A DNA stretch of 64,000 bases from Pseudomonadota bacterium (GTDB taxonomy: Bacteria; Pseudomonadota; Gammaproteobacteria; Steroidobacterales; Steroidobacteraceae): positions 1 through 64,000 of the forward strand of contig JAKAXA010000017.1 of the NCBI GenBank assembly GCA_021816775.1, read 5' to 3'. The translations under genes and the position numbers were made by a program. The stretch's first letter is position 1; the number at the start of each line of letters is the position of its first letter. Positions 1-64,000 of this stretch are shown here, one piece after another. The notes below the pieces were generated by a model. The model saw nothing but the letters and a program-made list of their open reading frames with translations. It was not told the DNA's origin and did no database searches.

Positions 1-104
1 TAATGCTGTGTGCCGACCGATCGCTGGTAAGCCGTGTGCGGGAAATCCGCATGCACGGTTTGAACGGGGGCCTTGACCGCCCCGGTCGCTCTGCGGCCCT
101 ATAG
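1..104 (+). mobile_element. 3' end of a group II intron (domains V and VI)
   Basis: Bases 30-60 fold as a textbook domain V: AGCCGTG (30-36) pairs with CACGGTT (54-60), TGCGG (37-41) pairs with CCGCA (47-51), the loop is GAAAT and a two-base bulge (TG, 52-53) lies on the 3' side. The AGC at 30-32 is the catalytic triad position. Bases 68-99 can form a domain VI-like stem (GGGCC with GGCCC, inner GACC with GGTC), so the intron probably ends near 102-104. The reverse transcriptase/maturase ORF would lie left of the window and is not seen. The exact 3' splice site is inference. Confidence 0.8.
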
Positions 105-121
105 GTGGTCAAGGTCTACCA

Positions 122-1267
122 ATGAAACCCAAGCATCCAGCCGTGCGCAACGTGAGTGATTGCGCTGCAGTCGAATCGTGGCTCGTATCGGCCGGACGGG
201 ACCGGCGCCCCGGCTCGCCCCTCAATGTGCCGCTGTACCCGGCATCGAATTACCGCTTGGGCGCGAGCCGCTCCTATTCCCGCGACGACGCCACGCCGGG
301 CTGGGAGGCGCTCGAGGAGATCATCGGTGGCCTGGAAGGCGGTTCATCGCTCTCGTTCGCCTCGGGAATGGCCGGGATTGCGGCGATCTTCGATCGACTT
401 CGCACCGGCTCGGTCGTGGCCCTGCCGGATGATTGCTATCAGGGTGTCGTGCAACTGGCCAAGATGGGCCAGGAGCGCGGCCGGTGGACCGTGCATCGCA
501 TCGCGGTGACCGATACCGCGGGCTGGGTCCGGATGTGCGCTTCAGCGGACCTGATCTGGCTGGAATCGCCGTCGAACCCGCTGCTGACGGTGGCCGACCT
601 GGACAAGATCTGCGCCGCACCGCGCAAGCCTGGCGCGATTCTCGCCGTCGATAATACCTTCGCCACTCCGCTCAATCAGCGGCCGCTCGACCTCGGAGCG
701 GACGTCGCGGTGCAGTCGCTGACGAAATTCATCGGCGGGCACTCGGATCTGCTCGGCGGCGTGGTGACCGTGCGCGATGCGGATCTGCTGGCGGGGCTGC
801 GGCAGGCCCGCGAGCTCTCGGGTGCGACACCCGGCACGCTCGAGATGTTTCTCGCGGTCCGCGGGGTCAGGACGCTGGCGCTGCGGCTCGAGCGGGCGCA
901 GCGCAACGCGATGACACTGGCCGAGCGTCTTGCGCGTCATCCGAAGGTTGCCCTCACGCGCTATCCCGGGCTGGCGAGCCACCCGACCCATGAAGCCGCG
1001 CGACGTCAGCTCAAGGGATTCGGCACCATCATCTCGTTCGACGTGCGCGGTGATGCCCGCGCCGCCGACGCAGTATGCGCGGGGCTTGAGCTCATCCAGC
1101 ACGCGACCAGTCTGGGCGCGGTCGAGTCCACGATCGAGCGACGGGCCCGCAATGCGGGACAGGAGCACCTGCCGGCCACGCTGCTGCGGTTGAGCGTGGG
1201 TATCGAGGCGGTGGAGGATTTGTGGGCTGACCTGGATCGAGCGCTGCGCAATGTGCCGGATGCGTAG
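122..1267 (+). CDS. Cys/Met metabolism PLP-dependent enzyme (cystathionine gamma-synthase/lyase-like)
   Basis: A 381-residue fold-type I PLP enzyme of the trans-sulfuration family. The PLP-binding lysine is K202 in the motif SLTKFIGGHSD, preceded by the cofactor aspartate in AVDNTFATP; the N-terminal half has the SGMAGI loop that binds the PLP phosphate and the ESPSNP motif. Members eliminate or replace groups at the gamma carbon of homoserine or cysteine derivatives in the cytosol. Synthase, gamma-lyase and beta-lyase activities cannot be separated from sequence here. The N-terminal segment before the domain is short and atypical (LNVPLYPASNYRLG instead of the usual substrate loop). Start chosen at the ATG with AAGG 7 nt upstream. 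It lies directly downstream of the group II intron tail and no operon partner is visible. Confidence 0.85.
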   Translation: MKPKHPAVRNVSDCAAVESWLVSAGRDRRPGSPLNVPLYPASNYRLGASRSYSRDDATPGWEALEEIIGGLEGGSSLSFASGMAGIAAIFDRLRTGSVVALPDDCYQGVVQLAKMGQERGRWTVHRIAVTDTAGWVRMCASADLIWLESPSNPLLTVADLDKICAAPRKPGAILAVDNTFATPLNQRPLDLGADVAVQSLTKFIGGHSDLLGGVVTVRDADLLAGLRQARELSGATPGTLEMFLAVRGVRTLALRLERAQRNAMTLAERLARHPKVALTRYPGLASHPTHEAARRQLKGFGTIISFDVRGDARAADAVCAGLELIQHATSLGAVESTIERRARNAGQEHLPATLLRLSVGIEAVEDLWADLDRALRNVPDA

Positions 1268-1783
1268 TCATCGCCGGCGCAGCCCCGGTGTGCCGCACGC
1301 GGCCGTCCATTGAGTTGCGTCGCTGCCGATCCGCGCCGCTCCATACAGTCCTGACGGCAACGGCCCGGGAGAGGGCCCCCTCGGCCGCACGCCTGACCGA
1401 TGCTGAAGCTCTTCAATGCCGAGCGGGGCCGTTGACCAGGCCCATTTCAGCCGCGCACTGAGCGATTGCTGTCAGTGAATCGAGAGTCGCCGTGGGCTGA
1501 TCCTAATCGGGCTGGTACGGAGTAAGAATGCCGCGGCGGCCACCGCGCTGGAGTCATCCGGCACTGAGATACGCATCCTTGCGGATGGAGGAGACTCTGG
1601 CGTTGCAGGATGATCCGACTGCGGAGCGCCTTGATTTACTTTCCCGCCGACCGCATCAAGGTAAGGGTGTGCCCATATCGCGGCCGGCGCGACGTGCTGC
1701 AATGACCGCACCAGCGGTGTGCGCGGTCGCTGCGGTGCGCGTGGCCTGCGACATCCGTGGACCTGGGCCAAGCAGGAGAACGA
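1268..1783. other. intergenic region with an inverted repeat before hsp20
   Basis: About 515 bp without a convincing gene; the short reading frames here lack family signatures. The only structure noted is a perfect 7-bp inverted repeat, CCTTGAT at 1629-1635 and ATCAAGG at 1655-1661, about 125 bp before the hsp20 start. It could be a heat-shock operator or a leader hairpin; its role is unknown. Confidence 0.4.
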
Positions 1784-2197
1784 ATGAGCAGTGAACGGCA
1801 ATACGGCTGGATGTGGGTCGAGGCCTGCGAGGTCCTGGACAGGGCCGAACGGCTGCAGCGGCAGTTTCTGCGCTACCTCGGCCCAGGCACCGATGCGGCG
1901 GTCTGGGAACCCCCGGTGGACATCCAGGAGACCGCCGACGGCCTGGTCCTGCTGTTCGCGTTGCCCGGTGTCCTGCCGGAGGCGATCGAGGTCAGGCTCG
2001 AGTCCACGGCCCTCGTTGTCAGTGCCATGCGTCCGCTCAAGCTTGCGCACCCGAATGCGCTGATCCGCCGTCTTGAGATTCCACACGGCCGATTCCTGCG
2101 GCGTATTCCCCTGTCGGGCGTACCGCTTGCGGTTGCTGCAACCCGTTACGAGCAGGGCTGCCTCGAAGTGCGGCTCGCCCGGGCGACGGAGAAATGA
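1784..2197 (+). CDS. Hsp20/alpha-crystallin small heat-shock protein
   Basis: A 137-residue protein with one alpha-crystallin domain: PPVDIQETADGLVLLFALPGV opens the beta-sandwich, followed by the conserved amphipathic strands ending in a GCLEVRLA-type strand that replaces the usual G-x-L-x-I/V motif. Small Hsps are ATP-independent holdases that keep unfolding cytosolic proteins soluble. Start ATG 1784 is preferred over an in-frame upstream codon at 1757 because AGGAG (1774-1778) sits 5 nt before it. Its stop is 3 nt from the lon start, so both are almost certainly co-transcribed as a holdase plus protease stress module. The C-terminal I-x-I tail typical of oligomerising sHsps is not evident. 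Confidence 0.85.
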   Translation: MSSERQYGWMWVEACEVLDRAERLQRQFLRYLGPGTDAAVWEPPVDIQETADGLVLLFALPGVLPEAIEVRLESTALVVSAMRPLKLAHPNALIRRLEIPHGRFLRRIPLSGVPLAVAATRYEQGCLEVRLARATEK

Positions 2198-2200
2198 CCT

Positions 2201-4618
2201 ATGACGGATAAAGAGCACAACGCGCCCTCAACAGCGCGCAGCGAGCTGGCGCCGCTGCCGGCGGACGCGGTGCCCATCGTTGCCATGCGCAACGTGGTGC
2301 TGTTTCCCGGGGTCGTGCTGCCCGTCACGCTCGGCCGCGAGGAAAGCATCGCCGCCGCGCAGGAGGCCGTGCGCACGGGACGCAAGGTCGGACTGCTGCT
2401 ACAGCACGACCCCGCGGTGGAAAAGCCGACGCCGGCTGAGCTTTATCAGGTCGGTGTCCTCGCGACGGTCGTGCGTTACGTAACGGCTCCGGATGGCGCG
2501 CATCACCTGGTCTGTCAGGGTGAAAGCCGCTTTCGCCTGGTGCAGGTCGTACGCGAATCGCCGTATCTCGCCGCGCGCATCGAGGCGATCGCCGAGCCGA
2601 CCGCCGCGGGTCCGGAGATCGAGGCCCGCGTCGATTACCTCAAGCAGCGCGCCGCAGAGGCGCTGTCGCTGCTGCCCCAGGTACCGGCCGAGCTCTCGCG
2701 CGCCCTCGCCGCCATGGAATCGGGGGGGCAGCTCGCGGACCTCATCGTCAGCTTCATGGACGTCAAGCCGCAGGAGAAGCAGGAACTGCTCGAAACCTTC
2801 GATCTGAAGGAACGGCTCGACAAAGTCGTGAAGCTTCTCGCGCATCGCGTTGAGGTGCTGAAGATCACGCGGGACATCACCGAGCAGACTCAGGCGGCGC
2901 TCGGCGAGCGCCAGCGCGAGGCGGTGCTGCGCGAGCAGCTGCATCAGCTGCAGAGGGAGCTGGGCGAGGGCGAGGAGGGCCCGAGCGATGTCTCGGAGCT
3001 CGACAAGGCCATCACCGAGGCGCACATGCCGGCCGAGGTGGAGGAACAGGCGCGCAAGGAGCTCAAGCGGCTGCAGCGCATGAGCGAGGCGAGCCCGGAG
3101 CACGGCATGGTGCGCAATTATCTCGACTGGCTCGTGGCGCTGCCGTGGAGCAAGGCGGACGTTGAGGACATCGACATCGAGCGGGCGCGCACCGTGCTCG
3201 ATGAGGACCACTACGGGCTCGAGAAGGTCAAGCGCCGCATCCTCGAGTACCTCGCGGTACGCAAGCTCAACCCGCAGGGGCGCAGCCCGATTCTGTGCTT
3301 CGTCGGCCCGCCCGGTGTCGGCAAGACTTCCCTCGGCCAGAGCGTCGCACGGGCGCTGGGGCTGAAGTTCGTGCGCGCCAGCCTCGGCGGGGTGCACGAT
3401 GAGGCGGAGATCCGCGGCCACCGGCGCACCTACATCGGGGCGCTGCCCGGTAACATCATTCAGAGTCTGCGCAAGGCTGGAACGCGCAATCCGGTGTTCA
3501 TGCTCGATGAGATCGACAAACTTAGCGCGAGCTTTCAGGGCGATCCGGCCTCTGCGCTGCTCGAGGTGCTCGATCCGGAGCAGAACGCGACGTTCCGCGA
3601 CAACTACCTCGGCCTGCCCTTCGATCTCAGCCACGTGCTGTTCGTCGCGACCGCGAACGTGCTCGAGACGATCCCGGGGCCGCTGCGCGATCGCATGGAG
3701 ATCATTCAGCTCACCGGCTACACGGACGAGGAGAAACTCGAGATCGCCAAGCGCTACCTCGTGCAGCGCCAGCTCAAGGCCAACGGTCTCGAGGGGGCCT
3801 CGGTGGGCATCTCCGACGCTGCGCTGACGCGGGTCATCCGCGAGTACACGCGCGAGTCCGGCTGCCGCAATCTCGAGCGGGAGATCGGCGCGCTGCTGCG
3901 ACGCGCGGCGATGCGTATTGCGGAAGGGAAGGTTACGAGCGTGCGCTTCGAGGCCGACGATGTCGCCGAAGTGCTGGGCCCGTACCGGTTCGAGAGCGAG
4001 GTCGCGCAGCGTACCTCGATCCCCGGGGTGGCGACCGGGCTCGCCTGGACGCCCGTCGGCGGCGATATTCTTTTCGTCGAGTCGGCGCGGATGCCGGGAA
4101 GCGGCAAGCTGATCCTGACGGGTCAGCTCGGCGATGTCATGAAGGAGTCGGCGCAGGCCGCTCTCAGTCTGGTCAAAGCTCAGGCTGCCGAGCTCGGCAT
4201 CGACCCGAAGCTTTTCGATCAAAGCGATATCCACGTGCATGTCCCCGCCGGCGCGATTCCGAAGGACGGGCCGAGCGCCGGTGTGGCGATGTTCGTCTCG
4301 CTGGTTTCGCTCCTGAGGCGCCGCCCGGTGCGGCCGGACGTCGCCATGACGGGCGAGATCAGCCTGCGCGGCCTGGTGCTGCCGGTGGGGGGAATCAAAG
4401 AAAAGACGATTGCCGCGGCGCGCGCGGGCATCCGCAAGGTCATTCTGCCGGCGCGCAATCGGCGTGATCTCGAGGACATCCCGCAAAGCGCACGCTCGAT
4501 GCTCGAATTCATCTGGGTGGAAAACGTTTCCGAGGCGCTCGACGCGGCGCTCGCCGCCGCGCAGGAGCACAAGTCTCCAGGTCGCAGGAGCGCGGAAAAC
4601 GAGAAATCGGTGGCCTGA
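2201..4618 (+). CDS. lon: ATP-dependent protease La (Lon)
   Basis: An 805-residue LonA-type protease, full length for the family. Domain order: N-terminal substrate-recognition LAN domain (about 25-220), coiled-coil region (about 220-300), AAA+ module with Walker A GPPGVGKT (369-376) and Walker B D436-E437, then the proteolytic domain with the Ser-Lys dyad S692 (motif PKDGPSAG) and K735 (KEK), 43 residues apart as in E. coli Lon. It degrades misfolded and regulatory proteins in the cytosol. The ATG lies 3 nt after the hsp20 stop, indicating translational coupling. A housekeeping lon may exist elsewhere; the sHsp partnership suggests a stress-linked copy, which is inference. A short hairpin (CGCCTG-CGCT-CAGGCG, 4628-4643) follows the stop. 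Confidence 0.96.
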
Positions 4619-4627
4619 CGGACGGGT

Positions 4628-4643
4628 CGCCTGCGCTCAGGCG
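4628..4643 (+). terminator. possible weak terminator hairpin after lon
   Basis: CGCCTG and CAGGCG form a perfect 6-bp stem with a CGCT loop 10 nt after the lon stop codon. There is no U-tract, so this may be only an mRNA 3'-end stabiliser. Confidence 0.3.
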
Positions 4644-4696
4644 CTTGCCGGTCCGGCCGGCCGCGCCGGTGTACGCAAATATTGTCCGTTGGGCTC

Positions 4697-4755
4697 TTGC
4701 ATCCGCCGCGGGACGAGCCTATAACTACGTCATGCGTAGTACGCAACACGTAGTA
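4697..4755 (+). promoter_or_regulatory. padR promoter and autoregulatory operator
   Basis: TTGCAT (-35, 4697-4702), a 17-bp spacer and TATAAC (-10, 4720-4725) predict transcription from about 4732, which is the A of the padR ATG. A perfect 6-bp inverted repeat, ACTACG (4724-4729) and CGTAGT (4735-4740) with 5 nt between, overlaps the -10 edge and the start codon; a further CGTAGT half-site is at 4749-4754. PadR proteins usually repress their own promoter by binding such dyads, so this is the likely operator (inference). Confidence 0.7.
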
Positions 4756-5073
4756 GACAGCCGCAAAGAGGCTGATCTCGGGCATTACTCGGACCCGCCG
4801 CTGCTCGTGCTGGCGAGCCTCGCAGGCGGCCCGAAGCACGGCCACGCCATGATCGAGGACATCGCGGGGCTGTGCGGAACAAGGCTGGGGCCGGGCACGC
4901 TCTACGGCGCCATCACGCGCCTCGAGGCCCAGGGTCTGATCGAAGCGCTTGCACCCCAGGAGCGCCGCCGGCCGTATCGCATCACCGCCGCTGGCGGGCG
5001 CGTGCTGCGCGCGCAGCTCGCGACACTGCGGCAATTCGTCAGCGCCGGGACGAAGAGGCTCAAGTTCGTATGA
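4732..5073 (+). CDS. PadR-family transcriptional regulator
   Basis: A 113-residue winged-helix regulator of the short PadR type. The diagnostic block LLVLASLAGGPKHGHAM begins about residue 25, followed by the recognition helix and the G-x-LY-x-A-x-x-RLE-x-x-GLI segment (GPGTLYGAITRLEAQGLI) and the wing with ERRRPYRITAAG. PadR repressors commonly respond to small hydrophobic ligands. The ATG at 4732 coincides with the predicted transcription start, so the mRNA is probably leaderless; no Shine-Dalgarno sequence is present. The stop overlaps the next gene as ATGA (5070-5073), so regulator and membrane protein form a two-gene operon, a common PadR arrangement. Confidence 0.88.
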   Translation: MRSTQHVVDSRKEADLGHYSDPPLLVLASLAGGPKHGHAMIEDIAGLCGTRLGPGTLYGAITRLEAQGLIEALAPQERRRPYRITAAGGRVLRAQLATLRQFVSAGTKRLKFV

Positions 5074-5561
5074 ACCGCACGCTCGCCCGCTGGCTGCTGC
5101 GCGCGTACCCGCCCGCCTGGCGGGCGCGCTACGGGGAGGAATTCCAGGATCTCCTTCACGCCGGGCGGAGCGGTCCGGCCACAGTGCTCGATGTTCTGCG
5201 TTCGGCCGTGCGCGAGCGCTGCTCGCCACAACTGCAGGCAGGTGTCGTCATGAACGATTCGCCGGGTTCGGTCTTGTCTCTCTCGAAGCGGCCGAGTGCC
5301 TTTGTGCCGATGGCACTGTCGATCGCGGCCTTCGCCGTGGTCCTCATCGACGTCGGCCGCTTTGGCATCCCGCCGCTCCACGCCGACGAGGGCGCCGCGG
5401 CGCACCTGTGGCAGTTGCTCATGGCCTGCCAGGTGCCCGTGATCGCCGGGTTCGCATTCAAATGGCTGCGCAGAGCGCCGCGGCTGGCGCTTGGCGTCCT
5501 CGCCATCCAGGCCATTTTGATTCTCGCGGCGATGGCGCCGGTCTACCTCCTCGGGCTATGA
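5070..5561 (+). CDS. membrane protein with permease-prefix-like N-terminus, PadR partner
   Basis: A 163-residue protein. Residues 1-60 are soluble and contain LLRAYPPAWRARYGEEFQDLL, which resembles the permease-prefix segment often encoded next to short PadR regulators. Three hydrophobic segments follow (about 75-98, 110-128 and 138-160), so it is an integral inner-membrane protein. Function is unknown; in related operons the partner is a membrane stress or export component controlled by PadR. It starts at ATG 5070, overlapping the padR stop by 4 nt, and has no other likely start in frame with a ribosome site. The assignment to the prefix family is by resemblance only. Confidence 0.7.
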   Translation: MNRTLARWLLRAYPPAWRARYGEEFQDLLHAGRSGPATVLDVLRSAVRERCSPQLQAGVVMNDSPGSVLSLSKRPSAFVPMALSIAAFAVVLIDVGRFGIPPLHADEGAAAHLWQLLMACQVPVIAGFAFKWLRRAPRLALGVLAIQAILILAAMAPVYLLGL

Positions 5562-5879
5562 GTGTTCGCCGAAGGGTCTCGTGGGCGCGGGCCGACGCTG
5601 GTTCTCCCGGCAACTGACTGACAGCCGACACGCGTCAGGCCGTGATGGAAAGGTTCCGTGGGCGCTCTCTATACGCACCATGGAGCCCGCACTGGCCGCA
5701 GCGGTCCCAGGAACCCGTCACGCACTACAGAGTGTGGCCGCGTGGACGGATGGGTTCAGGCCTCCGATGCCAACGGGCGCCGACTCCCGTCGCGATCGCC
5801 TCCCGCACAACCGTAGGCGCGCCTGAGCCCGCCTCGCTGACATCCTGAAGGCAGAACCCGCGGCGGACGTGAGGAAATC
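5562..5879. other. intergenic region, nothing recognisable
   Basis: About 318 bp between the PadR partner and the DUF1801 gene. I see no RNA gene, repeat or strong promoter; a GAGGAAA ribosome site just before 5880 serves the next gene. Confidence 0.4.
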
Positions 5880-6365
5880 ATGAAACCGGCGAACGAGACG
5901 ACACGCAAGTGCCGCTCGAGCGGCAAGGCCCATGGGGAGCCGCGAGGCTTCACGGCGCAGGAGAGGGCGGCGATGCGTGAGCGTCTTCAGGAGCTGAAGG
6001 GCAGTGCGCGCCGCGGGGCGCCCGCCGAGAAAACGGCGGGCGAAGGCGCCGTGCTTGCGAAGCTGGCCGAACTGCCGCCATCGGACCAGGCCATCGCCGA
6101 GCGTATTCATGCGCTCATCAAAGCCAATGCGCCAACCCTCACGCCGAGAACCTGGTACGGAATGCCCGCGTACGCCAAGGACGGCAATGTCGTGTGCTTC
6201 TTTCAGAGCGCTCAGAAATTCAAGACCCGATATGCGACGCTCGGCTTCAGCGACAAGGCGAACCTCGACGACGGCCGCATGTGGCCGACCGCCTTCGCCG
6301 TGCGGGAGCTGACTGCCGCCGAAGAGGCTCGAATCGTCGCGCTCGTGAAGCGGGCGGTGAGTTGA
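5880..6365 (+). CDS. DUF1801 domain protein (YdhG-like)
   Basis: A 161-residue protein. The C-terminal 110 residues match the DUF1801 fold: the block [19 protein letters not shown], then [11 protein letters not shown] and a helical end. Members include iron-chaperone-like and poorly characterised cytosolic proteins, and no catalytic role is established. The first 50 residues are charged and low in complexity. A good ribosome site (GAGGAAA) precedes the ATG. It is monocistronic, convergent with the outer-membrane protein gene that follows. Confidence 0.8.
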
Positions 6366-6527
6366 GGGAGCGACGGCGGCGAGCGAATCGCACGAGGGTG
6401 ACGGAGCGCGCGGTCGGCCGAGCTGTGCCGGCCGCAGCAGGCGCTGCGCGAAAGCGGGATTCCGTGCCCCGGTACGATCAGCAGCCGGCGCCGATCGTCA
6501 CGGACGTCCCGCCGCCGCGCAGCGCCG

Positions 6528-6542
6528 GATCACCTCGTGATC
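6528..6542. terminator. possible bidirectional hairpin between convergent genes
   Basis: GATCAC and GTGATC form a 6-bp stem with a CTC loop between the DUF1801 gene and the convergent outer-membrane gene. No T-tract on either side, so the call is weak. Confidence 0.25.
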
Positions 6543-6561
6543 GGTGCGCCCGCGCAGGGGC

Positions 6562-7116
6562 TCAGAACTGATAATTGACACCCACGGAAAAGAGATTCGA
6601 ACTGTACGAATGGCCCGCATCGGTTCCGCTCGGCAGATAGGTCCATTCGAAGTTCAGCCCCAGGGCATGCTCCAGAGCGAGATCGCCGCCGATGCCCGCC
6701 GACAGGCCGGTATTCGTCGTGTCGCCATCGCGAAAATCGCGGTGAACGTTGACCGATGCGATGCCGGCGACGCCGTACAGGGAGAAGCTCGGCCCCAACG
6801 CGAGCGAGCCTTTGGCGTAGGCGCCACCGTACGTCCCGACGCTCACCGAGCTGCCGTTGCTCTGATCACTCGTGAGGCCCGTCCCCAAACGCCCTTCGAT
6901 GGCGAAGTAGGAGGAGAGCGGAAGACCGGCGCGCACGAAAAGAATACTCGGGGACAGGGTGGGTAGACCGCCCTCATCGTACTGCAGCAGGCCGATGCTC
7001 GCGCCGACGTACGGGTTGGTGGTGTGGAATCCGCCGGCGAGCGGCATATCCGCCAACGCCGGAGTCGCCACGACGCAGCTCGTCAACAGCGCGAACATCA
7101 TGGTACGGGACTTCAT
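6562..7116 (-). CDS. outer-membrane beta-barrel protein
   Basis: A 184-residue protein with a signal peptide (MKSRTMMFALLTSCVVATPALA, split at ALA-D around residue 21) followed by alternating amphipathic strands rich in Gly, Tyr and Ser and ending in F (VNYQF), the outer-membrane insertion signature. This looks like an 8-strand OmpA/OmpX/OmpW-size barrel of the beta-barrel domain class (PF13505 type). Start chosen at 7116 because GGAGG lies 9 nt upstream; the longer reading frame adds 46 residues without a signal peptide. Function is unknown. A GATAAT hexamer at 7155-7150 could be its -10 element. Confidence 0.82.
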   Translation of the reverse strand: MKSRTMMFALLTSCVVATPALADMPLAGGFHTTNPYVGASIGLLQYDEGGLPTLSPSILFVRAGLPLSSYFAIEGRLGTGLTSDQSNGSSVSVGTYGGAYAKGSLALGPSFSLYGVAGIASVNVHRDFRDGDTTNTGLSAGIGGDLALEHALGLNFEWTYLPSGTDAGHSYSSNLFSVGVNYQF

Positions 7117-7439
7117 GTGCCAGATCCTCCGTTGGGTCAGATCGCGACGATTATCGTGAGCGGAGCTGAATTTCCGCTGAATACGCAACGCGCCGCTGCT
7201 TCTGGCGGTGCACCGGATGACACGAAGGCCCGATTCCGCGCAACAGCGCAACACTCGCCTCGACGCCGCGACTGTCGCGCAACGCCGACTGGCTGGCTGT
7301 CACGCGGCGCATGGCCTTGCATCGTGGGTTCATGCCTGCGGGCAGCGCGGCGGCGAGCGCCGCGATTTCAGGCGCGATCGCACGACCACCATGACGCGCC
7401 GGCGGAGCGCCGGCCGGTGGGCAGCTTCCCGGCGAGTGC
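7117..7439. other. upstream region of the outer-membrane protein
   Basis: About 323 bp between two genes on the minus strand. Apart from a possible -10 (GATAAT, 7155-7150) I see no feature. Confidence 0.35.
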
Positions 7440-8234
7440 TCAGGCGATCGCGCGCACAACGCCGCCGTCGACACGCAGAGCCGCGCCGGTCGTGGCGGAC
7501 GCCTGCGCGCTGCACGTATACGCGATGAGTGCGGCGACTTCCTCGGTCGAGGCGAACCGCTGGATGATGGAGGATGGACGCGCCGTCGCGAAGAACTCGC
7601 GCTCGACCGTCGCCGGGTCCTTGCTGGATGATCGCGCCAGTTCCTCGACGAACCGGCTGACGCCTTCGGAGGCAGTCGGCCCGGGCAGGACCGTGTTCAC
7701 CGTGACGTGCGTGCCTGCGAGTGTTTCGGCGAGCCCCCGGGCCACGGCGATCTGCGCCGTCTTCGTGACGCCGTAGTGGATCATTTCCGGCGGGATCTGC
7801 AGGCCCGATTCGCTCGACACGAACACGATGCGTCCCCAGTTGCGTGCACGCATCCCGTTGACGTAATGCCGCGCGAGGCGCACGCCGCTCAGCACGTTGG
7901 CCTCGAAAAAGCGCAACCACTGCGCATCGGTGATCTCGCCGAACGGCATCGGCTCGAAGATCCCCATGTTGTTCACCAGCACGTCAACGTCGGGAAACGC
8001 CTCGATCACGTGATGGCAGCCGCCGGCGGTGCCGACGTCGGCGGCGACGCCGTGCACCGAGCAGCCCGGGACGGCCGCTTTCAACCGCTCGACCGCCGCC
8101 TCGACTCGCGCTGTTGTCCGACCGTTGACGATGACGCGCGCACCCTCGCGCGCAAGCGTTTCCGCGGTGGCGAGTCCGATGCCGGCGGTCGAGCCGGTCA
8201 CCAGCGCAAGTTTCGAGTGCAGTCCGAGATCCAT
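7440..8234 (-). CDS. short-chain dehydrogenase/reductase (SDR)
   Basis: A 264-residue classical SDR. The Rossmann cofactor motif TGSTAGIG is near residue 14, NNMG follows the fourth strand, the catalytic Ser is in VSSESG and the catalytic YxxxK is YGVTK. The basic residue in NGRTTAR after strand 2 suggests NADP(H) preference. Substrate cannot be predicted; the closest general type is 3-oxoacyl-ACP-reductase-like SDRs. Start at ATG 8234 has GGAGG 7 nt upstream; the longer frame start lacks one. It is monocistronic and divergent from the B12 riboswitch operon. Confidence 0.88.
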   Translation of the reverse strand: MDLGLHSKLALVTGSTAGIGLATAETLAREGARVIVNGRTTARVEAAVERLKAAVPGCSVHGVAADVGTAGGCHHVIEAFPDVDVLVNNMGIFEPMPFGEITDAQWLRFFEANVLSGVRLARHYVNGMRARNWGRIVFVSSESGLQIPPEMIHYGVTKTAQIAVARGLAETLAGTHVTVNTVLPGPTASEGVSRFVEELARSSSKDPATVEREFFATARPSSIIQRFASTEEVAALIAYTCSAQASATTGAALRVDGGVVRAIA

Positions 8235-8322
8235 GCGTGCCTCCGGCGGCGAGTGCGTCGCAAATACCCTAACGACGCGTGGCCGGGGCCGCAATCTGCC
8301 ATTCGGCGTACCGGCGGGTCTG

Positions 8323-8351
8323 TTGCGTGCTGGGCGGGGTCCGCGTAGACT
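8323..8351 (+). promoter_or_regulatory. promoter of the riboswitch-controlled cob operon
   Basis: TTGCGT (8323-8328) and TAGACT (8346-8351) are separated by exactly 17 bp and would start RNA near 8358, a few bases before the first conserved part of the cobalamin riboswitch. Confidence 0.6.
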
Positions 8352-8360
8352 TTGCCGCGT

Positions 8361-8553
8361 CTCAGGTGTCCCAGAGCGTCAGACGCCCTGGGGTGAAACG
8401 GGAAGCCGGTGCGCGTTCAAGAATCGAATGCCATTCCGGCGCTGCCCACGCAACGGTAAGCGAGAACCAGACCGCTGTAGGCCACTGTGCCGCGTGCACG
8501 GGAAGGTGCGGTCCGCAGGATCAGATCCACTCGCGAGCCCGGAGACCGGCCGA
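8361..8553 (+). ncRNA. cobalamin (B12) riboswitch
   Basis: Conserved elements appear in canonical order: AGGTGTC near 8364, GGTGAAACGGGAAGCCGGTG (8392-8411), the GCCCACGCAACGG region near 8443, GCCACTG (8481-8487), GGGAAGG (8500-8506) and the B12 box GAGCCCGGAGACCGGCC (8535-8551). It should repress the downstream genes when adenosylcobalamin is plentiful. It controls the membrane protein, cobB, the BtuF-like protein and cobQ. Confidence 0.93.
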
Positions 8554-8773
8554 GACACACTGGGCGGCTCGCGTTGGGCGGAGCCAGACCGTTCGCGATA
8601 TCTTGACTGTCGCGACTCTCTGCTCCCATCCGGTCCGAACCGCTCCGCATCGACCGCAACGCGCGTGGAGCGCGTGCAGGAGTGGACAGATGAACATCTC
8701 AAGTTCAGGCCGCGGCCGCCTTATTGCAAAGCACCACCGCGAAAGTACCCGATTGCACTCTCGAGACCCCGTG

Positions 8774-8800
8774 GACTCGCGGCAGCCCGGGCCGCGAGTC
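8774..8800 (+). other. strong hairpin in the leader between riboswitch and first gene
   Basis: GACTCGCGGC (8774-8783) and GCCGCGAGTC (8791-8800) form a perfect 10-bp GC-rich stem with a 7-nt loop. It has no U-tract, so it is not a standard terminator, and it ends directly before an in-frame ATG at 8801. It could be part of the riboswitch expression platform or a translation-control element. Confidence 0.45.
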
Positions 8801-8860
8801 ATGCCTGACACCCTTGCAAACATCAAGACGGCGCGGGCGGGTGCCCGGGGGAGTCCTCCG

Positions 8861-9436
8861 ATGCACGAATCAAAGTGGCTGCGGCGGGGCACATTCCTCA
8901 CCTTGGCCTCGGCAATGGCGGCGACGCGATTCGGTCAGCTCGGCGCGGCCTGGGTTCCGCCCGATGCCTCCTGGGCCGTGTTGTTCCTGGCGGGCTTCTA
9001 TCTGAGCAGTGAGCGCTGGGTGCTGCCGGCCCTGCTGCTCGAAGCCATCGCAGTCGATTTCGCGGCCATTCATTACTATGGCGTCAGTGATTATTGTGTG
9101 ACGCTGGCATACGGGTTCATCGTGCCCGCGTATTCGGTCCTTTGGCTCGCCGGGGTCTGGCTGCGCCGGCACTACCGACATCGCCCGGTCGACGTGCTGC
9201 GTCTGGCGACGAGTCTCCTCGGGAGCGTCACGGTCTGCTTTGTGCTGACGCAGGGAAGCTTCTACTGGCTGGGCAGTCGAGTCGCGGATCCCAGCCTCCT
9301 CGGATGGTGGAGGAACTTCGCGGACTGGTACGGCCATTTCCTGCTCGTTACCGGCGCCTATGTCGCACTGGTGGCGGTCGGCCATGTGGCCGTCGTGCGC
9401 CCTGCGCCGGCTTCGGCGAGTCTCAGGGCGCGCTGA
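8861..9436 (+). CDS. integral membrane protein of the B12 regulon
   Basis: A 191-residue, strongly hydrophobic protein with about five membrane segments (near 10-30, 36-60, 70-96, 108-130 and 150-175). I do not recognise the family with certainty. Its place directly after a cobalamin riboswitch and before cobB argues for a role in uptake of cobalt, cobalamin or a corrinoid precursor, perhaps as a small ECF-type S-component-like protein (inference). Start ATG 8861 has GGGGGAG 7 nt upstream and begins just before the first membrane segment. In-frame starts at 8690 (with AGGAG) and 8801 are alternatives that would add a soluble, low-complexity N-terminus. Confidence 0.75.
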   Translation: MHESKWLRRGTFLTLASAMAATRFGQLGAAWVPPDASWAVLFLAGFYLSSERWVLPALLLEAIAVDFAAIHYYGVSDYCVTLAYGFIVPAYSVLWLAGVWLRRHYRHRPVDVLRLATSLLGSVTVCFVLTQGSFYWLGSRVADPSLLGWWRNFADWYGHFLLVTGAYVALVAVGHVAVVRPAPASASLRAR

Positions 9437-9509
9437 TGCGCCTCGTTCAGCATGCACGGGATGTGATCTTCCGCGTGCGGCTCGGCATAGTGTTGTAGGA
9501 CGGCGCACC

Positions 9510-10808
9510 ATGAGCGCGAGCGTACCGGCGCTGCTGATTTGCGCTCCCGCTTCCGGTCAGGGGAAGACCACCGTGACAGCGGCGCTTGCCCGCTGCGCCG
9601 CGCGCCAGGGCCGGCGGGTGCGGGTCTTCAAGACCGGCCCGGACTTCATCGATCCGATGATTCTCGCCCGAGCCGCGCATCACCCCGTCGGCCAGCTCGA
9701 TCTGTGGATGGGCGGCCGTGCGCATTGCCGTGATCTGCTGTACCGGGCCGCGAGCGATGCGGATCTCGTGCTGGTGGAAGGGGTGATGGGGCTCTACGAC
9801 GGGCAGCCCTCGAGCGCCGACCTCGCGCTCGAGTTCGGTTTGCCGCTGCTGCTCGTCATCGACGCCAGCGCGATGGCGGGTACATTCGCAGCGCTCGCGC
9901 TCGGGCTGCGCGCTTACCGGCCGCAGCTGAGGCTCTACGGGGTGCTGGCCAATCGCGTCGGCGGGTCGCGCCACGCGGCCATGCTCGCCGAGAGCCTCGC
10001 CGGTCCGGCGGCGGACATCCGCTTTCTCGGGGCACTGCCGTGCGATGCGGCGCTTGTCATTCCCGAGCGTCACCTCGGGTTGGTGCCGGCCGAGGACGTC
10101 GTGGACCTCGACGCGCGGCTCGATCGCGCGGCGGATGCGATCGGCGGGAGCGTGGGGCTGGAGGAGATTCCGCGGGTGACGTTCGAGGCGCAGCCCGGCC
10201 TCGAGCCGCCGCCGCATCGGCTCTCCGGCGTGCGGATCGCGGTGGCGAAGGATGCCGCGTTCTCCTTTATCTACGCGGCCAATGTCGCGCTGTTGCGCGA
10301 CATGGGCGCCACGGTCGTGTACTTCTCTCCGTTGCGCGATGCCTCGCTGCCGCCGGTCGACGCCGTCTACCTGCCCGGAGGCTATCCCGAGGTGCACGCC
10401 GAGCGGCTCGCCTGCAATCGTGCCCTGCACGAGAGTCTGCGCTGTCATGTGCAGCGGGGCGCGCCGCTGCTGGCTGAATGCGGGGGCATGATGCTGCTGT
10501 TCGAGCAGCTGACGGACCTCGACGGCCGCCGCCACGCAATGGCCGGCCTGCTCCCCGGGGAGACGCGGATGCAACCTCAGCTGCAGGCGCTCGACCTGCA
10601 GAGCGTCGAGTTGCCCCAGGGCGAGCTGCGCGGACACAGTTTCCATCACTCGCGCGTGCACACGCCGCTTCACCCCCTGTGCCACGGACGCACGCAGCAC
10701 GGCGGCCGCGGCGAAGCCGTGTTCCGCGAGGGCGCGTTGACCGCCAGCTATATTCATTTCTATTGGCCCTCCAATCCGAGCGCGGCGGCTGCGCTGTTCG
10801 CCCCGTGA
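9510..10808 (+). CDS. cobB: cobyrinic acid a,c-diamide synthase (CobB/CbiA)
   Basis: A 432-residue ATP-dependent amidase that converts the a and c carboxylates of (hydrogeno)cobyrinic acid to amides using glutamine. The N-terminal dethiobiotin-synthetase-like domain has the P-loop SGQGKTT and KTGPDFIDP; the C-terminal class I glutaminase-type domain has the nucleophile C324 in AECGGMM and the family end motif SYIHFYWPSNP. Length is usual for the family. The ATG 9510 begins the conserved domain, 73 nt after the membrane-protein stop. Its own stop overlaps the next small ORF as GTGA. Riboswitch control is expected. Confidence 0.94.
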   Translation: MSASVPALLICAPASGQGKTTVTAALARCAARQGRRVRVFKTGPDFIDPMILARAAHHPVGQLDLWMGGRAHCRDLLYRAASDADLVLVEGVMGLYDGQPSSADLALEFGLPLLLVIDASAMAGTFAALALGLRAYRPQLRLYGVLANRVGGSRHAAMLAESLAGPAADIRFLGALPCDAALVIPERHLGLVPAEDVVDLDARLDRAADAIGGSVGLEEIPRVTFEAQPGLEPPPHRLSGVRIAVAKDAAFSFIYAANVALLRDMGATVVYFSPLRDASLPPVDAVYLPGGYPEVHAERLACNRALHESLRCHVQRGAPLLAECGGMMLLFEQLTDLDGRRHAMAGLLPGETRMQPQLQALDLQSVELPQGELRGHSFHHSRVHTPLHPLCHGRTQHGGRGEAVFREGALTASYIHFYWPSNPSAAAALFAP

Positions 10809-10936
10809 GCCGCCTTCCCGAACACGCTGACGGGACCTCGCTGCCGGCCCGACGGCGATCGGTGGGTGCAGGTCGCGACGCGCGACGGCGCTTCGAGGCA
10901 TTGATCGCGGATCTGCGCCTGCGAGGTATCGAATGA
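10805..10936 (+). CDS. 43-residue ORF coupled between cobB and the BtuF-like gene
   Basis: GTG at 10805 overlaps the cobB stop (GTGA), and its own stop overlaps the next start (ATGA, 10933-10936). It encodes 43 residues, Arg-rich, ending in a helix-like [16 protein letters not shown]. It has no recognised domain. The double 4-nt overlap fits a translated linker cistron, but the sequence could also be a decayed gene or chance open frame. I can name no function. Confidence 0.5.
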   Translation: MSRLPEHADGTSLPARRRSVGAGRDARRRFEALIADLRLRGIE

Positions 10937-11769
10937 GCGTGCGTCACCCGATCGGCCCGCGTCGCATCGTGTGCCTGACCGAGGAAACCACCGAAACGCT
11001 CTACCTGCTCGGCGAGCAGGACCGCATCGTCGGCATCTCGGGATTCACGGTGCGGCCGCCGCAGGCGCGCCGCGAGAAGCCGCGCGTTTCGGCGTTCACG
11101 AGCGCAAAGATAGAGCGCATCGTCGCGCTCAAGCCCGACCTGGTGCTCGGTTTCTCCGACCTTCAGGCCGGCATCGCCGGCGATCTGATCCGTGCGGGGC
11201 TCGACGTACATGTCTTCAATCAGCGCAGCGTGGAGGAAATCTTCGCCGTCATAGACATGCTCGGGCGCATGATCGGCGCGCAGCGGCGGGCGCAGGCATT
11301 GATCGGACGCCTGCGCCGCTCGCTCGCGGACGTACGAGGCGCCGCGGCACGACTGCCTTGCCGGCCGCGCGTGTATTTCGAGGAGTGGGATGCGCCGCTG
11401 ATCACGGGCATCCGTTGGGTCGCCGAGCTCATCACGGTTGCCGGCGGCGAGGAGTGTTTCCCGGAGTTGTCCGTGCGGCCTCATGCCAAGGAGCGCATCA
11501 TCGCCGATCCGCTCGAGGTGGTGCGCCGCGCGCCCGACGTGCTGATCGCCTCGTGGTGCGGCAAGAAATTCAACCCGCGGCGCGTGCGCGAGCGCCCGGG
11601 TTGGGAAACCGTACCGGCGGTGCGCTACGGGCGGCTGTTCGAGGTTCCCGCAAGCGAAATCCTGCAGCCGGGGCCTGCGGCCCTGACTGACGGCGTGCGG
11701 CGCCTGCAGGAGATCATTGCCGGGTGCGCGCATGCGATGGCGCGCTCGGGCGGCGGCCCCGCGCCGTGA
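10933..11769 (+). CDS. BtuF-like cobalamin-binding protein lacking a signal peptide
   Basis: A 278-residue type III periplasmic-binding-protein fold (two lobes joined by a long helix; conserved blocks [44 protein letters not shown]-like helix and [10 protein letters not shown]). Homologues bind B12 or Fe-siderophores for ABC import. This one starts directly with the first strand, with neither a signal peptide nor a lipobox, so it looks cytosolic or at least not exported by Sec. No BtuC/BtuD genes adjoin it. Overlaps on both sides (ATGA upstream, GTGA downstream) tie it to cobB and cobQ. A cytosolic corrinoid-binding role is inference. Confidence 0.85.
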
Positions 11770-13223
11770 CGGCACGGACGCTCATGATCCAGGGTACCGG
11801 CTCCGATGCCGGCAAGAGCACTCTGGTGGCCGGCCTGTGCCGGGTGCTCAAGCGCCGCGGCGTGCGGGTCGCGCCGTTCAAACCCCAGAACATGTCTCTG
11901 AACAGCGCGGTCGGCGCCGATGGCGGTGAGCTCGGTCGCGCGCAGGCGCTGCAGGCGCAGGCGGCGGGCATCGAGCCGACGAGCGACATGAACCCGGTGC
12001 TGTTGAAGCCTCAGAGCGAGCGCGGCGCCCAGGTGATCCTTCACGGGCATCCGGTCGGGGCACTGTCGGCCCGCGAGTATCAGGATTTCAAGCGCATCGC
12101 GCGTAATGCGGTGCTCAGCTCATACGCGCGCCTGGCCGGCGCGTACGAGTTCATTCTCGTCGAAGGCGCCGGCTCACCGGCCGAAATCAACCTGCGCGCC
12201 GACGACATTGCCAACATGGGCTTCGCCGAGGCGATCGATTGCCCCGTGGCCCTGATCGCGGACATCGAGCGAGGCGGGGTGTTTGCGCAGCTCGTCGGCA
12301 CCCTCGGGCTGCTGAGGCCTTCCGAGCGAGCACGCGTCAACGGGTTCGTGATCAACCGTTTCCGCGGCGATCCGGCCCTGCTCGATCCCGGGCTGAGGTG
12401 GCTCGAGGCGCATACCGGCAAGCCGGTGTTCGGCGTGCTGCCGTACCTGGCGGGCCTGCACCTCGATGCCGAGGACGGCATCAGCCGCGAACCGATCGAA
12501 CGGACTCCCGCGGTGGCCGTACTGCGGGTCGTCGTGCCGGTCCCGCCGCGCATCGCCAACCATACGGATTTCGATCCGCTGCGGCAGCACCCGCAGGTGG
12601 AGTTTCGTTACGCCGAGGACGCTCGCGGGCTCGGCGCGGCCGATCTGCTCATACTGCCGGGCTCCAAGGCGGTGCGCGCCGACCTCGCCGTGCTGCGCGA
12701 GCGGGGCTGGGGCGAGTACCTCGCGCGGCACTTGCGCTACGGCGGCAAGGTGATCGGGATCTGCGGCGGTCAGCAGATGCTCGGCGAGTCGATCGACGAT
12801 CCGGCGGGCATCGAGGGGCCGGCCGGTTGCAGCGCGGGATTCGGTTGGCTCGAGCTCGGCACCGTGCTGGCGTCCGAGAAACAGCTGCGCAACGTGCGCG
12901 GACGGCTCACGATCGGTGGGGCGCCGGTGCGCGGCTACGAGATTCACATGGGCTGCAGCACCGGCATGGCGCTCGAGCGCCCGCTGCTCGCGCTCGATGA
13001 CGGTCGCCGAGATGGGGCGATCTCGCGTGACGGACAGATCCTGGGCACCTATGTGCACGGCGTATTCGACGAACCCGCGGCCTGCGGTGCGCTGTTGCGG
13101 TGGGCGGGCCTGGAGGCGCCCATCGAGTTCGATTACGGGCAGCGGCGCGAGCAGATGCTCGATCGGCTCGCCGACGCGCTCGAGCACTCCCTCGCGCTCG
13201 ATCGGCTCCTGCCCACCGGCTGA
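11766..13223 (+). CDS. cobQ: cobyric acid synthase (CobQ/CbiP)
   Basis: A 485-residue glutamine-dependent amidase that amidates carboxylates b, d, e and g of adenosylcobyrinic acid a,c-diamide. The N-terminal domain starts [13 protein letters not shown] (P-loop) and includes KPQNMSLNS; the C-terminal glutaminase-type domain has C333 in ICGGQQML and the closing block GTYVHGVFD. The GTG at 11766 overlaps the upstream stop (GTGA), the best-coupled start; ATG 11784 would remove the conserved N-terminus. It is the last gene of the riboswitch operon. The remaining corrin genes are not in this window. Confidence 0.94.
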
Positions 13224-13244
13224 GCAACGATCAGGCGTGTGGCC

Positions 13245-13256
13245 TACAATGTGCGC
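13245..13256 (+). promoter_or_regulatory. -10 element of a predicted leaderless transcript (VOC gene)
   Basis: TACAAT (13245-13250) ends 6 nt before the ATG at 13257, which puts +1 on the start codon. No clear -35 and no ribosome site are seen. Confidence 0.55.
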
Positions 13257-13706
13257 ATGGCGACGCGCAGCGGGCCGGGGTCGGACGTCGTCCCGTTCAG
13301 GATCACGGGGATCGATCACGTCGTGCTGCGGGCGCGCGAGCCGGAGCGGCTGGTCGCGTTCTACCGCGACGTGCTGGGCTGTCCGGTGGAGCGCGAGCAG
13401 CCCGACATCCATCTGACCCAATTGCGCGCGGGCCGTTGTCTGATCGACGTGGTGCCGCAACGCGCCCTCGCGGGCGCGCCGGGGCATACCGGTGGCACGG
13501 AACCGAACGTCGATCACGTGTGCCTGCTCATCTCATCGTTCGACGCCGCCGTGATCCGCTCATACCTGCGTGAACACGGCGTGCGTGTCGGGAAGGTCGC
13601 GATCCGCTACGGCGCCGAGGGCGAGGGTCCTTCGCTCTATCTGCAGGACCCCGAGGGCAACGGCATCGAGCTGAAGGCCGCCGCCGGGTCGGGTGAAAGC
13701 GCCTGA
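13257..13706 (+). CDS. VOC/glyoxalase superfamily protein
   Basis: A 149-residue vicinal-oxygen-chelate protein with two beta-alpha-beta-beta-beta modules. Metal-ligand candidates are H in GIDHVVLRA (module 1), H in VDHVCLL (module 2) and E in GNGIELK at the end. Family members include dioxygenases, isomerases and fosfomycin/bleomycin resistance proteins; specificity is not predictable. ATG 13257 fits the leaderless promoter and removes the unlikely upstream GTG at 13239. Its end overlaps the GTG of the next membrane-protein gene by 14 nt, so the two are likely co-expressed. Confidence 0.82.
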   Translation: MATRSGPGSDVVPFRITGIDHVVLRAREPERLVAFYRDVLGCPVEREQPDIHLTQLRAGRCLIDVVPQRALAGAPGHTGGTEPNVDHVCLLISSFDAAVIRSYLREHGVRVGKVAIRYGAEGEGPSLYLQDPEGNGIELKAAAGSGESA

Positions 13707-14988
13707 CGTGCCCGCGCCGCTCGCAATCAAGGGCATTGCGCCGCTGGCGCTCGCCACGCACCTGGGGCTGGCGCTGGCGATGGCCGTGTTCGTCGGATTG
13801 GCGTTCGAGGGCGTCTATAAGCAGGAGCCGCGCGCCCCGCCGGGCGGCATCCGCACCTTCCCGCTCCTGACGCTGCTCGGCTCTGTGCTGTACCTGATCG
13901 GTGACCCGTCGCTGTCGCCCTTTCTGGTGGGTCTGGCGGCCGTGGCGATCTGGCTGTACGCGCATCTGCGCGGCGAGTACGGGGGGGCGGCAAATCGGCC
14001 AACCCTCGTCGTGCCCGCAGTCAACCTGCTGACCTACGGGTTCGGCCCGGTGGCCCTGACCCAGCCCTCATGGGTGCTGGTGGCGGCGGCGGTGGTGGCG
14101 GTGCTCCTGGTCGAGAGCCGCGCCGCGCTGCATCGCCTGGCGCAGCGTGTGTCCGGCGACGAGGTGTACACGCTCGGCAAGTTCTTGATTCTGGTGGGTA
14201 TCATCCTGCCGCTGGTCCCAGACCGCCCCATTGTCTCGTGGACACCCATCACGCCGCTGCAGGTCTGGCTCGCGCTGGTGGCGGTGTCGAGCCTGTCCTA
14301 TCTCAGCTATCTCCTGCAGCGCTATGTCCCCTCGAGCGGCGCGCTGACGCCTTCGCTCCTCGGCGGGGCCTACTCCTCGACCGCGACCACGGTGGTGCTG
14401 GCGCGGGCGCAGCGCGGGGCGGAGGCCGAACGGCCCGAGCTGACTGTGGGCATGATCGTTGCCACCGCCGTCATGTACCTGCGGATCGATGTGGTCGTGG
14501 CACTGTTCAATCGACCCCTGGCGCTGCTGCTGCTGCCGCCCACGGTGGGCCTGTTCGTGCTGACTGCGGCGATTGCGGCGCTCATGTGGTGGCGGCGCCC
14601 TGCGACCGCCGCTTCCGCGGCGGGCAAGCTGCCTGTCGCCAATCCGCTGCAGCTGCTCGCGGCGGTCACCTTCGCGGCCCTGTTCGTCGCCGTGGCGCTG
14701 GCTTCGAGCTGGGTGCGCACCGCGTTCGGCCGTCCCGGCGTATTCGGCCTCGCCGCGATTTCCGGCGTCACGGACATCGACCCGTTCGTGCTCAATCTGG
14801 CCCAGGGGAGCGTCGCCGGAATGTCCCTCGGGAGCCTGGCCGCCGCCATCCTGATCGCCGCCTCGTCGAATAACGTGCTCAAGGCCGTCTACGCGGTGAC
14901 GTTCGGGAGCCTGCGCACCTGCCGCAAGCCCGCGGCGGCGCTGCTCGCGGTGGCCGCCGCGGGGGTGGCGATCGCGCTGCTCTACTGA
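13693..14988 (+). CDS. MgtC/SapB-type DUF4010 membrane protein
   Basis: A 431-residue polytopic membrane protein with roughly 12 hydrophobic helices. The N-terminal part has the MgtC-like signature (LALAMAVFVGLAFEG, RTFPLLTLLGS), and the C-terminal two thirds match the DUF4010 arrangement with LLGGAYSSTATTVVLAR and SGVTDIDPFVLNLAQG. Function is unproven; ion transport or magnesium homeostasis is often proposed. The GTG at 13693 lies inside the end of the VOC gene; GTG 13708 is an alternative. It is followed by the tRNA-Arg promoter. Confidence 0.82.
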   Translation: MKAPDVPAPLAIKGIAPLALATHLGLALAMAVFVGLAFEGVYKQEPRAPPGGIRTFPLLTLLGSVLYLIGDPSLSPFLVGLAAVAIWLYAHLRGEYGGAANRPTLVVPAVNLLTYGFGPVALTQPSWVLVAAAVVAVLLVESRAALHRLAQRVSGDEVYTLGKFLILVGIILPLVPDRPIVSWTPITPLQVWLALVAVSSLSYLSYLLQRYVPSSGALTPSLLGGAYSSTATTVVLARAQRGAEAERPELTVGMIVATAVMYLRIDVVVALFNRPLALLLLPPTVGLFVLTAAIAALMWWRRPATAASAAGKLPVANPLQLLAAVTFAALFVAVALASSWVRTAFGRPGVFGLAAISGVTDIDPFVLNLAQGSVAGMSLGSLAAAILIAASSNNVLKAVYAVTFGSLRTCRKPAAALLAVAAAGVAIALLY

Positions 14989-14990
14989 TT

Positions 14991-15018
14991 TTGCCTGCGG
15001 CGGCAGCCGTGCTAGGAT
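14991..15018 (+). promoter_or_regulatory. tRNA-Arg promoter
   Basis: TTGCCT (14991-14996), a 16-bp spacer and TAGGAT (15013-15018), followed by a GC-rich discriminator typical of stringently controlled stable-RNA promoters. Confidence 0.55.
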
Positions 15019-15070
15019 GCGCGCCCCCGCCGGGGACCCCGCGCAGGCGTCTGCCGCGGCGGCATGCAGC

Positions 15071-15147
15071 GCGCCCGTAGCTCAGTTGGATAGAGCGCAT
15101 GGCTACGAACCATGAGGTCGGGAGTTCGAATCTCTCCGGGCGCGCCA
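15071..15147 (+). tRNA. tRNA-Arg(ACG)
   Basis: A complete cloverleaf: acceptor arms GCGCCCG (15071-15077) and CGGGCGC (15137-15143), D-arm with TAGCTCAGTTGGATAGAGC, anticodon stem CATGG/CCATG with loop CTACGAA (anticodon ACG, read as ICG after deamination), T-arm with GTTCGAATC, discriminator G and encoded CCA (15145-15147). Confidence 0.97.
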
Positions 15148-15270
15148 TCTTCCGCTGTCATCCGTGAGGCCGAGCGGTCCGCTGCAAGACTGAAGAACGC
15201 GCGCCGCGCTCAATCTGTGCGCTGCATGGCACCCCACTTCCCCGACTTTGAATTACCATAACCGGCACGC

Positions 15271-16722
15271 ATGCGCCTGAGCCTCACTTCATTCCTGTTC
15301 GCGGCATTGTCGCTGCTGGCTACGCTTCCGGCTCGGGCACAGTGGGCCGCAGTGGCGCGCCTGCAGCGCCAGGGCGCGCTCGTATCGGCCCTTGCGGTGG
15401 ATCTGGCCACGGGCCGCGTGATCGAGCAGTTCAATCCGGACCGGCGCCTGACACCCGCCTCGCTCACCAAACTGGCGACCGCGGCCGAGGCACTGCAGGA
15501 GTGGCCGCCCAATGAGCAGTTTCAAACCCGCCTGCTGTCCATGCAGCCGATCCGGGGCGGGGTGCTGAGGGGGAACCTCGTCCTCGCCGGCGCCGGCGAT
15601 CCGTCCCTCGACGACCGATCCCTGTGGGAACTGGCGGCCGAGGCGCGCGGCGCCGGATTGCACCAGGTCACCGGGGCGCTGGTGGTCGATCCGCTGCCGT
15701 TCGGAACCGTGGCCTGCGGCAACCATGACCGCTGTGCCGCGCTGATGCGCAGCGACAATGCCTACAACGCGCCGCTGTCGGCGATCGGGGTGGACTTCGG
15801 TACGTGGTGCGTGCGGGTCGTGCCGACGAGGCCGTGGGCGAACGCGCGCGTCGGCGGTTGTGGCGTGACGCATCTGCCCATCAAGGTGATCGGCCACATC
15901 CGCACCGTTGCGCGCGGCGCCCGGCAGACGTTCTGGGTCGAGCGGCGCACCCAGGACGGCGAAGACGCTCTGGCGATCGGGGGTGATGTACCGATGGGAG
16001 ACGGGCAGCGCGTCTATCGCGCGATGTCCGATCCGGCGCGCGGCACGGGTCTGCTGCTGAGGGAGGCGCTGCGTGAGATCGGGGTGCGGGTCGCGGGCCC
16101 GGTGCGGGTGCACTTTCAACCGCTGCCCGCGCACGCGTTCCTGCTGGCGCGGGTCGACGGTCTGCTGGTGCGCGAGCAGCTGTGGCGGATGCTGCAGTAT
16201 TCCAACAACTACATCGCCGATGTACTGACCCTCGACATGGGCGCGGTGACCCAGCCGCACGAGACGCTCGCCTCGGCCAGCCGGCTGCTGTCGGATTTCG
16301 TGGCAGGCACCGAGTACGGCGACCCGCCGGATCTGGGTCCGCCGCCGCTTTACAGCGGTAGCGGTCTGACCACCGACAACAGACTCTCGGCGAACGATCT
16401 GGTGCGGCTGCTGATCCACGAATACCACGACACGCGGCGCTTCCCGGCCTTCTACGCCGGTCTCGTCGCCCCGCATGACGCGCCGTTTCTGTTCCTGCGC
16501 CAGGGCGATGCGGCCTGGCTGAACCGCGTGGCGCTGAAGACCGGCACGCTGAACAATCCGCGCTCGGTGTGCGGCATCGCCGGCTACCTGCGCAAGCGCG
16601 ATGGCGGCTGGATCGCCTTCGCGGCCATCGTCAACGGCGGGCCGCGCTGGCGCCACGTGCCGCTGTACCAGGCCATCGGCGCCGAACGCTCCGACATCGA
16701 GGCGCTCGCCCGCCGGTACTGA
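15271..16722 (+). CDS. dacB: D-alanyl-D-alanine carboxypeptidase/endopeptidase (PBP4, DacB)
   Basis: A 483-residue class C penicillin-binding protein. A signal peptide (residues 1-23, ending in ARA-Q) exports it to the periplasm. The three active-site motifs are S64-L-T-K67, S311-N-N313 and K423-T-G425. Between the first two motifs lies the long insert typical of PBP4. It trims peptidoglycan pentapeptides and opens cross-links. CATAAC about 8 nt before the ATG could be a -10 element, giving a very short leader. The gene stands alone between the tRNA and the APC permease. Confidence 0.93.
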   Translation: MRLSLTSFLFAALSLLATLPARAQWAAVARLQRQGALVSALAVDLATGRVIEQFNPDRRLTPASLTKLATAAEALQEWPPNEQFQTRLLSMQPIRGGVLRGNLVLAGAGDPSLDDRSLWELAAEARGAGLHQVTGALVVDPLPFGTVACGNHDRCAALMRSDNAYNAPLSAIGVDFGTWCVRVVPTRPWANARVGGCGVTHLPIKVIGHIRTVARGARQTFWVERRTQDGEDALAIGGDVPMGDGQRVYRAMSDPARGTGLLLREALREIGVRVAGPVRVHFQPLPAHAFLLARVDGLLVREQLWRMLQYSNNYIADVLTLDMGAVTQPHETLASASRLLSDFVAGTEYGDPPDLGPPPLYSGSGLTTDNRLSANDLVRLLIHEYHDTRRFPAFYAGLVAPHDAPFLFLRQGDAAWLNRVALKTGTLNNPRSVCGIAGYLRKRDGGWIAFAAIVNGGPRWRHVPLYQAIGAERSDIEALARRY

Positions 16723-16779
16723 GAGGCGCCCGCGCCGCCCGGCGTTTGCTATCCTGCGGCAATTTACCGGAGGATTCCC

Positions 16780-18153
16780 GTGGCGCCATCCCTCGGCGAA
16801 GAACAGCACGCAGTCGCCGACCCCTGGGGTGAGCGCATGCCGCGCACGGTGGGACTCTGGAGCGCCGTGGTGGTGCTGGTCGGGGTCACGGTGGGCAGCG
16901 GCATCTTCCGCGTGCCGGCCACCGTGGCGACGATGCTGCACTCGCCTGGGCCTGCGATCCTGTGCTGGGCGATCGGCGGCGTGGTGGCGCTTTCCGGTGC
17001 GCTGTCGGTCGCGGAGCTGGCCGCGGCCATGCCGCGCTCGGGCGGCATCTTCGCGTACCTGCTGGAGGCCTACGGCCAGCTGCCGGCGTTCCTGTTCGGC
17101 TGGACGGAGCTCGCGGTCATCCGCGCCTCGGCCCTCGGGGCCACCTCGACGATCTTCGCCGAGTATCTCGGCTACTTCATCCCGCTCAGCCCCGCGCAGG
17201 TGCACCTGGTGGCAGCCGCCACCATCCTCGTGGTCGGGACCATCAACTACATCGGCGTGAAGCGCGCGGTTGCCGTCCTGACGCCGGCCACCGTGGCCAA
17301 GTACGGCGCATTGCTCGTGCTCGGTCTGCTGGCGTTCACCGCAGTGGCCAGCGGCGGCGCGGTGCATCATCGTGTGATCTGGCAGGGCGGAGCGCAGCTG
17401 TCGCTGATCGCGACCGCGTTGGTCCCGGTGATGTGGACGTATGACGGCTGGGCCGATCTGTCGTTCATGGGCGGGGAAGTGGCCCGGCCGCAGCGCACGC
17501 TGCCGCTGGCGCTGATCATCGGGACCTGCTGCGTGATGCTGGTCTACCTGGTGGTGAACGTGGGATTCTGGTACGCGCTGCCGGCCGATCAGATTGCCCG
17601 TTCGCCGCTCGTGGCCACCACCGTGGCGCAGCGCATTCCGCTCATCGGAGCCGCCGGTGCGGCGGTGATCGCGGCCGTGGTGCTGCTGTCGACCTTCAGC
17701 GGACTGCACGCCTCGCTGATGACCGGATCACGGGTGATATTCGCCATGGGCGACCGCGGGCTGCTGTTCCGCAGCGTCGGGCGGGTCTCGCCGCGCTTTC
17801 AAAGTCCCTCGGTGGCGATCTGGATCGCCACGCTGCTCGGCTGCGTCTACGTAATGCAAAACGACTTCGCCCAACTCGCCGCCCGCTTCGTGCTCGGCCT
17901 GTGGCCGTTCTACGTGCTCACCGTTGCGGGGGTGTATGTCCTGCGACGGACGCAGCCGGACCTGCCGCGGCCGTACCGCACCTGGGGCTACCCGGTGGTG
18001 CCCGCGGTGTTTCTGCTGGCCTCGCTCGGGATGCTGGCGAACGCGCTCGTCACCGACCCGCGCGACACGGGGCTGACGCTGTTGGTGATCGTCGTGGGTA
18101 TTCCGATCTACTACGCCTGGCGGTGGTTTACGACGCGTCCGGCGACGGCGTGA
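16780..18153 (+). CDS. APC-superfamily amino acid permease
   Basis: A 457-residue transporter with about 12 membrane helices. The first helix carries the signature GVTVGSGIFRVP, where APC transporters bind substrate, followed by SGALSVAELAAAMPRSGGIFAYL. This pattern is closest to the LAT-type or general amino acid permease branch; substrate is unknown. Start GTG 16780 is supported by GGAGG 5-6 nt upstream and TATCCT near 16748 as possible -10. Its 3' end overlaps the convergent RND pump gene by 26 bp. Confidence 0.9.
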   Translation: MAPSLGEEQHAVADPWGERMPRTVGLWSAVVVLVGVTVGSGIFRVPATVATMLHSPGPAILCWAIGGVVALSGALSVAELAAAMPRSGGIFAYLLEAYGQLPAFLFGWTELAVIRASALGATSTIFAEYLGYFIPLSPAQVHLVAAATILVVGTINYIGVKRAVAVLTPATVAKYGALLVLGLLAFTAVASGGAVHHRVIWQGGAQLSLIATALVPVMWTYDGWADLSFMGGEVARPQRTLPLALIIGTCCVMLVYLVVNVGFWYALPADQIARSPLVATTVAQRIPLIGAAGAAVIAAVVLLSTFSGLHASLMTGSRVIFAMGDRGLLFRSVGRVSPRFQSPSVAIWIATLLGCVYVMQNDFAQLAARFVLGLWPFYVLTVAGVYVLRRTQPDLPRPYRTWGYPVVPAVFLLASLGMLANALVTDPRDTGLTLLVIVVGIPIYYAWRWFTTRPATA

Positions 18154-21100
18154 CTTCGCCGTGACCGGGCTCCTCGTCGAGCTTGTCGCCGAGGAGACGC
18201 CGCACGCTCACGTAGCACAGCGGGATCACCAGCACACCCAGCACCACCGCAGTCAGCATGCCGCCGACGACACAGGTGCCCAGATCGTGCCGTGCATTGG
18301 CGCCGGCGCCCGTCGAGACCACCATCGGAAACACGCCGAGGATGAAGGCGAATGACGTCATGATGATGGGGCGGAATCGCAGCCGGGCCGCCTCGAGCAC
18401 GGCCTTGTGCAGGCTCAGCCCGTTGTGTTGTCCCGAGACCGCGAACTCCACGATCAGGATGGCGTTCTTGGCGGTGAGGCCGATGATGGTGACGAGGCCG
18501 ATCTTGAAGAACACGTCGTCCGTCAGGCCACGCAGGCTCATCGCAATGGCGCTGCCGATGATCCCGATGGGCACCGCGAGCAGCACCGATGCCGGAATGC
18601 TCCAGCTTTCATAGAGTGCGGCGAGCGCCAGGTAGACCACCAGGAAGGAGAGGGTGAAGAGCATCGGGGCCTGAGCCCGGGAGCTGATCTCCTGCAGCGA
18701 CTCGCCCGCCCAGTTGTAGCCGAGCCCATGCGGCAGGTAGCGCTCGACGATCTTCTGCATCTCGCTCATGGCCTGCCCGGAGCTGTAGCCGGGCGCCGCG
18801 GAGCCGACGATCTCCACCGCCGGGTACTCATCGTATCCGGTCAGCGCCGGGTCGGCCGTCATCCACTGGGTTCGCACGAAGTCCGACAGCGGCACCATCG
18901 TGGGGGTCGTGCCGCTTGCACTCGCGGCGCTGCCCGAGGTGTTGGCATTCGGGGCATTGACATAGAACTGCTGCAGACTGTTCGCGCTCATCCGATAGGG
19001 CGCCGCGGCCTGCACCAGCACCTGCTCCACCCGTCCGTCGTAGATGAACTGGTTCGCAAACACCGGCGCCAGCATGAGCTGGATCGACTGGTAGACCTGT
19101 TGGGGTGAGACGCCCATCGACTCGGCCTCGACCCGATTGACGTGCAGCATCAGCTCCGGCTGCGGCTCGAGGCCATTGACCCGCACGTTGTAGAGCGTCG
19201 GGTCCTTGGCGGCCTTGGCAAGCAGCGTATTGACCGCCGAGTTGAGCGCCGCGCGCCCGAGTCCCGCGCGGTCTTCCAGGTAGAAATCGAAGCCGCCGAA
19301 CTGCCCCAGTCCCTGGATCGTCGGCCGGTTGATCACGAAGACGCTCGCATTGTGGATCTGCTGCTTGGCCGTCCGGTTGGCCCAGCGGATGATCTGGGAG
19401 GCGGTCTGCGAGCGCTGGCTCCAGGGAACGAGGTGAATGAACGCCCGGCCGGCGCTTTCGGCGGTGCCGGAGAAGTTGCCACCGGCGGCCTGGAAGACAT
19501 CGTGCACGGCCGGGTTCTTGATGAGGATCTGGTAGAAGTGATGCAGCACGGCCTCGGTGCGCTGCAGGGATGCCCCCGGCGGCAACTCGAAGGATGCCAT
19601 GATGTCGCCCTGGTCCTCCTGGGGCACGAAGCTGCTCGGCAGCTTGGCGAGCAGGAACAGGCCGAGCGCCACGATCACCGCGAAGCCCGTCATCCAGCGG
19701 GGCAGGTGCGCGACCGACTCGAATACCCGGCGCACGTACGCGGCGCGGGTGCCCTCGAAGATGCGGTTGAATCCGCGGAACACCGGGTTGCTCAGGTGTT
19801 CCGACCGCATGAGCGAGGCGCACAGCGCCGGAGAGAAGGACATCGCCAGGAATGCGGAGAACACCATCGAAATCGACAGCGTGAGCGCGAACTGACGGTA
19901 GATGACGCCGGTGCTGCCGGTCTGCAGGGCGCTCGGGATGAACACCGCCGCGAGCACCAGCGTGATCGCCACGATGGCGCCGGTGATCTGACGCATGGCC
20001 TTGCGCGCGGCCTCTTTGGCCGGCAGGTGCTCCTCGCGCATGATGCGATCGACTGCCTCGACGACCACGATGGCATCATCGACGAGAATGCCGATGGCGA
20101 GCACCATGGCGAACAGCGTGAGCTGATTGATCGAGTAGCCGAGGGCGTAGATGCCGATCAGCGCGCCGGACAGTGCCGTCGGCACGACCAGCATCGGGAT
20201 CAGGGTTGTGCGCAAGCTCTGCAGGAAGACCAGCATGACGACGAAGACCAGAGCGAACGCCTCGAGGATCGTGATCATCACGTCCTTGATCGCCGCTTTG
20301 ATGAAGATGGTGGAGTCGACCGGCGCGAACCAGCTCACCCCCGCCGGGAAGGTCTTCTGCAGCCCATCCATCTCGGTCTTGACCGCCTTCATCACCTGCA
20401 GGCTGTTGGCTCCGGGCAGCAGCTGGATGCCGAAGGCCGCCACCGGGGTCGTATTCACCTTGACCGAGAACGCGTAGTTCTGCATGCCGAGCTGCACTTT
20501 GGCGACGTTCTTCAGGTATACGGAGGTGCCGTTGGGATTGGTGCGCAGCAGGATGTCGCCGAACTGCTTCGGCGAGCTGAACCAGCCCTGGGTCGCCACC
20601 GTCGCGGTGGTCTGCTGACCGGGGACGGCCGGCGCGGCGCCGATCGAGCCGGCCGCGACCTGGATGTTCTGCCCCTGGATCGCCTGCACGACGCTCGCGG
20701 CCGACATGCCGTAGGCATGCAGCTCGTTCGGGTTCAGCCAGATCCGCATGGCGTAATCGGAGCCGAACAGCGTCGCGGAGCCGACACCGGGAATGCGCTC
20801 GATCTGATCGAGCACGTGTGCCGCGACCCAGTGATTGAGCGCCGCACGATCCGGGCCCCCCGGTTGTGAGCGCAGCGCGATCACGCCGAGGAACCCGGCG
20901 CTCGACTGGTTGACCTGGATGCCCTGCTGGGTGACCTCGGTGGGCAACAGCGGCTCGGCGAGCGACACGCGGTTCTGCGTCTGCACCTGGGCGATCGAGG
21001 GGTTGGTTCCGGTCGCGAAGGTGAGGGTGATCTGCGATTGCCCGTAGCTCGACTGTGAGGTGAAGTAGAGCAGATTGTCGATGCCGGTGAGGTCCTGCTC

Positions 21101-21295
21101 GATGACCCGCGTGACCGTGGTCTCGACCGTGCTCGCGTTCGCACCCGGATAGTTCGCGGTGATGGTCACCTGCGGCGGAGCCACCACCGGGTAGGAATCC
21201 GTGGGCAGGCGGCTCAGCGCAATGCCGCCGCCCAGCAGGATCAACAGTGCGATGACCCAGGCGAAGACCGGCCGGTCGATGAAGAATTGCGGCAC
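18128..21295 (-). CDS. RND efflux pump inner-membrane transporter (HAE1 family, AcrB/MexB-like)
   Basis: A 1055-residue proton-driven multidrug exporter. It opens FFIDRPVFAWVIAL as in AcrB, has 12 membrane helices in two repeats each with a large periplasmic loop, and contains the proton-relay segment VDDAIVVVE (TM4) with its acidic pair. Start is GTG with TAGGAGC about 6 nt upstream. It lies 9 bp after its adaptor gene in the same direction, so both are co-transcribed. No outer-membrane factor gene follows, so the pump probably uses a TolC-type channel encoded elsewhere. Substrates are unknown. Confidence 0.95.
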   Translation of the reverse strand: MPQFFIDRPVFAWVIALLILLGGGIALSRLPTDSYPVVAPPQVTITANYPGANASTVETTVTRVIEQDLTGIDNLLYFTSQSSYGQSQITLTFATGTNPSIAQVQTQNRVSLAEPLLPTEVTQQGIQVNQSSAGFLGVIALRSQPGGPDRAALNHWVAAHVLDQIERIPGVGSATLFGSDYAMRIWLNPNELHAYGMSAASVVQAIQGQNIQVAAGSIGAAPAVPGQQTTATVATQGWFSSPKQFGDILLRTNPNGTSVYLKNVAKVQLGMQNYAFSVKVNTTPVAAFGIQLLPGANSLQVMKAVKTEMDGLQKTFPAGVSWFAPVDSTIFIKAAIKDVMITILEAFALVFVVMLVFLQSLRTTLIPMLVVPTALSGALIGIYALGYSINQLTLFAMVLAIGILVDDAIVVVEAVDRIMREEHLPAKEAARKAMRQITGAIVAITLVLAAVFIPSALQTGSTGVIYRQFALTLSISMVFSAFLAMSFSPALCASLMRSEHLSNPVFRGFNRIFEGTRAAYVRRVFESVAHLPRWMTGFAVIVALGLFLLAKLPSSFVPQEDQGDIMASFELPPGASLQRTEAVLHHFYQILIKNPAVHDVFQAAGGNFSGTAESAGRAFIHLVPWSQRSQTASQIIRWANRTAKQQIHNASVFVINRPTIQGLGQFGGFDFYLEDRAGLGRAALNSAVNTLLAKAAKDPTLYNVRVNGLEPQPELMLHVNRVEAESMGVSPQQVYQSIQLMLAPVFANQFIYDGRVEQVLVQAAAPYRMSANSLQQFYVNAPNANTSGSAASASGTTPTMVPLSDFVRTQWMTADPALTGYDEYPAVEIVGSAAPGYSSGQAMSEMQKIVERYLPHGLGYNWAGESLQEISSRAQAPMLFTLSFLVVYLALAALYESWSIPASVLLAVPIGIIGSAIAMSLRGLTDDVFFKIGLVTIIGLTAKNAILIVEFAVSGQHNGLSLHKAVLEAARLRFRPIIMTSFAFILGVFPMVVSTGAGANARHDLGTCVVGGMLTAVVLGVLVIPLCYVSVRRLLGDKLDEEPGHGEVTPSPDAS

Positions 21296-21304
21296 GAGCG
21301 GCTC

Positions 21305-22510
21305 CTACCGGCCCGCCGCCGGCGCGCTGCGCGCCGCTTCGGGAGAAACTTTGGCGCCGGGGCGTGCATCCTGGATGCCGGAGACGATGACGCGATCGCC
21401 GTCGGCGAGGCCGCGCGAGATGATCCAGTCATTGCCGCTCGAGCCCTCGGTCTTCACGCTCTTCTTGACGACCGTGTCGGCGGTCGAGACCGTCAGGACG
21501 TAGGGGTTGCCGGCGCTGTCGCGCTGCAGCGCCGCCTGCGGCACCAGGAAGGCGTGATCGGCCGTGCCGACCGTGAGGCGCACGTTCACGAACATGCCGG
21601 GCAGGAGTTGGTGATTCGCGTTGGGCAGCACGCCGCGCAGGGCGATCGTGCCGGTGGTCGGGTCGACGGTGGCGGCGCGGAAGTCGAGCACGCCGGGCTG
21701 TCCATAGGGCGTGCCGTCGGACAGGGTGAGCCGAATCTCGGCCGGTTGCGGCGCCAACGTGACCAGATGGGCCTGCGCGTCCGCGACGAGCTGTTCCTGC
21801 AGCGACGCCGGCTCGTCGAAATTGACATAGATGGGATTGATCTGCTCGACCGTGGTGAGCAGCGTCGGGGTGCCCTGGCCGACCAGGGCACCTTCGGTGA
21901 CCTGCTGTTCGCCGGCGATGCCGGCGATCGGTGAGGTGACATCGGTGTAACTGAGATTGATGCGCGCCGCCTCCACGTTGGCCTGCGCCTGCTTCACCAG
22001 CGCGGCCGTGGAGCGCTCGGCCGCCTCGTCGGTGTCGAGCTGGGACTCGGACACCAGGTGTTGGCGGATCAGCACCCGGTCACGCTGCGCAGTGACGGCC
22101 GCATTGGCGGCATTGGCCTGGGCCTGCGCGAGTGCGGCCGCGGCCGCATCGAGAGCGGCCCGGTACGGCGCCGGATCGATCTCGAACAGGGGCTGACCCG
22201 CCTTGACCTCGGCCCCCTCCACGTAGCGACGCTTCAACAGCACGCCGGCGACCCGGGCCAACACGTTTGCCTGGCGGTAAGCGGACAGTCGCCCCACGTA
22301 CCGCTCCGTCAGCGGCACTTGCTGCGGATGCACGGTGATGACTGACACGACCGCAGGGGCAGCCGCAGCTTTCTTCTGGCCGGAGGAGCTGCAACTCGCG
22401 AGCAGCAGCGCGGCGGGCACGACCAACAGGAGTACAACACGATTCGCCCGGCCGGCGTGACCGGACGTGCATTTCTTTGCACTTCTTGACAAACGTGTCT
22501 CGGGGGGCAA
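21305..22510 (-). CDS. RND efflux periplasmic adaptor (membrane fusion protein)
   Basis: A 401-residue AcrA/MexA-type lipoprotein. Signal segment RVVLLLVVPAALLLASCSSSG contains the lipobox LASC, with Cys as lipidated N-terminus. Then follow the lipoyl half (VGRLSAYRQANVLARVAGVL), a helical hairpin (about 105-175), the second lipoyl half (NLSYTDVTSPIAG) and beta-barrel/membrane-proximal domains. It bridges the RND pump to the outer-membrane channel. The start is a TTG at 22510 with GGGAG 8 nt upstream; no ATG or GTG is available before the signal peptide in this frame. Confidence 0.92.
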   Translation of the reverse strand: MPPETRLSRSAKKCTSGHAGRANRVVLLLVVPAALLLASCSSSGQKKAAAAPAVVSVITVHPQQVPLTERYVGRLSAYRQANVLARVAGVLLKRRYVEGAEVKAGQPLFEIDPAPYRAALDAAAAALAQAQANAANAAVTAQRDRVLIRQHLVSESQLDTDEAAERSTAALVKQAQANVEAARINLSYTDVTSPIAGIAGEQQVTEGALVGQGTPTLLTTVEQINPIYVNFDEPASLQEQLVADAQAHLVTLAPQPAEIRLTLSDGTPYGQPGVLDFRAATVDPTTGTIALRGVLPNANHQLLPGMFVNVRLTVGTADHAFLVPQAALQRDSAGNPYVLTVSTADTVVKKSVKTEGSSGNDWIISRGLADGDRVIVSGIQDARPGAKVSPEAARSAPAAGR

Positions 22511-22700
22511 GAGTACGACTCCCAGGTGCCAGCCACGTCAGTGGCTCTGATTCCATCGCCAAATCACGGGCGCTAGACACTCGATCTTAGCGATGCTTGC
22601 CTGGGCAATCTAGTGATAATCGGCAGAACGACAGAATCGGTAGATCAGTCCCGATACACGCGCCGATGCGTGCGGCGGCGCGTGCGCGCTTGGAGGGTGC

Positions 22701-22731
22701 GGACTCCGCGGACGTCCTTGTCCGAGAGTCC
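22701..22731 (-). terminator. candidate terminator hairpin after trehalase
   Basis: GGACTC (22701-22706) pairs with GAGTCC (22726-22731) and CGGAC (22709-22713) with GTCCG (22720-22724), loop GTCCTT. This GC-rich hairpin lies about 20 bp past the trehalase stop on the minus strand. No T-tract, so it may act as a 3' stabiliser rather than a terminator. Confidence 0.4.
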
Positions 22732-22752
22732 GGCGGCGGCACGCAGAGGGGG

Positions 22753-24375
22753 TTAGGGCGCGCCGCCGCGCGAGGGATGATCGAGGCGCGGGTAAAGCGT
22801 GAGCAGTGCTTGCGTCACGCCATTCGTCCAGCCGAAGCCGTCCTGCAGCGGGTACTCACCGCCGCCCCCCGGCAGCTCGCGCTCGACGTTGTATTTTTCG
22901 ACCAGTTTGCCGGTGTTGCGGTACACGCGCCGCACGGTGGCCACCCAGCGTCGCGCGATACGGAAGGCGAGTTGGGGGTGACCGTAGCGGCGCAGCCCCT
23001 CGACCGCGATCCACTGCAGAGGTGCCCAGCCGTTCGGTGCGTCCCACTGTTGGCCGGTCGCGATGGTGGTGGTCACGATGCCGCCGGGCTGCAGCAGGCG
23101 GGCCCGCGTGACGGCGGCCACTGCGCTCGCCCGGTGCGCATCGGCCAGTCCGACGAACAGCGGATAGAGAGTCGCGGCGCTGAGCTCACCGGTGCGCCGG
23201 CGGCTGCGCCAGTCGTAATCGGAGTAGTACCCGCGGCGCGCATCCCACAGATACCGGTCGACGGCCTCGCGCCGGCGGCGCGCACGGGCCGCGAAGCGGC
23301 GCGCGCACGGCAGATCGTGCCGCGCGGCGCATCCGCGGGAGATGGCCCGCTCCATTCCATATAACAGACTGTTCAGGTCGATCGGCACGATGTCGGTGGT
23401 GCGGATGGTGCTGAGGTGGCGCTCATCACCCAGCCAGCGTGAGCTGAAGTCCCAGCCGCTCTCGGCTGCGGCGCGCAGGTCGCGGTAGACGCGTGCCGGC
23501 GGCCGGCCGGACGCGCGGGCCAGCAACACGTCGTTGCGATAAGACTCGTCGCGCGGCGTGTCCGCCTCGGACCAATAGCGGTTGAGCAAGGCCCCGTCGG
23601 GCATCGCCACGACGTTGCGCCGCGCCTGTCCGGGGCGAAGGCCCGCCGCGCCCCGCATCCAGTACGCATACTCGCGCCGCAGCGTCGCGAGATGATCGGC
23701 CCAGGCCCGCGCCGGATCACGCGGATCGAGCAGCCCGATCATGAGGTAATAGACGGGCGGCTGGGAGCGCGAGAGATAGTAGGTGCGCGTCCCGTTGGGA
23801 ATGTGCCCGTACGTGCGGATCAGATAGGAGAAGTCATCGATCATGTCCCGCGCATTCGCCATGCGCCCGTCGGGAATGAGCCCGAGCATCGTGAAATACG
23901 AGTCCCAGTAATAGAACTCCCGGAACCGCCCGCCCGGAATGACGTAGGGCTTCGGCACGTACAGCAGCGAGGAGTACAGCGGCGGCACGGTCGCCGGGCG
24001 GGTCAGCAGCGGCCACAGCGCCGCGATGTGCGCCCGCAGCGTTGCGGTCTTGGGCACGCGCGTACGGTCCGGCGGCGGCAGGGTGAAGTTGCGCTCCACG
24101 AAACGCAACAGCGCCTTGCGTGTGCGCGGATTGTCGTTGCGGAAGCGTTGCAGAATGACCTGGGGCGAGGCCTTGGGGATGGCATCGACGAAGGTCTTCC
24201 CGTCCGGGAACACTCCGGCCATCTGCACGCGCACGAACAGGGGGCCGAACAGCTTCGCGGGGGTCGGATAAAAGGCGTGCGCCGCGGCGCTCGTGATCCC
24301 CGCCAGCGCCAGTGCTGCGCCCAGCGCCGCCGCGCGGCGCACCCCCTGGACGGGAATCCTCAGATGATTGCTCAT
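22753..24375 (-). CDS. treA: periplasmic alpha,alpha-trehalase (GH37)
   Basis: A 540-residue GH37 (alpha/alpha)6-barrel hydrolase that splits trehalose into two glucose units. A signal peptide is present (AALGAALALAGITSAAAHA). Both trehalase signatures occur: PGGRFREFYYWDSYF near residue 147 and QWDAPNGWAP near 442. The catalytic pair is D309 (SGWDFSSRW) and E493 (EKYN), at nearly the same positions as D312 and E496 of E. coli TreA. The gene is divergent from the glycosidase operon; its predicted promoter (TATCAT at 24623-24618) carries the shared operator. Leader would be about 236 nt and the ribosome site is weak. Confidence 0.95.
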   Translation of the reverse strand: MSNHLRIPVQGVRRAAALGAALALAGITSAAAHAFYPTPAKLFGPLFVRVQMAGVFPDGKTFVDAIPKASPQVILQRFRNDNPRTRKALLRFVERNFTLPPPDRTRVPKTATLRAHIAALWPLLTRPATVPPLYSSLLYVPKPYVIPGGRFREFYYWDSYFTMLGLIPDGRMANARDMIDDFSYLIRTYGHIPNGTRTYYLSRSQPPVYYLMIGLLDPRDPARAWADHLATLRREYAYWMRGAAGLRPGQARRNVVAMPDGALLNRYWSEADTPRDESYRNDVLLARASGRPPARVYRDLRAAAESGWDFSSRWLGDERHLSTIRTTDIVPIDLNSLLYGMERAISRGCAARHDLPCARRFAARARRRREAVDRYLWDARRGYYSDYDWRSRRRTGELSAATLYPLFVGLADAHRASAVAAVTRARLLQPGGIVTTTIATGQQWDAPNGWAPLQWIAVEGLRRYGHPQLAFRIARRWVATVRRVYRNTGKLVEKYNVERELPGGGGEYPLQDGFGWTNGVTQALLTLYPRLDHPSRGGAP

Positions 24376-24587
24376 GGGTACCGGTCGGCTTCCAGAACTG
24401 CGTCGCGCGCTGAGCGCCGCCTTGGGCGTTCAACAGGTTGGCATCAAATCAAAGCGTTAGGGTGCGCCCGTCGTGCGCGATCGACGCCAATGCCGGTCTG
24501 CTCACCCCGTCCCCCTCTTGGCTGTTCCGCAGGCCGTGCGCCATTCAACCGAGCCTCTCCTGCGCTGGTGCGTGCTCTCGGTGCCGG

Positions 24588-24646
24588 TTGCCACTCTGGC
24601 ATGACATCGATACCATCATGATATCGATGTCATGAGGGCGTTGCAA
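24588..24646. promoter_or_regulatory. divergent promoters with paired operators between trehalase and glycosidase operon
   Basis: Plus strand: TTGCCA (24588-24593), 17 bp, TACCAT (24611-24616) drives the glycosidase operon with +1 near 24623. Minus strand: TTGCAA (24646-24641), 17 bp, TATCAT (24623-24618) drives trehalase. Each spacer and -10 is covered by a 16-bp pseudo-palindrome: ATGACATCGATACCAT (24601-24616) and ATGATATCGATGTCAT (24618-24633). Together the outer arms make a perfect 12-bp inverted repeat. The central CG palindrome is typical of LacI-family sites (inference); the same 16-mer occurs before the TonB receptor. Confidence 0.8.
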
Positions 24647-24690
24647 TACTATCCGACGGCCCCGCGGCGGGCCGCGAGAGGAAAGCATCC

Positions 24691-26784
24691 ATGCGAGTTC
24701 GTCTCTCATCCTGGACCCGGCCGGCGCGGGCCGCGCTGCTGTGCGCGGCCTTGTGCTGTCCCTTGGCCGCGGCCCGCGCCGCTCGCCCCCCGTTGACGTT
24801 CACCGTGCGGCAGGGCCGCTTCTTCAACGCGTTTCTGCGCCAGGGCCCCGTGGCGGGCGACCTGGTGCTGCGCTCCGGACCCGATCCGCGCCTCATCATG
24901 GCCTTCCCGGCCGGCGACAGCGGCGTCGGCGTCTGGTTTGCGCGCGAGCCGCATTGGGCGAACTGGCGCCTGCTCGGCCCGCTGCACCCGGTGCGCGCGC
25001 GCGACCGGCACGGCCGCCCACTCTACGGGATGTCCGCCGTGCTCGAGCTCACCGGCGATGCGGCGTTGCAGGTGCGCCAGGCCGTCCTCTCCAGCATCCG
25101 GGTGCTGCGCGATTACAACTCGCTCGGCAAGCTGCCCGCGGGCATCGAGACGACGCCGATCAGCGATGCGCAGCGCATCACCTGGTCGCGTCAGCGCCTC
25201 GACGGCAGGGTCGGCTACCGGCTGAAGCTCACCGTGCTGCGCGGCCACGTGCGGGGCACTCGCATTCTCGCCGACCGCGCCGGAGTGATCCGCCTGCGCA
25301 TCACCGGCCTGACGGGCGAGCCGCCGCTGACGCCGCTCGCGGGACGGCAGCTGTTGCGTCATCCGCACGCGGGCAGCCGCGCGGCGCGCGACACCCTGAC
25401 GTTCCTGGCGTACCGGCAGAAGTTTCTCGCCGGCTCGTGGCGCTTCGACACCTATTTCGGCCGCGATACGCTGATGAGCGTGCGTCTGCTGATGCCGGCG
25501 CTCACCGGCGCTGCGATCGATGACGCGCTCGACTCGGTGTTGGCGCGATTGTCCGCGGGCGGCCAGGTGGCGCACGAGGAGAACATCGGCGAGCAAGCCG
25601 TGCTCATGAATCTCAAGCGCGGCGTGCGCTCGGACGCGCCGAGCTACACCTATCTGATGATCGATGAGAACTACATGCTCGCGCCCGATGCGGCCGCCTG
25701 GCTGTTGAATCCGCGCGAGCGCTCACGCGCGGCGGCGTTCCTCTCCGCCCCGGTCGGCGGTCCTGAGGCGCGCCAGGGCAGCCACGGCGCGGCGCTGGTG
25801 AGGAACCTGCGCTTCGTGCTCGAGAGCGCCGCTGCCTTCGCCCACGATCCGCGCCGCGCGCATCTGATCGGACTGAAGCCCGGCGTTCCGGTCGGCGACT
25901 GGCGGGACAGCACTACGGGCCTTGGCGGCGGGTACTATCCGTACGACGTGAATGCGGCCCTCGTGCCGGCCGCGCTCGATGCGGCCGCCCGGCTGTACGC
26001 CAGCGGGCTCCTCGATCCGTATCTGACGGCCGCCGAGCGCCCGTTGTTCGCCCAGGCGGCCGAGATGGCGCGGGTCTGGAGCCGGCGCGCCCCGCGCCTG
26101 TTCACCGTGACGGTGCCAAACGCGACGGCGGTGCGCGATGTGCTGCGCTACGCCGAGCTCGACAAGGTCCCCGCGCAACCGGCGGTGCGCGCGCTCGGCC
26201 GCGGGCCGCTGACGTTTCCGGCACTGTCGCTGAGCCGCTCGGGCCGCGCGGTCCCGGTGATGCAATCGGACGTCGGCTATCTGCTGCTGTTCGGCAAGCC
26301 GGCCCCGCAGGATCTCGCCCGGCTGGTCACGATGCTGACCCGGCCGTTTCCCGCCGGACTCATCACGGGCGCCGGCATGGTGGTGGCCAATCCCGCCTTC
26401 GCGCCCCCGGGCCTGCAGACGGAATTCACGCGCCACGCCTACCACGGCACGGTCGTGTGGTCCTGGCAACAGGCGCTGCTCGCCGCGGGTCTGGCGCGCC
26501 AGCTGCATCGCACCGATCTGCCGCCGGCGGTGCGCGCCGGGCTGGAGGCCGCGCAGCGCACGCTGTGGCGGGTGATCGAGGCGACCCACTCGATGGCCAA
26601 CACCGAGCTGTGGTCCTGGACGTATCGGCACGGTCATTACCACCTCCGCCCGTTCGGCTCGGCGAGCTCCGATGCCTCCGAAGCGGATGCGGCGCAGCTC
26701 TGGAGCACGGTGTATCTGGCCATCAAGCCGCCCGCGGGACTGGTGGCCACGGTCCGCGCGGCCGCAGCGGCCGGAGCCCGTTAA
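24691..26784 (+). CDS. exported six-hairpin (alpha/alpha-toroid) glycosidase-like protein, family unassigned
   Basis: A 697-residue protein with an N-terminal signal peptide (AALLCAALCCPLAAARA). Residues 30-230 are beta-rich; the rest looks like an (alpha/alpha)6 toroid. Candidate active-site blocks are WRFDTYFGRDTLM (250-262), HEENIGEQ (295-302), VGDWRDS near 405 followed by the YYPYDVNAALVPAAL block, and the tail SEADAAQLWST. These resemble GH15/GH63/GH65-clan or debranching-type enzymes, yet I cannot assign a CAZy family. It starts with a good ribosome site (GAGGAAA) and overlaps the next gene by one base, TAATG. Probably acts on alpha-glucosides in the periplasm with its neighbours. Confidence 0.75.
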   Translation: MRVRLSSWTRPARAALLCAALCCPLAAARAARPPLTFTVRQGRFFNAFLRQGPVAGDLVLRSGPDPRLIMAFPAGDSGVGVWFAREPHWANWRLLGPLHPVRARDRHGRPLYGMSAVLELTGDAALQVRQAVLSSIRVLRDYNSLGKLPAGIETTPISDAQRITWSRQRLDGRVGYRLKLTVLRGHVRGTRILADRAGVIRLRITGLTGEPPLTPLAGRQLLRHPHAGSRAARDTLTFLAYRQKFLAGSWRFDTYFGRDTLMSVRLLMPALTGAAIDDALDSVLARLSAGGQVAHEENIGEQAVLMNLKRGVRSDAPSYTYLMIDENYMLAPDAAAWLLNPRERSRAAAFLSAPVGGPEARQGSHGAALVRNLRFVLESAAAFAHDPRRAHLIGLKPGVPVGDWRDSTTGLGGGYYPYDVNAALVPAALDAAARLYASGLLDPYLTAAERPLFAQAAEMARVWSRRAPRLFTVTVPNATAVRDVLRYAELDKVPAQPAVRALGRGPLTFPALSLSRSGRAVPVMQSDVGYLLLFGKPAPQDLARLVTMLTRPFPAGLITGAGMVVANPAFAPPGLQTEFTRHAYHGTVVWSWQQALLAAGLARQLHRTDLPPAVRAGLEAAQRTLWRVIEATHSMANTELWSWTYRHGHYHLRPFGSASSDASEADAAQLWSTVYLAIKPPAGLVATVRAAAAAGAR

Positions 26785-29072
26785 TGGCGGGGCGCGGGGG
26801 CGGATCGGCGCGTGCAGTGCGCGTTACGGCGGCCATCTGTGCAACACTGCTCGCGATGACGGCCGTGCGGGCGGCGCAGGCCGATGCGGGGTTCCATCTG
26901 CGGGTGGGGTTCACGGGGCTTGTCAGCTACTTCCCGGGCATGCTCGGCAACGGTTACCTCGCCACGCTCACCGCGCCGCGCGGCACCGAAGCGACGCAAA
27001 CGTACATGGTCGGGCTGATGGACCGCACGCCGGGGGACATCGCCCGCCCGGCGCTGCTGCCGGGATGGAACGCGATCGACTTCGACCCGGATCCGCCAGC
27101 GGCCGCGGCCACTTGGCTGAACCGTGCGGCGCTGACCCCGGCGCATTTCCGCCATTACCGCCAGAGCCTCGATCTGCGCGATGCCACCCTCACGACGCGG
27201 TACCGGTATGTCGATCACTCGCGGGTCACGGCGATCACCGTGGTGAGCTTCATCAGTGAGGCCCAGCCGCATCTGAGCGTCGTCCGGCTGCGCATCACGC
27301 CACGCTACAGCGGCCGGGTCACGCTGTCCTTCCCGCTCACCCTCTGGCCGGCGCATACGCCGCGGTTCGCGCTGGCGCGCCTCACCGGTGCGCAGGTCAA
27401 TCGCGCACTCGCCGCTCACGGTCTGTCGCTGACGCCGCGAGCGCCGGCCACGCCCGACCGCGCCGCGCTGTGGTATCCGGGGTACGTCGCCGTGCGCGCC
27501 ACTGGCGGATCGGCGCGCACCCGCACCCTGTGGCTCGCGGGCCGGGCGGCCAACAGCTTGGCGATCGCCATGGCGGCCGCCGTGTCGCTGCCCGTGGGCG
27601 CGCAGCCAGTGGTCACGCTGCGCCGCGGCGCCGGCCGGCTGGCGCTCGAGGTGACGCTGCGCGTCGAGCGGGGGCGGACGTACACGTTCACGAAATTCGT
27701 GATGCTGTCGCGCTGCGGATGGGGCGGCGATGCGGCCGCGGATCTGCGCCTGGCCCGCGCGGCGCGCAGACACGGATTCGCGGCGCTGCGGGCACAGCAG
27801 CGCGCCGCATGGCACGTGTTGTGGCGCCCCGACATTCTGATCACGGGGGATCCCAAGGCCCAGCAGGTGGCGCATGCGGCGCTCTACTACCTGCTGACCA
27901 ACACCACCCCGGATACGGGGTGGGCGGTCGGACCGTGCGGGCTGACGCTCTGTTACGCCGGGCACGTGTTCTGGGACAGCGACACCTGGGTCTATCCGGC
28001 GCTGCTGCTGCTGCATCCGCGCCGGGCCCGCTCGCTGCTCGCCTTCCGCGAGCGCACGCTGGGGCCGGCCGAGGCGCGTGCGCGCGCGAACGGCTATGCC
28101 GGCGCGATGTATCCCTGGGAGTCCGATCCGTACAATGGCAGCGATCAGACGCCGTATTCCGCGCACGCGCTCTCGCAGAGCGAGATCCACGTCAACGCCG
28201 AGATCGCCATCGCGCAGTGGCAGTACTATCTCGCCACGCTCGATCGCGCCTGGCTGCGGGCGCACGGCTGGCCGGTGATCCGCGCGGTGGCGCGCTTCTT
28301 CGCGAGCCGCGTGACGTATGACGCGCGGACCCACCGCTACGGGATTCTGCATGTGACGTCGGTGTCCGAGTCGCACGGCGACATTCCGAACGACACCTAC
28401 ACCAACATGGTGGCGGCCAAGGCGCTCGACATCGCGGCGGCGGCGGCGCGCGTGCTCGCGGTGCGCGCCGATCCGCGCTGGCGCCGCATCGCCGGCGCGA
28501 TGGACATTGCGCTCGCGCCGAGCGGGCGGCATCATCTGCCTTATCAGGAATCCGGCGCCGCCGCCGCCAGCACGGCCTTCGGCGGCGGGCCGCTGCCGCT
28601 GCTGTTCCTGCCGGCGCTCGATCTGCGCCTGCCGGCGGCGCTGCGCCGGGGTGATTACGACTATGCGGTGCGGCCGATTCCCTCGTCCCGGGTCGGACGC
28701 GTCAGCATGGGGATTCTGCCGTGCGTGGCCGCGGCCGACGAGGTCGGCCTCGGGGCGGAGGCGGGCAGGCGGATCGAGCTCTATCTGACCGGTGGCACGC
28801 TGAAGCCGCCCTTCGACGTGCGCACGGAGACGGCGAGCAATAATGTCGGCCCGTTTCTGACCGGCTCGGGAGGCTATCTGCAGAGTCTGATCTACGGGCT
28901 GACGGGGCTGCGCGTTCGCGCAGGCGGGCTCGTGGACGCGTACCCTGCGGCTTTGCCGCGCGGCTGGCGTTCCCTGACGCTGCGTGACGTGAGCTTTCGG
29001 GGCCGGCGCCTCGATATCACGGTCACGCGGGCCGCAGACGGCTCGGTGCAGCTGAAGCGGAGAGTCCTATGA
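26784..29072 (+). CDS. exported GH65-like alpha-glucoside hydrolase (acid trehalase/PGGHG type)
   Basis: A 762-residue protein with a signal peptide (ICATLLAMTAVRAAQA). It follows the GH65 layout: N-terminal beta-sandwich (about 40-330), linker, (alpha/alpha)6 barrel with GHVFWDSDTWVYP (393-405) and C-terminal small beta domain. By spacing to YTN (residues after it), E529 in SVSESHGDIPNDTYTN aligns with the general acid of acid trehalases and glucosylgalactosylhydroxylysine glucosidases. Phosphorylase members use DEYH instead, so hydrolysis is favoured. Substrate may be trehalose, kojibiose-type or other alpha-glucosides. Start overlaps the upstream TAA (TAATG), and the stop overlaps the GH31 start (ATGA). 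Confidence 0.82.
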   Translation: MAGRGGGSARAVRVTAAICATLLAMTAVRAAQADAGFHLRVGFTGLVSYFPGMLGNGYLATLTAPRGTEATQTYMVGLMDRTPGDIARPALLPGWNAIDFDPDPPAAAATWLNRAALTPAHFRHYRQSLDLRDATLTTRYRYVDHSRVTAITVVSFISEAQPHLSVVRLRITPRYSGRVTLSFPLTLWPAHTPRFALARLTGAQVNRALAAHGLSLTPRAPATPDRAALWYPGYVAVRATGGSARTRTLWLAGRAANSLAIAMAAAVSLPVGAQPVVTLRRGAGRLALEVTLRVERGRTYTFTKFVMLSRCGWGGDAAADLRLARAARRHGFAALRAQQRAAWHVLWRPDILITGDPKAQQVAHAALYYLLTNTTPDTGWAVGPCGLTLCYAGHVFWDSDTWVYPALLLLHPRRARSLLAFRERTLGPAEARARANGYAGAMYPWESDPYNGSDQTPYSAHALSQSEIHVNAEIAIAQWQYYLATLDRAWLRAHGWPVIRAVARFFASRVTYDARTHRYGILHVTSVSESHGDIPNDTYTNMVAAKALDIAAAAARVLAVRADPRWRRIAGAMDIALAPSGRHHLPYQESGAAAASTAFGGGPLPLLFLPALDLRLPAALRRGDYDYAVRPIPSSRVGRVSMGILPCVAAADEVGLGAEAGRRIELYLTGGTLKPPFDVRTETASNNVGPFLTGSGGYLQSLIYGLTGLRVRAGGLVDAYPAALPRGWRSLTLRDVSFRGRRLDITVTRAADGSVQLKRRVL

Positions 29073-31849
29073 GCGCACCGGCGCACCGATCCAGACAGGG
29101 TGGCCTGCGGTGCCTCGGGGCCGCAGTGCTTGCCCTTGCTGCGCTCGGGCTGAGCGCGTGCGCGCGTGGCCCGGTGCGGCACGGCTCGGTCGTCGTCGCC
29201 GGCAAGGCGCGCTTCGAATTCCTCACCCCTTCGCTGGTGCGCATGGAGTATTCGCCGAGCGGAGTGTTCGTGAACGCCCCGTCGGTGGTGGTGCGCAAGC
29301 GCCAGTGGCCGGCCGTGGCGGTGCACATGCGCCAGCGCGGCGGGTGGCTGATCGCCACGACCGGCGCGCTGAGGCTGCGCTACCGACTGCATTCGGGCCG
29401 CTTCACGCCGGACAATCTCAAGGTCACCTGGACGGGTGCGCCGGGCGTCGCGCACAGCTGGCGCCCCGGGCAGCACGATCCGCTCAATCTCGGCGGGCTG
29501 ACCGACTCGCTCGACAACGTGAGCCGGGCCAATCTGCCGCCCGGTCGTTCGGACCTCGAGAGCCCGGTGCACGACATCATCCCGGGGATCGACGTGCCGC
29601 TTGCGCCGGCGCAGCCGGGACTGCTCAGCCGTTCCGGCTACGGACTGATCAACGACAGCGGCACACCGGTGTGGAACGTCGGGCACACCTGGATCGAGCC
29701 GCGCGAGCCGGCCCACGATCAGGACTGGTACCTCTTCGCCTACGGCACGCATTACCGGCGCGCGCTGCGCGAGTACGCCGCGCTCTGCGGCCCGGTGCCC
29801 ATGATCCCGCGTTACGTGCTCGGTCCGATGGTGACCGACCTGAACTTCGAGTACTTCCCCGGCTCGCCCGAGACGCGGGATCCGGCGTTCGCGCGTTACG
29901 GCGTGCGGCATATCAAGCGCGAGCTCCTACGGCTGCGCAGCGAGCACATTCCGGTGGATACGCTGGTGCTCGATTTCGGCTGGCACAACTACGGCTGGGA
30001 CGGCGGCTACGACTGGAGTCCGCTCATCCCTCACCCGCGCCGTTTCATGCGCTGGCTGCACCGGCACGGCTTCAAGCTCGCGCTGAACGATCACCCCGGG
30101 TACGCCAATACCCAGGAGAGCGGCCTGTCGTACCACGACAGTCATGCGGGCGAGGTGCTGCGCGACCTCGGGCGGCCGCTGCCGCCGCGGCCGACGTTCA
30201 ATCTCGATCTGGCGCGCCTGTGGCAGTTCAGCCCCGGGCCGTACACGCCGGGCGAAGCCAGCCGCACGCGCTGGCGGGCGGTGCGCATCGGGTTCACCTG
30301 GCGGGCGCAGCTGCTGCACGGCAGCGGCGGCACGGGCTGGTATCGCGCCACGGTGCGCGTGCCCGCGCCCCTGCCGCGCCATCTGTATCTGTATCTCGGC
30401 GGGGTGGCGGGCTCGTACCAGCTGTTCGTCAACGGCAAGCGCGTGCCGCACAGCCACGTCCAGTGGCCGCAACGGCTGACCTTTGCGGACGTGTCGAGCG
30501 AGATCGTGCCCGGCAAGGTGAATTCGATCGCGCTGCGAATCGAGTCGGCAGCGCAGGGCGGCGGGCTGGTGTTGGGGCCGACCGCCATCCGCAACGTCCC
30601 GCCGCCGCCGCCGATCCGCTTCAACCTCGCCAACCACGTTCAGGCGACGGTGTTCATGCGCGACCTGCACGCGCCGCTCGTGCACGAGGGCGTGAACTTC
30701 TGGTGGGTGGACGGCGGCAGCGGCGCGGCGCGCATGCCGGGGCTGAACCCGCAGCTGTGGACCAACGAGCTGTACTACCGCTCGACGCAGCGCGAGTCGG
30801 GGCGGCGCGGATTCATCCTGGCGCGCTACGGCGGCTGGGGCAGTGAGCGCTATCCGGGGTTCTTCACCGGGGACACCTACTCCGAGTGGCCGGTGCTCGC
30901 CTACGAGGTCGCCTTCTCCGCCCGCGGTGGCAACGAGCTGATCGACTATATCAGCCATGACATCGGCGGCTTCCACGGACGCAAGATTCCGTTCGCGCTC
31001 TACGCACGCTGGATCGAGTTCGGCGCCTTCGGTCCGATTCTGCGCATGCACAGCGCGCACGAGAACCCGTTCGAGGGCAATCTGCGCATGCCCTGGACGT
31101 ACGGGGCGCGCGGCGTGTCGCTGATGCGCCGGTATTTCACGCTGCACACCGAGCTCATCCCGTATCTCTACACGGATGCATGGGTGGCGCACCGCAGGGC
31201 CTTGCCGATCATGCGCCCGCTGTACCTCGAGCACGTGAGCGGCCGGGAGGCCTACCGCCATCCGCACGAGTATTTCCTGGGCGATGACCTGCTGGTCGCG
31301 CCGGTGCTCGATGCGAGCGGCGTGCGCGCCGTGTACCTGCCGTCGGGACAGTGGCTCGACTTGTTCACCGGCAAGCACTACGTGGGCGGCAGGACCTTCA
31401 CCGCACACTACGGCGTGGGCGACACGCCGGTGTTCGTGCGCGCCGGAGCGGTCATTCCGGAGCAGGAGCCGAGCGCCTACTCCAACGCCAAGCCGCTCGA
31501 TCCGCTCGTGCTGCAGGTGTATGGCTCGGGAGACGGGCGGTTCGATCTGTATCAGGACGACGGTATCTCGCTCGATTACCTCAAGGGGCAATACGCCCTG
31601 ACGCCCATCGCCTACGCGACGCACGGCGGGCTGCATCGCCTGGTGATCGGGCCGACACGGGGGGTGTACCACGGCCAGCTGCCGCAGAGGGGGTACGCTA
31701 TTGACATCCATACCCGCCAGCGGCCCGAGGCGCTGGCGATCGACGGCCATGAAGCCACGGGATTTCGCTGGAACGCCGCGCGGCGCCTGGCGCAGATCGA
31801 GCTGCCGAGAAGCAGCATCCGCGATGCGGTGGTGGTCACTTGGCATTGA
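29069..31849 (+). CDS. GH31 alpha-glucosidase lipoprotein with inserted beta-sandwich
   Basis: A 926-residue GH31 glycosidase. The signal ends in the lipobox LSAC, so it is membrane-anchored, probably outer-membrane or periplasmic. Order: N-terminal beta domain (about 40-230), first half of the barrel (VLDFGWHNYGWDGGYDW near 300), an inserted jelly-roll-like domain (about 395-510), second barrel half with predicted nucleophile D548 (FWWVDGG) and acid/base D602 (TGDTYSEW), then C-terminal beta domains. The 54-residue spacing between the two Asp fits GH31. The insert has FVNGKRVP, typical of sugar-binding beta-sandwiches. ATGA overlap with the GH65-like gene ends a three-gene operon. Confidence 0.9.
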   Translation: MSAPAHRSRQGGLRCLGAAVLALAALGLSACARGPVRHGSVVVAGKARFEFLTPSLVRMEYSPSGVFVNAPSVVVRKRQWPAVAVHMRQRGGWLIATTGALRLRYRLHSGRFTPDNLKVTWTGAPGVAHSWRPGQHDPLNLGGLTDSLDNVSRANLPPGRSDLESPVHDIIPGIDVPLAPAQPGLLSRSGYGLINDSGTPVWNVGHTWIEPREPAHDQDWYLFAYGTHYRRALREYAALCGPVPMIPRYVLGPMVTDLNFEYFPGSPETRDPAFARYGVRHIKRELLRLRSEHIPVDTLVLDFGWHNYGWDGGYDWSPLIPHPRRFMRWLHRHGFKLALNDHPGYANTQESGLSYHDSHAGEVLRDLGRPLPPRPTFNLDLARLWQFSPGPYTPGEASRTRWRAVRIGFTWRAQLLHGSGGTGWYRATVRVPAPLPRHLYLYLGGVAGSYQLFVNGKRVPHSHVQWPQRLTFADVSSEIVPGKVNSIALRIESAAQGGGLVLGPTAIRNVPPPPPIRFNLANHVQATVFMRDLHAPLVHEGVNFWWVDGGSGAARMPGLNPQLWTNELYYRSTQRESGRRGFILARYGGWGSERYPGFFTGDTYSEWPVLAYEVAFSARGGNELIDYISHDIGGFHGRKIPFALYARWIEFGAFGPILRMHSAHENPFEGNLRMPWTYGARGVSLMRRYFTLHTELIPYLYTDAWVAHRRALPIMRPLYLEHVSGREAYRHPHEYFLGDDLLVAPVLDASGVRAVYLPSGQWLDLFTGKHYVGGRTFTAHYGVGDTPVFVRAGAVIPEQEPSAYSNAKPLDPLVLQVYGSGDGRFDLYQDDGISLDYLKGQYALTPIAYATHGGLHRLVIGPTRGVYHGQLPQRGYAIDIHTRQRPEALAIDGHEATGFRWNAARRLAQIELPRSSIRDAVVVTWH

Positions 31850-32177
31850 GGTCTGCACCGCTCGGTCTGCATTAAGGCAGGAGCCGGATCGGACCGCTTC
31901 GATGATGAACGCCGCCGCCGGCTGTGCCGGAGCGCCGAGCACTCGCCGGGCCATCGCGTCGGTACCGCGCAATGGCTTGCGTGAAATGGATCACCTGCCC
32001 CGGTGAACGATGATCCAGCACGAATCGCCGGGTGATCACGCGCGGCAACTCGTCGCAAGGATTGTGTCGTTCCGATGTCTGCGCAGGGCTTGCGGCATGA
32101 GCGGCGCCGCACGCATCCGCTCGGCGGGCGAAGTCCGTTGATTTTCGTGGCGGCGCGCAGACGTGTGAGCGACGCGC
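31850..32177. other. intergenic region, nothing recognisable
   Basis: About 328 bp between convergent genes (GH31 and the TPR oxygenase). No clear terminator with a T-tract, repeat or RNA gene is seen. Confidence 0.4.
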
Positions 32178-33998
32178 CTACTGCAGCGGGACGGCGTCAA
32201 AGGCCACGGTCAGGCGCGGCTGAGCGCTCGCAAACGGGACGGTGCCGTGCCAGAAGTACGACGGAAACAGCACCAGCATGCCGACGGCAGGGCGCACGGC
32301 GTATTCGGATTCGAGCGCGGGGGTCGTGATGATGCTGGGCCTGCCAAAGTCGAGCACGCCTTCGTTGGTGCGCGCCTCGGCCATGATGTCAGGCAGCTCG
32401 ATGTAGAAGGCCGAGGAGATCCATCCCCGCGGATGGACGTGGCTCATGTGGAAGCCCCGATTGCGCAGCCGCACCGACCAGCTGCCGTTGAAGCGCCAGC
32501 GGCCGCTGTTGCGCCGCCGCAGCGGATCGGTGCCGCGGCCGATGTGCTCGAGGTACTGGTTGATCGGAGCGGCGAATGCCTTGAACAGGGCCTGGATCGG
32601 CTGATCGGCGCTGCGCGTCAGGTCGCGGGTGGTCTCGGTGCCATGGCGCAGCGATTGGAAGAGCAGGGCATGGCCCTCTGGGTCGTGCAGCCGATCGAGG
32701 CTCTTTTTGAGATCCCGCAGGAACGTTGCCACGTCGGCCCACGGCTCGGGGGCTTCGATGGGCAGTGGCAGAACGAGTTTGCGGTAATCGCAGAGCTGCG
32801 CGTAGCGCTCGTCGCCGAGCAGCCGCATCGCGGTCGTCTGCAGCGCGATGAGGTACTGGTTATTCGGCGCTCGGCTCAGCAGCGCCTCACAGTGGCTCAA
32901 TGCGCAGCGTGCATCGCCGACGCCGAGCTCGGCCGCAGCCAGCAGGCTGCGCGCGGATGCGTCGTCCGGCATGGTTTGCAGTGCGCGCTCGGCGAGTGAC
33001 CGTGCCGTAGCAGGGTCGAATTCGAGCGCCGCGAGACCGGCGCGTACGATCAGGGACGGCGGCGCCTGCGCGCGTTGTGCCCGAGGCGCAAGGCAGGCAT
33101 AAGCGGCCCGGGCATCTCCCGCTCCCTGCAGAATCGCCGCCTTCGCCGCCCACAGCGCATCATCGTCCGGAAACAACTCCAGCGCACGGTCGAGCTGCTG
33201 CGTTGCCTGCGCCAGGTCGCCGCTTCGCACCCAGACCAGCTGCGCGAGGTTGTTGTGGGCTTCGATCAGGCGCGGCTCGAGCCTCAGACAGTCGCGTAGT
33301 GCGGCCTCCGCGCCCGCGCAATCGCCTTCCGCCATGAGGCTCTGCGCCAGCGCATGAGAGATCGCGGCCGTCTTGTGCCCGTGCAACAGCGCGCGGCGGG
33401 CGATCTGACCCGCCTGTGCGTGCTCGCCCGCGGCATTCAGAGCGATGGCCAGCGCCTGGGCGGCCGCCGGATCGGCCGGGGCCGCGGCGGCGATGCGCCG
33501 ATAGTGATCGACCGCTTCCGTCTGGCGGCCGAGGGCGATCAGCGCATTGACGTGTTGGGTGGCGAGCTGCGCATCCATCCGGCCCTGCGCGCAGAATGGT
33601 GCCGCTACCGCGAGAGCCTGGGCCGGGCGGCCGCTGACGTTGTAGCGGCGAGCCAATACCATCGCGGCGCGCGGATCGGGCGTCCCTGCGGCAAGCGCTC
33701 GCTGCAACACCGCCTCCGCCTCGGCCGTTCGTCCGCTCGAGAGCAAAAGCTCGCCAAGCATCGTGAGGGTCGGGGTCCAGGCCGGATTGACCTCGATCGC
33801 GTGCCGCAGAAGTGCCTCGGCACCCGCCGGATCACCGAGAACGAGTTTCGCACCGGCCAGGAGACGCTGGGCCTCGGCGAACTCGGGATAAGACGCGACG
33901 ATGGGGCCGAGCCGATCATGCGCGGCGCGATACTCGCCGGCTTGAAGCTGTGCGCTGATTTCGCGCATCGCTTCGAGGACGGAAGCCGGAACTGACAC
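32178..33998 (-). CDS. TPR protein with C-terminal 2OG-Fe(II) oxygenase domain
   Basis: A 606-residue protein. Residues about 1-400 are TPR-like helical repeats (recurring A-x-x-x-x-x-LLRxAIExNP pattern). The C-terminal 200 residues match the putative 2OG-Fe(II) oxygenase type (PF13759-like): Fe ligand candidates are H in SHVHPRGWISSAFYI and H in FPSYFWHGTVPF, with R in QPRLTVAFD for 2-oxoglutarate. Such proteins often adjoin TonB-dependent receptors in proteobacteria; role unproven. No signal peptide, so cytosolic. GTG 33998 was chosen because GAGG lies about 10 nt upstream; ATG 33968 is an alternative. It is followed downstream by the convergent GH31 gene. Confidence 0.82.
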   Translation of the reverse strand: MSVPASVLEAMREISAQLQAGEYRAAHDRLGPIVASYPEFAEAQRLLAGAKLVLGDPAGAEALLRHAIEVNPAWTPTLTMLGELLLSSGRTAEAEAVLQRALAAGTPDPRAAMVLARRYNVSGRPAQALAVAAPFCAQGRMDAQLATQHVNALIALGRQTEAVDHYRRIAAAAPADPAAAQALAIALNAAGEHAQAGQIARRALLHGHKTAAISHALAQSLMAEGDCAGAEAALRDCLRLEPRLIEAHNNLAQLVWVRSGDLAQATQQLDRALELFPDDDALWAAKAAILQGAGDARAAYACLAPRAQRAQAPPSLIVRAGLAALEFDPATARSLAERALQTMPDDASARSLLAAAELGVGDARCALSHCEALLSRAPNNQYLIALQTTAMRLLGDERYAQLCDYRKLVLPLPIEAPEPWADVATFLRDLKKSLDRLHDPEGHALLFQSLRHGTETTRDLTRSADQPIQALFKAFAAPINQYLEHIGRGTDPLRRRNSGRWRFNGSWSVRLRNRGFHMSHVHPRGWISSAFYIELPDIMAEARTNEGVLDFGRPSIITTPALESEYAVRPAVGMLVLFPSYFWHGTVPFASAQPRLTVAFDAVPLQ

Positions 33999-34424
33999 GT
34001 CGAACGGACCTCGCGAGGGGACACAGCTGGCGGTGATTTTCGCACAGGGCGGTGGACGCGCACAGCGGCTCGCAGGCCGTCGCCATTGCATTGCCGCGCA
34101 GCCGCCGCCAACCGATGCGCTCGGGCCGGCATCGACCCCCTCGCGCCCATCGGCGCGAGCGGGCTCATTCAGGCGCGACCCCTCAATTGCACTCGGCGGA
34201 AGCGTTCGCCTCCCGGCCCGCCTCGCAGCGAGCCCGGTCGGGCCGCCGAATACGATCTTGCCGCCGAACGTGCAAGCGCTCGGCGGGACCCTCAGTCATG
34301 GCGTCCCCGACCCTTGCTTCCGATGTGGTCCCGGACACGGCCAAAGCAAGTCCGGAATCAGCCACACGCATTACGAGGAAGATCTCCCCTCACGTGACCG
34401 TGAGGGGAGACCGTCGCAGTGGCG
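33999..34424. other. intergenic region holding only the receptor terminator
   Basis: About 426 bp between the TPR oxygenase and the TonB receptor, both on the minus strand. Apart from the hairpin at 34383-34410 I see no gene or repeat; it probably holds the oxygenase promoter. Confidence 0.4.
34383..34410 (-). terminator. terminator hairpin after the TonB receptor
   Basis: TCTCCCCTCACG and CGTGAGGGGAGA form a perfect 12-bp stem with a TGAC loop, about 15 bp past the receptor stop. On the minus strand it is followed by GATCTTCCTCG, only modestly T-rich. Confidence 0.65.
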
Positions 34425-37034
34425 TTACCAGTGGTATTTGACCATTACGTTGACTTCACGGCCAAGGATCGATCGGCCGAAACCGACGTTATTCTGCACC
34501 GTGTTGCCGCCGAACCGGGCGTTACCCTCGGTTAACCCCAGCTGGTTGGTGAGGTTTGAGCCGAGCACGCGGATCTCCCAGTGTGACCCGATCATGGCAT
34601 CGACGCCCGCAGCCAGGTCGTAATAGGCGGGCAGCGGCGACAATCCCGTGTTGTCCTGATAGCGCAGGCCAATGTCCTCGTACGTCAACTCCTCGGTCAA
34701 TGTGCCCCAGCTGAACGCCTGTATGTCGCTCGGGGTTATCCGGAACTGATACTTCGGCAGACGCGCGAGCTGGTTGCCGTTGATCGTGCCGCAGACCGTC
34801 TGATTGTTGATGTTCGTGTACAGGAAGCAGCCGCGGAAGTTGGTGTAATAAGCGTCTTCCCAGTTGCCGTTGACCGCTATCCTGAAGGACCGCAGAGCCG
34901 AGATATCACTCGCCGCGAAGGGGCTGACACTCCCCGTGAGGCTCACGCCGGTGGAGGTCGATCCGTAGGTGGAAGCCGGGCCGATCGGCACATTATTGAT
35001 ATTCGTGGGGGTGTACGCGATGCCCTTGAATGTCTTGCGGTAGACCGATGCGTCGATGTAGGTCCAGCGGTTCTGAACCTTGAAACCGAACTCGTAGTTC
35101 TGCACCGTTTGCAGCGGCACTCTGCTCGGGCAGCCGTTCGAGCCGTTGTAGACATTGCAGCGGACGTCGTCGAAGTTCTCGAAGAGCACTCCATTATTGA
35201 TGCGCACATAGGCGCTCATGTGGTTGTTGAACTGGTAATTCGCGCCCACGGAGTACGTTGGCATGGTGTTGTTTTCGTGGCCGTGCGACCACGTGCCGTT
35301 CGGCAGTTCCACCGCATTGTCCCACAGGTCGTACTGCGTCCCCATCTGGACCGGCGAGCTGTTGGTCGTCTCCTGAGACAAATTGATGTGCTCGACGCGG
35401 ATCCCGGCGTCGAACAGCCATTTGTCAATCTTCCATTGATCGGCGAAGTAGGGGGCAATGTTCGTGGCGCTGCCGTTCTGCAGGATGTAGTAGCCGCCGT
35501 TGGCATTGACGATGCCCTGCGGGCTGGACACCTGGTAGATGTTGCCACCCGCGGTGGCTGACAGGATGATCGGCGCCGCGTTCGGCCGATTCGTGATCAG
35601 CACGTTGGAGCTGAGCGACCAGTTGTCGCTCATGGTGTAGTGGGCGAGGTACAGGCCCAGGGTCGCGGTATTGCCGAAGCCGAGGTCCTTGTTTACACGA
35701 AATTCATCGATGTAGCTGCGGATCCTCTTCTGCACGTACCAGACCTGCTGGGTGACCACGCTCTGATTGAGGTTCGCGGGCTGGCCGTTGGCATAGGTGG
35801 CCTGCACCATGCTCGGGGTCAGGATGCTGGGCAGGGTCAAGCCCGAAAGGAACGACGACAGCGTGGAGGGATTGCCGTTGTTGATCAGAGCGTGCGTCGG
35901 CACCAGGCCGCCATCGAAGATGAAGTTGTTGCTGATGGACCAGCCGTTGCCCAATCGGTCGTGCATCGCCGAGCCGATATAGTTCAGATCCGCGCCTCGG
36001 CCCTTGCTGATGTTGTCGTTCTCGAAGCAGTTGCACGCCGGATTCGGGACCTGGAAATTCTCGAGCTGGTAGCTGTTGTAGGTGGAATTGAGCTGATCGA
36101 AGCCGGGATAGACCCCAACCGAGCCGTTGTGCACGGTATAGGGGAAGTCCGCGACCCATTGATTATGGTCGTGCAGGGTTCGGGCCCAGAACATGATCGA
36201 GCCATGGGCGAGATCATGCTTCAATGTGACGGTCAGCTGCCCGCCGTCGTCAGCGGGATATTGGGGATTTCGGATACCGTTTGATTTGCGGTAAAAGCCA
36301 CCGATGCTGCCGTACCAGCCGTCAGTGAGCTTGCCGCTCGTGAACGCATCGATGCGGTAGAGGCCCTGGGATCCGTAAGTGACGCCTACGTCCCCTTTTT
36401 CCCGGTCCGAGCCGGTGCGCAGGATGAAGTTGGCCGTCGCGCCCGGCTGGCCCGGGCCGAAGATTGCGCTGGGTCCGCCTTGGACAATCTCGACCCGTTT
36501 GACGGTGTCGTCCATGCGGATCAGCGAGCTGTTGTCCATGAACGACAGAAACGGAGCGCCGTAGAGGGGCGAACCCTCGATCATGGTCGTGAAATACGGT
36601 GAATCGCCGCCGCCGAGCGGAAACCCGGCCACGTCGATATTGACGCCGGTTTGTCCGCCGGAGGCTTCCGGCCAAACGCCGGGCGAAAGTTTATAGATCT
36701 CCGCTGCGCTCGAGGGGTCCGACATTGCGATCTGATGTCTCGACAGTGCAACGATGTTGTAGCTCGCGTCCAGCTGTTTCACGGCCATCGCCGTGGCGGT
36801 CACGACAACTTCCTGCAGCGGCTCGGCCGGCAGAGACGCCGTGGCGTGTGGCTTGGCCGGCGCCGGCTTGGCGAGCGCCGTGCCGGAGGCCGTGAGCAGG
36901 GCGGCTCCGCCGAGAATGCTGGCAACCACCGCGGCGACGCTGTGGGGCGCGGCGGTGCTGCGGGCACCGCGTGTCGCCGGATGCATTGCCGGGCCGACGC
37001 CCGCGCGGGGCGCCTTCTTCTTGGTCACTCTCAT
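34425..37034 (-). CDS. TonB-dependent outer-membrane receptor (carbohydrate locus)
   Basis: An 869-residue receptor. After a twin-Arg-free signal segment (about residues 30-56) comes a TonB-box-like stretch QEVVVTATA, the plug domain (about 80-220; KRVEIVQGGPSAIFGPGQPGATAN is the end of the plug) and a 22-strand barrel ending in aromatic YHW. It should import a large or scarce ligand using TonB energy. The shared operator/promoter with the trehalase and glycosidase genes points to an oligosaccharide ligand such as an alpha-glucoside (inference); siderophore uptake is the alternative. ATG 37034 has AGGAGG about 8 nt upstream. The predicted leader is about 340 nt. Confidence 0.9.
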   Translation of the reverse strand: MRVTKKKAPRAGVGPAMHPATRGARSTAAPHSVAAVVASILGGAALLTASGTALAKPAPAKPHATASLPAEPLQEVVVTATAMAVKQLDASYNIVALSRHQIAMSDPSSAAEIYKLSPGVWPEASGGQTGVNIDVAGFPLGGGDSPYFTTMIEGSPLYGAPFLSFMDNSSLIRMDDTVKRVEIVQGGPSAIFGPGQPGATANFILRTGSDREKGDVGVTYGSQGLYRIDAFTSGKLTDGWYGSIGGFYRKSNGIRNPQYPADDGGQLTVTLKHDLAHGSIMFWARTLHDHNQWVADFPYTVHNGSVGVYPGFDQLNSTYNSYQLENFQVPNPACNCFENDNISKGRGADLNYIGSAMHDRLGNGWSISNNFIFDGGLVPTHALINNGNPSTLSSFLSGLTLPSILTPSMVQATYANGQPANLNQSVVTQQVWYVQKRIRSYIDEFRVNKDLGFGNTATLGLYLAHYTMSDNWSLSSNVLITNRPNAAPIILSATAGGNIYQVSSPQGIVNANGGYYILQNGSATNIAPYFADQWKIDKWLFDAGIRVEHINLSQETTNSSPVQMGTQYDLWDNAVELPNGTWSHGHENNTMPTYSVGANYQFNNHMSAYVRINNGVLFENFDDVRCNVYNGSNGCPSRVPLQTVQNYEFGFKVQNRWTYIDASVYRKTFKGIAYTPTNINNVPIGPASTYGSTSTGVSLTGSVSPFAASDISALRSFRIAVNGNWEDAYYTNFRGCFLYTNINNQTVCGTINGNQLARLPKYQFRITPSDIQAFSWGTLTEELTYEDIGLRYQDNTGLSPLPAYYDLAAGVDAMIGSHWEIRVLGSNLTNQLGLTEGNARFGGNTVQNNVGFGRSILGREVNVMVKYHW

Positions 37035-37780
37035 GCAAGATCCTCCTATCGGATAGCTGAAGATGTCAGGGCTGATGGGCCGCGCCGGCTGACGCGCGCA
37101 AAGGCAAGACAGGAATGTTTGTGAGTGGAATCGGCGCGTAAGGACTGGACAGTCCCTGCGCTGCGGCTGGCATCACACCCCGGTGTTGCACCGAGGTCAC
37201 ATCGACAGGTCCACTGCCGCCACGCCGCGTGCTGCGTTCGGACGCGCCCCGAGGACGGCTTCGCGCAAGGCGATCCGGCTGCGGCGGATGCAGGTCCAAC
37301 GACAAGGAGCACGGCGGTTCCCCCCCGAAATACCGCTGAAAGAGTCGATATCATCCCGAGCAAGATCGATGACATCGATAACAAATGATATCGATGTCAT
37401 GATTTCAATGCAATAGCACGTGTGGCGCGCGGCGCAACGAGGGGCTCGGCAGCGGTGCGCGGGCGCGGTTTCGGATGTGGTAAGAACGCAACGCGCCGGC
37501 CGCCGGGTTCGACGCCTCAGTATTATCAGAGACTTACGGTATACGCGGAAGAGCGCGCGCCTCCAGGCGCTGTGAGTTGGCTGCCCGCGCGGCGTGCGGC
37601 TCACGGGGTGGCCGGAAGTCTGAGCACGGTGCGGGGGCGGTGGAGGCCGGCGGCGGCGCGAGCCGGTGAGAGGGGCGCAGCACGGCGCGCGCCGCCGGGT
37701 TTGTCGGATATATCCCGTGGACCAAATCCCACAGCACGCCGCATCTTCGCGCCGCCCGCAGGGCCAAGCGCAAGGTCGGC
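37035..37780. other. long intergenic region: receptor leader and operator
   Basis: About 745 bp without a supported gene. The half near the receptor is its predicted 5' leader (about 37035-37378) with no known riboswitch. The operator and promoter lie at 37345-37413. From 37414 to 37780 I see only the region upstream of the XRE gene, without a clear promoter. Confidence 0.45.
37345..37413 (-). promoter_or_regulatory. TonB receptor promoter with operator shared with the glycosidase genes
   Basis: On the minus strand, TTGCAT (37413-37408), a 17-bp spacer and TATCAT (37390-37385). The 16-mer ATGATATCGATGTCAT (37385-37400) is identical to the trehalase operator. A diverged site ATGACATCGATAACAA (37369-37384) abuts it, and together they hold a perfect 12-bp inverted repeat with 8-nt spacer. 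A further partial copy, TCGATATCAT (37345-37354), is in the leader. Confidence 0.8.
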
Positions 37781-38024
37781 ATGAAGGCGCCGCGTCACAC
37801 GAGTGTCAATCAGATTCCCGCGGTGTTCGGCCGGGTGCTGCGCGAGGAGCGCAGGCGCCAGAACATCTCGCAGGAGCAGCTGGCGCTGTACGCCGACGTC
37901 GATCGGACGTTCGTCAGTCAGATCGAGCGCGGCATCCGCCAGCCTACGCTCACCACCCTGGTGAAACTCTCGCGCGTCCTGCAGCTCGCGCCATCGACAC
38001 TGGTGGCGCGCATGGAGCGTTCCC

Positions 38025-38035
<11 letters not shown>
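37781..38035 (+). CDS. XRE-family helix-turn-helix regulator
   Basis: An 84-residue protein made almost entirely of a HTH_3 domain: [20 protein letters not shown], then the recognition helix in [16 protein letters not shown] and a closing helix. It binds DNA as a dimer, probably; target unknown. It lacks a ligand domain. AAGG lies 6 nt before the ATG. The gene's last 11 bp overlap the end of the convergent typA gene. It might regulate a neighbour, but its size is unlike LacI-type proteins expected for the nearby operators. Confidence 0.85.
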
Positions 38036-39866
<1,831 letters not shown>

Positions 39867-40017
39867 GGGGGAAGGCGAGGCCGACTCGCGGCCGGGTGAC
39901 AAAGACTTAGAATGATAGCACAGGTGGCCTGCCCCGGGCCGGGCGCGTTCCGTCCGGGTCGCGAGGGCACTATCATGCCGCCACGCCCAAGCTCTGAATC
40001 GTCTTCGGGGGAAACCC

Positions 40018-41649
40018 ATGTGCGCCAGACCTTCCACCACGCCCGACTGTGACGCGCTGATCATCGGCGCCGGACACAACGGCCTGGTCTGCGCGGCCTA
40101 CCTGGCCGCCGCCGGCCTGCGCGTCACGATGCTCGAGCAGCGCGCCGTGCCCGGCGGGGCCGCGGTGACCGAGGAATTCCATCCGGGCTTCCGCAACTCG
40201 GTGGCCTCGTACACGGTGTCGCTCCTCAATCCCCGGGTCATCGCCGATCTCGAGCTCGCGCGCCACGGCCTGCGCATCGTCGAGCGGCGCCTCGGGAATT
40301 TCCTGCCCACCGAGGACGGGGACTACCTCGCCGTCGGCGCGGGCCGCACCGCCGCGCAGGTCGCGCGCTTCTCGGCGCGCGATGCCGGGCGGCTCGAGGA
40401 CTATTCGGCGCGGCTCGAGGCGATCGCCGATGTGCTGCGCGAGCTGGTGCTGCTCACCCCGCCGAACGTCGGCGAGGGCGGCTGGCGCGAGGCGCTGCCG
40501 GAGCTGCTGCGCACCGCCCGCCTCGGCGGGCGGCTGAGCCGCCTGGGGATGCCCCTGCGGCGCGAGCTGCTGACGCTGTTCGCGAGCTCCGCGGGCGATT
40601 ACCTCGACGGCTGGTTCGAGAGCGATCCGATCAAGGCCGTCTACGGCTTCGATGGCATCGTGGGCAACTACGCGAGCCCGTATGCGGCGGGCAGCGCCTA
40701 CGTGCTGCTGCATCATGCCTTCGGCGAGGTGAACGGGCGCAAGGGCACCTGGGGCCACGCCATCGGCGGCATGGGCGCGATCACCCAGGCCATGGCGCGC
40801 TGCTGCGCGTCGCGCGGGGTCGAGATCCGCCTGGAGAGCCCGGTGCGCGAGGTGCTCGTGGAGCAGGGCAGGGTGATCGGGGCGCGCACCGAGACCGGCG
40901 AGACGGTGCGTGCCCGGGCGGTCATCGGTAACGTCAATCCGAGGCTGCTCTACCTGCGCTTGCTCGATCCGGCGGCGCTGCCGGCGGATTTTCGCGAGCG
41001 CATCGAGCGGTGGCGCTGCGGCTCGGGCACGTTCCGCATGAACGTGGCGCTCGCCGAGCTGCCTCAGTTCAGCTGCCTGCCGGCGCACGGGGTCGCCGAC
41101 CATCACACCGCGGGGATCATCCTCGCCCCGACGCTCGCCTACATGGAGCGGGCGTATTTCGATGCGCGCACGCACGGCTGGTCGCGCCGGCCAATCATCG
41201 AGCTGGTGATCCCCTCGACGCTCGATGAGACGCTCGCCCCCGCGGGGGCGCACGTGGCGAGCCTGTTCTGCCAGCACGTTGCGCCTGTGCTGCCGAACGG
41301 GCAGTCCTGGGACGCACACCGCGAGGCGGTGGCCGACCTGATGATCGACACCGTCGATGCCTACGCCCCGAACTTCAAGCGCGCGGTGCTCGGCCGGCAG
41401 ATCATGAGCCCGCTCGATCTGGAGCGCACCTTCGGGCTCATCGGCGGCGATATCTTCCACGGCGCGCTCAGCCTCGATCAACTCTTCTCCGCCCGTCCCG
41501 TGTTGGGCCATGCGCATTACCGCGGTCCGCTGCCGGGGCTGTACATGTGCGGCTCGGGGACTCATCCGGGCGGCGGGGTCACCGGCGCGCCCGGGCACAA
41601 CGCCGCGCGCGAGATCCTCGCGGACCTGCGGCGCCGGCCGGCGCGCTGA
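40018..41649 (+). CDS. FAD-dependent oxidoreductase (phytoene-desaturase/PYROXD2-like)
   Basis: A 543-residue flavoprotein. N-terminal dinucleotide fold GAGHNG (17-22) with the acidic end of strand 2 ([12 protein letters not shown]), and a C-terminal FAD block [24 protein letters not shown]. It is closest in layout to the CrtI/CrtISO-like branch named pyridine nucleotide-disulfide oxidoreductase domain protein 2; a role in carotenoid chemistry is not implied, since no carotenoid genes adjoin. TATCAT at 39971-39976 may be the -10; GGGGGAAA is the ribosome site. It precedes the ABC exporter gene by 44 bp, possibly co-transcribed. Confidence 0.85.
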
Positions 41650-41693
41650 GCGGCGCTTGCAATCGGCCGCCGGCGCCTCCAATTCCAGCTTGG

Positions 41694-43544
41694 ATGTCGA
41701 CCACCGCGCACGCCCGCCGACCGGCGGCTCCGCCGCCGTCCGAGGCGCTGACGCTGCGCGCCTTCCTCGGCGTGTTCCGCTACGGCCGCCACGCGCTCGA
41801 GCTGGTCTGGTCGACCAACCGGTCCCTGACCGTCCTCTTTGCCGCGCTGACGCTGCTCGCCGGGGTGCTGCCCGTCTCGGTCGCGTACGTCGGCGGCTCG
41901 ATCGTCGATGCGGTCCTGGCGGCGATGCACGCCCACGGCGCAGGGATCCACCGCGTGCTCGAGTGGGTGATTCTCGAAGGGGTCCTGGTCGCGGCGCTCG
42001 CGGCGGCCGAGCGGGGCCTGACGCTCGCGCGCTCGCTCCTGCGCGTGCAGCTCGGACAGCGCGTCAACGAGATGATCCTGCAGAAGGCGGTGACGCTGGA
42101 ACTGCGCCACTTCGAGGACTCGGAGTTCTACGACAAGTTGACGCGGGCGCGCCGCGAGGCCTCCACCCGGCCCGTCAGCCTGGTCACGCAGACCTTCGGC
42201 ATGGCGCGCAACATCATCTCGCTGGTGAGCTTTGCCCTCCTGCTCGCGGCGTTCTCGCCCTGGACGGTGCTCGCGCTGCTGGTCGCCGGCGTTCCGGCAT
42301 TCATCGCCGAGGCGAAGTTCTCCGGGGACGCATTCCGGCTGTTCCGCTGGCGCTCGCCGGAGACGCGGATGCAGACCTATCTCGAGACCGTGCTCGCGCG
42401 CGAGGACTACGCCAAGGAAGTCAAGCTCTACGGGCTCGGTCCCCGGCTGCTCGAGCGCTATCGGGACATCTTTCGGCGGCTCTATCAGGCCGACCGCGCC
42501 TTGACGCTGCGCCGCGGCGGCTGGGGCTTCCTGCTCGGGCTGGTGGCGACCGTCACCCTGTACGCCGCCTACGCGTGGATCGCTTTGAGCGCCGTCGGCG
42601 GGCTGATCACGCTCGGGGCCATGACGCGGTACGTGGCGGCCTTTCGCCAGGGCCAGACGGCTGTCTCGGCGATGCTCGCCGCGATCGGCGGAATGTACGA
42701 GGACAACCTTTACCTCTCGACGCTGTACGAGTACCTGGAGACCTACGTACCGCCGCCTCCCGGCACGGTGCGCGCCGGTGCGCAGCCGGGGGACGGGATC
42801 CGCTTCGAGGACGTCAGCTTCGTCTATCCGGGCACCGACAGCCCGGCACTCGAGCACATCACGCTGCATCTGCGCCCGGGCCGCAGCCTCGCGCTGGTCG
42901 GGGAGAACGGCTCGGGCAAGACGACACTGATCAAACTGCTGACACGCCTGTATGCCCCGACCTCGGGGCGCATCCTTCTCGATGGGGCGGACCTCGCCGA
43001 GTGGGACGAGCAGCGGCTGCGCGAGCGCATCGGGGTGATCTTCCAGGACTTCGCGCGCTATCAGCTGCCAGCCGGCCACAACATCGGCGCGGGCGACGTG
43101 AGCGCCTTCGAGGACGAGGCGCGCTGGCGGGAGGCGGCGGCGAAGGGGCGCGCGAGCGAGTTCATCGAGGCGCTGCCGGCCGGTTATCACACTCAGCTCG
43201 GCAAGTGGTTCCAGGATGGACGCGAGCTCTCCGGCGGCCAGTGGCAGAAGGTGGCGCTGTCACGCGCGCTGATGCGCACCAGCGCGGATGTGCTGGTGCT
43301 CGATGAGCCGACCGCGGCGATGGATGCGCAGGCCGAGGCGGAGGTTTTCGAGCACGTCCGTCAGCTCGCCCGCGAGCGCATGACCATCCTCATCTCCCAC
43401 CGCTTCTCGACGGTGCGCATGGCAGATGAGATCGTCGTGCTCGAGCACGGGCGCATTCTCGAGCAGGGCAGCCACGAGCAGCTGATGCGCGCCGACGGGC
43501 TGTACGCGCGGCTGTTCGACCTGCAGGCGCGCGGCTACCGCTGA
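41694..43544 (+). CDS. ABC transporter, fused permease and ATPase (exporter)
   Basis: A 616-residue half-transporter. Residues about 30-330 hold six membrane helices; the nucleotide-binding domain has Walker A GENGSGKTT (403-411), the signature LSGGQ (512-516) and Walker B with D537-E538, then H in SHRFSTV. Such exporters act as homodimers on lipids, peptides or drugs; the substrate is unknown. ATG 41694 begins MSTTAHARR, and the longer frame in front is non-coding in character. It ends with a 10-bp overlap with the convergent lipoprotein gene. Confidence 0.9.
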   Translation: MSTTAHARRPAAPPPSEALTLRAFLGVFRYGRHALELVWSTNRSLTVLFAALTLLAGVLPVSVAYVGGSIVDAVLAAMHAHGAGIHRVLEWVILEGVLVAALAAAERGLTLARSLLRVQLGQRVNEMILQKAVTLELRHFEDSEFYDKLTRARREASTRPVSLVTQTFGMARNIISLVSFALLLAAFSPWTVLALLVAGVPAFIAEAKFSGDAFRLFRWRSPETRMQTYLETVLAREDYAKEVKLYGLGPRLLERYRDIFRRLYQADRALTLRRGGWGFLLGLVATVTLYAAYAWIALSAVGGLITLGAMTRYVAAFRQGQTAVSAMLAAIGGMYEDNLYLSTLYEYLETYVPPPPGTVRAGAQPGDGIRFEDVSFVYPGTDSPALEHITLHLRPGRSLALVGENGSGKTTLIKLLTRLYAPTSGRILLDGADLAEWDEQRLRERIGVIFQDFARYQLPAGHNIGAGDVSAFEDEARWREAAAKGRASEFIEALPAGYHTQLGKWFQDGRELSGGQWQKVALSRALMRTSADVLVLDEPTAAMDAQAEAEVFEHVRQLARERMTILISHRFSTVRMADEIVVLEHGRILEQGSHEQLMRADGLYARLFDLQARGYR

Positions 43545-43966
43545 CTTGCGCCGTGCGGCTTGTGCTCATCCTGGCGCATGCGCTGGTAATCGATGGGCTG
43601 GATGGTCTCGATCATGCACTTCCAGCCGTCCGCCGTCACGAAATCGAAGCGCGCCTGTGTCACCTCGATCGTCGAGGTGATGCCGATGCCGTGCGCGAAC
43701 AGCAGGTCGGTGCAGGGCGGGAACACGCTCATCAGGTAGGGCTGCTCGATGTTGGTCCACACCAGCAGCTTGTTCGCCGCGACGGGCGACCAGCGCTTGT
43801 AGCCGTTGACCCAGCGGATCTCCTTGACCGGCTTGCCCGCATAGGCTTCGTAGCGGCGCAGCTCGGCGGCCTGCCGCTCGCGCAGCGGCACGCCCGAGCA
43901 GGACGTGAGCACGAGCGGCGCCGCGAGCAGCGCCGCGCCAAGCAGCCGTTTGGACGAATTTCGCAT
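43535..43966 (-). CDS. DUF6491-like lipoprotein
   Basis: A 143-residue protein with signal peptide and lipobox LTSC (ALLAAPLVLTSC), so it is lipid-anchored. The mature part has the pattern EIRWVNGYKRWSPV...KLLVWT...PYLMSVFPPC and a second Cys near GWKCMIETI, resembling DUF6491. Function is unknown. ATG 43966 has AGGAG 9 nt upstream. Two Cys besides the lipobox could form a disulfide. Confidence 0.72.
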   Translation of the reverse strand: MRNSSKRLLGAALLAAPLVLTSCSGVPLRERQAAELRRYEAYAGKPVKEIRWVNGYKRWSPVAANKLLVWTNIEQPYLMSVFPPCTDLLFAHGIGITSTIEVTQARFDFVTADGWKCMIETIQPIDYQRMRQDEHKPHGASQR

Positions 43967-44052
43967 GGGCCGCGCTCCTGGGGGGTCGCCCCTGCTGAGA
44001 CAGGCAACGCTCGCAACGGCCGTCCGTTGACCGCGACGGAAGCGCCGTTCGC

Positions 44053-45948
44053 CTACTCGGGCGTCAGCACGACCGCCGCCAGCGGCGGCAGCCTCAGGGT
44101 AAGCGAATACGGGCGGCCGTGCGAGGGGTGCTGCTGCGCATCCGTCGCGCCCAGGTTGCCGATGCCGCTGCCACCGTACTCGGGCGCATCGCTGTTCAGC
44201 CGCTCGAGCCACCTCCCGCCGAGCGGCACGCCCACCCGGTAGTGCTCGCGGGGTACGGGCGTGAAGTTGCACGCCACCAGGACCATCTCGCGCGGGCCAT
44301 GACCGCGTCGCAGATACACGATCACGCTGTCGTCGGAGTTGTCGCAGTCGATCCACTCGAACCCGTCGGCGCTGAAGTCCCGCTGGTGCAGCGCCGGGGT
44401 GGCCCGGTACAGGCGGTTGAGGTCCCGCACCCACTGCTGTATCCCCCGGTGCGGCGCGAACTCGAGCAGGTGCCAATCGAGGCCCCGCTCGTGTTGCCAC
44501 TCGCTGGTCTGCGCGAACTCCCCGCCCATGAACAGCAGCTTCTTGCCGGGGTGGGTCCACAGGTACCCGTAGAGCAGGCGCAAATTGGCGAAGCGCTGCC
44601 ACGCATCGCCGGCCATCTTGCCGATCAGCGAGCCCTTGCCGTGCACCACCTCATCGTGCGAGAGCGGCAGCACGAAGTTCTCGTTGAAGGCGTACCAGAG
44701 GCTGAAAGTGATCTGGGCATGGTGGAACTTGCGGTACACCGGATCGGTCGCGAAGTACTTCAGCGTGTCGTGCATCCAGCCCATGTTCCACTTCATGCCG
44801 AACCCGAGGCCGCCGAGGTAGGTCGGGCGCGAGACCATGGGCCAGGCGGTCGACTCCTCGGCGATGGTGTGGGTGTCGGGATGGTCGCGGTACACCGCCA
44901 GGTTCATCTGCTTGATGAACTCCACCGCCTCCAGGTTCTCGCGGCCGCCGTAACGGTTGGGAATCCACTCGCCCTCGCGCCGCGCATAGTCGAGATAGAG
45001 CATGGAGGCGACCGCATCGACGCGCAGCGCATCGACGTGATAGGCCTCGAGCCAGAACAGCGCGCTGCTCAGGAGGAAGTTGCGCACCTCGGAGCGGCCG
45101 TAGTTGAAGATCGAGCTCTTCCAGTCGGGGTGGTGACCCTGACGCGGGTCGGCGTGCTCGTAGAGGTGGGTGCCGTCGAAGAAGGCGAGGCCGTGCTGGT
45201 CGGCCGGGAAGTGCGAGGGGACCCAGTCGAGGATGACGCCGATGCCGCGCTGGTGCAGATAATCGACGAAGTACATGAAGTCCTGGGGCGTGCCGTAGCG
45301 CGAGGTCGGCGCGAAAAACCCGGTCACCTGGTAGCCCCACGAGCCGTAGAAGGGGTGCTCCATCACCGGCAGCAGCTCGACGTGAGTGAAGCCCATGTCG
45401 GTGACGTGCGCGGCGACCGCTTCGGCGAGCTCCCGGTAGGTGAGCGGCCGGTTGTCCTGCCCGGGGACGCGCCGGAACGAGCCCAGGTGCAGCTCGTAGA
45501 TCGACCAGGGGGCCGCGAGCGCACTGCGCTCGGGGCGGTGAGCCAGCCACTCGGCATCGCCCCAGGCGTAGGCGAGATCCCATACCACCGAGGCGGTGCG
45601 CGGCGGGGTCTCGCAGTGAAAGGCGAACGGGTCGCTCTTGTCGACCGTGTAGCCCTGCTGGCGGGAGATTATGTGATACTTGTAGAGTGTCCCTGCGCCG
45701 AGGCCCGGCACGAACGCTTCCCAGATTCCCGAGGAGTCGGGGCGCGGCGCGAGCGGATGAGCGAGGCCGTTCCAGCCATTGAAATCGCCGATGACCGAGA
45801 CCGAGGCGGCGTTCGGCGCCCATACGGCGAACTGCGTGCCCGCCGGGCGGCCCTCGCCCGCGGGCAGCGTGTGCGAGCCGAGCTTCTCGTAGGCGCGGCC
45901 GTGCGTCCCTTCGCGAAACAGATAAATGTCATGTTCGGTGAGCAGCAC
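44053..45948 (-). CDS. glgB: 1,4-alpha-glucan branching enzyme (GlgB)
   Basis: A 631-residue GH13_9 enzyme that makes alpha-1,6 branches in glycogen. A CBM48-like N-terminal module ([20 protein letters not shown]) precedes the TIM barrel: [19 protein letters not shown], nucleophile D311 (RVDAVASML), acid/base E364 (IAEESTAWP) and [12 protein letters not shown], then a C-terminal beta domain. The start is GTG 45948: it matches the usual [16 protein letters not shown]-terminus and lies 6 nt past a -10 (TACACT, 45960-45955), indicating leaderless mRNA. The glgC, glgA and glgX genes are not nearby. It is divergent from GDPD with starts about 30 bp apart. Confidence 0.95.
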
Positions 45949-45960
45949 CCGCCGAGTGTA
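45949..45960 (-). promoter_or_regulatory. -10 element of predicted leaderless glgB transcript
   Basis: TACACT (45960-45955) followed by 6 nt and the GTG start (45948-45946). It lies in the 5' region shared with the divergent GDPD gene. Confidence 0.55.
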
Positions 45961-45977
45961 GCAACTGCGTGATGTCA

Positions 45978-47048
45978 ATGCCCGTCGTCATCGCTCACCG
46001 CGGCGCGAGCGGCTACCTGCCGGAGCATACGCTGGCGGCCTACTACCTCGCGCTGCAGCAGGGCGCCGACGCGCTGGAGCCGGACCTGGTCATGACGCGG
46101 GACGGGGTGTTCGTGGCGCGTCACGAGAACGAGCTCGGCGGCACGACCGACGTGGCCGAGCACGCCCGCTTCGCCGCCCGTCGGGTCACCAAACGCATCG
46201 ATGACGAGCCGGTCACCGGCTGGTTCAGCGAGGATTTCACGCTCGAGGAGCTGAAGAGCCTGCGCGCCCGCGAGCGCATCCCGGCGCTGCGCCCGCACAA
46301 CAGCCGGTTCGACGGGCAGCTCGAGATCGCGACGCTCGAGGAGATCCTGCTGCTGCGCGAGCAGGCCGGCCGCGCGCGCGCGGCGCGCGCCGCCGCGCTC
46401 GGCCGGCCGGCACCGCCCCTCATCGGCCTGTATCCGGAGTTGAAGCATCCGAGTCATTTCGCGGCGTGCGGTCTGCCCATGGCCGAAGCGCTGCTCGCCG
46501 TGCTCGAGGCGCACGGATGCGCCGCGCCCGCGGCGCAGGTGTTCATCGAGTCGTTCGAGACCGGCATCCTGCGTACGCTGAGCGCCCTCAGCCGCGTGCC
46601 GCTGGTGCAGCTGATCGAGGCCGAGGGAGCCCCGTACGATGCGCGCGCGGCGGGCGAGGCGCGCACCTTCGCGCAGCTGACGACGCCGGCGGGGCTCGCC
46701 GAGGTGGCCACCTATGCAGCGGCGGTCGGGCCGGAGAAGTCCCTGGTGATCGCGCGCGATGCGCACGGACGGCTCGTGCATCCCACGCGGCTCGTCGCCG
46801 ACAGCCACGCGCACGGCCTCAAGGTCATTCCCTGGACATTCCGCGCGGAGAACGCGTTTCTGCCGGCCGAGGCGCGCACCGCGGGCGCCGCAGACGAGCG
46901 GGGCGATCTCGAGCAGGAGATCCGCCGTTTTCTCGCTGCCGGCATCGATGGGTTCTTTACAGATCAACCCGACATCGGCGTGCGCGCTCGCGACGGGTTT
47001 ATGCGCGCCGCGGATGCCGGCGCTGCAGGGCCGGACGCTGGGGCTTGA
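45978..47048 (+). CDS. glycerophosphodiester phosphodiesterase (GDPD/UgpQ-type)
   Basis: A 356-residue GDPD TIM-barrel enzyme. Catalytic and metal motifs: [12 protein letters not shown] (H and E), [10 protein letters not shown] (E, D), the H in HENEL, and the strand blocks [12 protein letters not shown] and GFFTDQPD. It hydrolyses glycerophosphodiesters to glycerol-3-phosphate and an alcohol; residue pattern is the bacterial GlpQ/UgpQ type. No clear signal peptide, so probably cytosolic. Three in-frame starts exist (GTG 45969, ATG 45972, ATG 45978); 45978 begins the conserved [10 protein letters not shown]. It overlaps promoter DNA of glgB. Confidence 0.9.
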
Positions 47049-47134
47049 CCTCAAGCGGGCCGTGGCGGCCGGCCGGTCAGGGTGTTGCCGCGGCCGATTG
47101 CCGTATACTAGCGGTATATGGGAGAAGAGGGCCC

Positions 47135-47434
47135 ATGACCGAAATCGCTGATACGTTCGATTCCGCATTCACCAAGGCCGTTGATCTGGGCAACAAGATC
47201 GCGGACAAGGACCGCGACGCCGATCTGTGGGACATCGCCGACGGGCTGCTCGCCGGTGCGCTGCAGTACTGGCTCTATTCGCGCCAGCCCTGCGGCGATC
47301 CGCGCTGCCAGGACTGCATGCCGATCAGCACGGCCGAGGGCCGCATGGCTGAACTGAAGCGCCTGATCGAGCAGCTGGCCGCCGAGAGCGAGTACTTTCA
47401 TACCCCGACCGACTCGAACGCGGGCCGCGCCTAG
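47135..47434 (+). CDS. small Cys-rich conserved protein
   Basis: A 99-residue protein with three closely spaced Cys (motif QPCGDPRCQDCMP, residues about 51-63), suggesting a metal or Fe-S site or disulfide redox function. The rest is predicted helical. I recognise no domain. AGAGGG lies 3-4 nt before the ATG and TATACT (47104-47109) may be the -10. It ends 67 nt before the ferredoxin-NADP reductase, which fits a redox function but does not prove it. Confidence 0.65.
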   Translation: MTEIADTFDSAFTKAVDLGNKIADKDRDADLWDIADGLLAGALQYWLYSRQPCGDPRCQDCMPISTAEGRMAELKRLIEQLAAESEYFHTPTDSNAGRA

Positions 47435-47501
47435 CGGCGCGCCGCGCTCTGAAGCTCTGTAGAATGGCGGCTTTGCACCCGATGGGGGCGAAGTGAGCCA
47501 C

Positions 47502-48560
47502 ATGAGCGAGCACAGCGCAGCACCTCAAGGGGGCGCGCCGATCGACGTCGACGCGCTGATCGTCGGGGCCGGGCCCTGCGGACTGTTTCAGGTGTTTGAA
47601 CTCGGCCTGCTCGGCATCAAGGCGCACGTGGTCGACTCGCTGGCGCATCCCGGGGGGCAGTGCACGGAGCTCTACCCCGACAAGCCCATTTATGACATTC
47701 CGGCGCTGCCGGTCTGCGGCGCGCAGGAGCTGATCGACCGGCTGCTCGAGCAGATCAAGCCCTTCAACCCGCAGTTCCATCTCGGCCAGGAGGTCACGGC
47801 GCTCGTGCGCCGCGCGGACGGCCGCTTCGAGCTGAGCACCGCCGCCGGCACGCGCTTCAACGCCGGCACCGTGGTGATCGCCGCGGGCGTCGGCTCGTTC
47901 CAACCGCGCCGCATCGGCATCGAGGGGGCCGAGGCGTTCGAGGGCGGGGCGATTCAGTATCGCGTCAAGGAGGCCGCCGCGCTGGCCGGCCGGCACATCG
48001 TCATCTTCGGCGGCGGCGACTCGGCGCTCGACTGGACGCTCGAGCTGGTGCCGAAGGCCAAGAGCGTGACGCTGGTGCACCGCCGCGCCGAATTCCGCGC
48101 CGCCCCGGCCTCGGTGGCCAGGATGCGCGAGCTGGTCGCCGCCGGGCGCATGCGCTGCTACGAGGCGCTGCCGCATTCACTGATCACCGAGGGGGCTCGC
48201 CTGACCGGGGTGCACGTCAAGAAGCCCGACGGCGGCACCGAGGCGCTCGCAGCCGAGCAGCTGCTCGTGTTCTTCGGGCTGCACCCGAAGCTCGGGCCTA
48301 TCGCCGAGTGGGGTCTGGAGCTCGACAAGCGCGCCCTCAAGGTCGATACCGAGCGATTCCAGACCAGCGTGCCCGGCATTTTCGCCGTCGGCGACATCAA
48401 CACCTATCCCGGCAAGAAGAAGCTCATTCTCTCGGGTTTTCACGAGGCGGCGCTCGCCGCCTTCGGCATCCAGCATCATCTGTATCCCGAGAAGCGCCAG
48501 TTCCTGCAGTACACGACCACGAGCCCCATCATGCATCAGCGGCTCGGCGTTCCCGACTGA
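47502..48560 (+). CDS. ferredoxin/flavodoxin-NADP+ reductase, thioredoxin-reductase-like
   Basis: A 352-residue flavoprotein with two dinucleotide-binding folds: FAD motif GAGPCG near the N-terminus and a NADPH motif GGGDSALDW near the middle. It lacks the CxxC pair of thioredoxin reductases, which marks the TrxR-like FNR type, and ends with the extended tail [18 protein letters not shown]. It transfers electrons between NADPH and ferredoxin or flavodoxin. A GTG at 47493 in frame is an alternative start. TAGAAT (47460-47465) may be the -10. Confidence 0.92.
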
Positions 48561-48586
48561 GCGGCGGCGCGGCGGAGGCAGACCCG

Positions 48587-49456
48587 ATGGATCCTCGGCT
48601 CGCTGATTTGATCAAGCTCCTTGATCTGGAGCGGCTCGAGGTCGATCTGTTTCGCGGTGAGAGCCGCGACATCGGCAGCCCCCAGGTCTTCGGGGGCCAG
48701 GTGCTCGGACAGGCGCTCACCGCGGCCGCCGCCACGGTCGAGGGCCGCATCGTGCACTCGCTGCACGCGTACTTCCTGCGCCGCGGCGATTTCAACGCAC
48801 CGATCGTATACCAAGTCGACCGCAGCCTCGACGGGCACGCCTTCTGCAATCGCCGCGTGGTGGCCATCCAGCACGGTGCGCCCATATTCACCATGGCCGC
48901 CTCGTTCCAGATCGTCGAGGAGGGCTTCGATCATCAGCTCGAGATGCCGCAGGTGCCGCCGCCGGAGTCGCTGCCCGACTCGAGCCGCCCGCCGCCGCAG
49001 CTGCTCGAGCGTCTGCCGCAGGCCGTGCGGCGCTTTCTCGAGCGGCCGCGGCCCTTCGAGTTCCGCCTGGTGCAGCCGATGGAGTTCCTGCTGGCGGGCC
49101 GCGCGCCGCCGGCGCGTCAGGTGTGGTTCCGGGCGGTCGACCGGTTGCCCGACGACGAGAGCCTGCACCGCCGGCTGCTCGCGTACCTGTCGGACTATTT
49201 TCTGCTCGACACGGCAACGCTGCCGCACGGCAAGACGTCATTCAGCGACGCGCTGGTCATGGCGAGCATCGATCATGCCATGTGGTTTCATCGGCCGCTG
49301 CGCGTCGATGACTGGCTGTTGTATGCGGTCGAGAGCCCGAGCGCCTCGGGCGCGCGCGGCTTCGCGCGCGCCGAGGTCTACGGGCGCGACGGCAGGCTGG
49401 TCGCGAGTACGGCGCAGGAAGGGCTCGTGCGGCTGCGCAGGCCCCCGCCGACCTAA
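48587..49456 (+). CDS. tesB: acyl-CoA thioesterase II (TesB)
   Basis: A 289-residue double hot-dog thioesterase. Conserved blocks: FGGQVLGQALTAA, LHAYFLRRGD, FTMAASFQ and SIDHAMWFHRPLRVDDWLLY, which carry the catalytic Asp/Gln/Thr network. It hydrolyses medium- and long-chain acyl-CoA in the cytosol. GGAGG lies 8 nt before the ATG at 48587. It lies 27 bp after the FNR gene and may share its transcript. The final 4 bases overlap the convergent membrane-protein gene. Confidence 0.94.
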   Translation: MDPRLADLIKLLDLERLEVDLFRGESRDIGSPQVFGGQVLGQALTAAAATVEGRIVHSLHAYFLRRGDFNAPIVYQVDRSLDGHAFCNRRVVAIQHGAPIFTMAASFQIVEEGFDHQLEMPQVPPPESLPDSSRPPPQLLERLPQAVRRFLERPRPFEFRLVQPMEFLLAGRAPPARQVWFRAVDRLPDDESLHRRLLAYLSDYFLLDTATLPHGKTSFSDALVMASIDHAMWFHRPLRVDDWLLYAVESPSASGARGFARAEVYGRDGRLVASTAQEGLVRLRRPPPT

Positions 49457-50019
49457 CTCCGCTGCGCGTGCGCCTTCGAGAGCAGCGGCACGCCCCGGGC
49501 GGCGCGCGTGGTGAGCGCACCGACGAGCAGCAGAGCGGCGAACGTCACGGCGTTGAGCACCAGGACCTGGGTCAGGATGCCGGAAGTGAAAGCGCCCGCG
49601 GCCGCGCCGACGATCCGGCTGACGGCCCACAGCACACTCTCGTAGACGGCGAACGCGGTTGCGAACGTCGCCACGATGCCCACGGTGCGCGGGACACGGC
49701 GCGCCACCGAGCCCGCCGCCCACGTGGCCGCGAGCAGCGCCGCGCCGACGAGCGCGCCCCAGCCGAACGCCACCGCCCCGACCGGGAACTTGAGCAGCGT
49801 GAAGCCGATCAGTTCGCTGCCGAGCCACAGCAGCCCGATGGAGAGCAGCGCCTGCCCGCGACGCTGACGCAGAGCGCAGATCGCGGCGAACGCGACCAGC
49901 GGGACCGCGCAGGTCAGTCCCGCGCTGAACAGCGCCGTGGCGAGCACGAATGCCGCCAGCCACGCCGCGCGGGCACCCCAGGAGGCGGATGATCGGTGCG
50001 GATGCATATTGGACGTCAT
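49453..50019 (-). CDS. small polytopic membrane protein downstream of btuB
   Basis: A 188-residue protein with about five to six hydrophobic segments (residues 18-45, 55-78, 82-103, 110-130, 135-170). No family is recognised. It follows btuB by 69 bp in the same direction, but has its own -10 (TACAAT 50031-50026) exactly 6 nt before ATG 50019, with CTGCCA at 50054-50049 as -35; the transcript should be leaderless. A B12-related role is only a suggestion from position. Confidence 0.75.
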   Translation of the reverse strand: MTSNMHPHRSSASWGARAAWLAAFVLATALFSAGLTCAVPLVAFAAICALRQRRGQALLSIGLLWLGSELIGFTLLKFPVGAVAFGWGALVGAALLAATWAAGSVARRVPRTVGIVATFATAFAVYESVLWAVSRIVGAAAGAFTSGILTQVLVLNAVTFAALLLVGALTTRAARGVPLLSKAHAQRS

Positions 50020-50054
50020 AGGATCATTGTACCGTGTCGGCGGCGCTCTGGCAG
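50020..50054 (-). promoter_or_regulatory. promoter of predicted leaderless membrane-protein transcript
   Basis: CTGCCA (50054-50049), 17 bp, TACAAT (50031-50026), 6 nt, then ATG 50019 on the minus strand. It gives the btuB-downstream gene its own start. Confidence 0.6.
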
Positions 50055-50088
50055 CCCATCGGACGGTGCCCGCGCGGCGTGGCTTGAC

Positions 50089-52041
50089 TCACGGGCCGAG
50101 CGGCCGCCAGGTCAGTCCCACGAACAGCCCGAAGGGCACCGAATTGTAGCTGTAGGCGGTCTCGTATCGTTTGTCGAACAGGTTCTCGGCGCGCACGTTC
50201 CAGCGCAGGGTAGGCCCGATCGGTCCGCCCGCGGTCAACGTCACGGTGGTATAGCTGCCCAGTGTCACGGGCAGGGTCGCGAAGGCCGGCGTGTACGTGA
50301 CATCCGGCCGCGGGCCGGTGTAATGAGCGACCAGGGCGGTCCATACGCGCCCGAAGCTGTACTCGAGACTGACATTGGCGATGCTGCGCGCGAGGCGCTG
50401 CAGGGTCGGATGCCCGGGGCTGCTGAGGGCGAGCGGCTGCTGCAGGGTCAGGTTCGCCTCGTAGCTCCATCGCCGCCAAGCGCCGTGAGCGCTGAGCTCG
50501 AGCCCACGGGTGCGGGTACGGGCGATGTTCTGAAACTGCGTCAGAGCGCTGGGTGTCGTGCCATAGCCCCACAGGTCGCTGCCGGTGGTCTGGAACAGCG
50601 TGACGCGCACCTCGTTCAATGCCTTCGACCACTGCAGCGCTGCCTCGACCGTGTGCGCCGTCTCGGGCTTCAGGTGCGGATTGGCGGCCCAGTAGGGGCT
50701 GTTGTAGTAGAGGTAGCCGAGGGGGGGCGCGTTGAACGCGCTGGCGTAACTGGCGATCGCCTTGAACCCGTGGCCGAGCGCGCGTCCGTAGCCGGCGAAG
50801 AAGGTGTTCTCGTTGCCGGTGTAGCCGTCGACCTGATCGTGGCGCACATTGAGCTGCAGCTCGTTGCCGCCGAGCGAGCCGTCGAGGCCGGCGAACACCG
50901 CGGTGAGGCCGCGCGAGGTGCTCGGGATGCCGCCCTGTCCGGTGCTCGTAACCGATTGGTGCTGATGAGTCGCGCCCCCGGTCAGCGTCCAACTCTTCGA
51001 CAGCCGGACCACGTTGCGCCACAGCACATCCAGGTTGGTCGAGCGGTATGTCGCGGGATAGCTGCCGAGATTGATGTCGGCGGTGCGCTCGCGCGAGAGG
51101 CTCAGGTGCGAGGTCCAGATCGAGCCGAAGCGATTGTCGCTGAACAGCTGCAGCAGTGACTGTTTGGTGCGTCCGCCGGAAGTGTCGTTGTCGTAGGTAT
51201 AGCGTCCGTCGCTCAGGAATGCGCGTGCCCCGAGCTGTTGGTGAGCGGCGAGGTCCTGCACGACCGATCCATTGACCGTCAGGTTGTGGTAGCCGTCGGA
51301 CCTGTTGGAGGTGACGAAAGTGCTTTGCGCCGGGTTGATCGAGGGGATGCCGGCGGTCGTGTAGCGGCTGACGCCGGCCTGCAGGCGAGTGTGATCGATC
51401 TGTCCACTTGCGTTGGCCGAGACCGCGACCGTGTTTCGGCTGCCCGCGCCGAGCGAGACGTCGGCCCGCCGCCTGCGGCCACCCTCGCGCGTGGTGATCA
51501 GGATCGCTCCGCCGATGGCCCCCGAGCCGTAGATCGCCGAGACGTTGCCATGAATGACCTCGATGCGCTGGATCTGATCGGTGGTGAGATTCTCCAGGTA
51601 GTTGCTGCCGCCGGAGGCGTCCTGGGGCGTGATCGGCACGCCATTCACCAGGACCAGCACCCCCGCGTCGACGCCACCGAAGCCCTCGAGGTAGGTCGTG
51701 GCCGGCTGTCCGGGGCCCCCGTTGGAGGTGATCTGCACGCCGGCGACCCGTTGCAGCAGCGTCGTCAGGTTCTTCACGCCGCTTCTCTCGATCTGCTCGC
51801 GGGTGATCACGCTCACGCTTGGCAGCGTCTCGGACAGAGCCTGGGGAAAGGTAGCGGCCGATATGACTACGGTCGGCACCGCGCCCGCCGCGGGCGCCGC
51901 GACGGCCGGCGCGCCGGTCGCGGCCAGGCACAACAGCAGCGCCAGGGCGCCTCGCGCGCCGCCGGCCGGGGTCAGGCTCTCAGGCGCGCGCGTGAGGCGG
52001 GAATGTGCAGAGGAGGGAAGCGGAATCGGCATCAATCGCAT
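50089..52041 (-). CDS. btuB: TonB-dependent vitamin B12 receptor (BtuB)
   Basis: A 650-residue outer-membrane receptor of the BtuB subgroup. Signal segment (about 28-50), TonB-box-like PTVVISAA, plug domain (about 65-165, with SVSVITREQIERSG and RIEVIHGNVSAIYGSGAIGGAILI) and a 22-strand barrel ending in the aromatic-rich LTWRPLGP. The cobalamin riboswitch directly upstream makes the B12 assignment strong. ATG 52041 has GGAG 7 nt upstream; a longer frame begins at 52098. It supplies corrinoids to the pathway whose late genes lie at 9.5-13.2 kb. Confidence 0.93.
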   Translation of the reverse strand: MRLMPIPLPSSAHSRLTRAPESLTPAGGARGALALLLCLAATGAPAVAAPAAGAVPTVVISAATFPQALSETLPSVSVITREQIERSGVKNLTTLLQRVAGVQITSNGGPGQPATTYLEGFGGVDAGVLVLVNGVPITPQDASGGSNYLENLTTDQIQRIEVIHGNVSAIYGSGAIGGAILITTREGGRRRRADVSLGAGSRNTVAVSANASGQIDHTRLQAGVSRYTTAGIPSINPAQSTFVTSNRSDGYHNLTVNGSVVQDLAAHQQLGARAFLSDGRYTYDNDTSGGRTKQSLLQLFSDNRFGSIWTSHLSLSRERTADINLGSYPATYRSTNLDVLWRNVVRLSKSWTLTGGATHQHQSVTSTGQGGIPSTSRGLTAVFAGLDGSLGGNELQLNVRHDQVDGYTGNENTFFAGYGRALGHGFKAIASYASAFNAPPLGYLYYNSPYWAANPHLKPETAHTVEAALQWSKALNEVRVTLFQTTGSDLWGYGTTPSALTQFQNIARTRTRGLELSAHGAWRRWSYEANLTLQQPLALSSPGHPTLQRLARSIANVSLEYSFGRVWTALVAHYTGPRPDVTYTPAFATLPVTLGSYTTVTLTAGGPIGPTLRWNVRAENLFDKRYETAYSYNSVPFGLFVGLTWRPLGP

Positions 52042-52265
52042 CGCAGTGCTCCGTAGCGGTGCCCCGTCGGGGGCGTGGCAACGACAGCCGATGCGCATGA
52101 CAGCTTCGAACGCACAGTCCGCGCGCCGAGCTGTTTGCTCCGCACACGCCTCTTGCGTCGCTCTGCGTGGAACGTCGATCCCACGGCCCGCGCACCGGTT
52201 CCAGTGTCACCGCTGCGAATGACCGCTCCGTGTGGTGCTCCCCGCCCACCGGTTGGGTGACCGCG

Positions 52266-52445
52266 CTGGCAGGTCTCCTGGCTTGCGGGTCGTGATCGTG
52301 CGTCCGGCCTTCCCAGTATTCCCAGTGGCCATATTGGACGCGGACTCGCCGCTTACAGTTACGGGGGTAGCCACGGCATCGACTTGTGTGAAGTCTCACC
52401 GCGTTCCCTCTTGCCTCCCCGGCGAGAGCCGGGGAACCAGCACGT
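52266..52445 (-). ncRNA. cobalamin (B12) riboswitch upstream of btuB
   Basis: On the minus strand the order is: hairpin CCCCGGCTCTCGCCGGGG (near 52434-52417), AGGGAACGCGGTGAG (52409-52395), the GCCACTG block (52329-52323), GGGAAGG (52314-52308) and the B12 box AAGCCAGGAGACCTGCC (52284-52268). It should repress btuB when B12 is high. Promoter candidate TTGACG at 52481-52476. Confidence 0.95.
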
Positions 52446-52503
52446 AGCCTGTAGTCTCCTCAATTCGATCGCAGGCGTCAAGCCGCCGCGCGCGGCGCGC
52501 TCG

Positions 52504-52944
52504 TCAGGAACGCGAGGCGAGCCGCCGGCTGCGGGCCATCCAGGACTCATCGGCGAGGTTCATTGCCGAGACCGTGCTCAACACCAGCATCACGATGGTG
52601 GTGGTTCTGGTGAGGGGATCGTGCCGCACGAACCACGCGGCGCCCAGGTTGAAAATCAGCAGCAGTGCCGCGTTCACGCGGATCGAGCCGGCCGTGCCGC
52701 GCTGATCGCGCGTGTCGGGGAAGAAGATCCCGAAGTCCCCGGGGCGCCGGTGCAGCAGCAGGCGCAGCGCCAGGGAGAGCGCACCGAGGGCGAGCAGCAG
52801 CGGCAGCACGGTGTCCGCCAGAGCCGCCGCTCCGATGCGCAGCGCGACGCACCAGAACGGCAGCGGCCAGCTCGCGAGCGCCGCGCACGCGAGCACCCGG
52901 ACCGCGAGGCTCGGGCGAGGGGCGGGCGGGACCGGCCGGCTCAC
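52504..52944 (-). CDS. small membrane protein paired with the D-2-hydroxyacid dehydrogenase
   Basis: A 146-residue protein with about four hydrophobic segments (residues 14-36, 42-62, 88-106 and 112-132). No recognised domain. Its ATG overlaps the end of the upstream dehydrogenase gene as ATGA (52941-52944), so it is co-translated. It might be a membrane anchor or partner for the flavoenzyme, which is inference. Confidence 0.65.
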   Translation of the reverse strand: MSRPVPPAPRPSLAVRVLACAALASWPLPFWCVALRIGAAALADTVLPLLLALGALSLALRLLLHRRPGDFGIFFPDTRDQRGTAGSIRVNAALLLIFNLGAAWFVRHDPLTRTTTIVMLVLSTVSAMNLADESWMARSRRLASRS

Positions 52945-54371
52945 CGCTGCTCCCGCAGGACTTTGCCCGGGTTCAGGATGCCGTTGGGATCGAAGGCACG
53001 CTTCAGGGCATGCATCAGTTCCAGCTCCACCGGCGGCGCGTAGCGCTCGAGCTCGGCGACCTTGAGCCGACCGATGCCGTGCTCGGCGCTGATGCTGCCG
53101 TCGAACTCGCTCACCAGGTTATGGATCGCGCGCTTGACGGTCTGCCCGCGCGCGAGAAACGCGGTGCGGTCGGCCGCGCCCGCCTGGTTGATGTTGAAGT
53201 GAAGGTTGCCGTCGCCCACGTGGCCGTAGGCGACCAGGCGGCCGTCGGGCACGTGATCGCGCACCCATTGACCGGCGCGCCTGATGAATGCGGGGATCGC
53301 CGCCACCGGGACGGAGATGTCATGTTTGAGGCTCGCGCCGTCACGCCGCTGCGCTTCGGGGATCGTCTCGCGCAGCTTCCACAGGGCCGATCGTTCGCGT
53401 TCGTTGCGTGCGAGAACGGCATCCTCCACGAGGCCCTCCTCGAGCGCCGGCTCGAGGCATTCGGTCAGCATCGCATCACACGGGTCCGCCGCGCGCGCCG
53501 AGGTCAGCTCGCACAACACATACCACGCGTGGGCAGCCCCGAGCGGGTCGCGCACGCCCGGGATGTGCTGTGTGGTCAGCTCAAGCGCGAGGCGCGGAAT
53601 GAGCTCAAAGGAGCTCACCCGCTCGCCGCTCGCCTCGCGCAGCCGGGCGAGCAGCTCGACGGCCGCGCCCGGATCGCGCACCGCCGCGAACGCGGTCGCC
53701 GTCGCGCGGATGCGCGCAAAGAGCTTGAGGCTCGCGGCGGTGATGATGCCGAGAGTGCCCTCGGCGCCGAGAAACAGGGACTTGATGTCATAGCCGGTGT
53801 TGTCCTTACGCAGCCGGGTGAGCGAGGACAGCAGCCGCCCGTCGGCGAGCGCCACCTCGAGCCCCAGCACCAGATCGCGCATCATGCCGTAGCGCAGCAC
53901 GTGCACCCCGCCGGCATTGGTCGAGAGGTTGCCGCCGATCTGACAGCTGCCCTCGGAGCCGAGGCTGAGGGGGAAGAAGCGCTGCGCGGCCTCGGCCGCA
54001 CGCTGCACGTCGGCGAGCACGCAGCCGGCTTCGGCGATCAGGGCGTCGTTGGGTGCATCGACCGCGCGGATGCGGTTCAGCCGCGAGAGGCTGATCACGA
54101 GCTGAGCGCCGCTGTCATCCGGCGTGGCGCCGCCGCAATAGCCGGTGTTGCCGCCCTGGGGCACGACGCCGATACGCTGCGCATTGCACAGGGCGAGGAG
54201 CTGCGCGACCTGCCCGGCCGTGTCGGGCTGTGCGACGGCGAATGCACGGCCGTGGTAAAGCTCACGGTGATCGGTCAGAAAGGGCGCCAGGTCCGAGTCG
54301 GCCGTGAGCAGGCGGCCCGGCCCTACAATGCGGGCGAGGCGCTCGAGCAGCGGCGGTGCGGGGGCGCTCAT
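52941..54371 (-). CDS. FAD-linked D-2-hydroxyacid dehydrogenase (GlcD/D2HGDH-type)
   Basis: A 476-residue FAD-binding oxidoreductase of the PCMH type. FAD-site blocks: VPQGGNTGYCGGA and SLGSEGSCQIGGNLSTNAGGVHVLRYG; the C-terminal FAD-oxidase domain has GHVGDGNLHFNI and AEHGIGRLK, where the metal and substrate contact residues lie. It oxidises D-lactate, D-2-hydroxyglutarate or a related acid, passing electrons to the respiratory chain. D-2-hydroxyglutarate is favoured slightly by the GHVGDGNLH block, not certain. The membrane protein that follows overlaps it. Confidence 0.9.
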   Translation of the reverse strand: MSAPAPPLLERLARIVGPGRLLTADSDLAPFLTDHRELYHGRAFAVAQPDTAGQVAQLLALCNAQRIGVVPQGGNTGYCGGATPDDSGAQLVISLSRLNRIRAVDAPNDALIAEAGCVLADVQRAAEAAQRFFPLSLGSEGSCQIGGNLSTNAGGVHVLRYGMMRDLVLGLEVALADGRLLSSLTRLRKDNTGYDIKSLFLGAEGTLGIITAASLKLFARIRATATAFAAVRDPGAAVELLARLREASGERVSSFELIPRLALELTTQHIPGVRDPLGAAHAWYVLCELTSARAADPCDAMLTECLEPALEEGLVEDAVLARNERERSALWKLRETIPEAQRRDGASLKHDISVPVAAIPAFIRRAGQWVRDHVPDGRLVAYGHVGDGNLHFNINQAGAADRTAFLARGQTVKRAIHNLVSEFDGSISAEHGIGRLKVAELERYAPPVELELMHALKRAFDPNGILNPGKVLREQR

Positions 54372-54453
54372 CGGCCCGCCCGCAGGCAGTGAAAGACGTC
54401 CATCGGCAAAGGACTATGCCTCACGGAGCCCGCTGCGCAAAACACCCCGCGGC

Positions 54454-55497
54454 TCAGTGCAGCGCCCCGCCGAGCGCGCGGCCGAGCAGATAGGTCACGA
54501 GCCCGGCCGCGCCGCCGATCAGCACCATGCGCAGCGCGCCGCGCAGCGCGTGCCGGCCGGTGAACAGGCTGATCGCCAGACCCACCAGGAACAGCGTCGC
54601 CGCGGTCAGGGCGGCGGCGACCACGACGGCCCCGCCGCCGGTGCCGCCCGCCAGAAAGGGCACCAGCGGCACCGCTGCGCCAAAGGCAAAGGAAAGGAAC
54701 GAGGACCAGGCTGCGCCCCAGGGCGAGCCCAGCAGCTCCGGACTCAGCCCGAGCTCCTCGCGGGCGAGCACATCCAGGGCGTGCTCGGGCCGGGACAGCA
54801 GCGACTGACTGACCTCCCGCGCCTGCGGCAGGGGCATGCCGCGGGCGGCGTAGATCAGCGCCAGCTCCTCGGCTTCCTCTTCAGGGTACTCGGCGATTTC
54901 GGCGCGCTCGAGCGCAATCTGGTACTCGTACATCTCGCGCTGCGAGCGCACCGAGACGTACTCGCCGGCCGCCATGGACAGAGCGCCGGCCAGCAGTCCT
55001 GCGACGCCCGTGAGCAGCACCCAGCCGGCGGCATTGCTCGCGCCCGAGATGCCCATGACCAGACTGGCGTTGGCGAGCAGGCCGTCGTTGACGCCGAACA
55101 CCGTCGCCCGGAGGTTCCCGCCGAGACCGCCACGGTGCCGCGCTCCGACCTCCGACAGGGTCGTCGGCATGTCGTGGCCGGCCACGGCCGGGCCGCTGTA
55201 CACCGAGAGGCCCCGCAGCTTCATGGCGGCCAACACGGAGCGCAGTGCCCGGGGCCCGAACCAGTGGACCAGGCGGGCCACCACGCGGGCGCGCGCCGAA
55301 GGTCGGAACTCGAGTGTGAGTGATCCGCCCGAGCGGCGCGCGGACTCCTCCCAGCGCTGCGCCTGCTCTTCGGCGGCGGCGGCCAGCTGCTCGAACAGGC
55401 GCCGGTGGTGCGGATCGCTCTGCGCAGCGGCGACGTGACGGTACAGCCAGGCCGATTCCTTCTCGTGCAGCCAGCTCACCGCGACGTCGTGGGTCAT
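54454..55497 (-). CDS. VIT1/CCC1-family metal transporter with N-terminal ferritin-like domain
   Basis: A 347-residue protein. Residues 1-135 form a helical ferritin/rubrerythrin-like domain with conserved acidic and His residues (HEKESAWLY, HHRRLFEQL, EEQAQRWEE). The C-terminal 210 residues are VIT1-like with about five membrane helices, including VFGVNDGLLANASLVMGISGA and SMAAGEYVSVRSQREM. This resembles membrane-bound ferritin A (MbfA), an iron exporter. Putative function: Fe or Mn export with binding on the cytosolic domain. Start ATG 55497. Confidence 0.85.
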   Translation of the reverse strand: MTHDVAVSWLHEKESAWLYRHVAAAQSDPHHRRLFEQLAAAAEEQAQRWEESARRSGGSLTLEFRPSARARVVARLVHWFGPRALRSVLAAMKLRGLSVYSGPAVAGHDMPTTLSEVGARHRGGLGGNLRATVFGVNDGLLANASLVMGISGASNAAGWVLLTGVAGLLAGALSMAAGEYVSVRSQREMYEYQIALERAEIAEYPEEEAEELALIYAARGMPLPQAREVSQSLLSRPEHALDVLAREELGLSPELLGSPWGAAWSSFLSFAFGAAVPLVPFLAGGTGGGAVVVAAALTAATLFLVGLAISLFTGRHALRGALRMVLIGGAAGLVTYLLGRALGGALH

Positions 55498-55630
55498 AGC
55501 CGCTGCGGCCGCTCGAACCCCGGGCAGAGCGCCGTCGGGCGCGCGTCAGCCGCTCGAGCCTCAGGGCCGCGGCGCGTCACAGGACGCACGCACGGGGCGG
55601 AGCAACATCCGGGCGGTACGCGGCGCAGAC

Positions 55631-55975
55631 TCAGTACTCGTCGCGCTCATCGTCGTCGTCCCAGTCGTCCTCATCGTCATCGTCATCGTCATCGTCATCC
55701 TCATCCTCATCCTCGTCGTCCTCGTCCTCCTCCCAGTCCTCATCCTCATCGTCCTCCTCGTCCTCCTCCTCGGGTTCGGCCCAGCCCTCGGGCTCTGCGG
55801 TCTCCTCGAGGTCCAATTCGTGCCAGGTTTCCAGGTCGAGCTGCTCGATCTCCCCGTCGAGATGCTCGATCTCGACCAGCTCGGCATCCTCGTCCACTTT
55901 GAGCACGCGGAAGGACTCGTCTTCTTCAAGGTTCTCGTACCACTGGCCGGGAACCGGTTCGTAATCTCTGCTCAC
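55631..55975 (-). CDS. acidic low-complexity protein (DUF6763-like)
   Basis: A 114-residue protein. The first 60 residues look folded (RDYEPVPGQWYENL, FRVLKVDED, IEHLDGEIEQLDLETWHELDL), the tail is a run of Asp/Glu of about 50 residues. GTG 55975 was chosen since AGAGGA lies about 10 nt upstream and MSRDYEP-type starts are usual in this family. The encoding DNA is a GAT/GAC/GAG repeat tract (about 55650-55770) prone to slippage. Function is unknown; a charged scaffold or metal-binding role is possible. Confidence 0.75.
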   Translation of the reverse strand: MSRDYEPVPGQWYENLEEDESFRVLKVDEDAELVEIEHLDGEIEQLDLETWHELDLEETAEPEGWAEPEEEDEEDDEDEDWEEDEDDEDEDEDDDDDDDDDEDDWDDDDERDEY

Positions 55976-56076
55976 CGATGGGGTCCTCTCACTTGGCGGC
56001 CGCGCAAGTTTAGGGGTTGCGCTGGCCGGGAGCAACGCACGGCCGTGTCGCGCTCGCGCGAATGATTCGCCGCACG

Positions 56077-56088
56077 TATAGTTTTCGC
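56077..56088 (+). promoter_or_regulatory. -10 element of a predicted leaderless proBA transcript
   Basis: TATAGT (56077-56082) ends 6 nt before the proB ATG (56089), placing +1 on the start codon. No ribosome site or clear -35 is present. Confidence 0.6.
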
Positions 56089-57237
56089 ATGCCCACCCGA
56101 TCGCAAGCGGACTCTCCTCTGGCCAAGGCGCGGCGCATCGTCGTCAAGGTCGGCTCGGCATTGCTGGTCGACGCAGCCAGCGGCCGCATCAATCGCGCCT
56201 GGCTCGAAACCCTCATCGAGGACCTTCTGCGGCTGCGCCGCCGGGGCCAGCAGGTCATCCTGGTGTCCTCGGGAGCCATCGCGCTCGGGCGCAGGCAGCT
56301 CTCGCTCGCCAAGGGAGCGCTGCGACTCGAGGAGAGCCAGGCCGCCGCGGCCGTCGGCCAGATTCGTCTGGCGCACGCCTACAAGGAGCTGCTCGAGAGC
56401 CGCCAGGTGACGGTCGCTCAGGTGCTGCTCACGCTCGAGGACAGCGAGCGGCGCCGGCGCTACCTCAACGCGCGTGCCACGCTCGAGACCTTGCTGGCGC
56501 TCGGTGCGCTGCCCGTCATCAACGAGAACGACACGGTCGCCACGGCTGAGATCCGCTACGGGGACAACGACCGCCTGGCGGCGCGCGTGGCACAGATGGC
56601 CGGCGCCGACTGTCTCATCCTGCTCTCGGATGTCGATGGCCTTTACGCGGCCGACCCGAACCGCGATCCGACCGCGAGGTTCATCGACGAAGTCCGCCAG
56701 ATCACCCCTGAAATCGAGGCGATGGGGGGGCGTTCGGTCTCCGAGATCGGCTCCGGCGGCATGGCCACGAAGCTGCTCGCCGCGCGGATCGCGATGGCCG
56801 CCGGCTGCCGCATGTGCATCGCCGCCGGACACCCCCGCCATCCGGTCCGCCGTCTCGAGGAGGGGGCGCGCTGCACCTGGTTCCTGCCGACCGCGAGCCC
56901 GGTCACGGCCCGCAAGCAGTGGATCGCCGGGACGCTGCGGCCAGCCGGCGCGCTGACCATCGATCACGGCGCGCTGCGCGCGCTGCGCGCCGGCCGCAGC
57001 CTCCTGCCCGCCGGAGTCACTGGTGCACGCGGGCAGTTCGAGCGCGGCGACACGGTGAGCGTGCTGACGCCGGAGGGTGCGGAAGTGGCCCGCGGCATCA
57101 TCGCGTACAGCGACAGCGACGCGGCGAAGATCATCGGCCGCCAGTCGGCGCAGATTCCCGACATTCTCGGGTTTCGCGGCCGCGACGAGCTGATTCATCG
57201 CGACGATCTGGTGCTGTTGCAGTCCTCATCGACATGA
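56089..57237 (+). CDS. proB: glutamate 5-kinase (ProB)
   Basis: A 382-residue kinase that phosphorylates L-glutamate to glutamate-5-phosphate, first step of proline synthesis. The amino-acid-kinase domain (about 12-265) has [41 protein letters not shown] and the [15 protein letters not shown] block; a C-terminal PUA domain (about 290-375) follows, as in E. coli. ATG 56089 coincides with the predicted +1. It overlaps proA by 4 nt (ATGA, 57234-57237). Usually feedback-inhibited by proline. Confidence 0.96.
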
Positions 57238-58511
57238 GCGCGAACTCAGACCCTGGGCTTGGCGAGACGATGCAGCGCCTGGGCCGCGATGCGGTGGCCG
57301 CCGCGGCCGTGCTGGCGCGCGCCACCGCCGCCGTGAAGGACGAGGCGCTCGGCCGCGCCGCGAACGCGATCCGCGCGCAGGCGGGCGAGATTCTGAGCGC
57401 CAATGGTCATGACCTCGCCGCCGCCCGCGCCGCCGGGCTCGGCGGTGCGCTGCTCGATCGCCTGGCGCTCAACGCCGAGCGGCTCGAGGCGATGGCGCGC
57501 GGCATCGAGGCCGTCATGAGCCTTGCGGACCCCATCGGCACCATCATGGCCGAATGGCAGCGCCCGAATGGACTGAAGATCCAGCGCGTGCGCGTGCCCC
57601 TCGGGGTGATCGGAATTATTTACGAGAGCCGCCCGAACGTCACGGCCGACGCTGGCGCGTTGTGCCTGAAGTCGGGCAACGCCGTGATTCTGCGCGGCGG
57701 GTCCGAGAGCCGCCACTCGAACGTCGCCATTCACGCCTGCCTGACCGAGGGGTTGCGCGGCGCGGGACTGCCGGCCGAGTGCATCCAGCTGGTGCCGACC
57801 ACCGATCGCGCCGCGGTCGGCTACATGCTCTCGGGCATGACCGACTATCTCGACGTGATCGTGCCGCGCGGCGGCAAGAGTCTGGTCGCGCGGGTCCGGC
57901 AGGAGGCGCGGGTGCCGGTGATCGGGCATCTCGAGGGCAACTGCCACGTGTACATCGATCGGGATGCCGACGTGCGCATGGCCGAGGCCATCGCGCTCAA
58001 CGCGAAGATGCGCCGCACCGGCATCTGCGGCGCCGCCGAGACGCTGCTCATCGATCGGGCGTGTGTCGCGACGCATATGACGCCCGTGGTGCGCACGCTG
58101 CTCGATGCCGGCTGCGAGGTGCGCGGCGATGAGACCGTGCAGAGCGCCGACCCGCGCGTGCGGCCGGCGAGCGAGGAGGACTGGTACACCGAGTACCTCG
58201 AGGCGATCATCGCGGCCAAGGTGGTCGATGGCCTCGAGGGGGCGATCGCGCATATCGGCCGCTATGGCTCGGCACACACCGAATCGATCGTCACCGACAA
58301 CCAAGCCACCGCCGAGCGCTTTCTGCAGCGGGTCGACAGCGCCATCGTGCTGCACAACGCCTCGACGCAGTTCGCCGATGGGGGCGAGTTCGGCATGGGG
58401 GCGGAGATCGGCATCTCCACCGACCGCTTCCACGCCCGCGGACCGGTCGGGGTCGAACAGTTGACGAGTTACAAGTACATCGTGCGCGGCTCGGGCCAGG
58501 TCAGGCCGTAG
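57234..58511 (+). CDS. proA: gamma-glutamyl phosphate reductase (ProA)
   Basis: A 425-residue NADPH-dependent aldehyde-dehydrogenase-fold enzyme making glutamate-5-semialdehyde. The catalytic Cys lies in [13 protein letters not shown] and the substrate block [10 protein letters not shown] precedes it; the end SGQVRP is typical. It is coupled to proB by a 4-nt overlap. Its stop overlaps the convergent molybdopterin fusion gene by 11 bp. Confidence 0.96.
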
Positions 58512-60096
58512 CGGCGCGCGCGAGCGCGGCCAGCCCTCCGCGCAGGGAGTACACGTGTGCATGACCCCTGGCGCGCAGCTCGCCCGCCGCCGCGAGGCTG
58601 CGCACGCCGCTCGTGCAGATCAGCAGGCAGCGCTGCGACAGCGAGGCGGGCGGTGGGCCGTAGAGCAGCTGCGTGAGCGGGATCGCGCTGACGGCCGCTC
58701 CTGGGGCCGGCTCGCGCGCGCACTCGGCGGGCTCGCGGATGTCGATGAGGGTGTAGCCCGCCGCGAACGCCGCCTGCAGCGAACCGAACTCGATCTCCAC
58801 GCTCGCCGCGTCCGCGCTCTGCAGGCTGCCCGTGCCGCGCGCGCCGTGGCGGGGGCAGTCCGGCGCGCGCCGGGCGCGCAGGCGGGTCACGTTCAGGGTG
58901 AGCAGATCCACCATCAAGACCGCATCGGTGAGCTGCCCGGGCAGATCGAGCAGCACCTTCAGCGCCTCGAGCGCCTGCAGAGTGCCGAGCACGCCGGGAA
59001 CCGGCCCGAGCACGCCCGCCTCGGCGCACGCGCCGACCAGGCCGTCGCGAGCCGTTTCCGGCCAGACGCAGCGCAGGCAGGGTCCCTGCCCCGGCCGCAC
59101 CACCTGCAGCTGTCCCTCGTACTGATACACGCTGGCGAACACTGCCGGTTGGCCGGAGCGCACGCACGCGTCGTTCAGCGCCAGCTTGCTCGCGATGGTG
59201 TCGGTGCAGTCGATGACGATGTCGTACCCGGCAATGAGGTCGGAAGCGTTGCCCGGGTCGAGCCGGGTGCGATAGGTGCGCACGTCGAGGGCAGGATTCA
59301 CCGCGCGCAATCGCTCGGCGGCGAGCTCGACTTTGGGCCGACCGGCGTCCTCGAGCGCGTAGAGCGGCTGGCGGTGCAGGTTGGAGGCTTCCAGCACATC
59401 GGCATCCACCAGGCCCAGCCGGCCGATCCCCGCCGCAGCGAGATAGCTCATGGCCGGCACGCCGAGCCCGCCGCAGCCGACGATCAGCACCGCGGCTCGC
59501 CCGAGCCGCGCCTGGCCGGCCGCGCCGACCTCCGGCAGCACCATCTGGCGGGAGTAGTCCGGAGCCGCTGCGCTCTGCGTCTCGGAATGCGGCGCGGACC
59601 TGTGTTCGTGCTCGTGGCGGTGCTGATGCGCCGGCGCGCGCGCGCCGGCCTCGGCGAGCGGCTCTGCGGGCGCCGCGCAGCGCTCGCAGTTCACCCAGCC
59701 AGAGTCCCCCTCGAGGTAGTGTTCCTTCTTCCAGATCGGCACACGGTGCTTGACCGCATCGATGATGTAGCGGCAGGCGAGGAACGCCTCGTGGCGGTGC
59801 CGCGCCGCGACACCGACCCAGACTGCGGTTTCGCCAATCTCGAGCGCTCCGAGGCGGTGCACACAGGCGGCCCGTTCGACGCCAAACCGGGCGAGCGCTT
59901 CGCTGACGATCCGCTCGCCCTCCTTGATGGCCAGCGCCTCGAACGCCTCGTATTCCAGGCGGCGCACGCTGCGCCCCTCGTTGTGGTCGCGGACCCAGCC
60001 CTCGAAGCTGCTGTAGCCGCCCGCGGCCGCGCCCTCGAGCGCCGCACGCAGCGCGGTGGGATCGATGGGATCGGTGCTGAAGCGAAAAAGCGTCAT
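58501..60096 (-). CDS. MoaE-MoeB-rhodanese fusion protein
   Basis: A 531-residue three-domain protein. Residues about 1-140: MoaE, the large subunit of molybdopterin synthase ([27 protein letters not shown]). A linker of about 35 residues is His-rich ([10 protein letters not shown]). Residues about 180-420: MoeB/ThiF E1 domain ([20 protein letters not shown] in ASNLHRQ region) that adenylates the MoaD C-terminus. Zinc ligands CLRC are present but the second pair reads CPRH. Residues about 435-531: rhodanese with loop CTSGVR, a likely sulfur donor. ATG 60096 starts at the MoaE domain; 60129 is an alternative. The fusion should recharge MoaD in one complex. Confidence 0.9.
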
Positions 60097-60150
60097 GTCG
60101 TCACATCGGATTCGCGGCGCAGCCGACACGCCGTCGGGCGCGCACCAGGG

Positions 60151-61011
60151 CTAGCCGCCGGCCACCGGCGGGATGAACACCACGGTGTCGCCGTCGGCGA
60201 GCGGGGCGGACCACTCGGCGAACTCGGCGTTCACCGCCACGCGCAGCAGCTGCGGCGGCAGCGTGAAGGGGTGGCGTCGCTTCAGTTCGTGGTACAGCTC
60301 GCGCGCGGTGGCGGCGGTGGTGTGCAGCGACTCGCCGCTGCGCCCGGCCTGCTCACGCAGCAGCGCGTAATACTGCACCGAGATGTGTTTGTCCGCTGCC
60401 AGCCGAGGCGCGCGCAGGGCTTCGGACGCCTGTTGGAACTCCTGCGGCGTGTTGACGTTCTCCAGCGCGCCGGGCTCGGGCTGATCGAGCAGTGCGGTGT
60501 CGGCGCCGAGCAGAAACTTCCGCGGACAGAGCCGCCCGGCGGCTGCGGCGGCCGCCAGAGGCGAATGGCTCGCCGGCTCGTAGATCGCGCACAGCGGTTC
60601 GGGCAGCCCGTCGTGGCTCGAGCGATAGGCGGTGGCGGTGCGCCCGGGCTCGCGCGAGGCGATCAGGTGCCCGAGCGTGCGCGCATCGAGGAACGGCAGG
60701 TCGCAGGCGAGCACGAGCCAGGCGGCATGTGGATGGGCCGCCTGGGCGGCGAGGATGCCGCCGACCGGACCGAGGTCCTGGGGCGCATCCATGATCAACT
60801 CGTAGCGCCTGCGCAGCGGATCGTCGCGCTGCTCGGCGCGAACCGACACGAAGGCGCGCTCCACGCGGTCCTCGAGCAGCGCCATCGTCCGCTCGAGCTG
60901 GCTCTGGCCGTGGTATTCGAGCGCGGCCTTGTCCCGCTGCATGCGGCGGCTGCGTCCGCCCGCGAGCAGCAGGCCGTAGAGCGGTGCGAGGGGAGCGCCG
61001 GCGTCCGTCAT
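60151..61011 (-). CDS. mobA: MobA-MoaD fusion (Mo cofactor guanylyltransferase and molybdopterin synthase small subunit)
   Basis: A 286-residue fusion. Residues about 1-200 form a MobA-type nucleotidyltransferase (LLLAGGRSRRMQRDKAALEYHG, LACDLPFLD, and the NVNTPQEF end). Residues about 208-286 form a MoaD ubiquitin-like domain that ends in the essential Gly-Gly (PPVAGG), the site of adenylation and thiocarboxylation. The GG being at the true C-terminus shows the MoaD part is functional. ATG overlaps the moaC stop by 4 nt. MobA makes the guanine dinucleotide form of Moco. Confidence 0.92.
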   Translation of the reverse strand: MTDAGAPLAPLYGLLLAGGRSRRMQRDKAALEYHGQSQLERTMALLEDRVERAFVSVRAEQRDDPLRRRYELIMDAPQDLGPVGGILAAQAAHPHAAWLVLACDLPFLDARTLGHLIASREPGRTATAYRSSHDGLPEPLCAIYEPASHSPLAAAAAAGRLCPRKFLLGADTALLDQPEPGALENVNTPQEFQQASEALRAPRLAADKHISVQYYALLREQAGRSGESLHTTAATARELYHELKRRHPFTLPPQLLRVAVNAEFAEWSAPLADGDTVVFIPPVAGG

Positions 61012-61514
61012 GCCCGCGTGCCCTTGCGCGCCGCGGCGCGCTGGTAGGGGCGCTTGCCGCCGGACTTGGCGAGCAGCCGCACGCCGTCGATTTCGATGTC
61101 GTGGGAGAGCGCTTTACACATGTCGTAGATGGTCAGGGCCGCGACCGAGGCGCCGGTGAGCGCCTCCATTTCCACACCGGTGCGGTGGTGCACCGCCACG
61201 TGGCAGCGGATGCGGATCTGCCCGCCCGGGCGCTGCTCGATCTGCACCGAGCAGTGCTCGAGTCCCAGGGGGTGACAGAAGGGGATCAGCTCGTGCGTGC
61301 GCTTGGCCGCCATCACGCCCGCGATGATCGCCGTGTCGAACACCGGCCCCTTGCGGGTGCGATGGCCGCTGCGGCGCAGCTCGGCCGCGACCGGGCGCGG
61401 CAGTATCACGCGCGCCTCGGCGGTCGCCTCGCGCAGCGTGACCTCCTTGCCGCCCACGTCCACCATGGCGGGGCGATTGCGCGCATCGAGATGGGACAGC
61501 TTGCTCGGCGCCAT
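61008..61514 (-). CDS. moaC: cyclic pyranopterin monophosphate synthase (MoaC)
   Basis: A 168-residue enzyme that converts 3',8-cyclo-GTP to cPMP. It shows the family blocks KGPVFDTAIIAGVMAAKRTHELIPFCHPL, GVEMEALTGASVAALTIYDMCKAL and DIEIDGVRLLAKSGGKRPY, with the catalytic Lys and His. Start ATG 61514 shares its A with the moaA stop (TGATG), so it is coupled to moaA; the longer frame has no family match. Confidence 0.95.
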   Translation of the reverse strand: MAPSKLSHLDARNRPAMVDVGGKEVTLREATAEARVILPRPVAAELRRSGHRTRKGPVFDTAIIAGVMAAKRTHELIPFCHPLGLEHCSVQIEQRPGGQIRIRCHVAVHHRTGVEMEALTGASVAALTIYDMCKALSHDIEIDGVRLLAKSGGKRPYQRAAARKGTRA

Positions 61515-62566
61515 CAGCCACCAATGTAGAACATTTCGACCTTGCGCGCGCCCTCGGCGGCCTGCGCCCCCTGATGACGCTGCTCGCTGTAATTGTCGGC
61601 GCGCTCGCGCCACAGCGCGCGCAGCGCATCGAGCAGGTCCTCCTCGCTGGCGCCGCTGCGCAGCCGGTCACGCAGCGGCGTGCCGTGCGTGGCAAAGAGG
61701 CAGCTGTAGAGCACCCCGTCCGAGGAGAGCCGCGCTCGGGTGCAATCCCCGCAGAACGGTTGCGTGACCGATGAGATGAAGCCGATCTCACCGCCGCCGT
61801 CGGTGAAGGTGTAGCGCTCGGCCACCTCGCCGCGATAGGCGGGCTCGAGCGGCGCGAGCGGCCAGCGCGCGCCGATGCGCTCGAGCAGCTCCCGCGAGGG
61901 AACCACCGCCTCGCGCCGCCAGTGGTTGCGGTTGCCGACATCCATGTATTCGATGAATCGCACGATCACGCCCGTGCCGCGGAAGCGCTCCACCAGCTCG
62001 AGCACCGTGTGATCGTTCACGCCGCGCTGCACGACCGCATTGACTTTGATCGGGCCGAGGCCCGCGCGCCGCGCCTGCTCGATGCCGCCGAGGGCCTCTT
62101 CCAGTCCGCCGAATCCGCCGCTCATGCGCATGAACACGTCCGGATCGAGACTGTCGAGACTGACCGTGACGCGCTGCAGGCCGGCCGCGCGCAGCTCGAA
62201 CGCATGCTTGGCGAGCAGCGTGCCGTTGGTGGTGAGCGCCACGTCCTCGATGCCCTCGATGGCGGTGAGGTCGCCGATCAGGTCGGTCAGATTGGGCCTG
62301 AGCAGCGGCTCCCCGCCGGTCAGGCGCAGCTTGCGCACCCCGAGGCGCACCAGCAGCCGCGTCACGCGGACGATTTCATCGAACGAGAGCCGCTCGTGCG
62401 AGCCGAGAAAGCGGTAGGTCTCGTGGAAGGTCTCCCGCGGCATGCAGTAGGGGCAGCGGAAGTTGCACCGGTCCATGACCGAGATGCGCAGATCGCGCAG
62501 CATCCGGCCGCGCCGGTCGCGCAATCCGGCCGGCGCGCGCGCGGTGGGGGCATCGCTTGCAGTCAT
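61514..62566 (-). CDS. moaA: GTP 3',8-cyclase (MoaA)
   Basis: A 350-residue radical SAM enzyme. The N-terminal cluster motif is CNFRCPYC (CxxxCxxC), with the C-terminal cluster CGDC...C (SVTQPFCGDCTRARLSSDGVLYSC). It ends in GG, typical for MoaA. It cyclises GTP to 3',8-cyclo-GTP, the first step of molybdopterin synthesis. It is 47 bp after moeA and coupled to moaC. Confidence 0.96.
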   Translation of the reverse strand: MTASDAPTARAPAGLRDRRGRMLRDLRISVMDRCNFRCPYCMPRETFHETYRFLGSHERLSFDEIVRVTRLLVRLGVRKLRLTGGEPLLRPNLTDLIGDLTAIEGIEDVALTTNGTLLAKHAFELRAAGLQRVTVSLDSLDPDVFMRMSGGFGGLEEALGGIEQARRAGLGPIKVNAVVQRGVNDHTVLELVERFRGTGVIVRFIEYMDVGNRNHWRREAVVPSRELLERIGARWPLAPLEPAYRGEVAERYTFTDGGGEIGFISSVTQPFCGDCTRARLSSDGVLYSCLFATHGTPLRDRLRSGASEEDLLDALRALWRERADNYSEQRHQGAQAAEGARKVEMFYIGG

Positions 62567-62613
62567 CGGGTACCTTTACCACTCGCCGGGGCGGATTGCC
62601 ATCCTGCGGCCGG

Positions 62614-63813
62614 CTACCAGCGGTACAGCGGCGCGACGAACCCGGCCGGATAGGTGTTCGGGCCGGCCGGCAGCTCCACGAACCCGTCGGTGCCGGCCAG
62701 CGAGGTGAAGTCGCCCGAGCCCTGGGTGGGGCGCGGCAGCGCCCGGCAGCAGCCGTGCTCGTCCGTGACCAGCCGCACCGGCAGGAAGAACGTGAGCGCG
62801 GGCGTTACAGTAAATGCCTCCGCGAGGGCGATGCGCTGGGGCGCCGCGGCGTGCTCGCCCTGGGCGGCCGCCAGCGCCGGGAGCACGTAGCGCGAGACGC
62901 ACACGGCGGTGGAGACGGGATTGCCGGGCAGGGCGAACACGGCGGCGCCGGTGGGCGCCATGCCGAACCACAGCGGCTTGCCCGGGCGTTGGGCCACCTT
63001 GTGGAATACGCAGCGCACGCCGAGCGCATCGAGTGCCTGGGGCACCAGATCCAGCCGCCCCATCGATACCCCGCCGCTCAGCACCAGCACGTCGTGGGTT
63101 TCCAGATGGAATTTCAGCCGCGCTTGCAGTTCCTGCGCGTCATCGCGCAGGTGTTCGGTCGCGACGCGCTCGTAGCCGTGCAGACGCAGCGCCGCCGCAA
63201 TGGCATAGGCGTTCGAGCGGCGGACCTGATGGGCGAGGATGGGCTCGCCGGGCTCGATCAGCTCGTTGCCGGTCGAGATCACCGCCAGCATCGGCTGGTT
63301 GGCGACCTGGATCCTCGCCTTGCCGGCCGCCGCGGCGACCGCGATCTGTGGTGCCCCGAGCCGCGTCCCCGCCGTCAGCAGCAGTGCGCCCTCGCGAGCA
63401 TCCGTGCCGCGCCGATGCACATTCTGTCCGGGCCGCACCTCGCTGCCCTCGCCGAGACTCGCGACCCCGTCGCGAGTGCTGATCTGCTCGACGGGCACCA
63501 CGCAATCGCAGCCCGCGGGCAGAGGCGTTCCCGTCATCACTTCGATGCATCCGTGCGCTGAGGCAAGCGCAACCGGGGCGTCGCCGGCGGCCTGCGTCGC
63601 CTCGATGGCGAAGGAGCGAGCGCCGCGCTGCAGCGCGGCGCTCGCCAGCGCAATTCCGTCCATGGTGACGCGATCGAAGGGCGGCTGGTCGCGCTCGGCG
63701 CGTATGTCCTCGCGCAGCACCGCTCCGGCGCACTGCAGCAGCGGCAGGGAGATCGTGGGCAGGCACGTGAGGTGCCGCCCGATCAGCTCATCCGCTGCGG
63801 CGGGACTGATCAT
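62614..63813 (-). CDS. moeA: molybdopterin molybdenumtransferase (MoeA)
   Basis: A 399-residue enzyme that inserts molybdate into adenylated molybdopterin. The N-terminal block PPFDRVTMDGIALAS, AGDAPV, TGTPLPAGCDCVVPVEQ and the C-terminal MoCF-binding domain SGGVSMGRLDLVPQAL with FALPGNPVSTAVCVSRYVLPAL are diagnostic. The ATG 63813 lies 17 bp after the end of the partial upstream gene, so this may be an operon of six or more genes read leftward. Confidence 0.95.
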   Translation of the reverse strand: MISPAAADELIGRHLTCLPTISLPLLQCAGAVLREDIRAERDQPPFDRVTMDGIALASAALQRGARSFAIEATQAAGDAPVALASAHGCIEVMTGTPLPAGCDCVVPVEQISTRDGVASLGEGSEVRPGQNVHRRGTDAREGALLLTAGTRLGAPQIAVAAAAGKARIQVANQPMLAVISTGNELIEPGEPILAHQVRRSNAYAIAAALRLHGYERVATEHLRDDAQELQARLKFHLETHDVLVLSGGVSMGRLDLVPQALDALGVRCVFHKVAQRPGKPLWFGMAPTGAAVFALPGNPVSTAVCVSRYVLPALAAAQGEHAAAPQRIALAEAFTVTPALTFFLPVRLVTDEHGCCRALPRPTQGSGDFTSLAGTDGFVELPAGPNTYPAGFVAPLYRW

Positions 63814-63830
63814 GCCGTGCGCTCTCGCTG

Positions 63831-64000
63831 CTAATCGCCCTTCTTCGCGTGCTTCTTCTGGTAGACACGCACTTGGGCGTTGAATTCGCGGGCGACGTTC
63901 TTCAGCTGATCGACAGCGGCGTTGTGGCGCTGGATCTCCATCGACTCGAGCGCCGCGACCTGCTTCTTGCTGAGCTTCAGGGACTGCTCGGCGATGGTCT
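63831..64000 (-). CDS. C-terminal end of an unidentified gene (partial)
   Basis: The minus strand reads 56 residues open to the window edge, ending in QKKHAKKGD and TAG at 63833-63831. The fragment is helical and charged, with AEQSLKLSKKQVAALESMEI. It belongs to a gene starting outside the window, and I do not recognise it. It lies 17 bp upstream of moeA and may share its operon. Confidence 0.65.
   Translation of the reverse strand, partial: TIAEQSLKLSKKQVAALESMEIQRHNAAVDQLKNVAREFNAQVRVYQKKHAKKGD

Follow-up and report, generated by a model that had tools for sequence, protein, structure and literature searches.

Are the trehalase gene, the presumed glycosidase operon next to it and a distant TonB-dependent receptor gene, all found in the same stretch of DNA (the window, i.e., the whole 64,000 nucleotides analysed), controlled by a single regulator, and where is this regulator encoded? 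A first-pass annotation had proposed shared promoter-operator elements and a regulator, possibly LacI-type, encoded outside the window. Judging from sequence comparisons, it is very probable that a small LacI-family regulon, split over the chromosome, has its two target loci in the window, its regulator on contig C60 and repression as its mode of control. The features considered are listed in Table 1.

Table 1. Genes, predicted promoters and putative operators at the two loci (positions in the window).
Feature	Position	Strand	Basis or remark
alpha,alpha-Trehalase (GH37), presumed periplasmic	22753..24375	-	Pfam PF01204, E 1.5e-151
697-aa protein, signal-like N-terminus, presumed glycosidase	24691..26784	+	Predicted beta-sandwich plus alpha/alpha-barrel fold
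GH65 protein nearest kojibiose hydrolase	26784..29072	+	Pfam GH65; best PDB 7fe3
GH31 protein, lipobox-like N-terminus (by eye)	29069..31849	+	Pfam GH31; best PDB 7wj9, an alpha-1,3-glucosidase structure
TPR + 2OG-Fe(II) oxygenase-like protein	32178..34091	-	Pfam; downstream of receptor
TonB-dependent receptor	34425..37034	-	Pfam Plug and beta-barrel
Predicted sigma70-type promoter of 24691-31849 operon	24588..24616	+	TTGCCA-N17-TACCAT
Predicted trehalase promoter	24618..24646	-	TTGCAA-N17-TATCAT; face-to-face with 24588-24616 promoter
Predicted receptor promoter	37385..37413	-	TTGCAT-N17-TATCAT
Putative operator copy 1, trehalase/GH locus	24601..24616	+	ATGACATCGATACCAT; holds TACCAT -10 of rightward promoter
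Putative operator copy 2, trehalase/GH locus	24618..24633	-	ATGATATCGATGTCAT forward, ATGACATCGATATCAT minus; holds TATCAT -10 of trehalase promoter
Putative receptor operator copy 1	37385..37400	-	ATGATATCGATGTCAT forward, ATGACATCGATATCAT minus; contains -10
Putative receptor operator copy 2	37369..37384	-	ATGACATCGATAACAA forward, TTGTTATCGATGTCAT minus; immediately downstream of -10

The pattern TTGCNN-N17-TAYCAT has three matches in the window, which are exactly the three promoters named by the annotation, for a mean of 0.03 expected from shuffles. The annotation also placed a 16-bp pseudo-palindrome over each spacer and -10; the -10 is indeed covered in all three promoters, the spacer in part. 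Direct reading confirms that the 16-mers 24618-24633 and 37385-37400 are identical. At both loci the outer 12-bp arms (ATGACATCGATA / TATCGATGTCAT) repeat each other perfectly in inverted orientation, as announced, across gaps of 9 and 8 bp. The copies, said to abut, start 17 bp from each other at the trehalase locus versus 16 bp at the receptor locus.

These sites are specific in the window: (i) ATGAYATCGATNNCAT with at most 2 mismatches gives 8 strand-matches, all at the four 16-mers (0.39 expected); (ii) a CG-centred scan with at most 3 mismatches retrieves the four 16-mers only, while 200 first-order Markov shuffles average 0.12 sites (2 at most) and contain no close pair. A genome-wide scan (3.94 Mb) for ATGACATCGATNNCAT, allowing 1 mismatch, finds both window loci and one further place (C65:15598); the many unrelated genes with the motif that would have spoken against a common regulator were thus looked for and not seen. 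CG-centred, even-length palindromes at target promoters are as expected for putative operators of a LacI-family regulon.

Two other places must be mentioned. The site at C65:15598 (ATGACATCGCTGTCAT, L031:7599), the centre of which differs, is flanked by a DUF5597 gene and by the gene of another receptor, and G070 keeps it (L134:7901); considered as a third target, it is left unassigned. The site at C52:7441 (AAGATATCGATCACAT) was rejected as a target, being inside a long reading frame (L132:6846-8870).

In the trehalase/GH intergenic region, the two opposed -10 hexamers are 1 bp apart, and this arrangement is conserved in relatives. Since the two promoters (24588-24646) face each other in this way, one operator pair would shut both the trehalase gene and the GH operon. 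Over 11 genomes, the 33-bp pair 24601-24633 has 96% identity to the window, against 53% for its flanks; the -35 has 82% identity for the 24588-24616 promoter and 98% for the trehalase promoter. The receptor operator is conserved in 12 of the 27 receptor loci compared, where the -35 is TTGCAT (10), TTGCGT (1) or TTGCAA (1) and the -10 is TATCAT (11) or TACCAT (1).

Concerning the genes, the trehalase has a signal-like N-terminal stretch (by eye) and is above the cut-off of two NCBIfam TreF/TreA subfamily models and below that of the TreA equivalog. The term glycosidase operon, used in the annotation, calls for a caveat on the first gene: the 697-aa protein has no sequence match in Pfam, NCBIfam or PDB. 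Its structure model (alignment A3, with 18 of 30 loci used, partial rows and L053, which has an internal stop, being left out) has a moderate pLDDT of 71 and weak Foldseek matches to GH94/GH63/GH95 structures (TM up to 0.37 to the query); its glycosidase label thus comes from fold and context only. The start codon of the GH65 gene overlaps the preceding stop, in a reading frame that opens at 26457. The GH65 protein scores 295.8 bits with the kojibiose hydrolase model NF053734, i.e., below the curated cut-off of 800, and is not assigned to this family. The gene downstream of the receptor gene (32178-34091) is possibly co-transcribed with it.

A LacI-family gene preceded by a copy of the motif, which the annotation had suggested looking for, is found on contig C60 (G000:C60:161986-162996, i.e., L037:14987-15997), in support of a regulator encoded outside the window. 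The protein is above the cut-off for PF00356 (LacI), PF00532 and PF13377, i.e., an HTH plus a sugar-binding domain. The gene is divergent from that of an MFS inner-membrane transporter (L037:13648-14916, with a Pfam match). Between the two, just upstream of the LacI gene, lies ATGATATCGATATC, a single and weaker copy of the site without the last two bases of the operator (ATGATATCGATATCGA). Such an autoregulatory-type site is common but not universal in LacI regulons. It is exact upstream of 15 of the 20 LacI orthologues, own genome included, and degenerate in the other 5; these 5 have lost more of their own site yet keep the target operators, which makes autoregulation doubtful in their case. 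The C60 protein can be taken with good confidence as the predicted missing regulator.

The distribution of operator and regulator in the genus (58 genomes) points in the same direction. The exact operator is present in 20/20 genomes with a C60 LacI orthologue versus 4/38 without (Fisher 6e-12, kinship being ignored); this co-occurrence is largely that of one clade. Upstream of the 697-aa gene (21 loci), the operator is found in 9/9 LacI-bearing genomes and in 2/12 others (G006, G012). Some receptor match was obtained in 56 of the 58 genomes, and 27 complete rows among the 30 best loci were compared (the incomplete L114, L115 and L122 were left out): the operator is present in 12/13 LacI-bearing rows and 0/14 others, in three separate receptor lineages. 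The sole LacI-bearing row without operator is a distant receptor paralogue (L124, in G014). The receptor tree yields 3 independent contrasts, a number insufficient for a test (2 agree, none opposes, 1 is tied), and the placement of its long branches G014, G003 and G077 was flagged as unsure by the tool.

Loss of the motif in close relatives which keep the genes, named beforehand as an argument against shared control, is indeed observed: the operator is lacking for receptor homologues (68-83% identity) in G034, G065, G031 and other genomes. However, among the loci compared, this loss falls in genomes where the C60-type LacI was not found; it thus supports the regulator and does not refute it. 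The link is nevertheless imperfect: G006, G012 and G018 keep operators, including some next to receptor homologues that are not among the 27 rows, while no C60-type orthologue was detected in them (completeness 88, 91 and 90%).

These three genomes do contain another LacI paralogue, the L032 type (encoded on G000:C65, in a stretch that also holds a glucuronate isomerase gene), which might be the regulator or share the operators. Its orthologues (at least 84% identity) are found in 17 of the 24 genomes that carry the operator and in 1 of the 34 others, the helices are similar (SPMTVSR versus SPITVSR), and palindromes of similar look lie upstream of its gene (such as ATGATTGCGTTATCAT; in G018 ATGATATCGATATCAT). 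Against this, the type is missing at that identity from 7 operator-bearing genomes, including G066 (97% complete), G071 (96%) and G036 (93%); the own-genome palindrome differs in its centre; and the 20 kb round the gene contain no CG-centred palindrome, among those with 6 or more A/T bases, in which at least 6 of the 7 pairs match. As the L032-type and L033-type LacI both track the same clade, co-occurrence alone separates regulators poorly, whereas the upstream site and the neighbourhoods do separate them. A role of the L032 type is thus improbable.

The neighbourhood survey covers the 80 best-matching relatives out of at least 557, and the following counts refer to these. Within 6 kb of the LacI gene, the 62 loci of other genera contain a receptor homologue (57), a GH65 homologue (56) or both (52). 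An MFS neighbour is found in 10/11, 9/62 (other genera) and 1/7 loci of the three groups. Sites are about 69 times denser near LacI (121 in 136,646 bp) than elsewhere (10 in 776,320 bp), for a pattern picked post hoc and counted on 78 of the 80 (L191 and L250, which end at the LacI edge, were left out). Sites, often in tandem, lie near the LacI gene in 58 of the 61 loci with 53-84% identity. This proximity and the LacI-type 16-bp CG-centred palindrome make it very unlikely that a protein from outside the LacI family binds the sites, to which LacI binding is predicted from sequence. In the same genus, a LacI homologue (61%) of G032 is divergent from a receptor gene with tandem sites between them.

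Is the C60 protein a plain repressor, or an activator or dual regulator at one promoter at least? More than one LacI-family site precedes about 20% of regulated operons, with intersite peaks at 13, 22 and 32 bp (Ravcheev et al. 2014, PMC4052901). The spacing here is 16, 17 or 30 bp among orthologues of the genus and 14 or 21 bp in other genera. Unlike these peaks, a pairing at 16-17 bp would set two dimers on roughly opposite faces of the DNA, and the second receptor site is downstream of the -10. On the other hand, sites over the -10 and part of the spacer in all three promoters occupy the classic position for a steric block, and the variable spacing argues against a strict activation geometry. 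Activation or dual regulation appears unlikely, and repression by the C60 protein is retained as the more probable reading.

The mechanism that we infer (binding, repression rather than activation, effector, transport substrate and promoter activity at the hexamers) would be as follows: (i) without inducer, LacI dimers on the paired 16-bp operators, the inner half-sites of which are the -10 hexamers, would exclude RNA polymerase; (ii) the dimers would be released by a glucobiose with an alpha linkage (of the kojibiose, nigerose or trehalose class) or by one of its products; (iii) this would lead to joint production of the receptor, the periplasmic hydrolases and the MFS transporter. The substrate would be an alpha-glucobiose. 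A further reading is tentative: the intergenic region may be a bidirectional promoter with -10s as half-sites of twin LacI operators, and the 697-aa protein may belong to a glycosidase family not yet described, with the same alpha-glucobiose as its substrate. RNA polymerase would then sit in one orientation at a time, and the repressor would gate both directions as a single switch. In the bidirectional promoters of E. coli, divergent starts lie round shared -10s, with common separations of 18, 10 and 23 bp (Warman et al. 2026, PMC12825309). Here the predicted divergent starts would lie 12 bp apart, and each predicted -10 is, in addition, half of a putative repressor palindrome conserved over 11 genomes.

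Two known systems are comparable, as far as the available parts of their descriptions go. In the sux locus of Xanthomonas campestris (sucrose), the LacI/GalR-family SuxR represses, and receptor, transporter and enzyme genes are in one locus (PMC1790865). The present system likewise combines a LacI-type regulator, a TonB-dependent receptor, an inner-membrane transporter and a sugar-cutting enzyme, but it is split over at least two contigs and its enzymes are GH37/GH65/GH31. It is thus not a CUT locus (receptor, transporter, enzymes and regulator together) in G000, where receptor and enzymes are on C12, transporter and LacI on C60. In E. coli, the LacI-family YcjW is tied to a GH65 kojibiose phosphorylase and a beta-phosphoglucomutase, and kojibiose freed it from DNA in vitro (PMC6599011). 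Relatives of the C60 LacI also adjoin GH65 and beta-phosphoglucomutase genes (fused in 3 of 4 examined). The present system differs by its hydrolase-type enzymes and its trehalase, and by a TonB receptor, which is not mentioned for YcjW in the available part of that report. No regulon of the C60 LacI subfamily was found in the available literature on regulators and sugar loci; the supplements of Ravcheev et al. 2014 may list one.

The proposed regulon is a sound but fairly ordinary case of bacterial gene control. With -10 halves at face-to-face promoters, its paired operators would be a compact system in which to test how a repressor controls bidirectional promoters, and the alpha-glucobiose effector is a directly testable prediction. 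In an uncultured bacterial genus, an uncharacterised system for sugar import receives a putative regulator, operator and gene set; through the LacI subfamily this assignment would extend to loci in Dyella, Rhodanobacter, Lysobacter, Pseudoxanthomonas, Massilia and Nitrospirillum, the genera with such loci among the matches listed.

Rereading of the sequence confirms three promoter-like sequences and four 16-mers at the positions claimed by the first-pass annotation. TTGCNN-N17-TAYCAT has three matches in 64 kb, i.e., precisely the three named promoters (0.03 expected). The only CG-centred sites of the window with up to three mismatches from ATGACATCGATGTCAT are the four 16-mers, a close site pair being found in none of 200 shuffles; an operator pattern search gave 8 matches vs. 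0.39 expected. In the whole genome (3.94 Mb, 90 contigs, 97% complete), ATGACATCGATNNCAT with at most one mismatch occurs outside the two window loci only at C65:15598; the reversed pattern, a weak control owing to its unusual codon make-up, gave no match. The C65 site (ATGACATCGCTGTCAT, L031:7599) is single, has a DUF5597 gene on one side and another TonB receptor gene on the other, and is conserved in G070 (L134:7901). Also outside the window, a tryptophan-halogenase family gene (L031:2694-4199) shares its stretch of the genome with a receptor gene.

Genes and operators of the putative regulon
Feature	Coordinates	Strand	Remark
GH37 trehalase	22753-24375	minus	left of first operator pair
First operator pair	24601-24633
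697-aa protein (no family), GH65 and GH31 genes	24691-31849	plus	right of first operator pair
697-aa protein	24691-26784	plus
TPR/2OG-Fe(II) oxygenase-like gene	32178-34091	minus	directly downstream of TonB receptor
TonB receptor	34425-37034	minus
Second operator pair	37369-37400
MFS transporter gene (C60)	L037:13648-14916		divergent from LacI-family gene
LacI-family gene (C60)	L037:14987-15997

The promoters at 24588-24646 are face-to-face, with -10 hexamers separated by 1 bp and predicted starts at 24623 and 24611; these promoters, here predicted from sequence, resemble the bidirectional ones presented by Warman et al. (PMC12825309). The inner half-sites of the operators coincide with the -10 hexamers. 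The outer arms are perfect while the inner halves deviate (ACCAT, AACAA), which may be explained by this overlap. LacI-family proteins are mostly repressors released by sugars, and such a protein bound to the inner half-sites would cause a direct steric block. SuxR (PMC1790865) and YcjW (PMC6599011) are examples of sugar-released repressors of this family.

The 697-aa gene is matched in 28 of 60 genomes searched (own genome counted); upstream of it, 11 of the 21 loci read have operators and 10 have none. Over these 11 operator-bearing loci, identity to the window is 96% for the 33-bp operator pair, 53% for the flanks, and 82% and 98% for the two -35 hexamers. At this locus, G006 has one clean copy and an altered second one, and G007 has three copies. 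It must be added that TTGCAATACYATC (24641-24655, plus strand), a short distance outside the pair, is conserved past the trehalase -35 in most of the 11 genomes. Of the 30 best receptor loci, 3 are truncated; among the 27 complete rows left, 12 have tandem sites, spaced by 16 or 30 bp, before the receptor homologue. The receptor tree requires three changes of operator label, the sites preceding three separate lineages; it has long branches, including that of G003, sole row of one of these lineages.

Among the matches listed by a genus-wide pattern search (58 genomes), a further recurring site, ATGATATCGATATCTT, is directly upstream of a LacI-family gene in all five genomes examined for it. The own-genome orthologue is on contig C60, with ATGATATCGATATCGA between it and the divergent MFS gene. 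Among the 20 LacI orthologues (identity at least 84%), 15 have an exact ATGATATCGATATC and 5 a degenerate form of it; by eye, the site overlaps a LacI gene promoter resembling TTTACG-N18-ATGATA. The earlier proposal of one repressor, possibly LacI-type, encoded outside the window is supported, and extended by a named gene with a site upstream.

Of 58 genomes, 24 have exact operators; the LacI orthologue is found in 20, each of which belongs to these 24 (Fisher 6e-12, kinship ignored). Two control paralogues follow the same clade too: (i) 17 of 18 carriers of the L032 type, encoded on C65, have the operator (p 3e-8), and this type is absent from 7 operator-bearing genomes; (ii) all 13 carriers of the L033 type (at least 68% identity) have it (p 8e-7), with 11 operator-bearing genomes lacking this type. 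No more than three independent contrasts can be drawn from the receptor tree: two in agreement, one tied and none in opposition. Since the controls track the clade and the contrasts are so few, co-occurrence supports the C60 regulator and does not prove it. The operator-bearing genomes without the orthologue are G010, with a single site at another location, and G006, G012 and G018, where no LacI orthologue is detectable and operators are also beside receptor homologues.

As a point of doubt, the L032-type paralogue could cross-bind window-type operators: its helix is similar to that of the C60 LacI, it is present in G006, G012 and G018, and in G018 a near-identical operator, ATGATATCGATATCAT, lies upstream of its gene (L170:6234, G018:C255). 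In G003 a near-identical tandem site is situated upstream of a HAD hydrolase gene (L133:6734, G003:C45). The G003 and G018 sites hint at cross-talk between paralogous LacI proteins. A perfect palindrome, GTGTAAACGTTTACAC (L033:18898), resembling a GalR-type operator, shares a 20-kb stretch with the LacI gene of C41 as well as with ABC transporter genes.

Stop and start codons of the 697-aa, GH65 and GH31 genes overlap. The 697-aa protein has no sequence match in Pfam, NCBIfam or PDB; its model suggests a beta-sandwich plus an alpha/alpha-barrel glycosidase fold, the GSWRFDTYFGRDTL stretch is conserved, and it is possibly an undescribed glycosidase family. For the GH65 protein, the closest solved structure is 7fe3 and the top NCBIfam model is kojibiose hydrolase (score under cut-off); for the GH31 protein it is 7wj9. 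This code appears in a paper on a GH31 alpha-1,3-glucosidase (PMC9061262) which prefers nigerose, then kojibiose, and showed no trehalose activity. Taken together with the trehalase, these nearest relatives suggest alpha-1,1, alpha-1,2 and alpha-1,3 glucobioses as substrates; to single out one would be a guess.

A collection of species genomes was scanned with the LacI alignment A1. The best 80 of at least 557 loci include Dyella, Rhodanobacter, Oleiagrimonas, Lysobacter, Pseudoxanthomonas, Luteimonas, Massilia, Janthinobacterium and Nitrospirillum. Within 6-kb flanks, LacI proteins 50-84% identical (62 loci) have a receptor homologue in 57 cases, GH65 in 56, both in 52 and MFS in 9; those at least 84% identical (11 loci) have no receptor or GH65 and an MFS gene in 10; those below 50% (7 loci) have a receptor in 2, GH65 in 1 and an MFS homologue in 1. 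At 53-84% identity, 58 of 61 loci have same-type sites in the vicinity of LacI; below 53% the count is 2 of 7. At 84% or more it is 3 of 10, the single site of these loci being degenerate and therefore missed by the strict pattern. Closely spaced sites are 14 bp apart in 41 pairs, 21 bp in 8, 39 bp in 1 and 41 bp in 3.

Four of the GH65 neighbours in the 50-84% group were examined; they look like phosphorylase pathways, since GH65 is fused to beta-phosphoglucomutase (L183, L209 and L227, from two Dyella and one Pseudoxanthomonas) or accompanied by it as a separate gene (L234, Janthinobacterium). L209 additionally has a kojibiose-hydrolase-like GH65, and its MFS gene shows 69% identity to the own MFS. 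Within the genus, G032 has a LacI homologue divergent from a receptor, with paired sites in between. In view of these loci, the window regulon looks like the split-up form of a locus compact elsewhere. The evidence supports viewing the window loci as a LacI-controlled TonB-receptor sugar regulon, a known kind of system.
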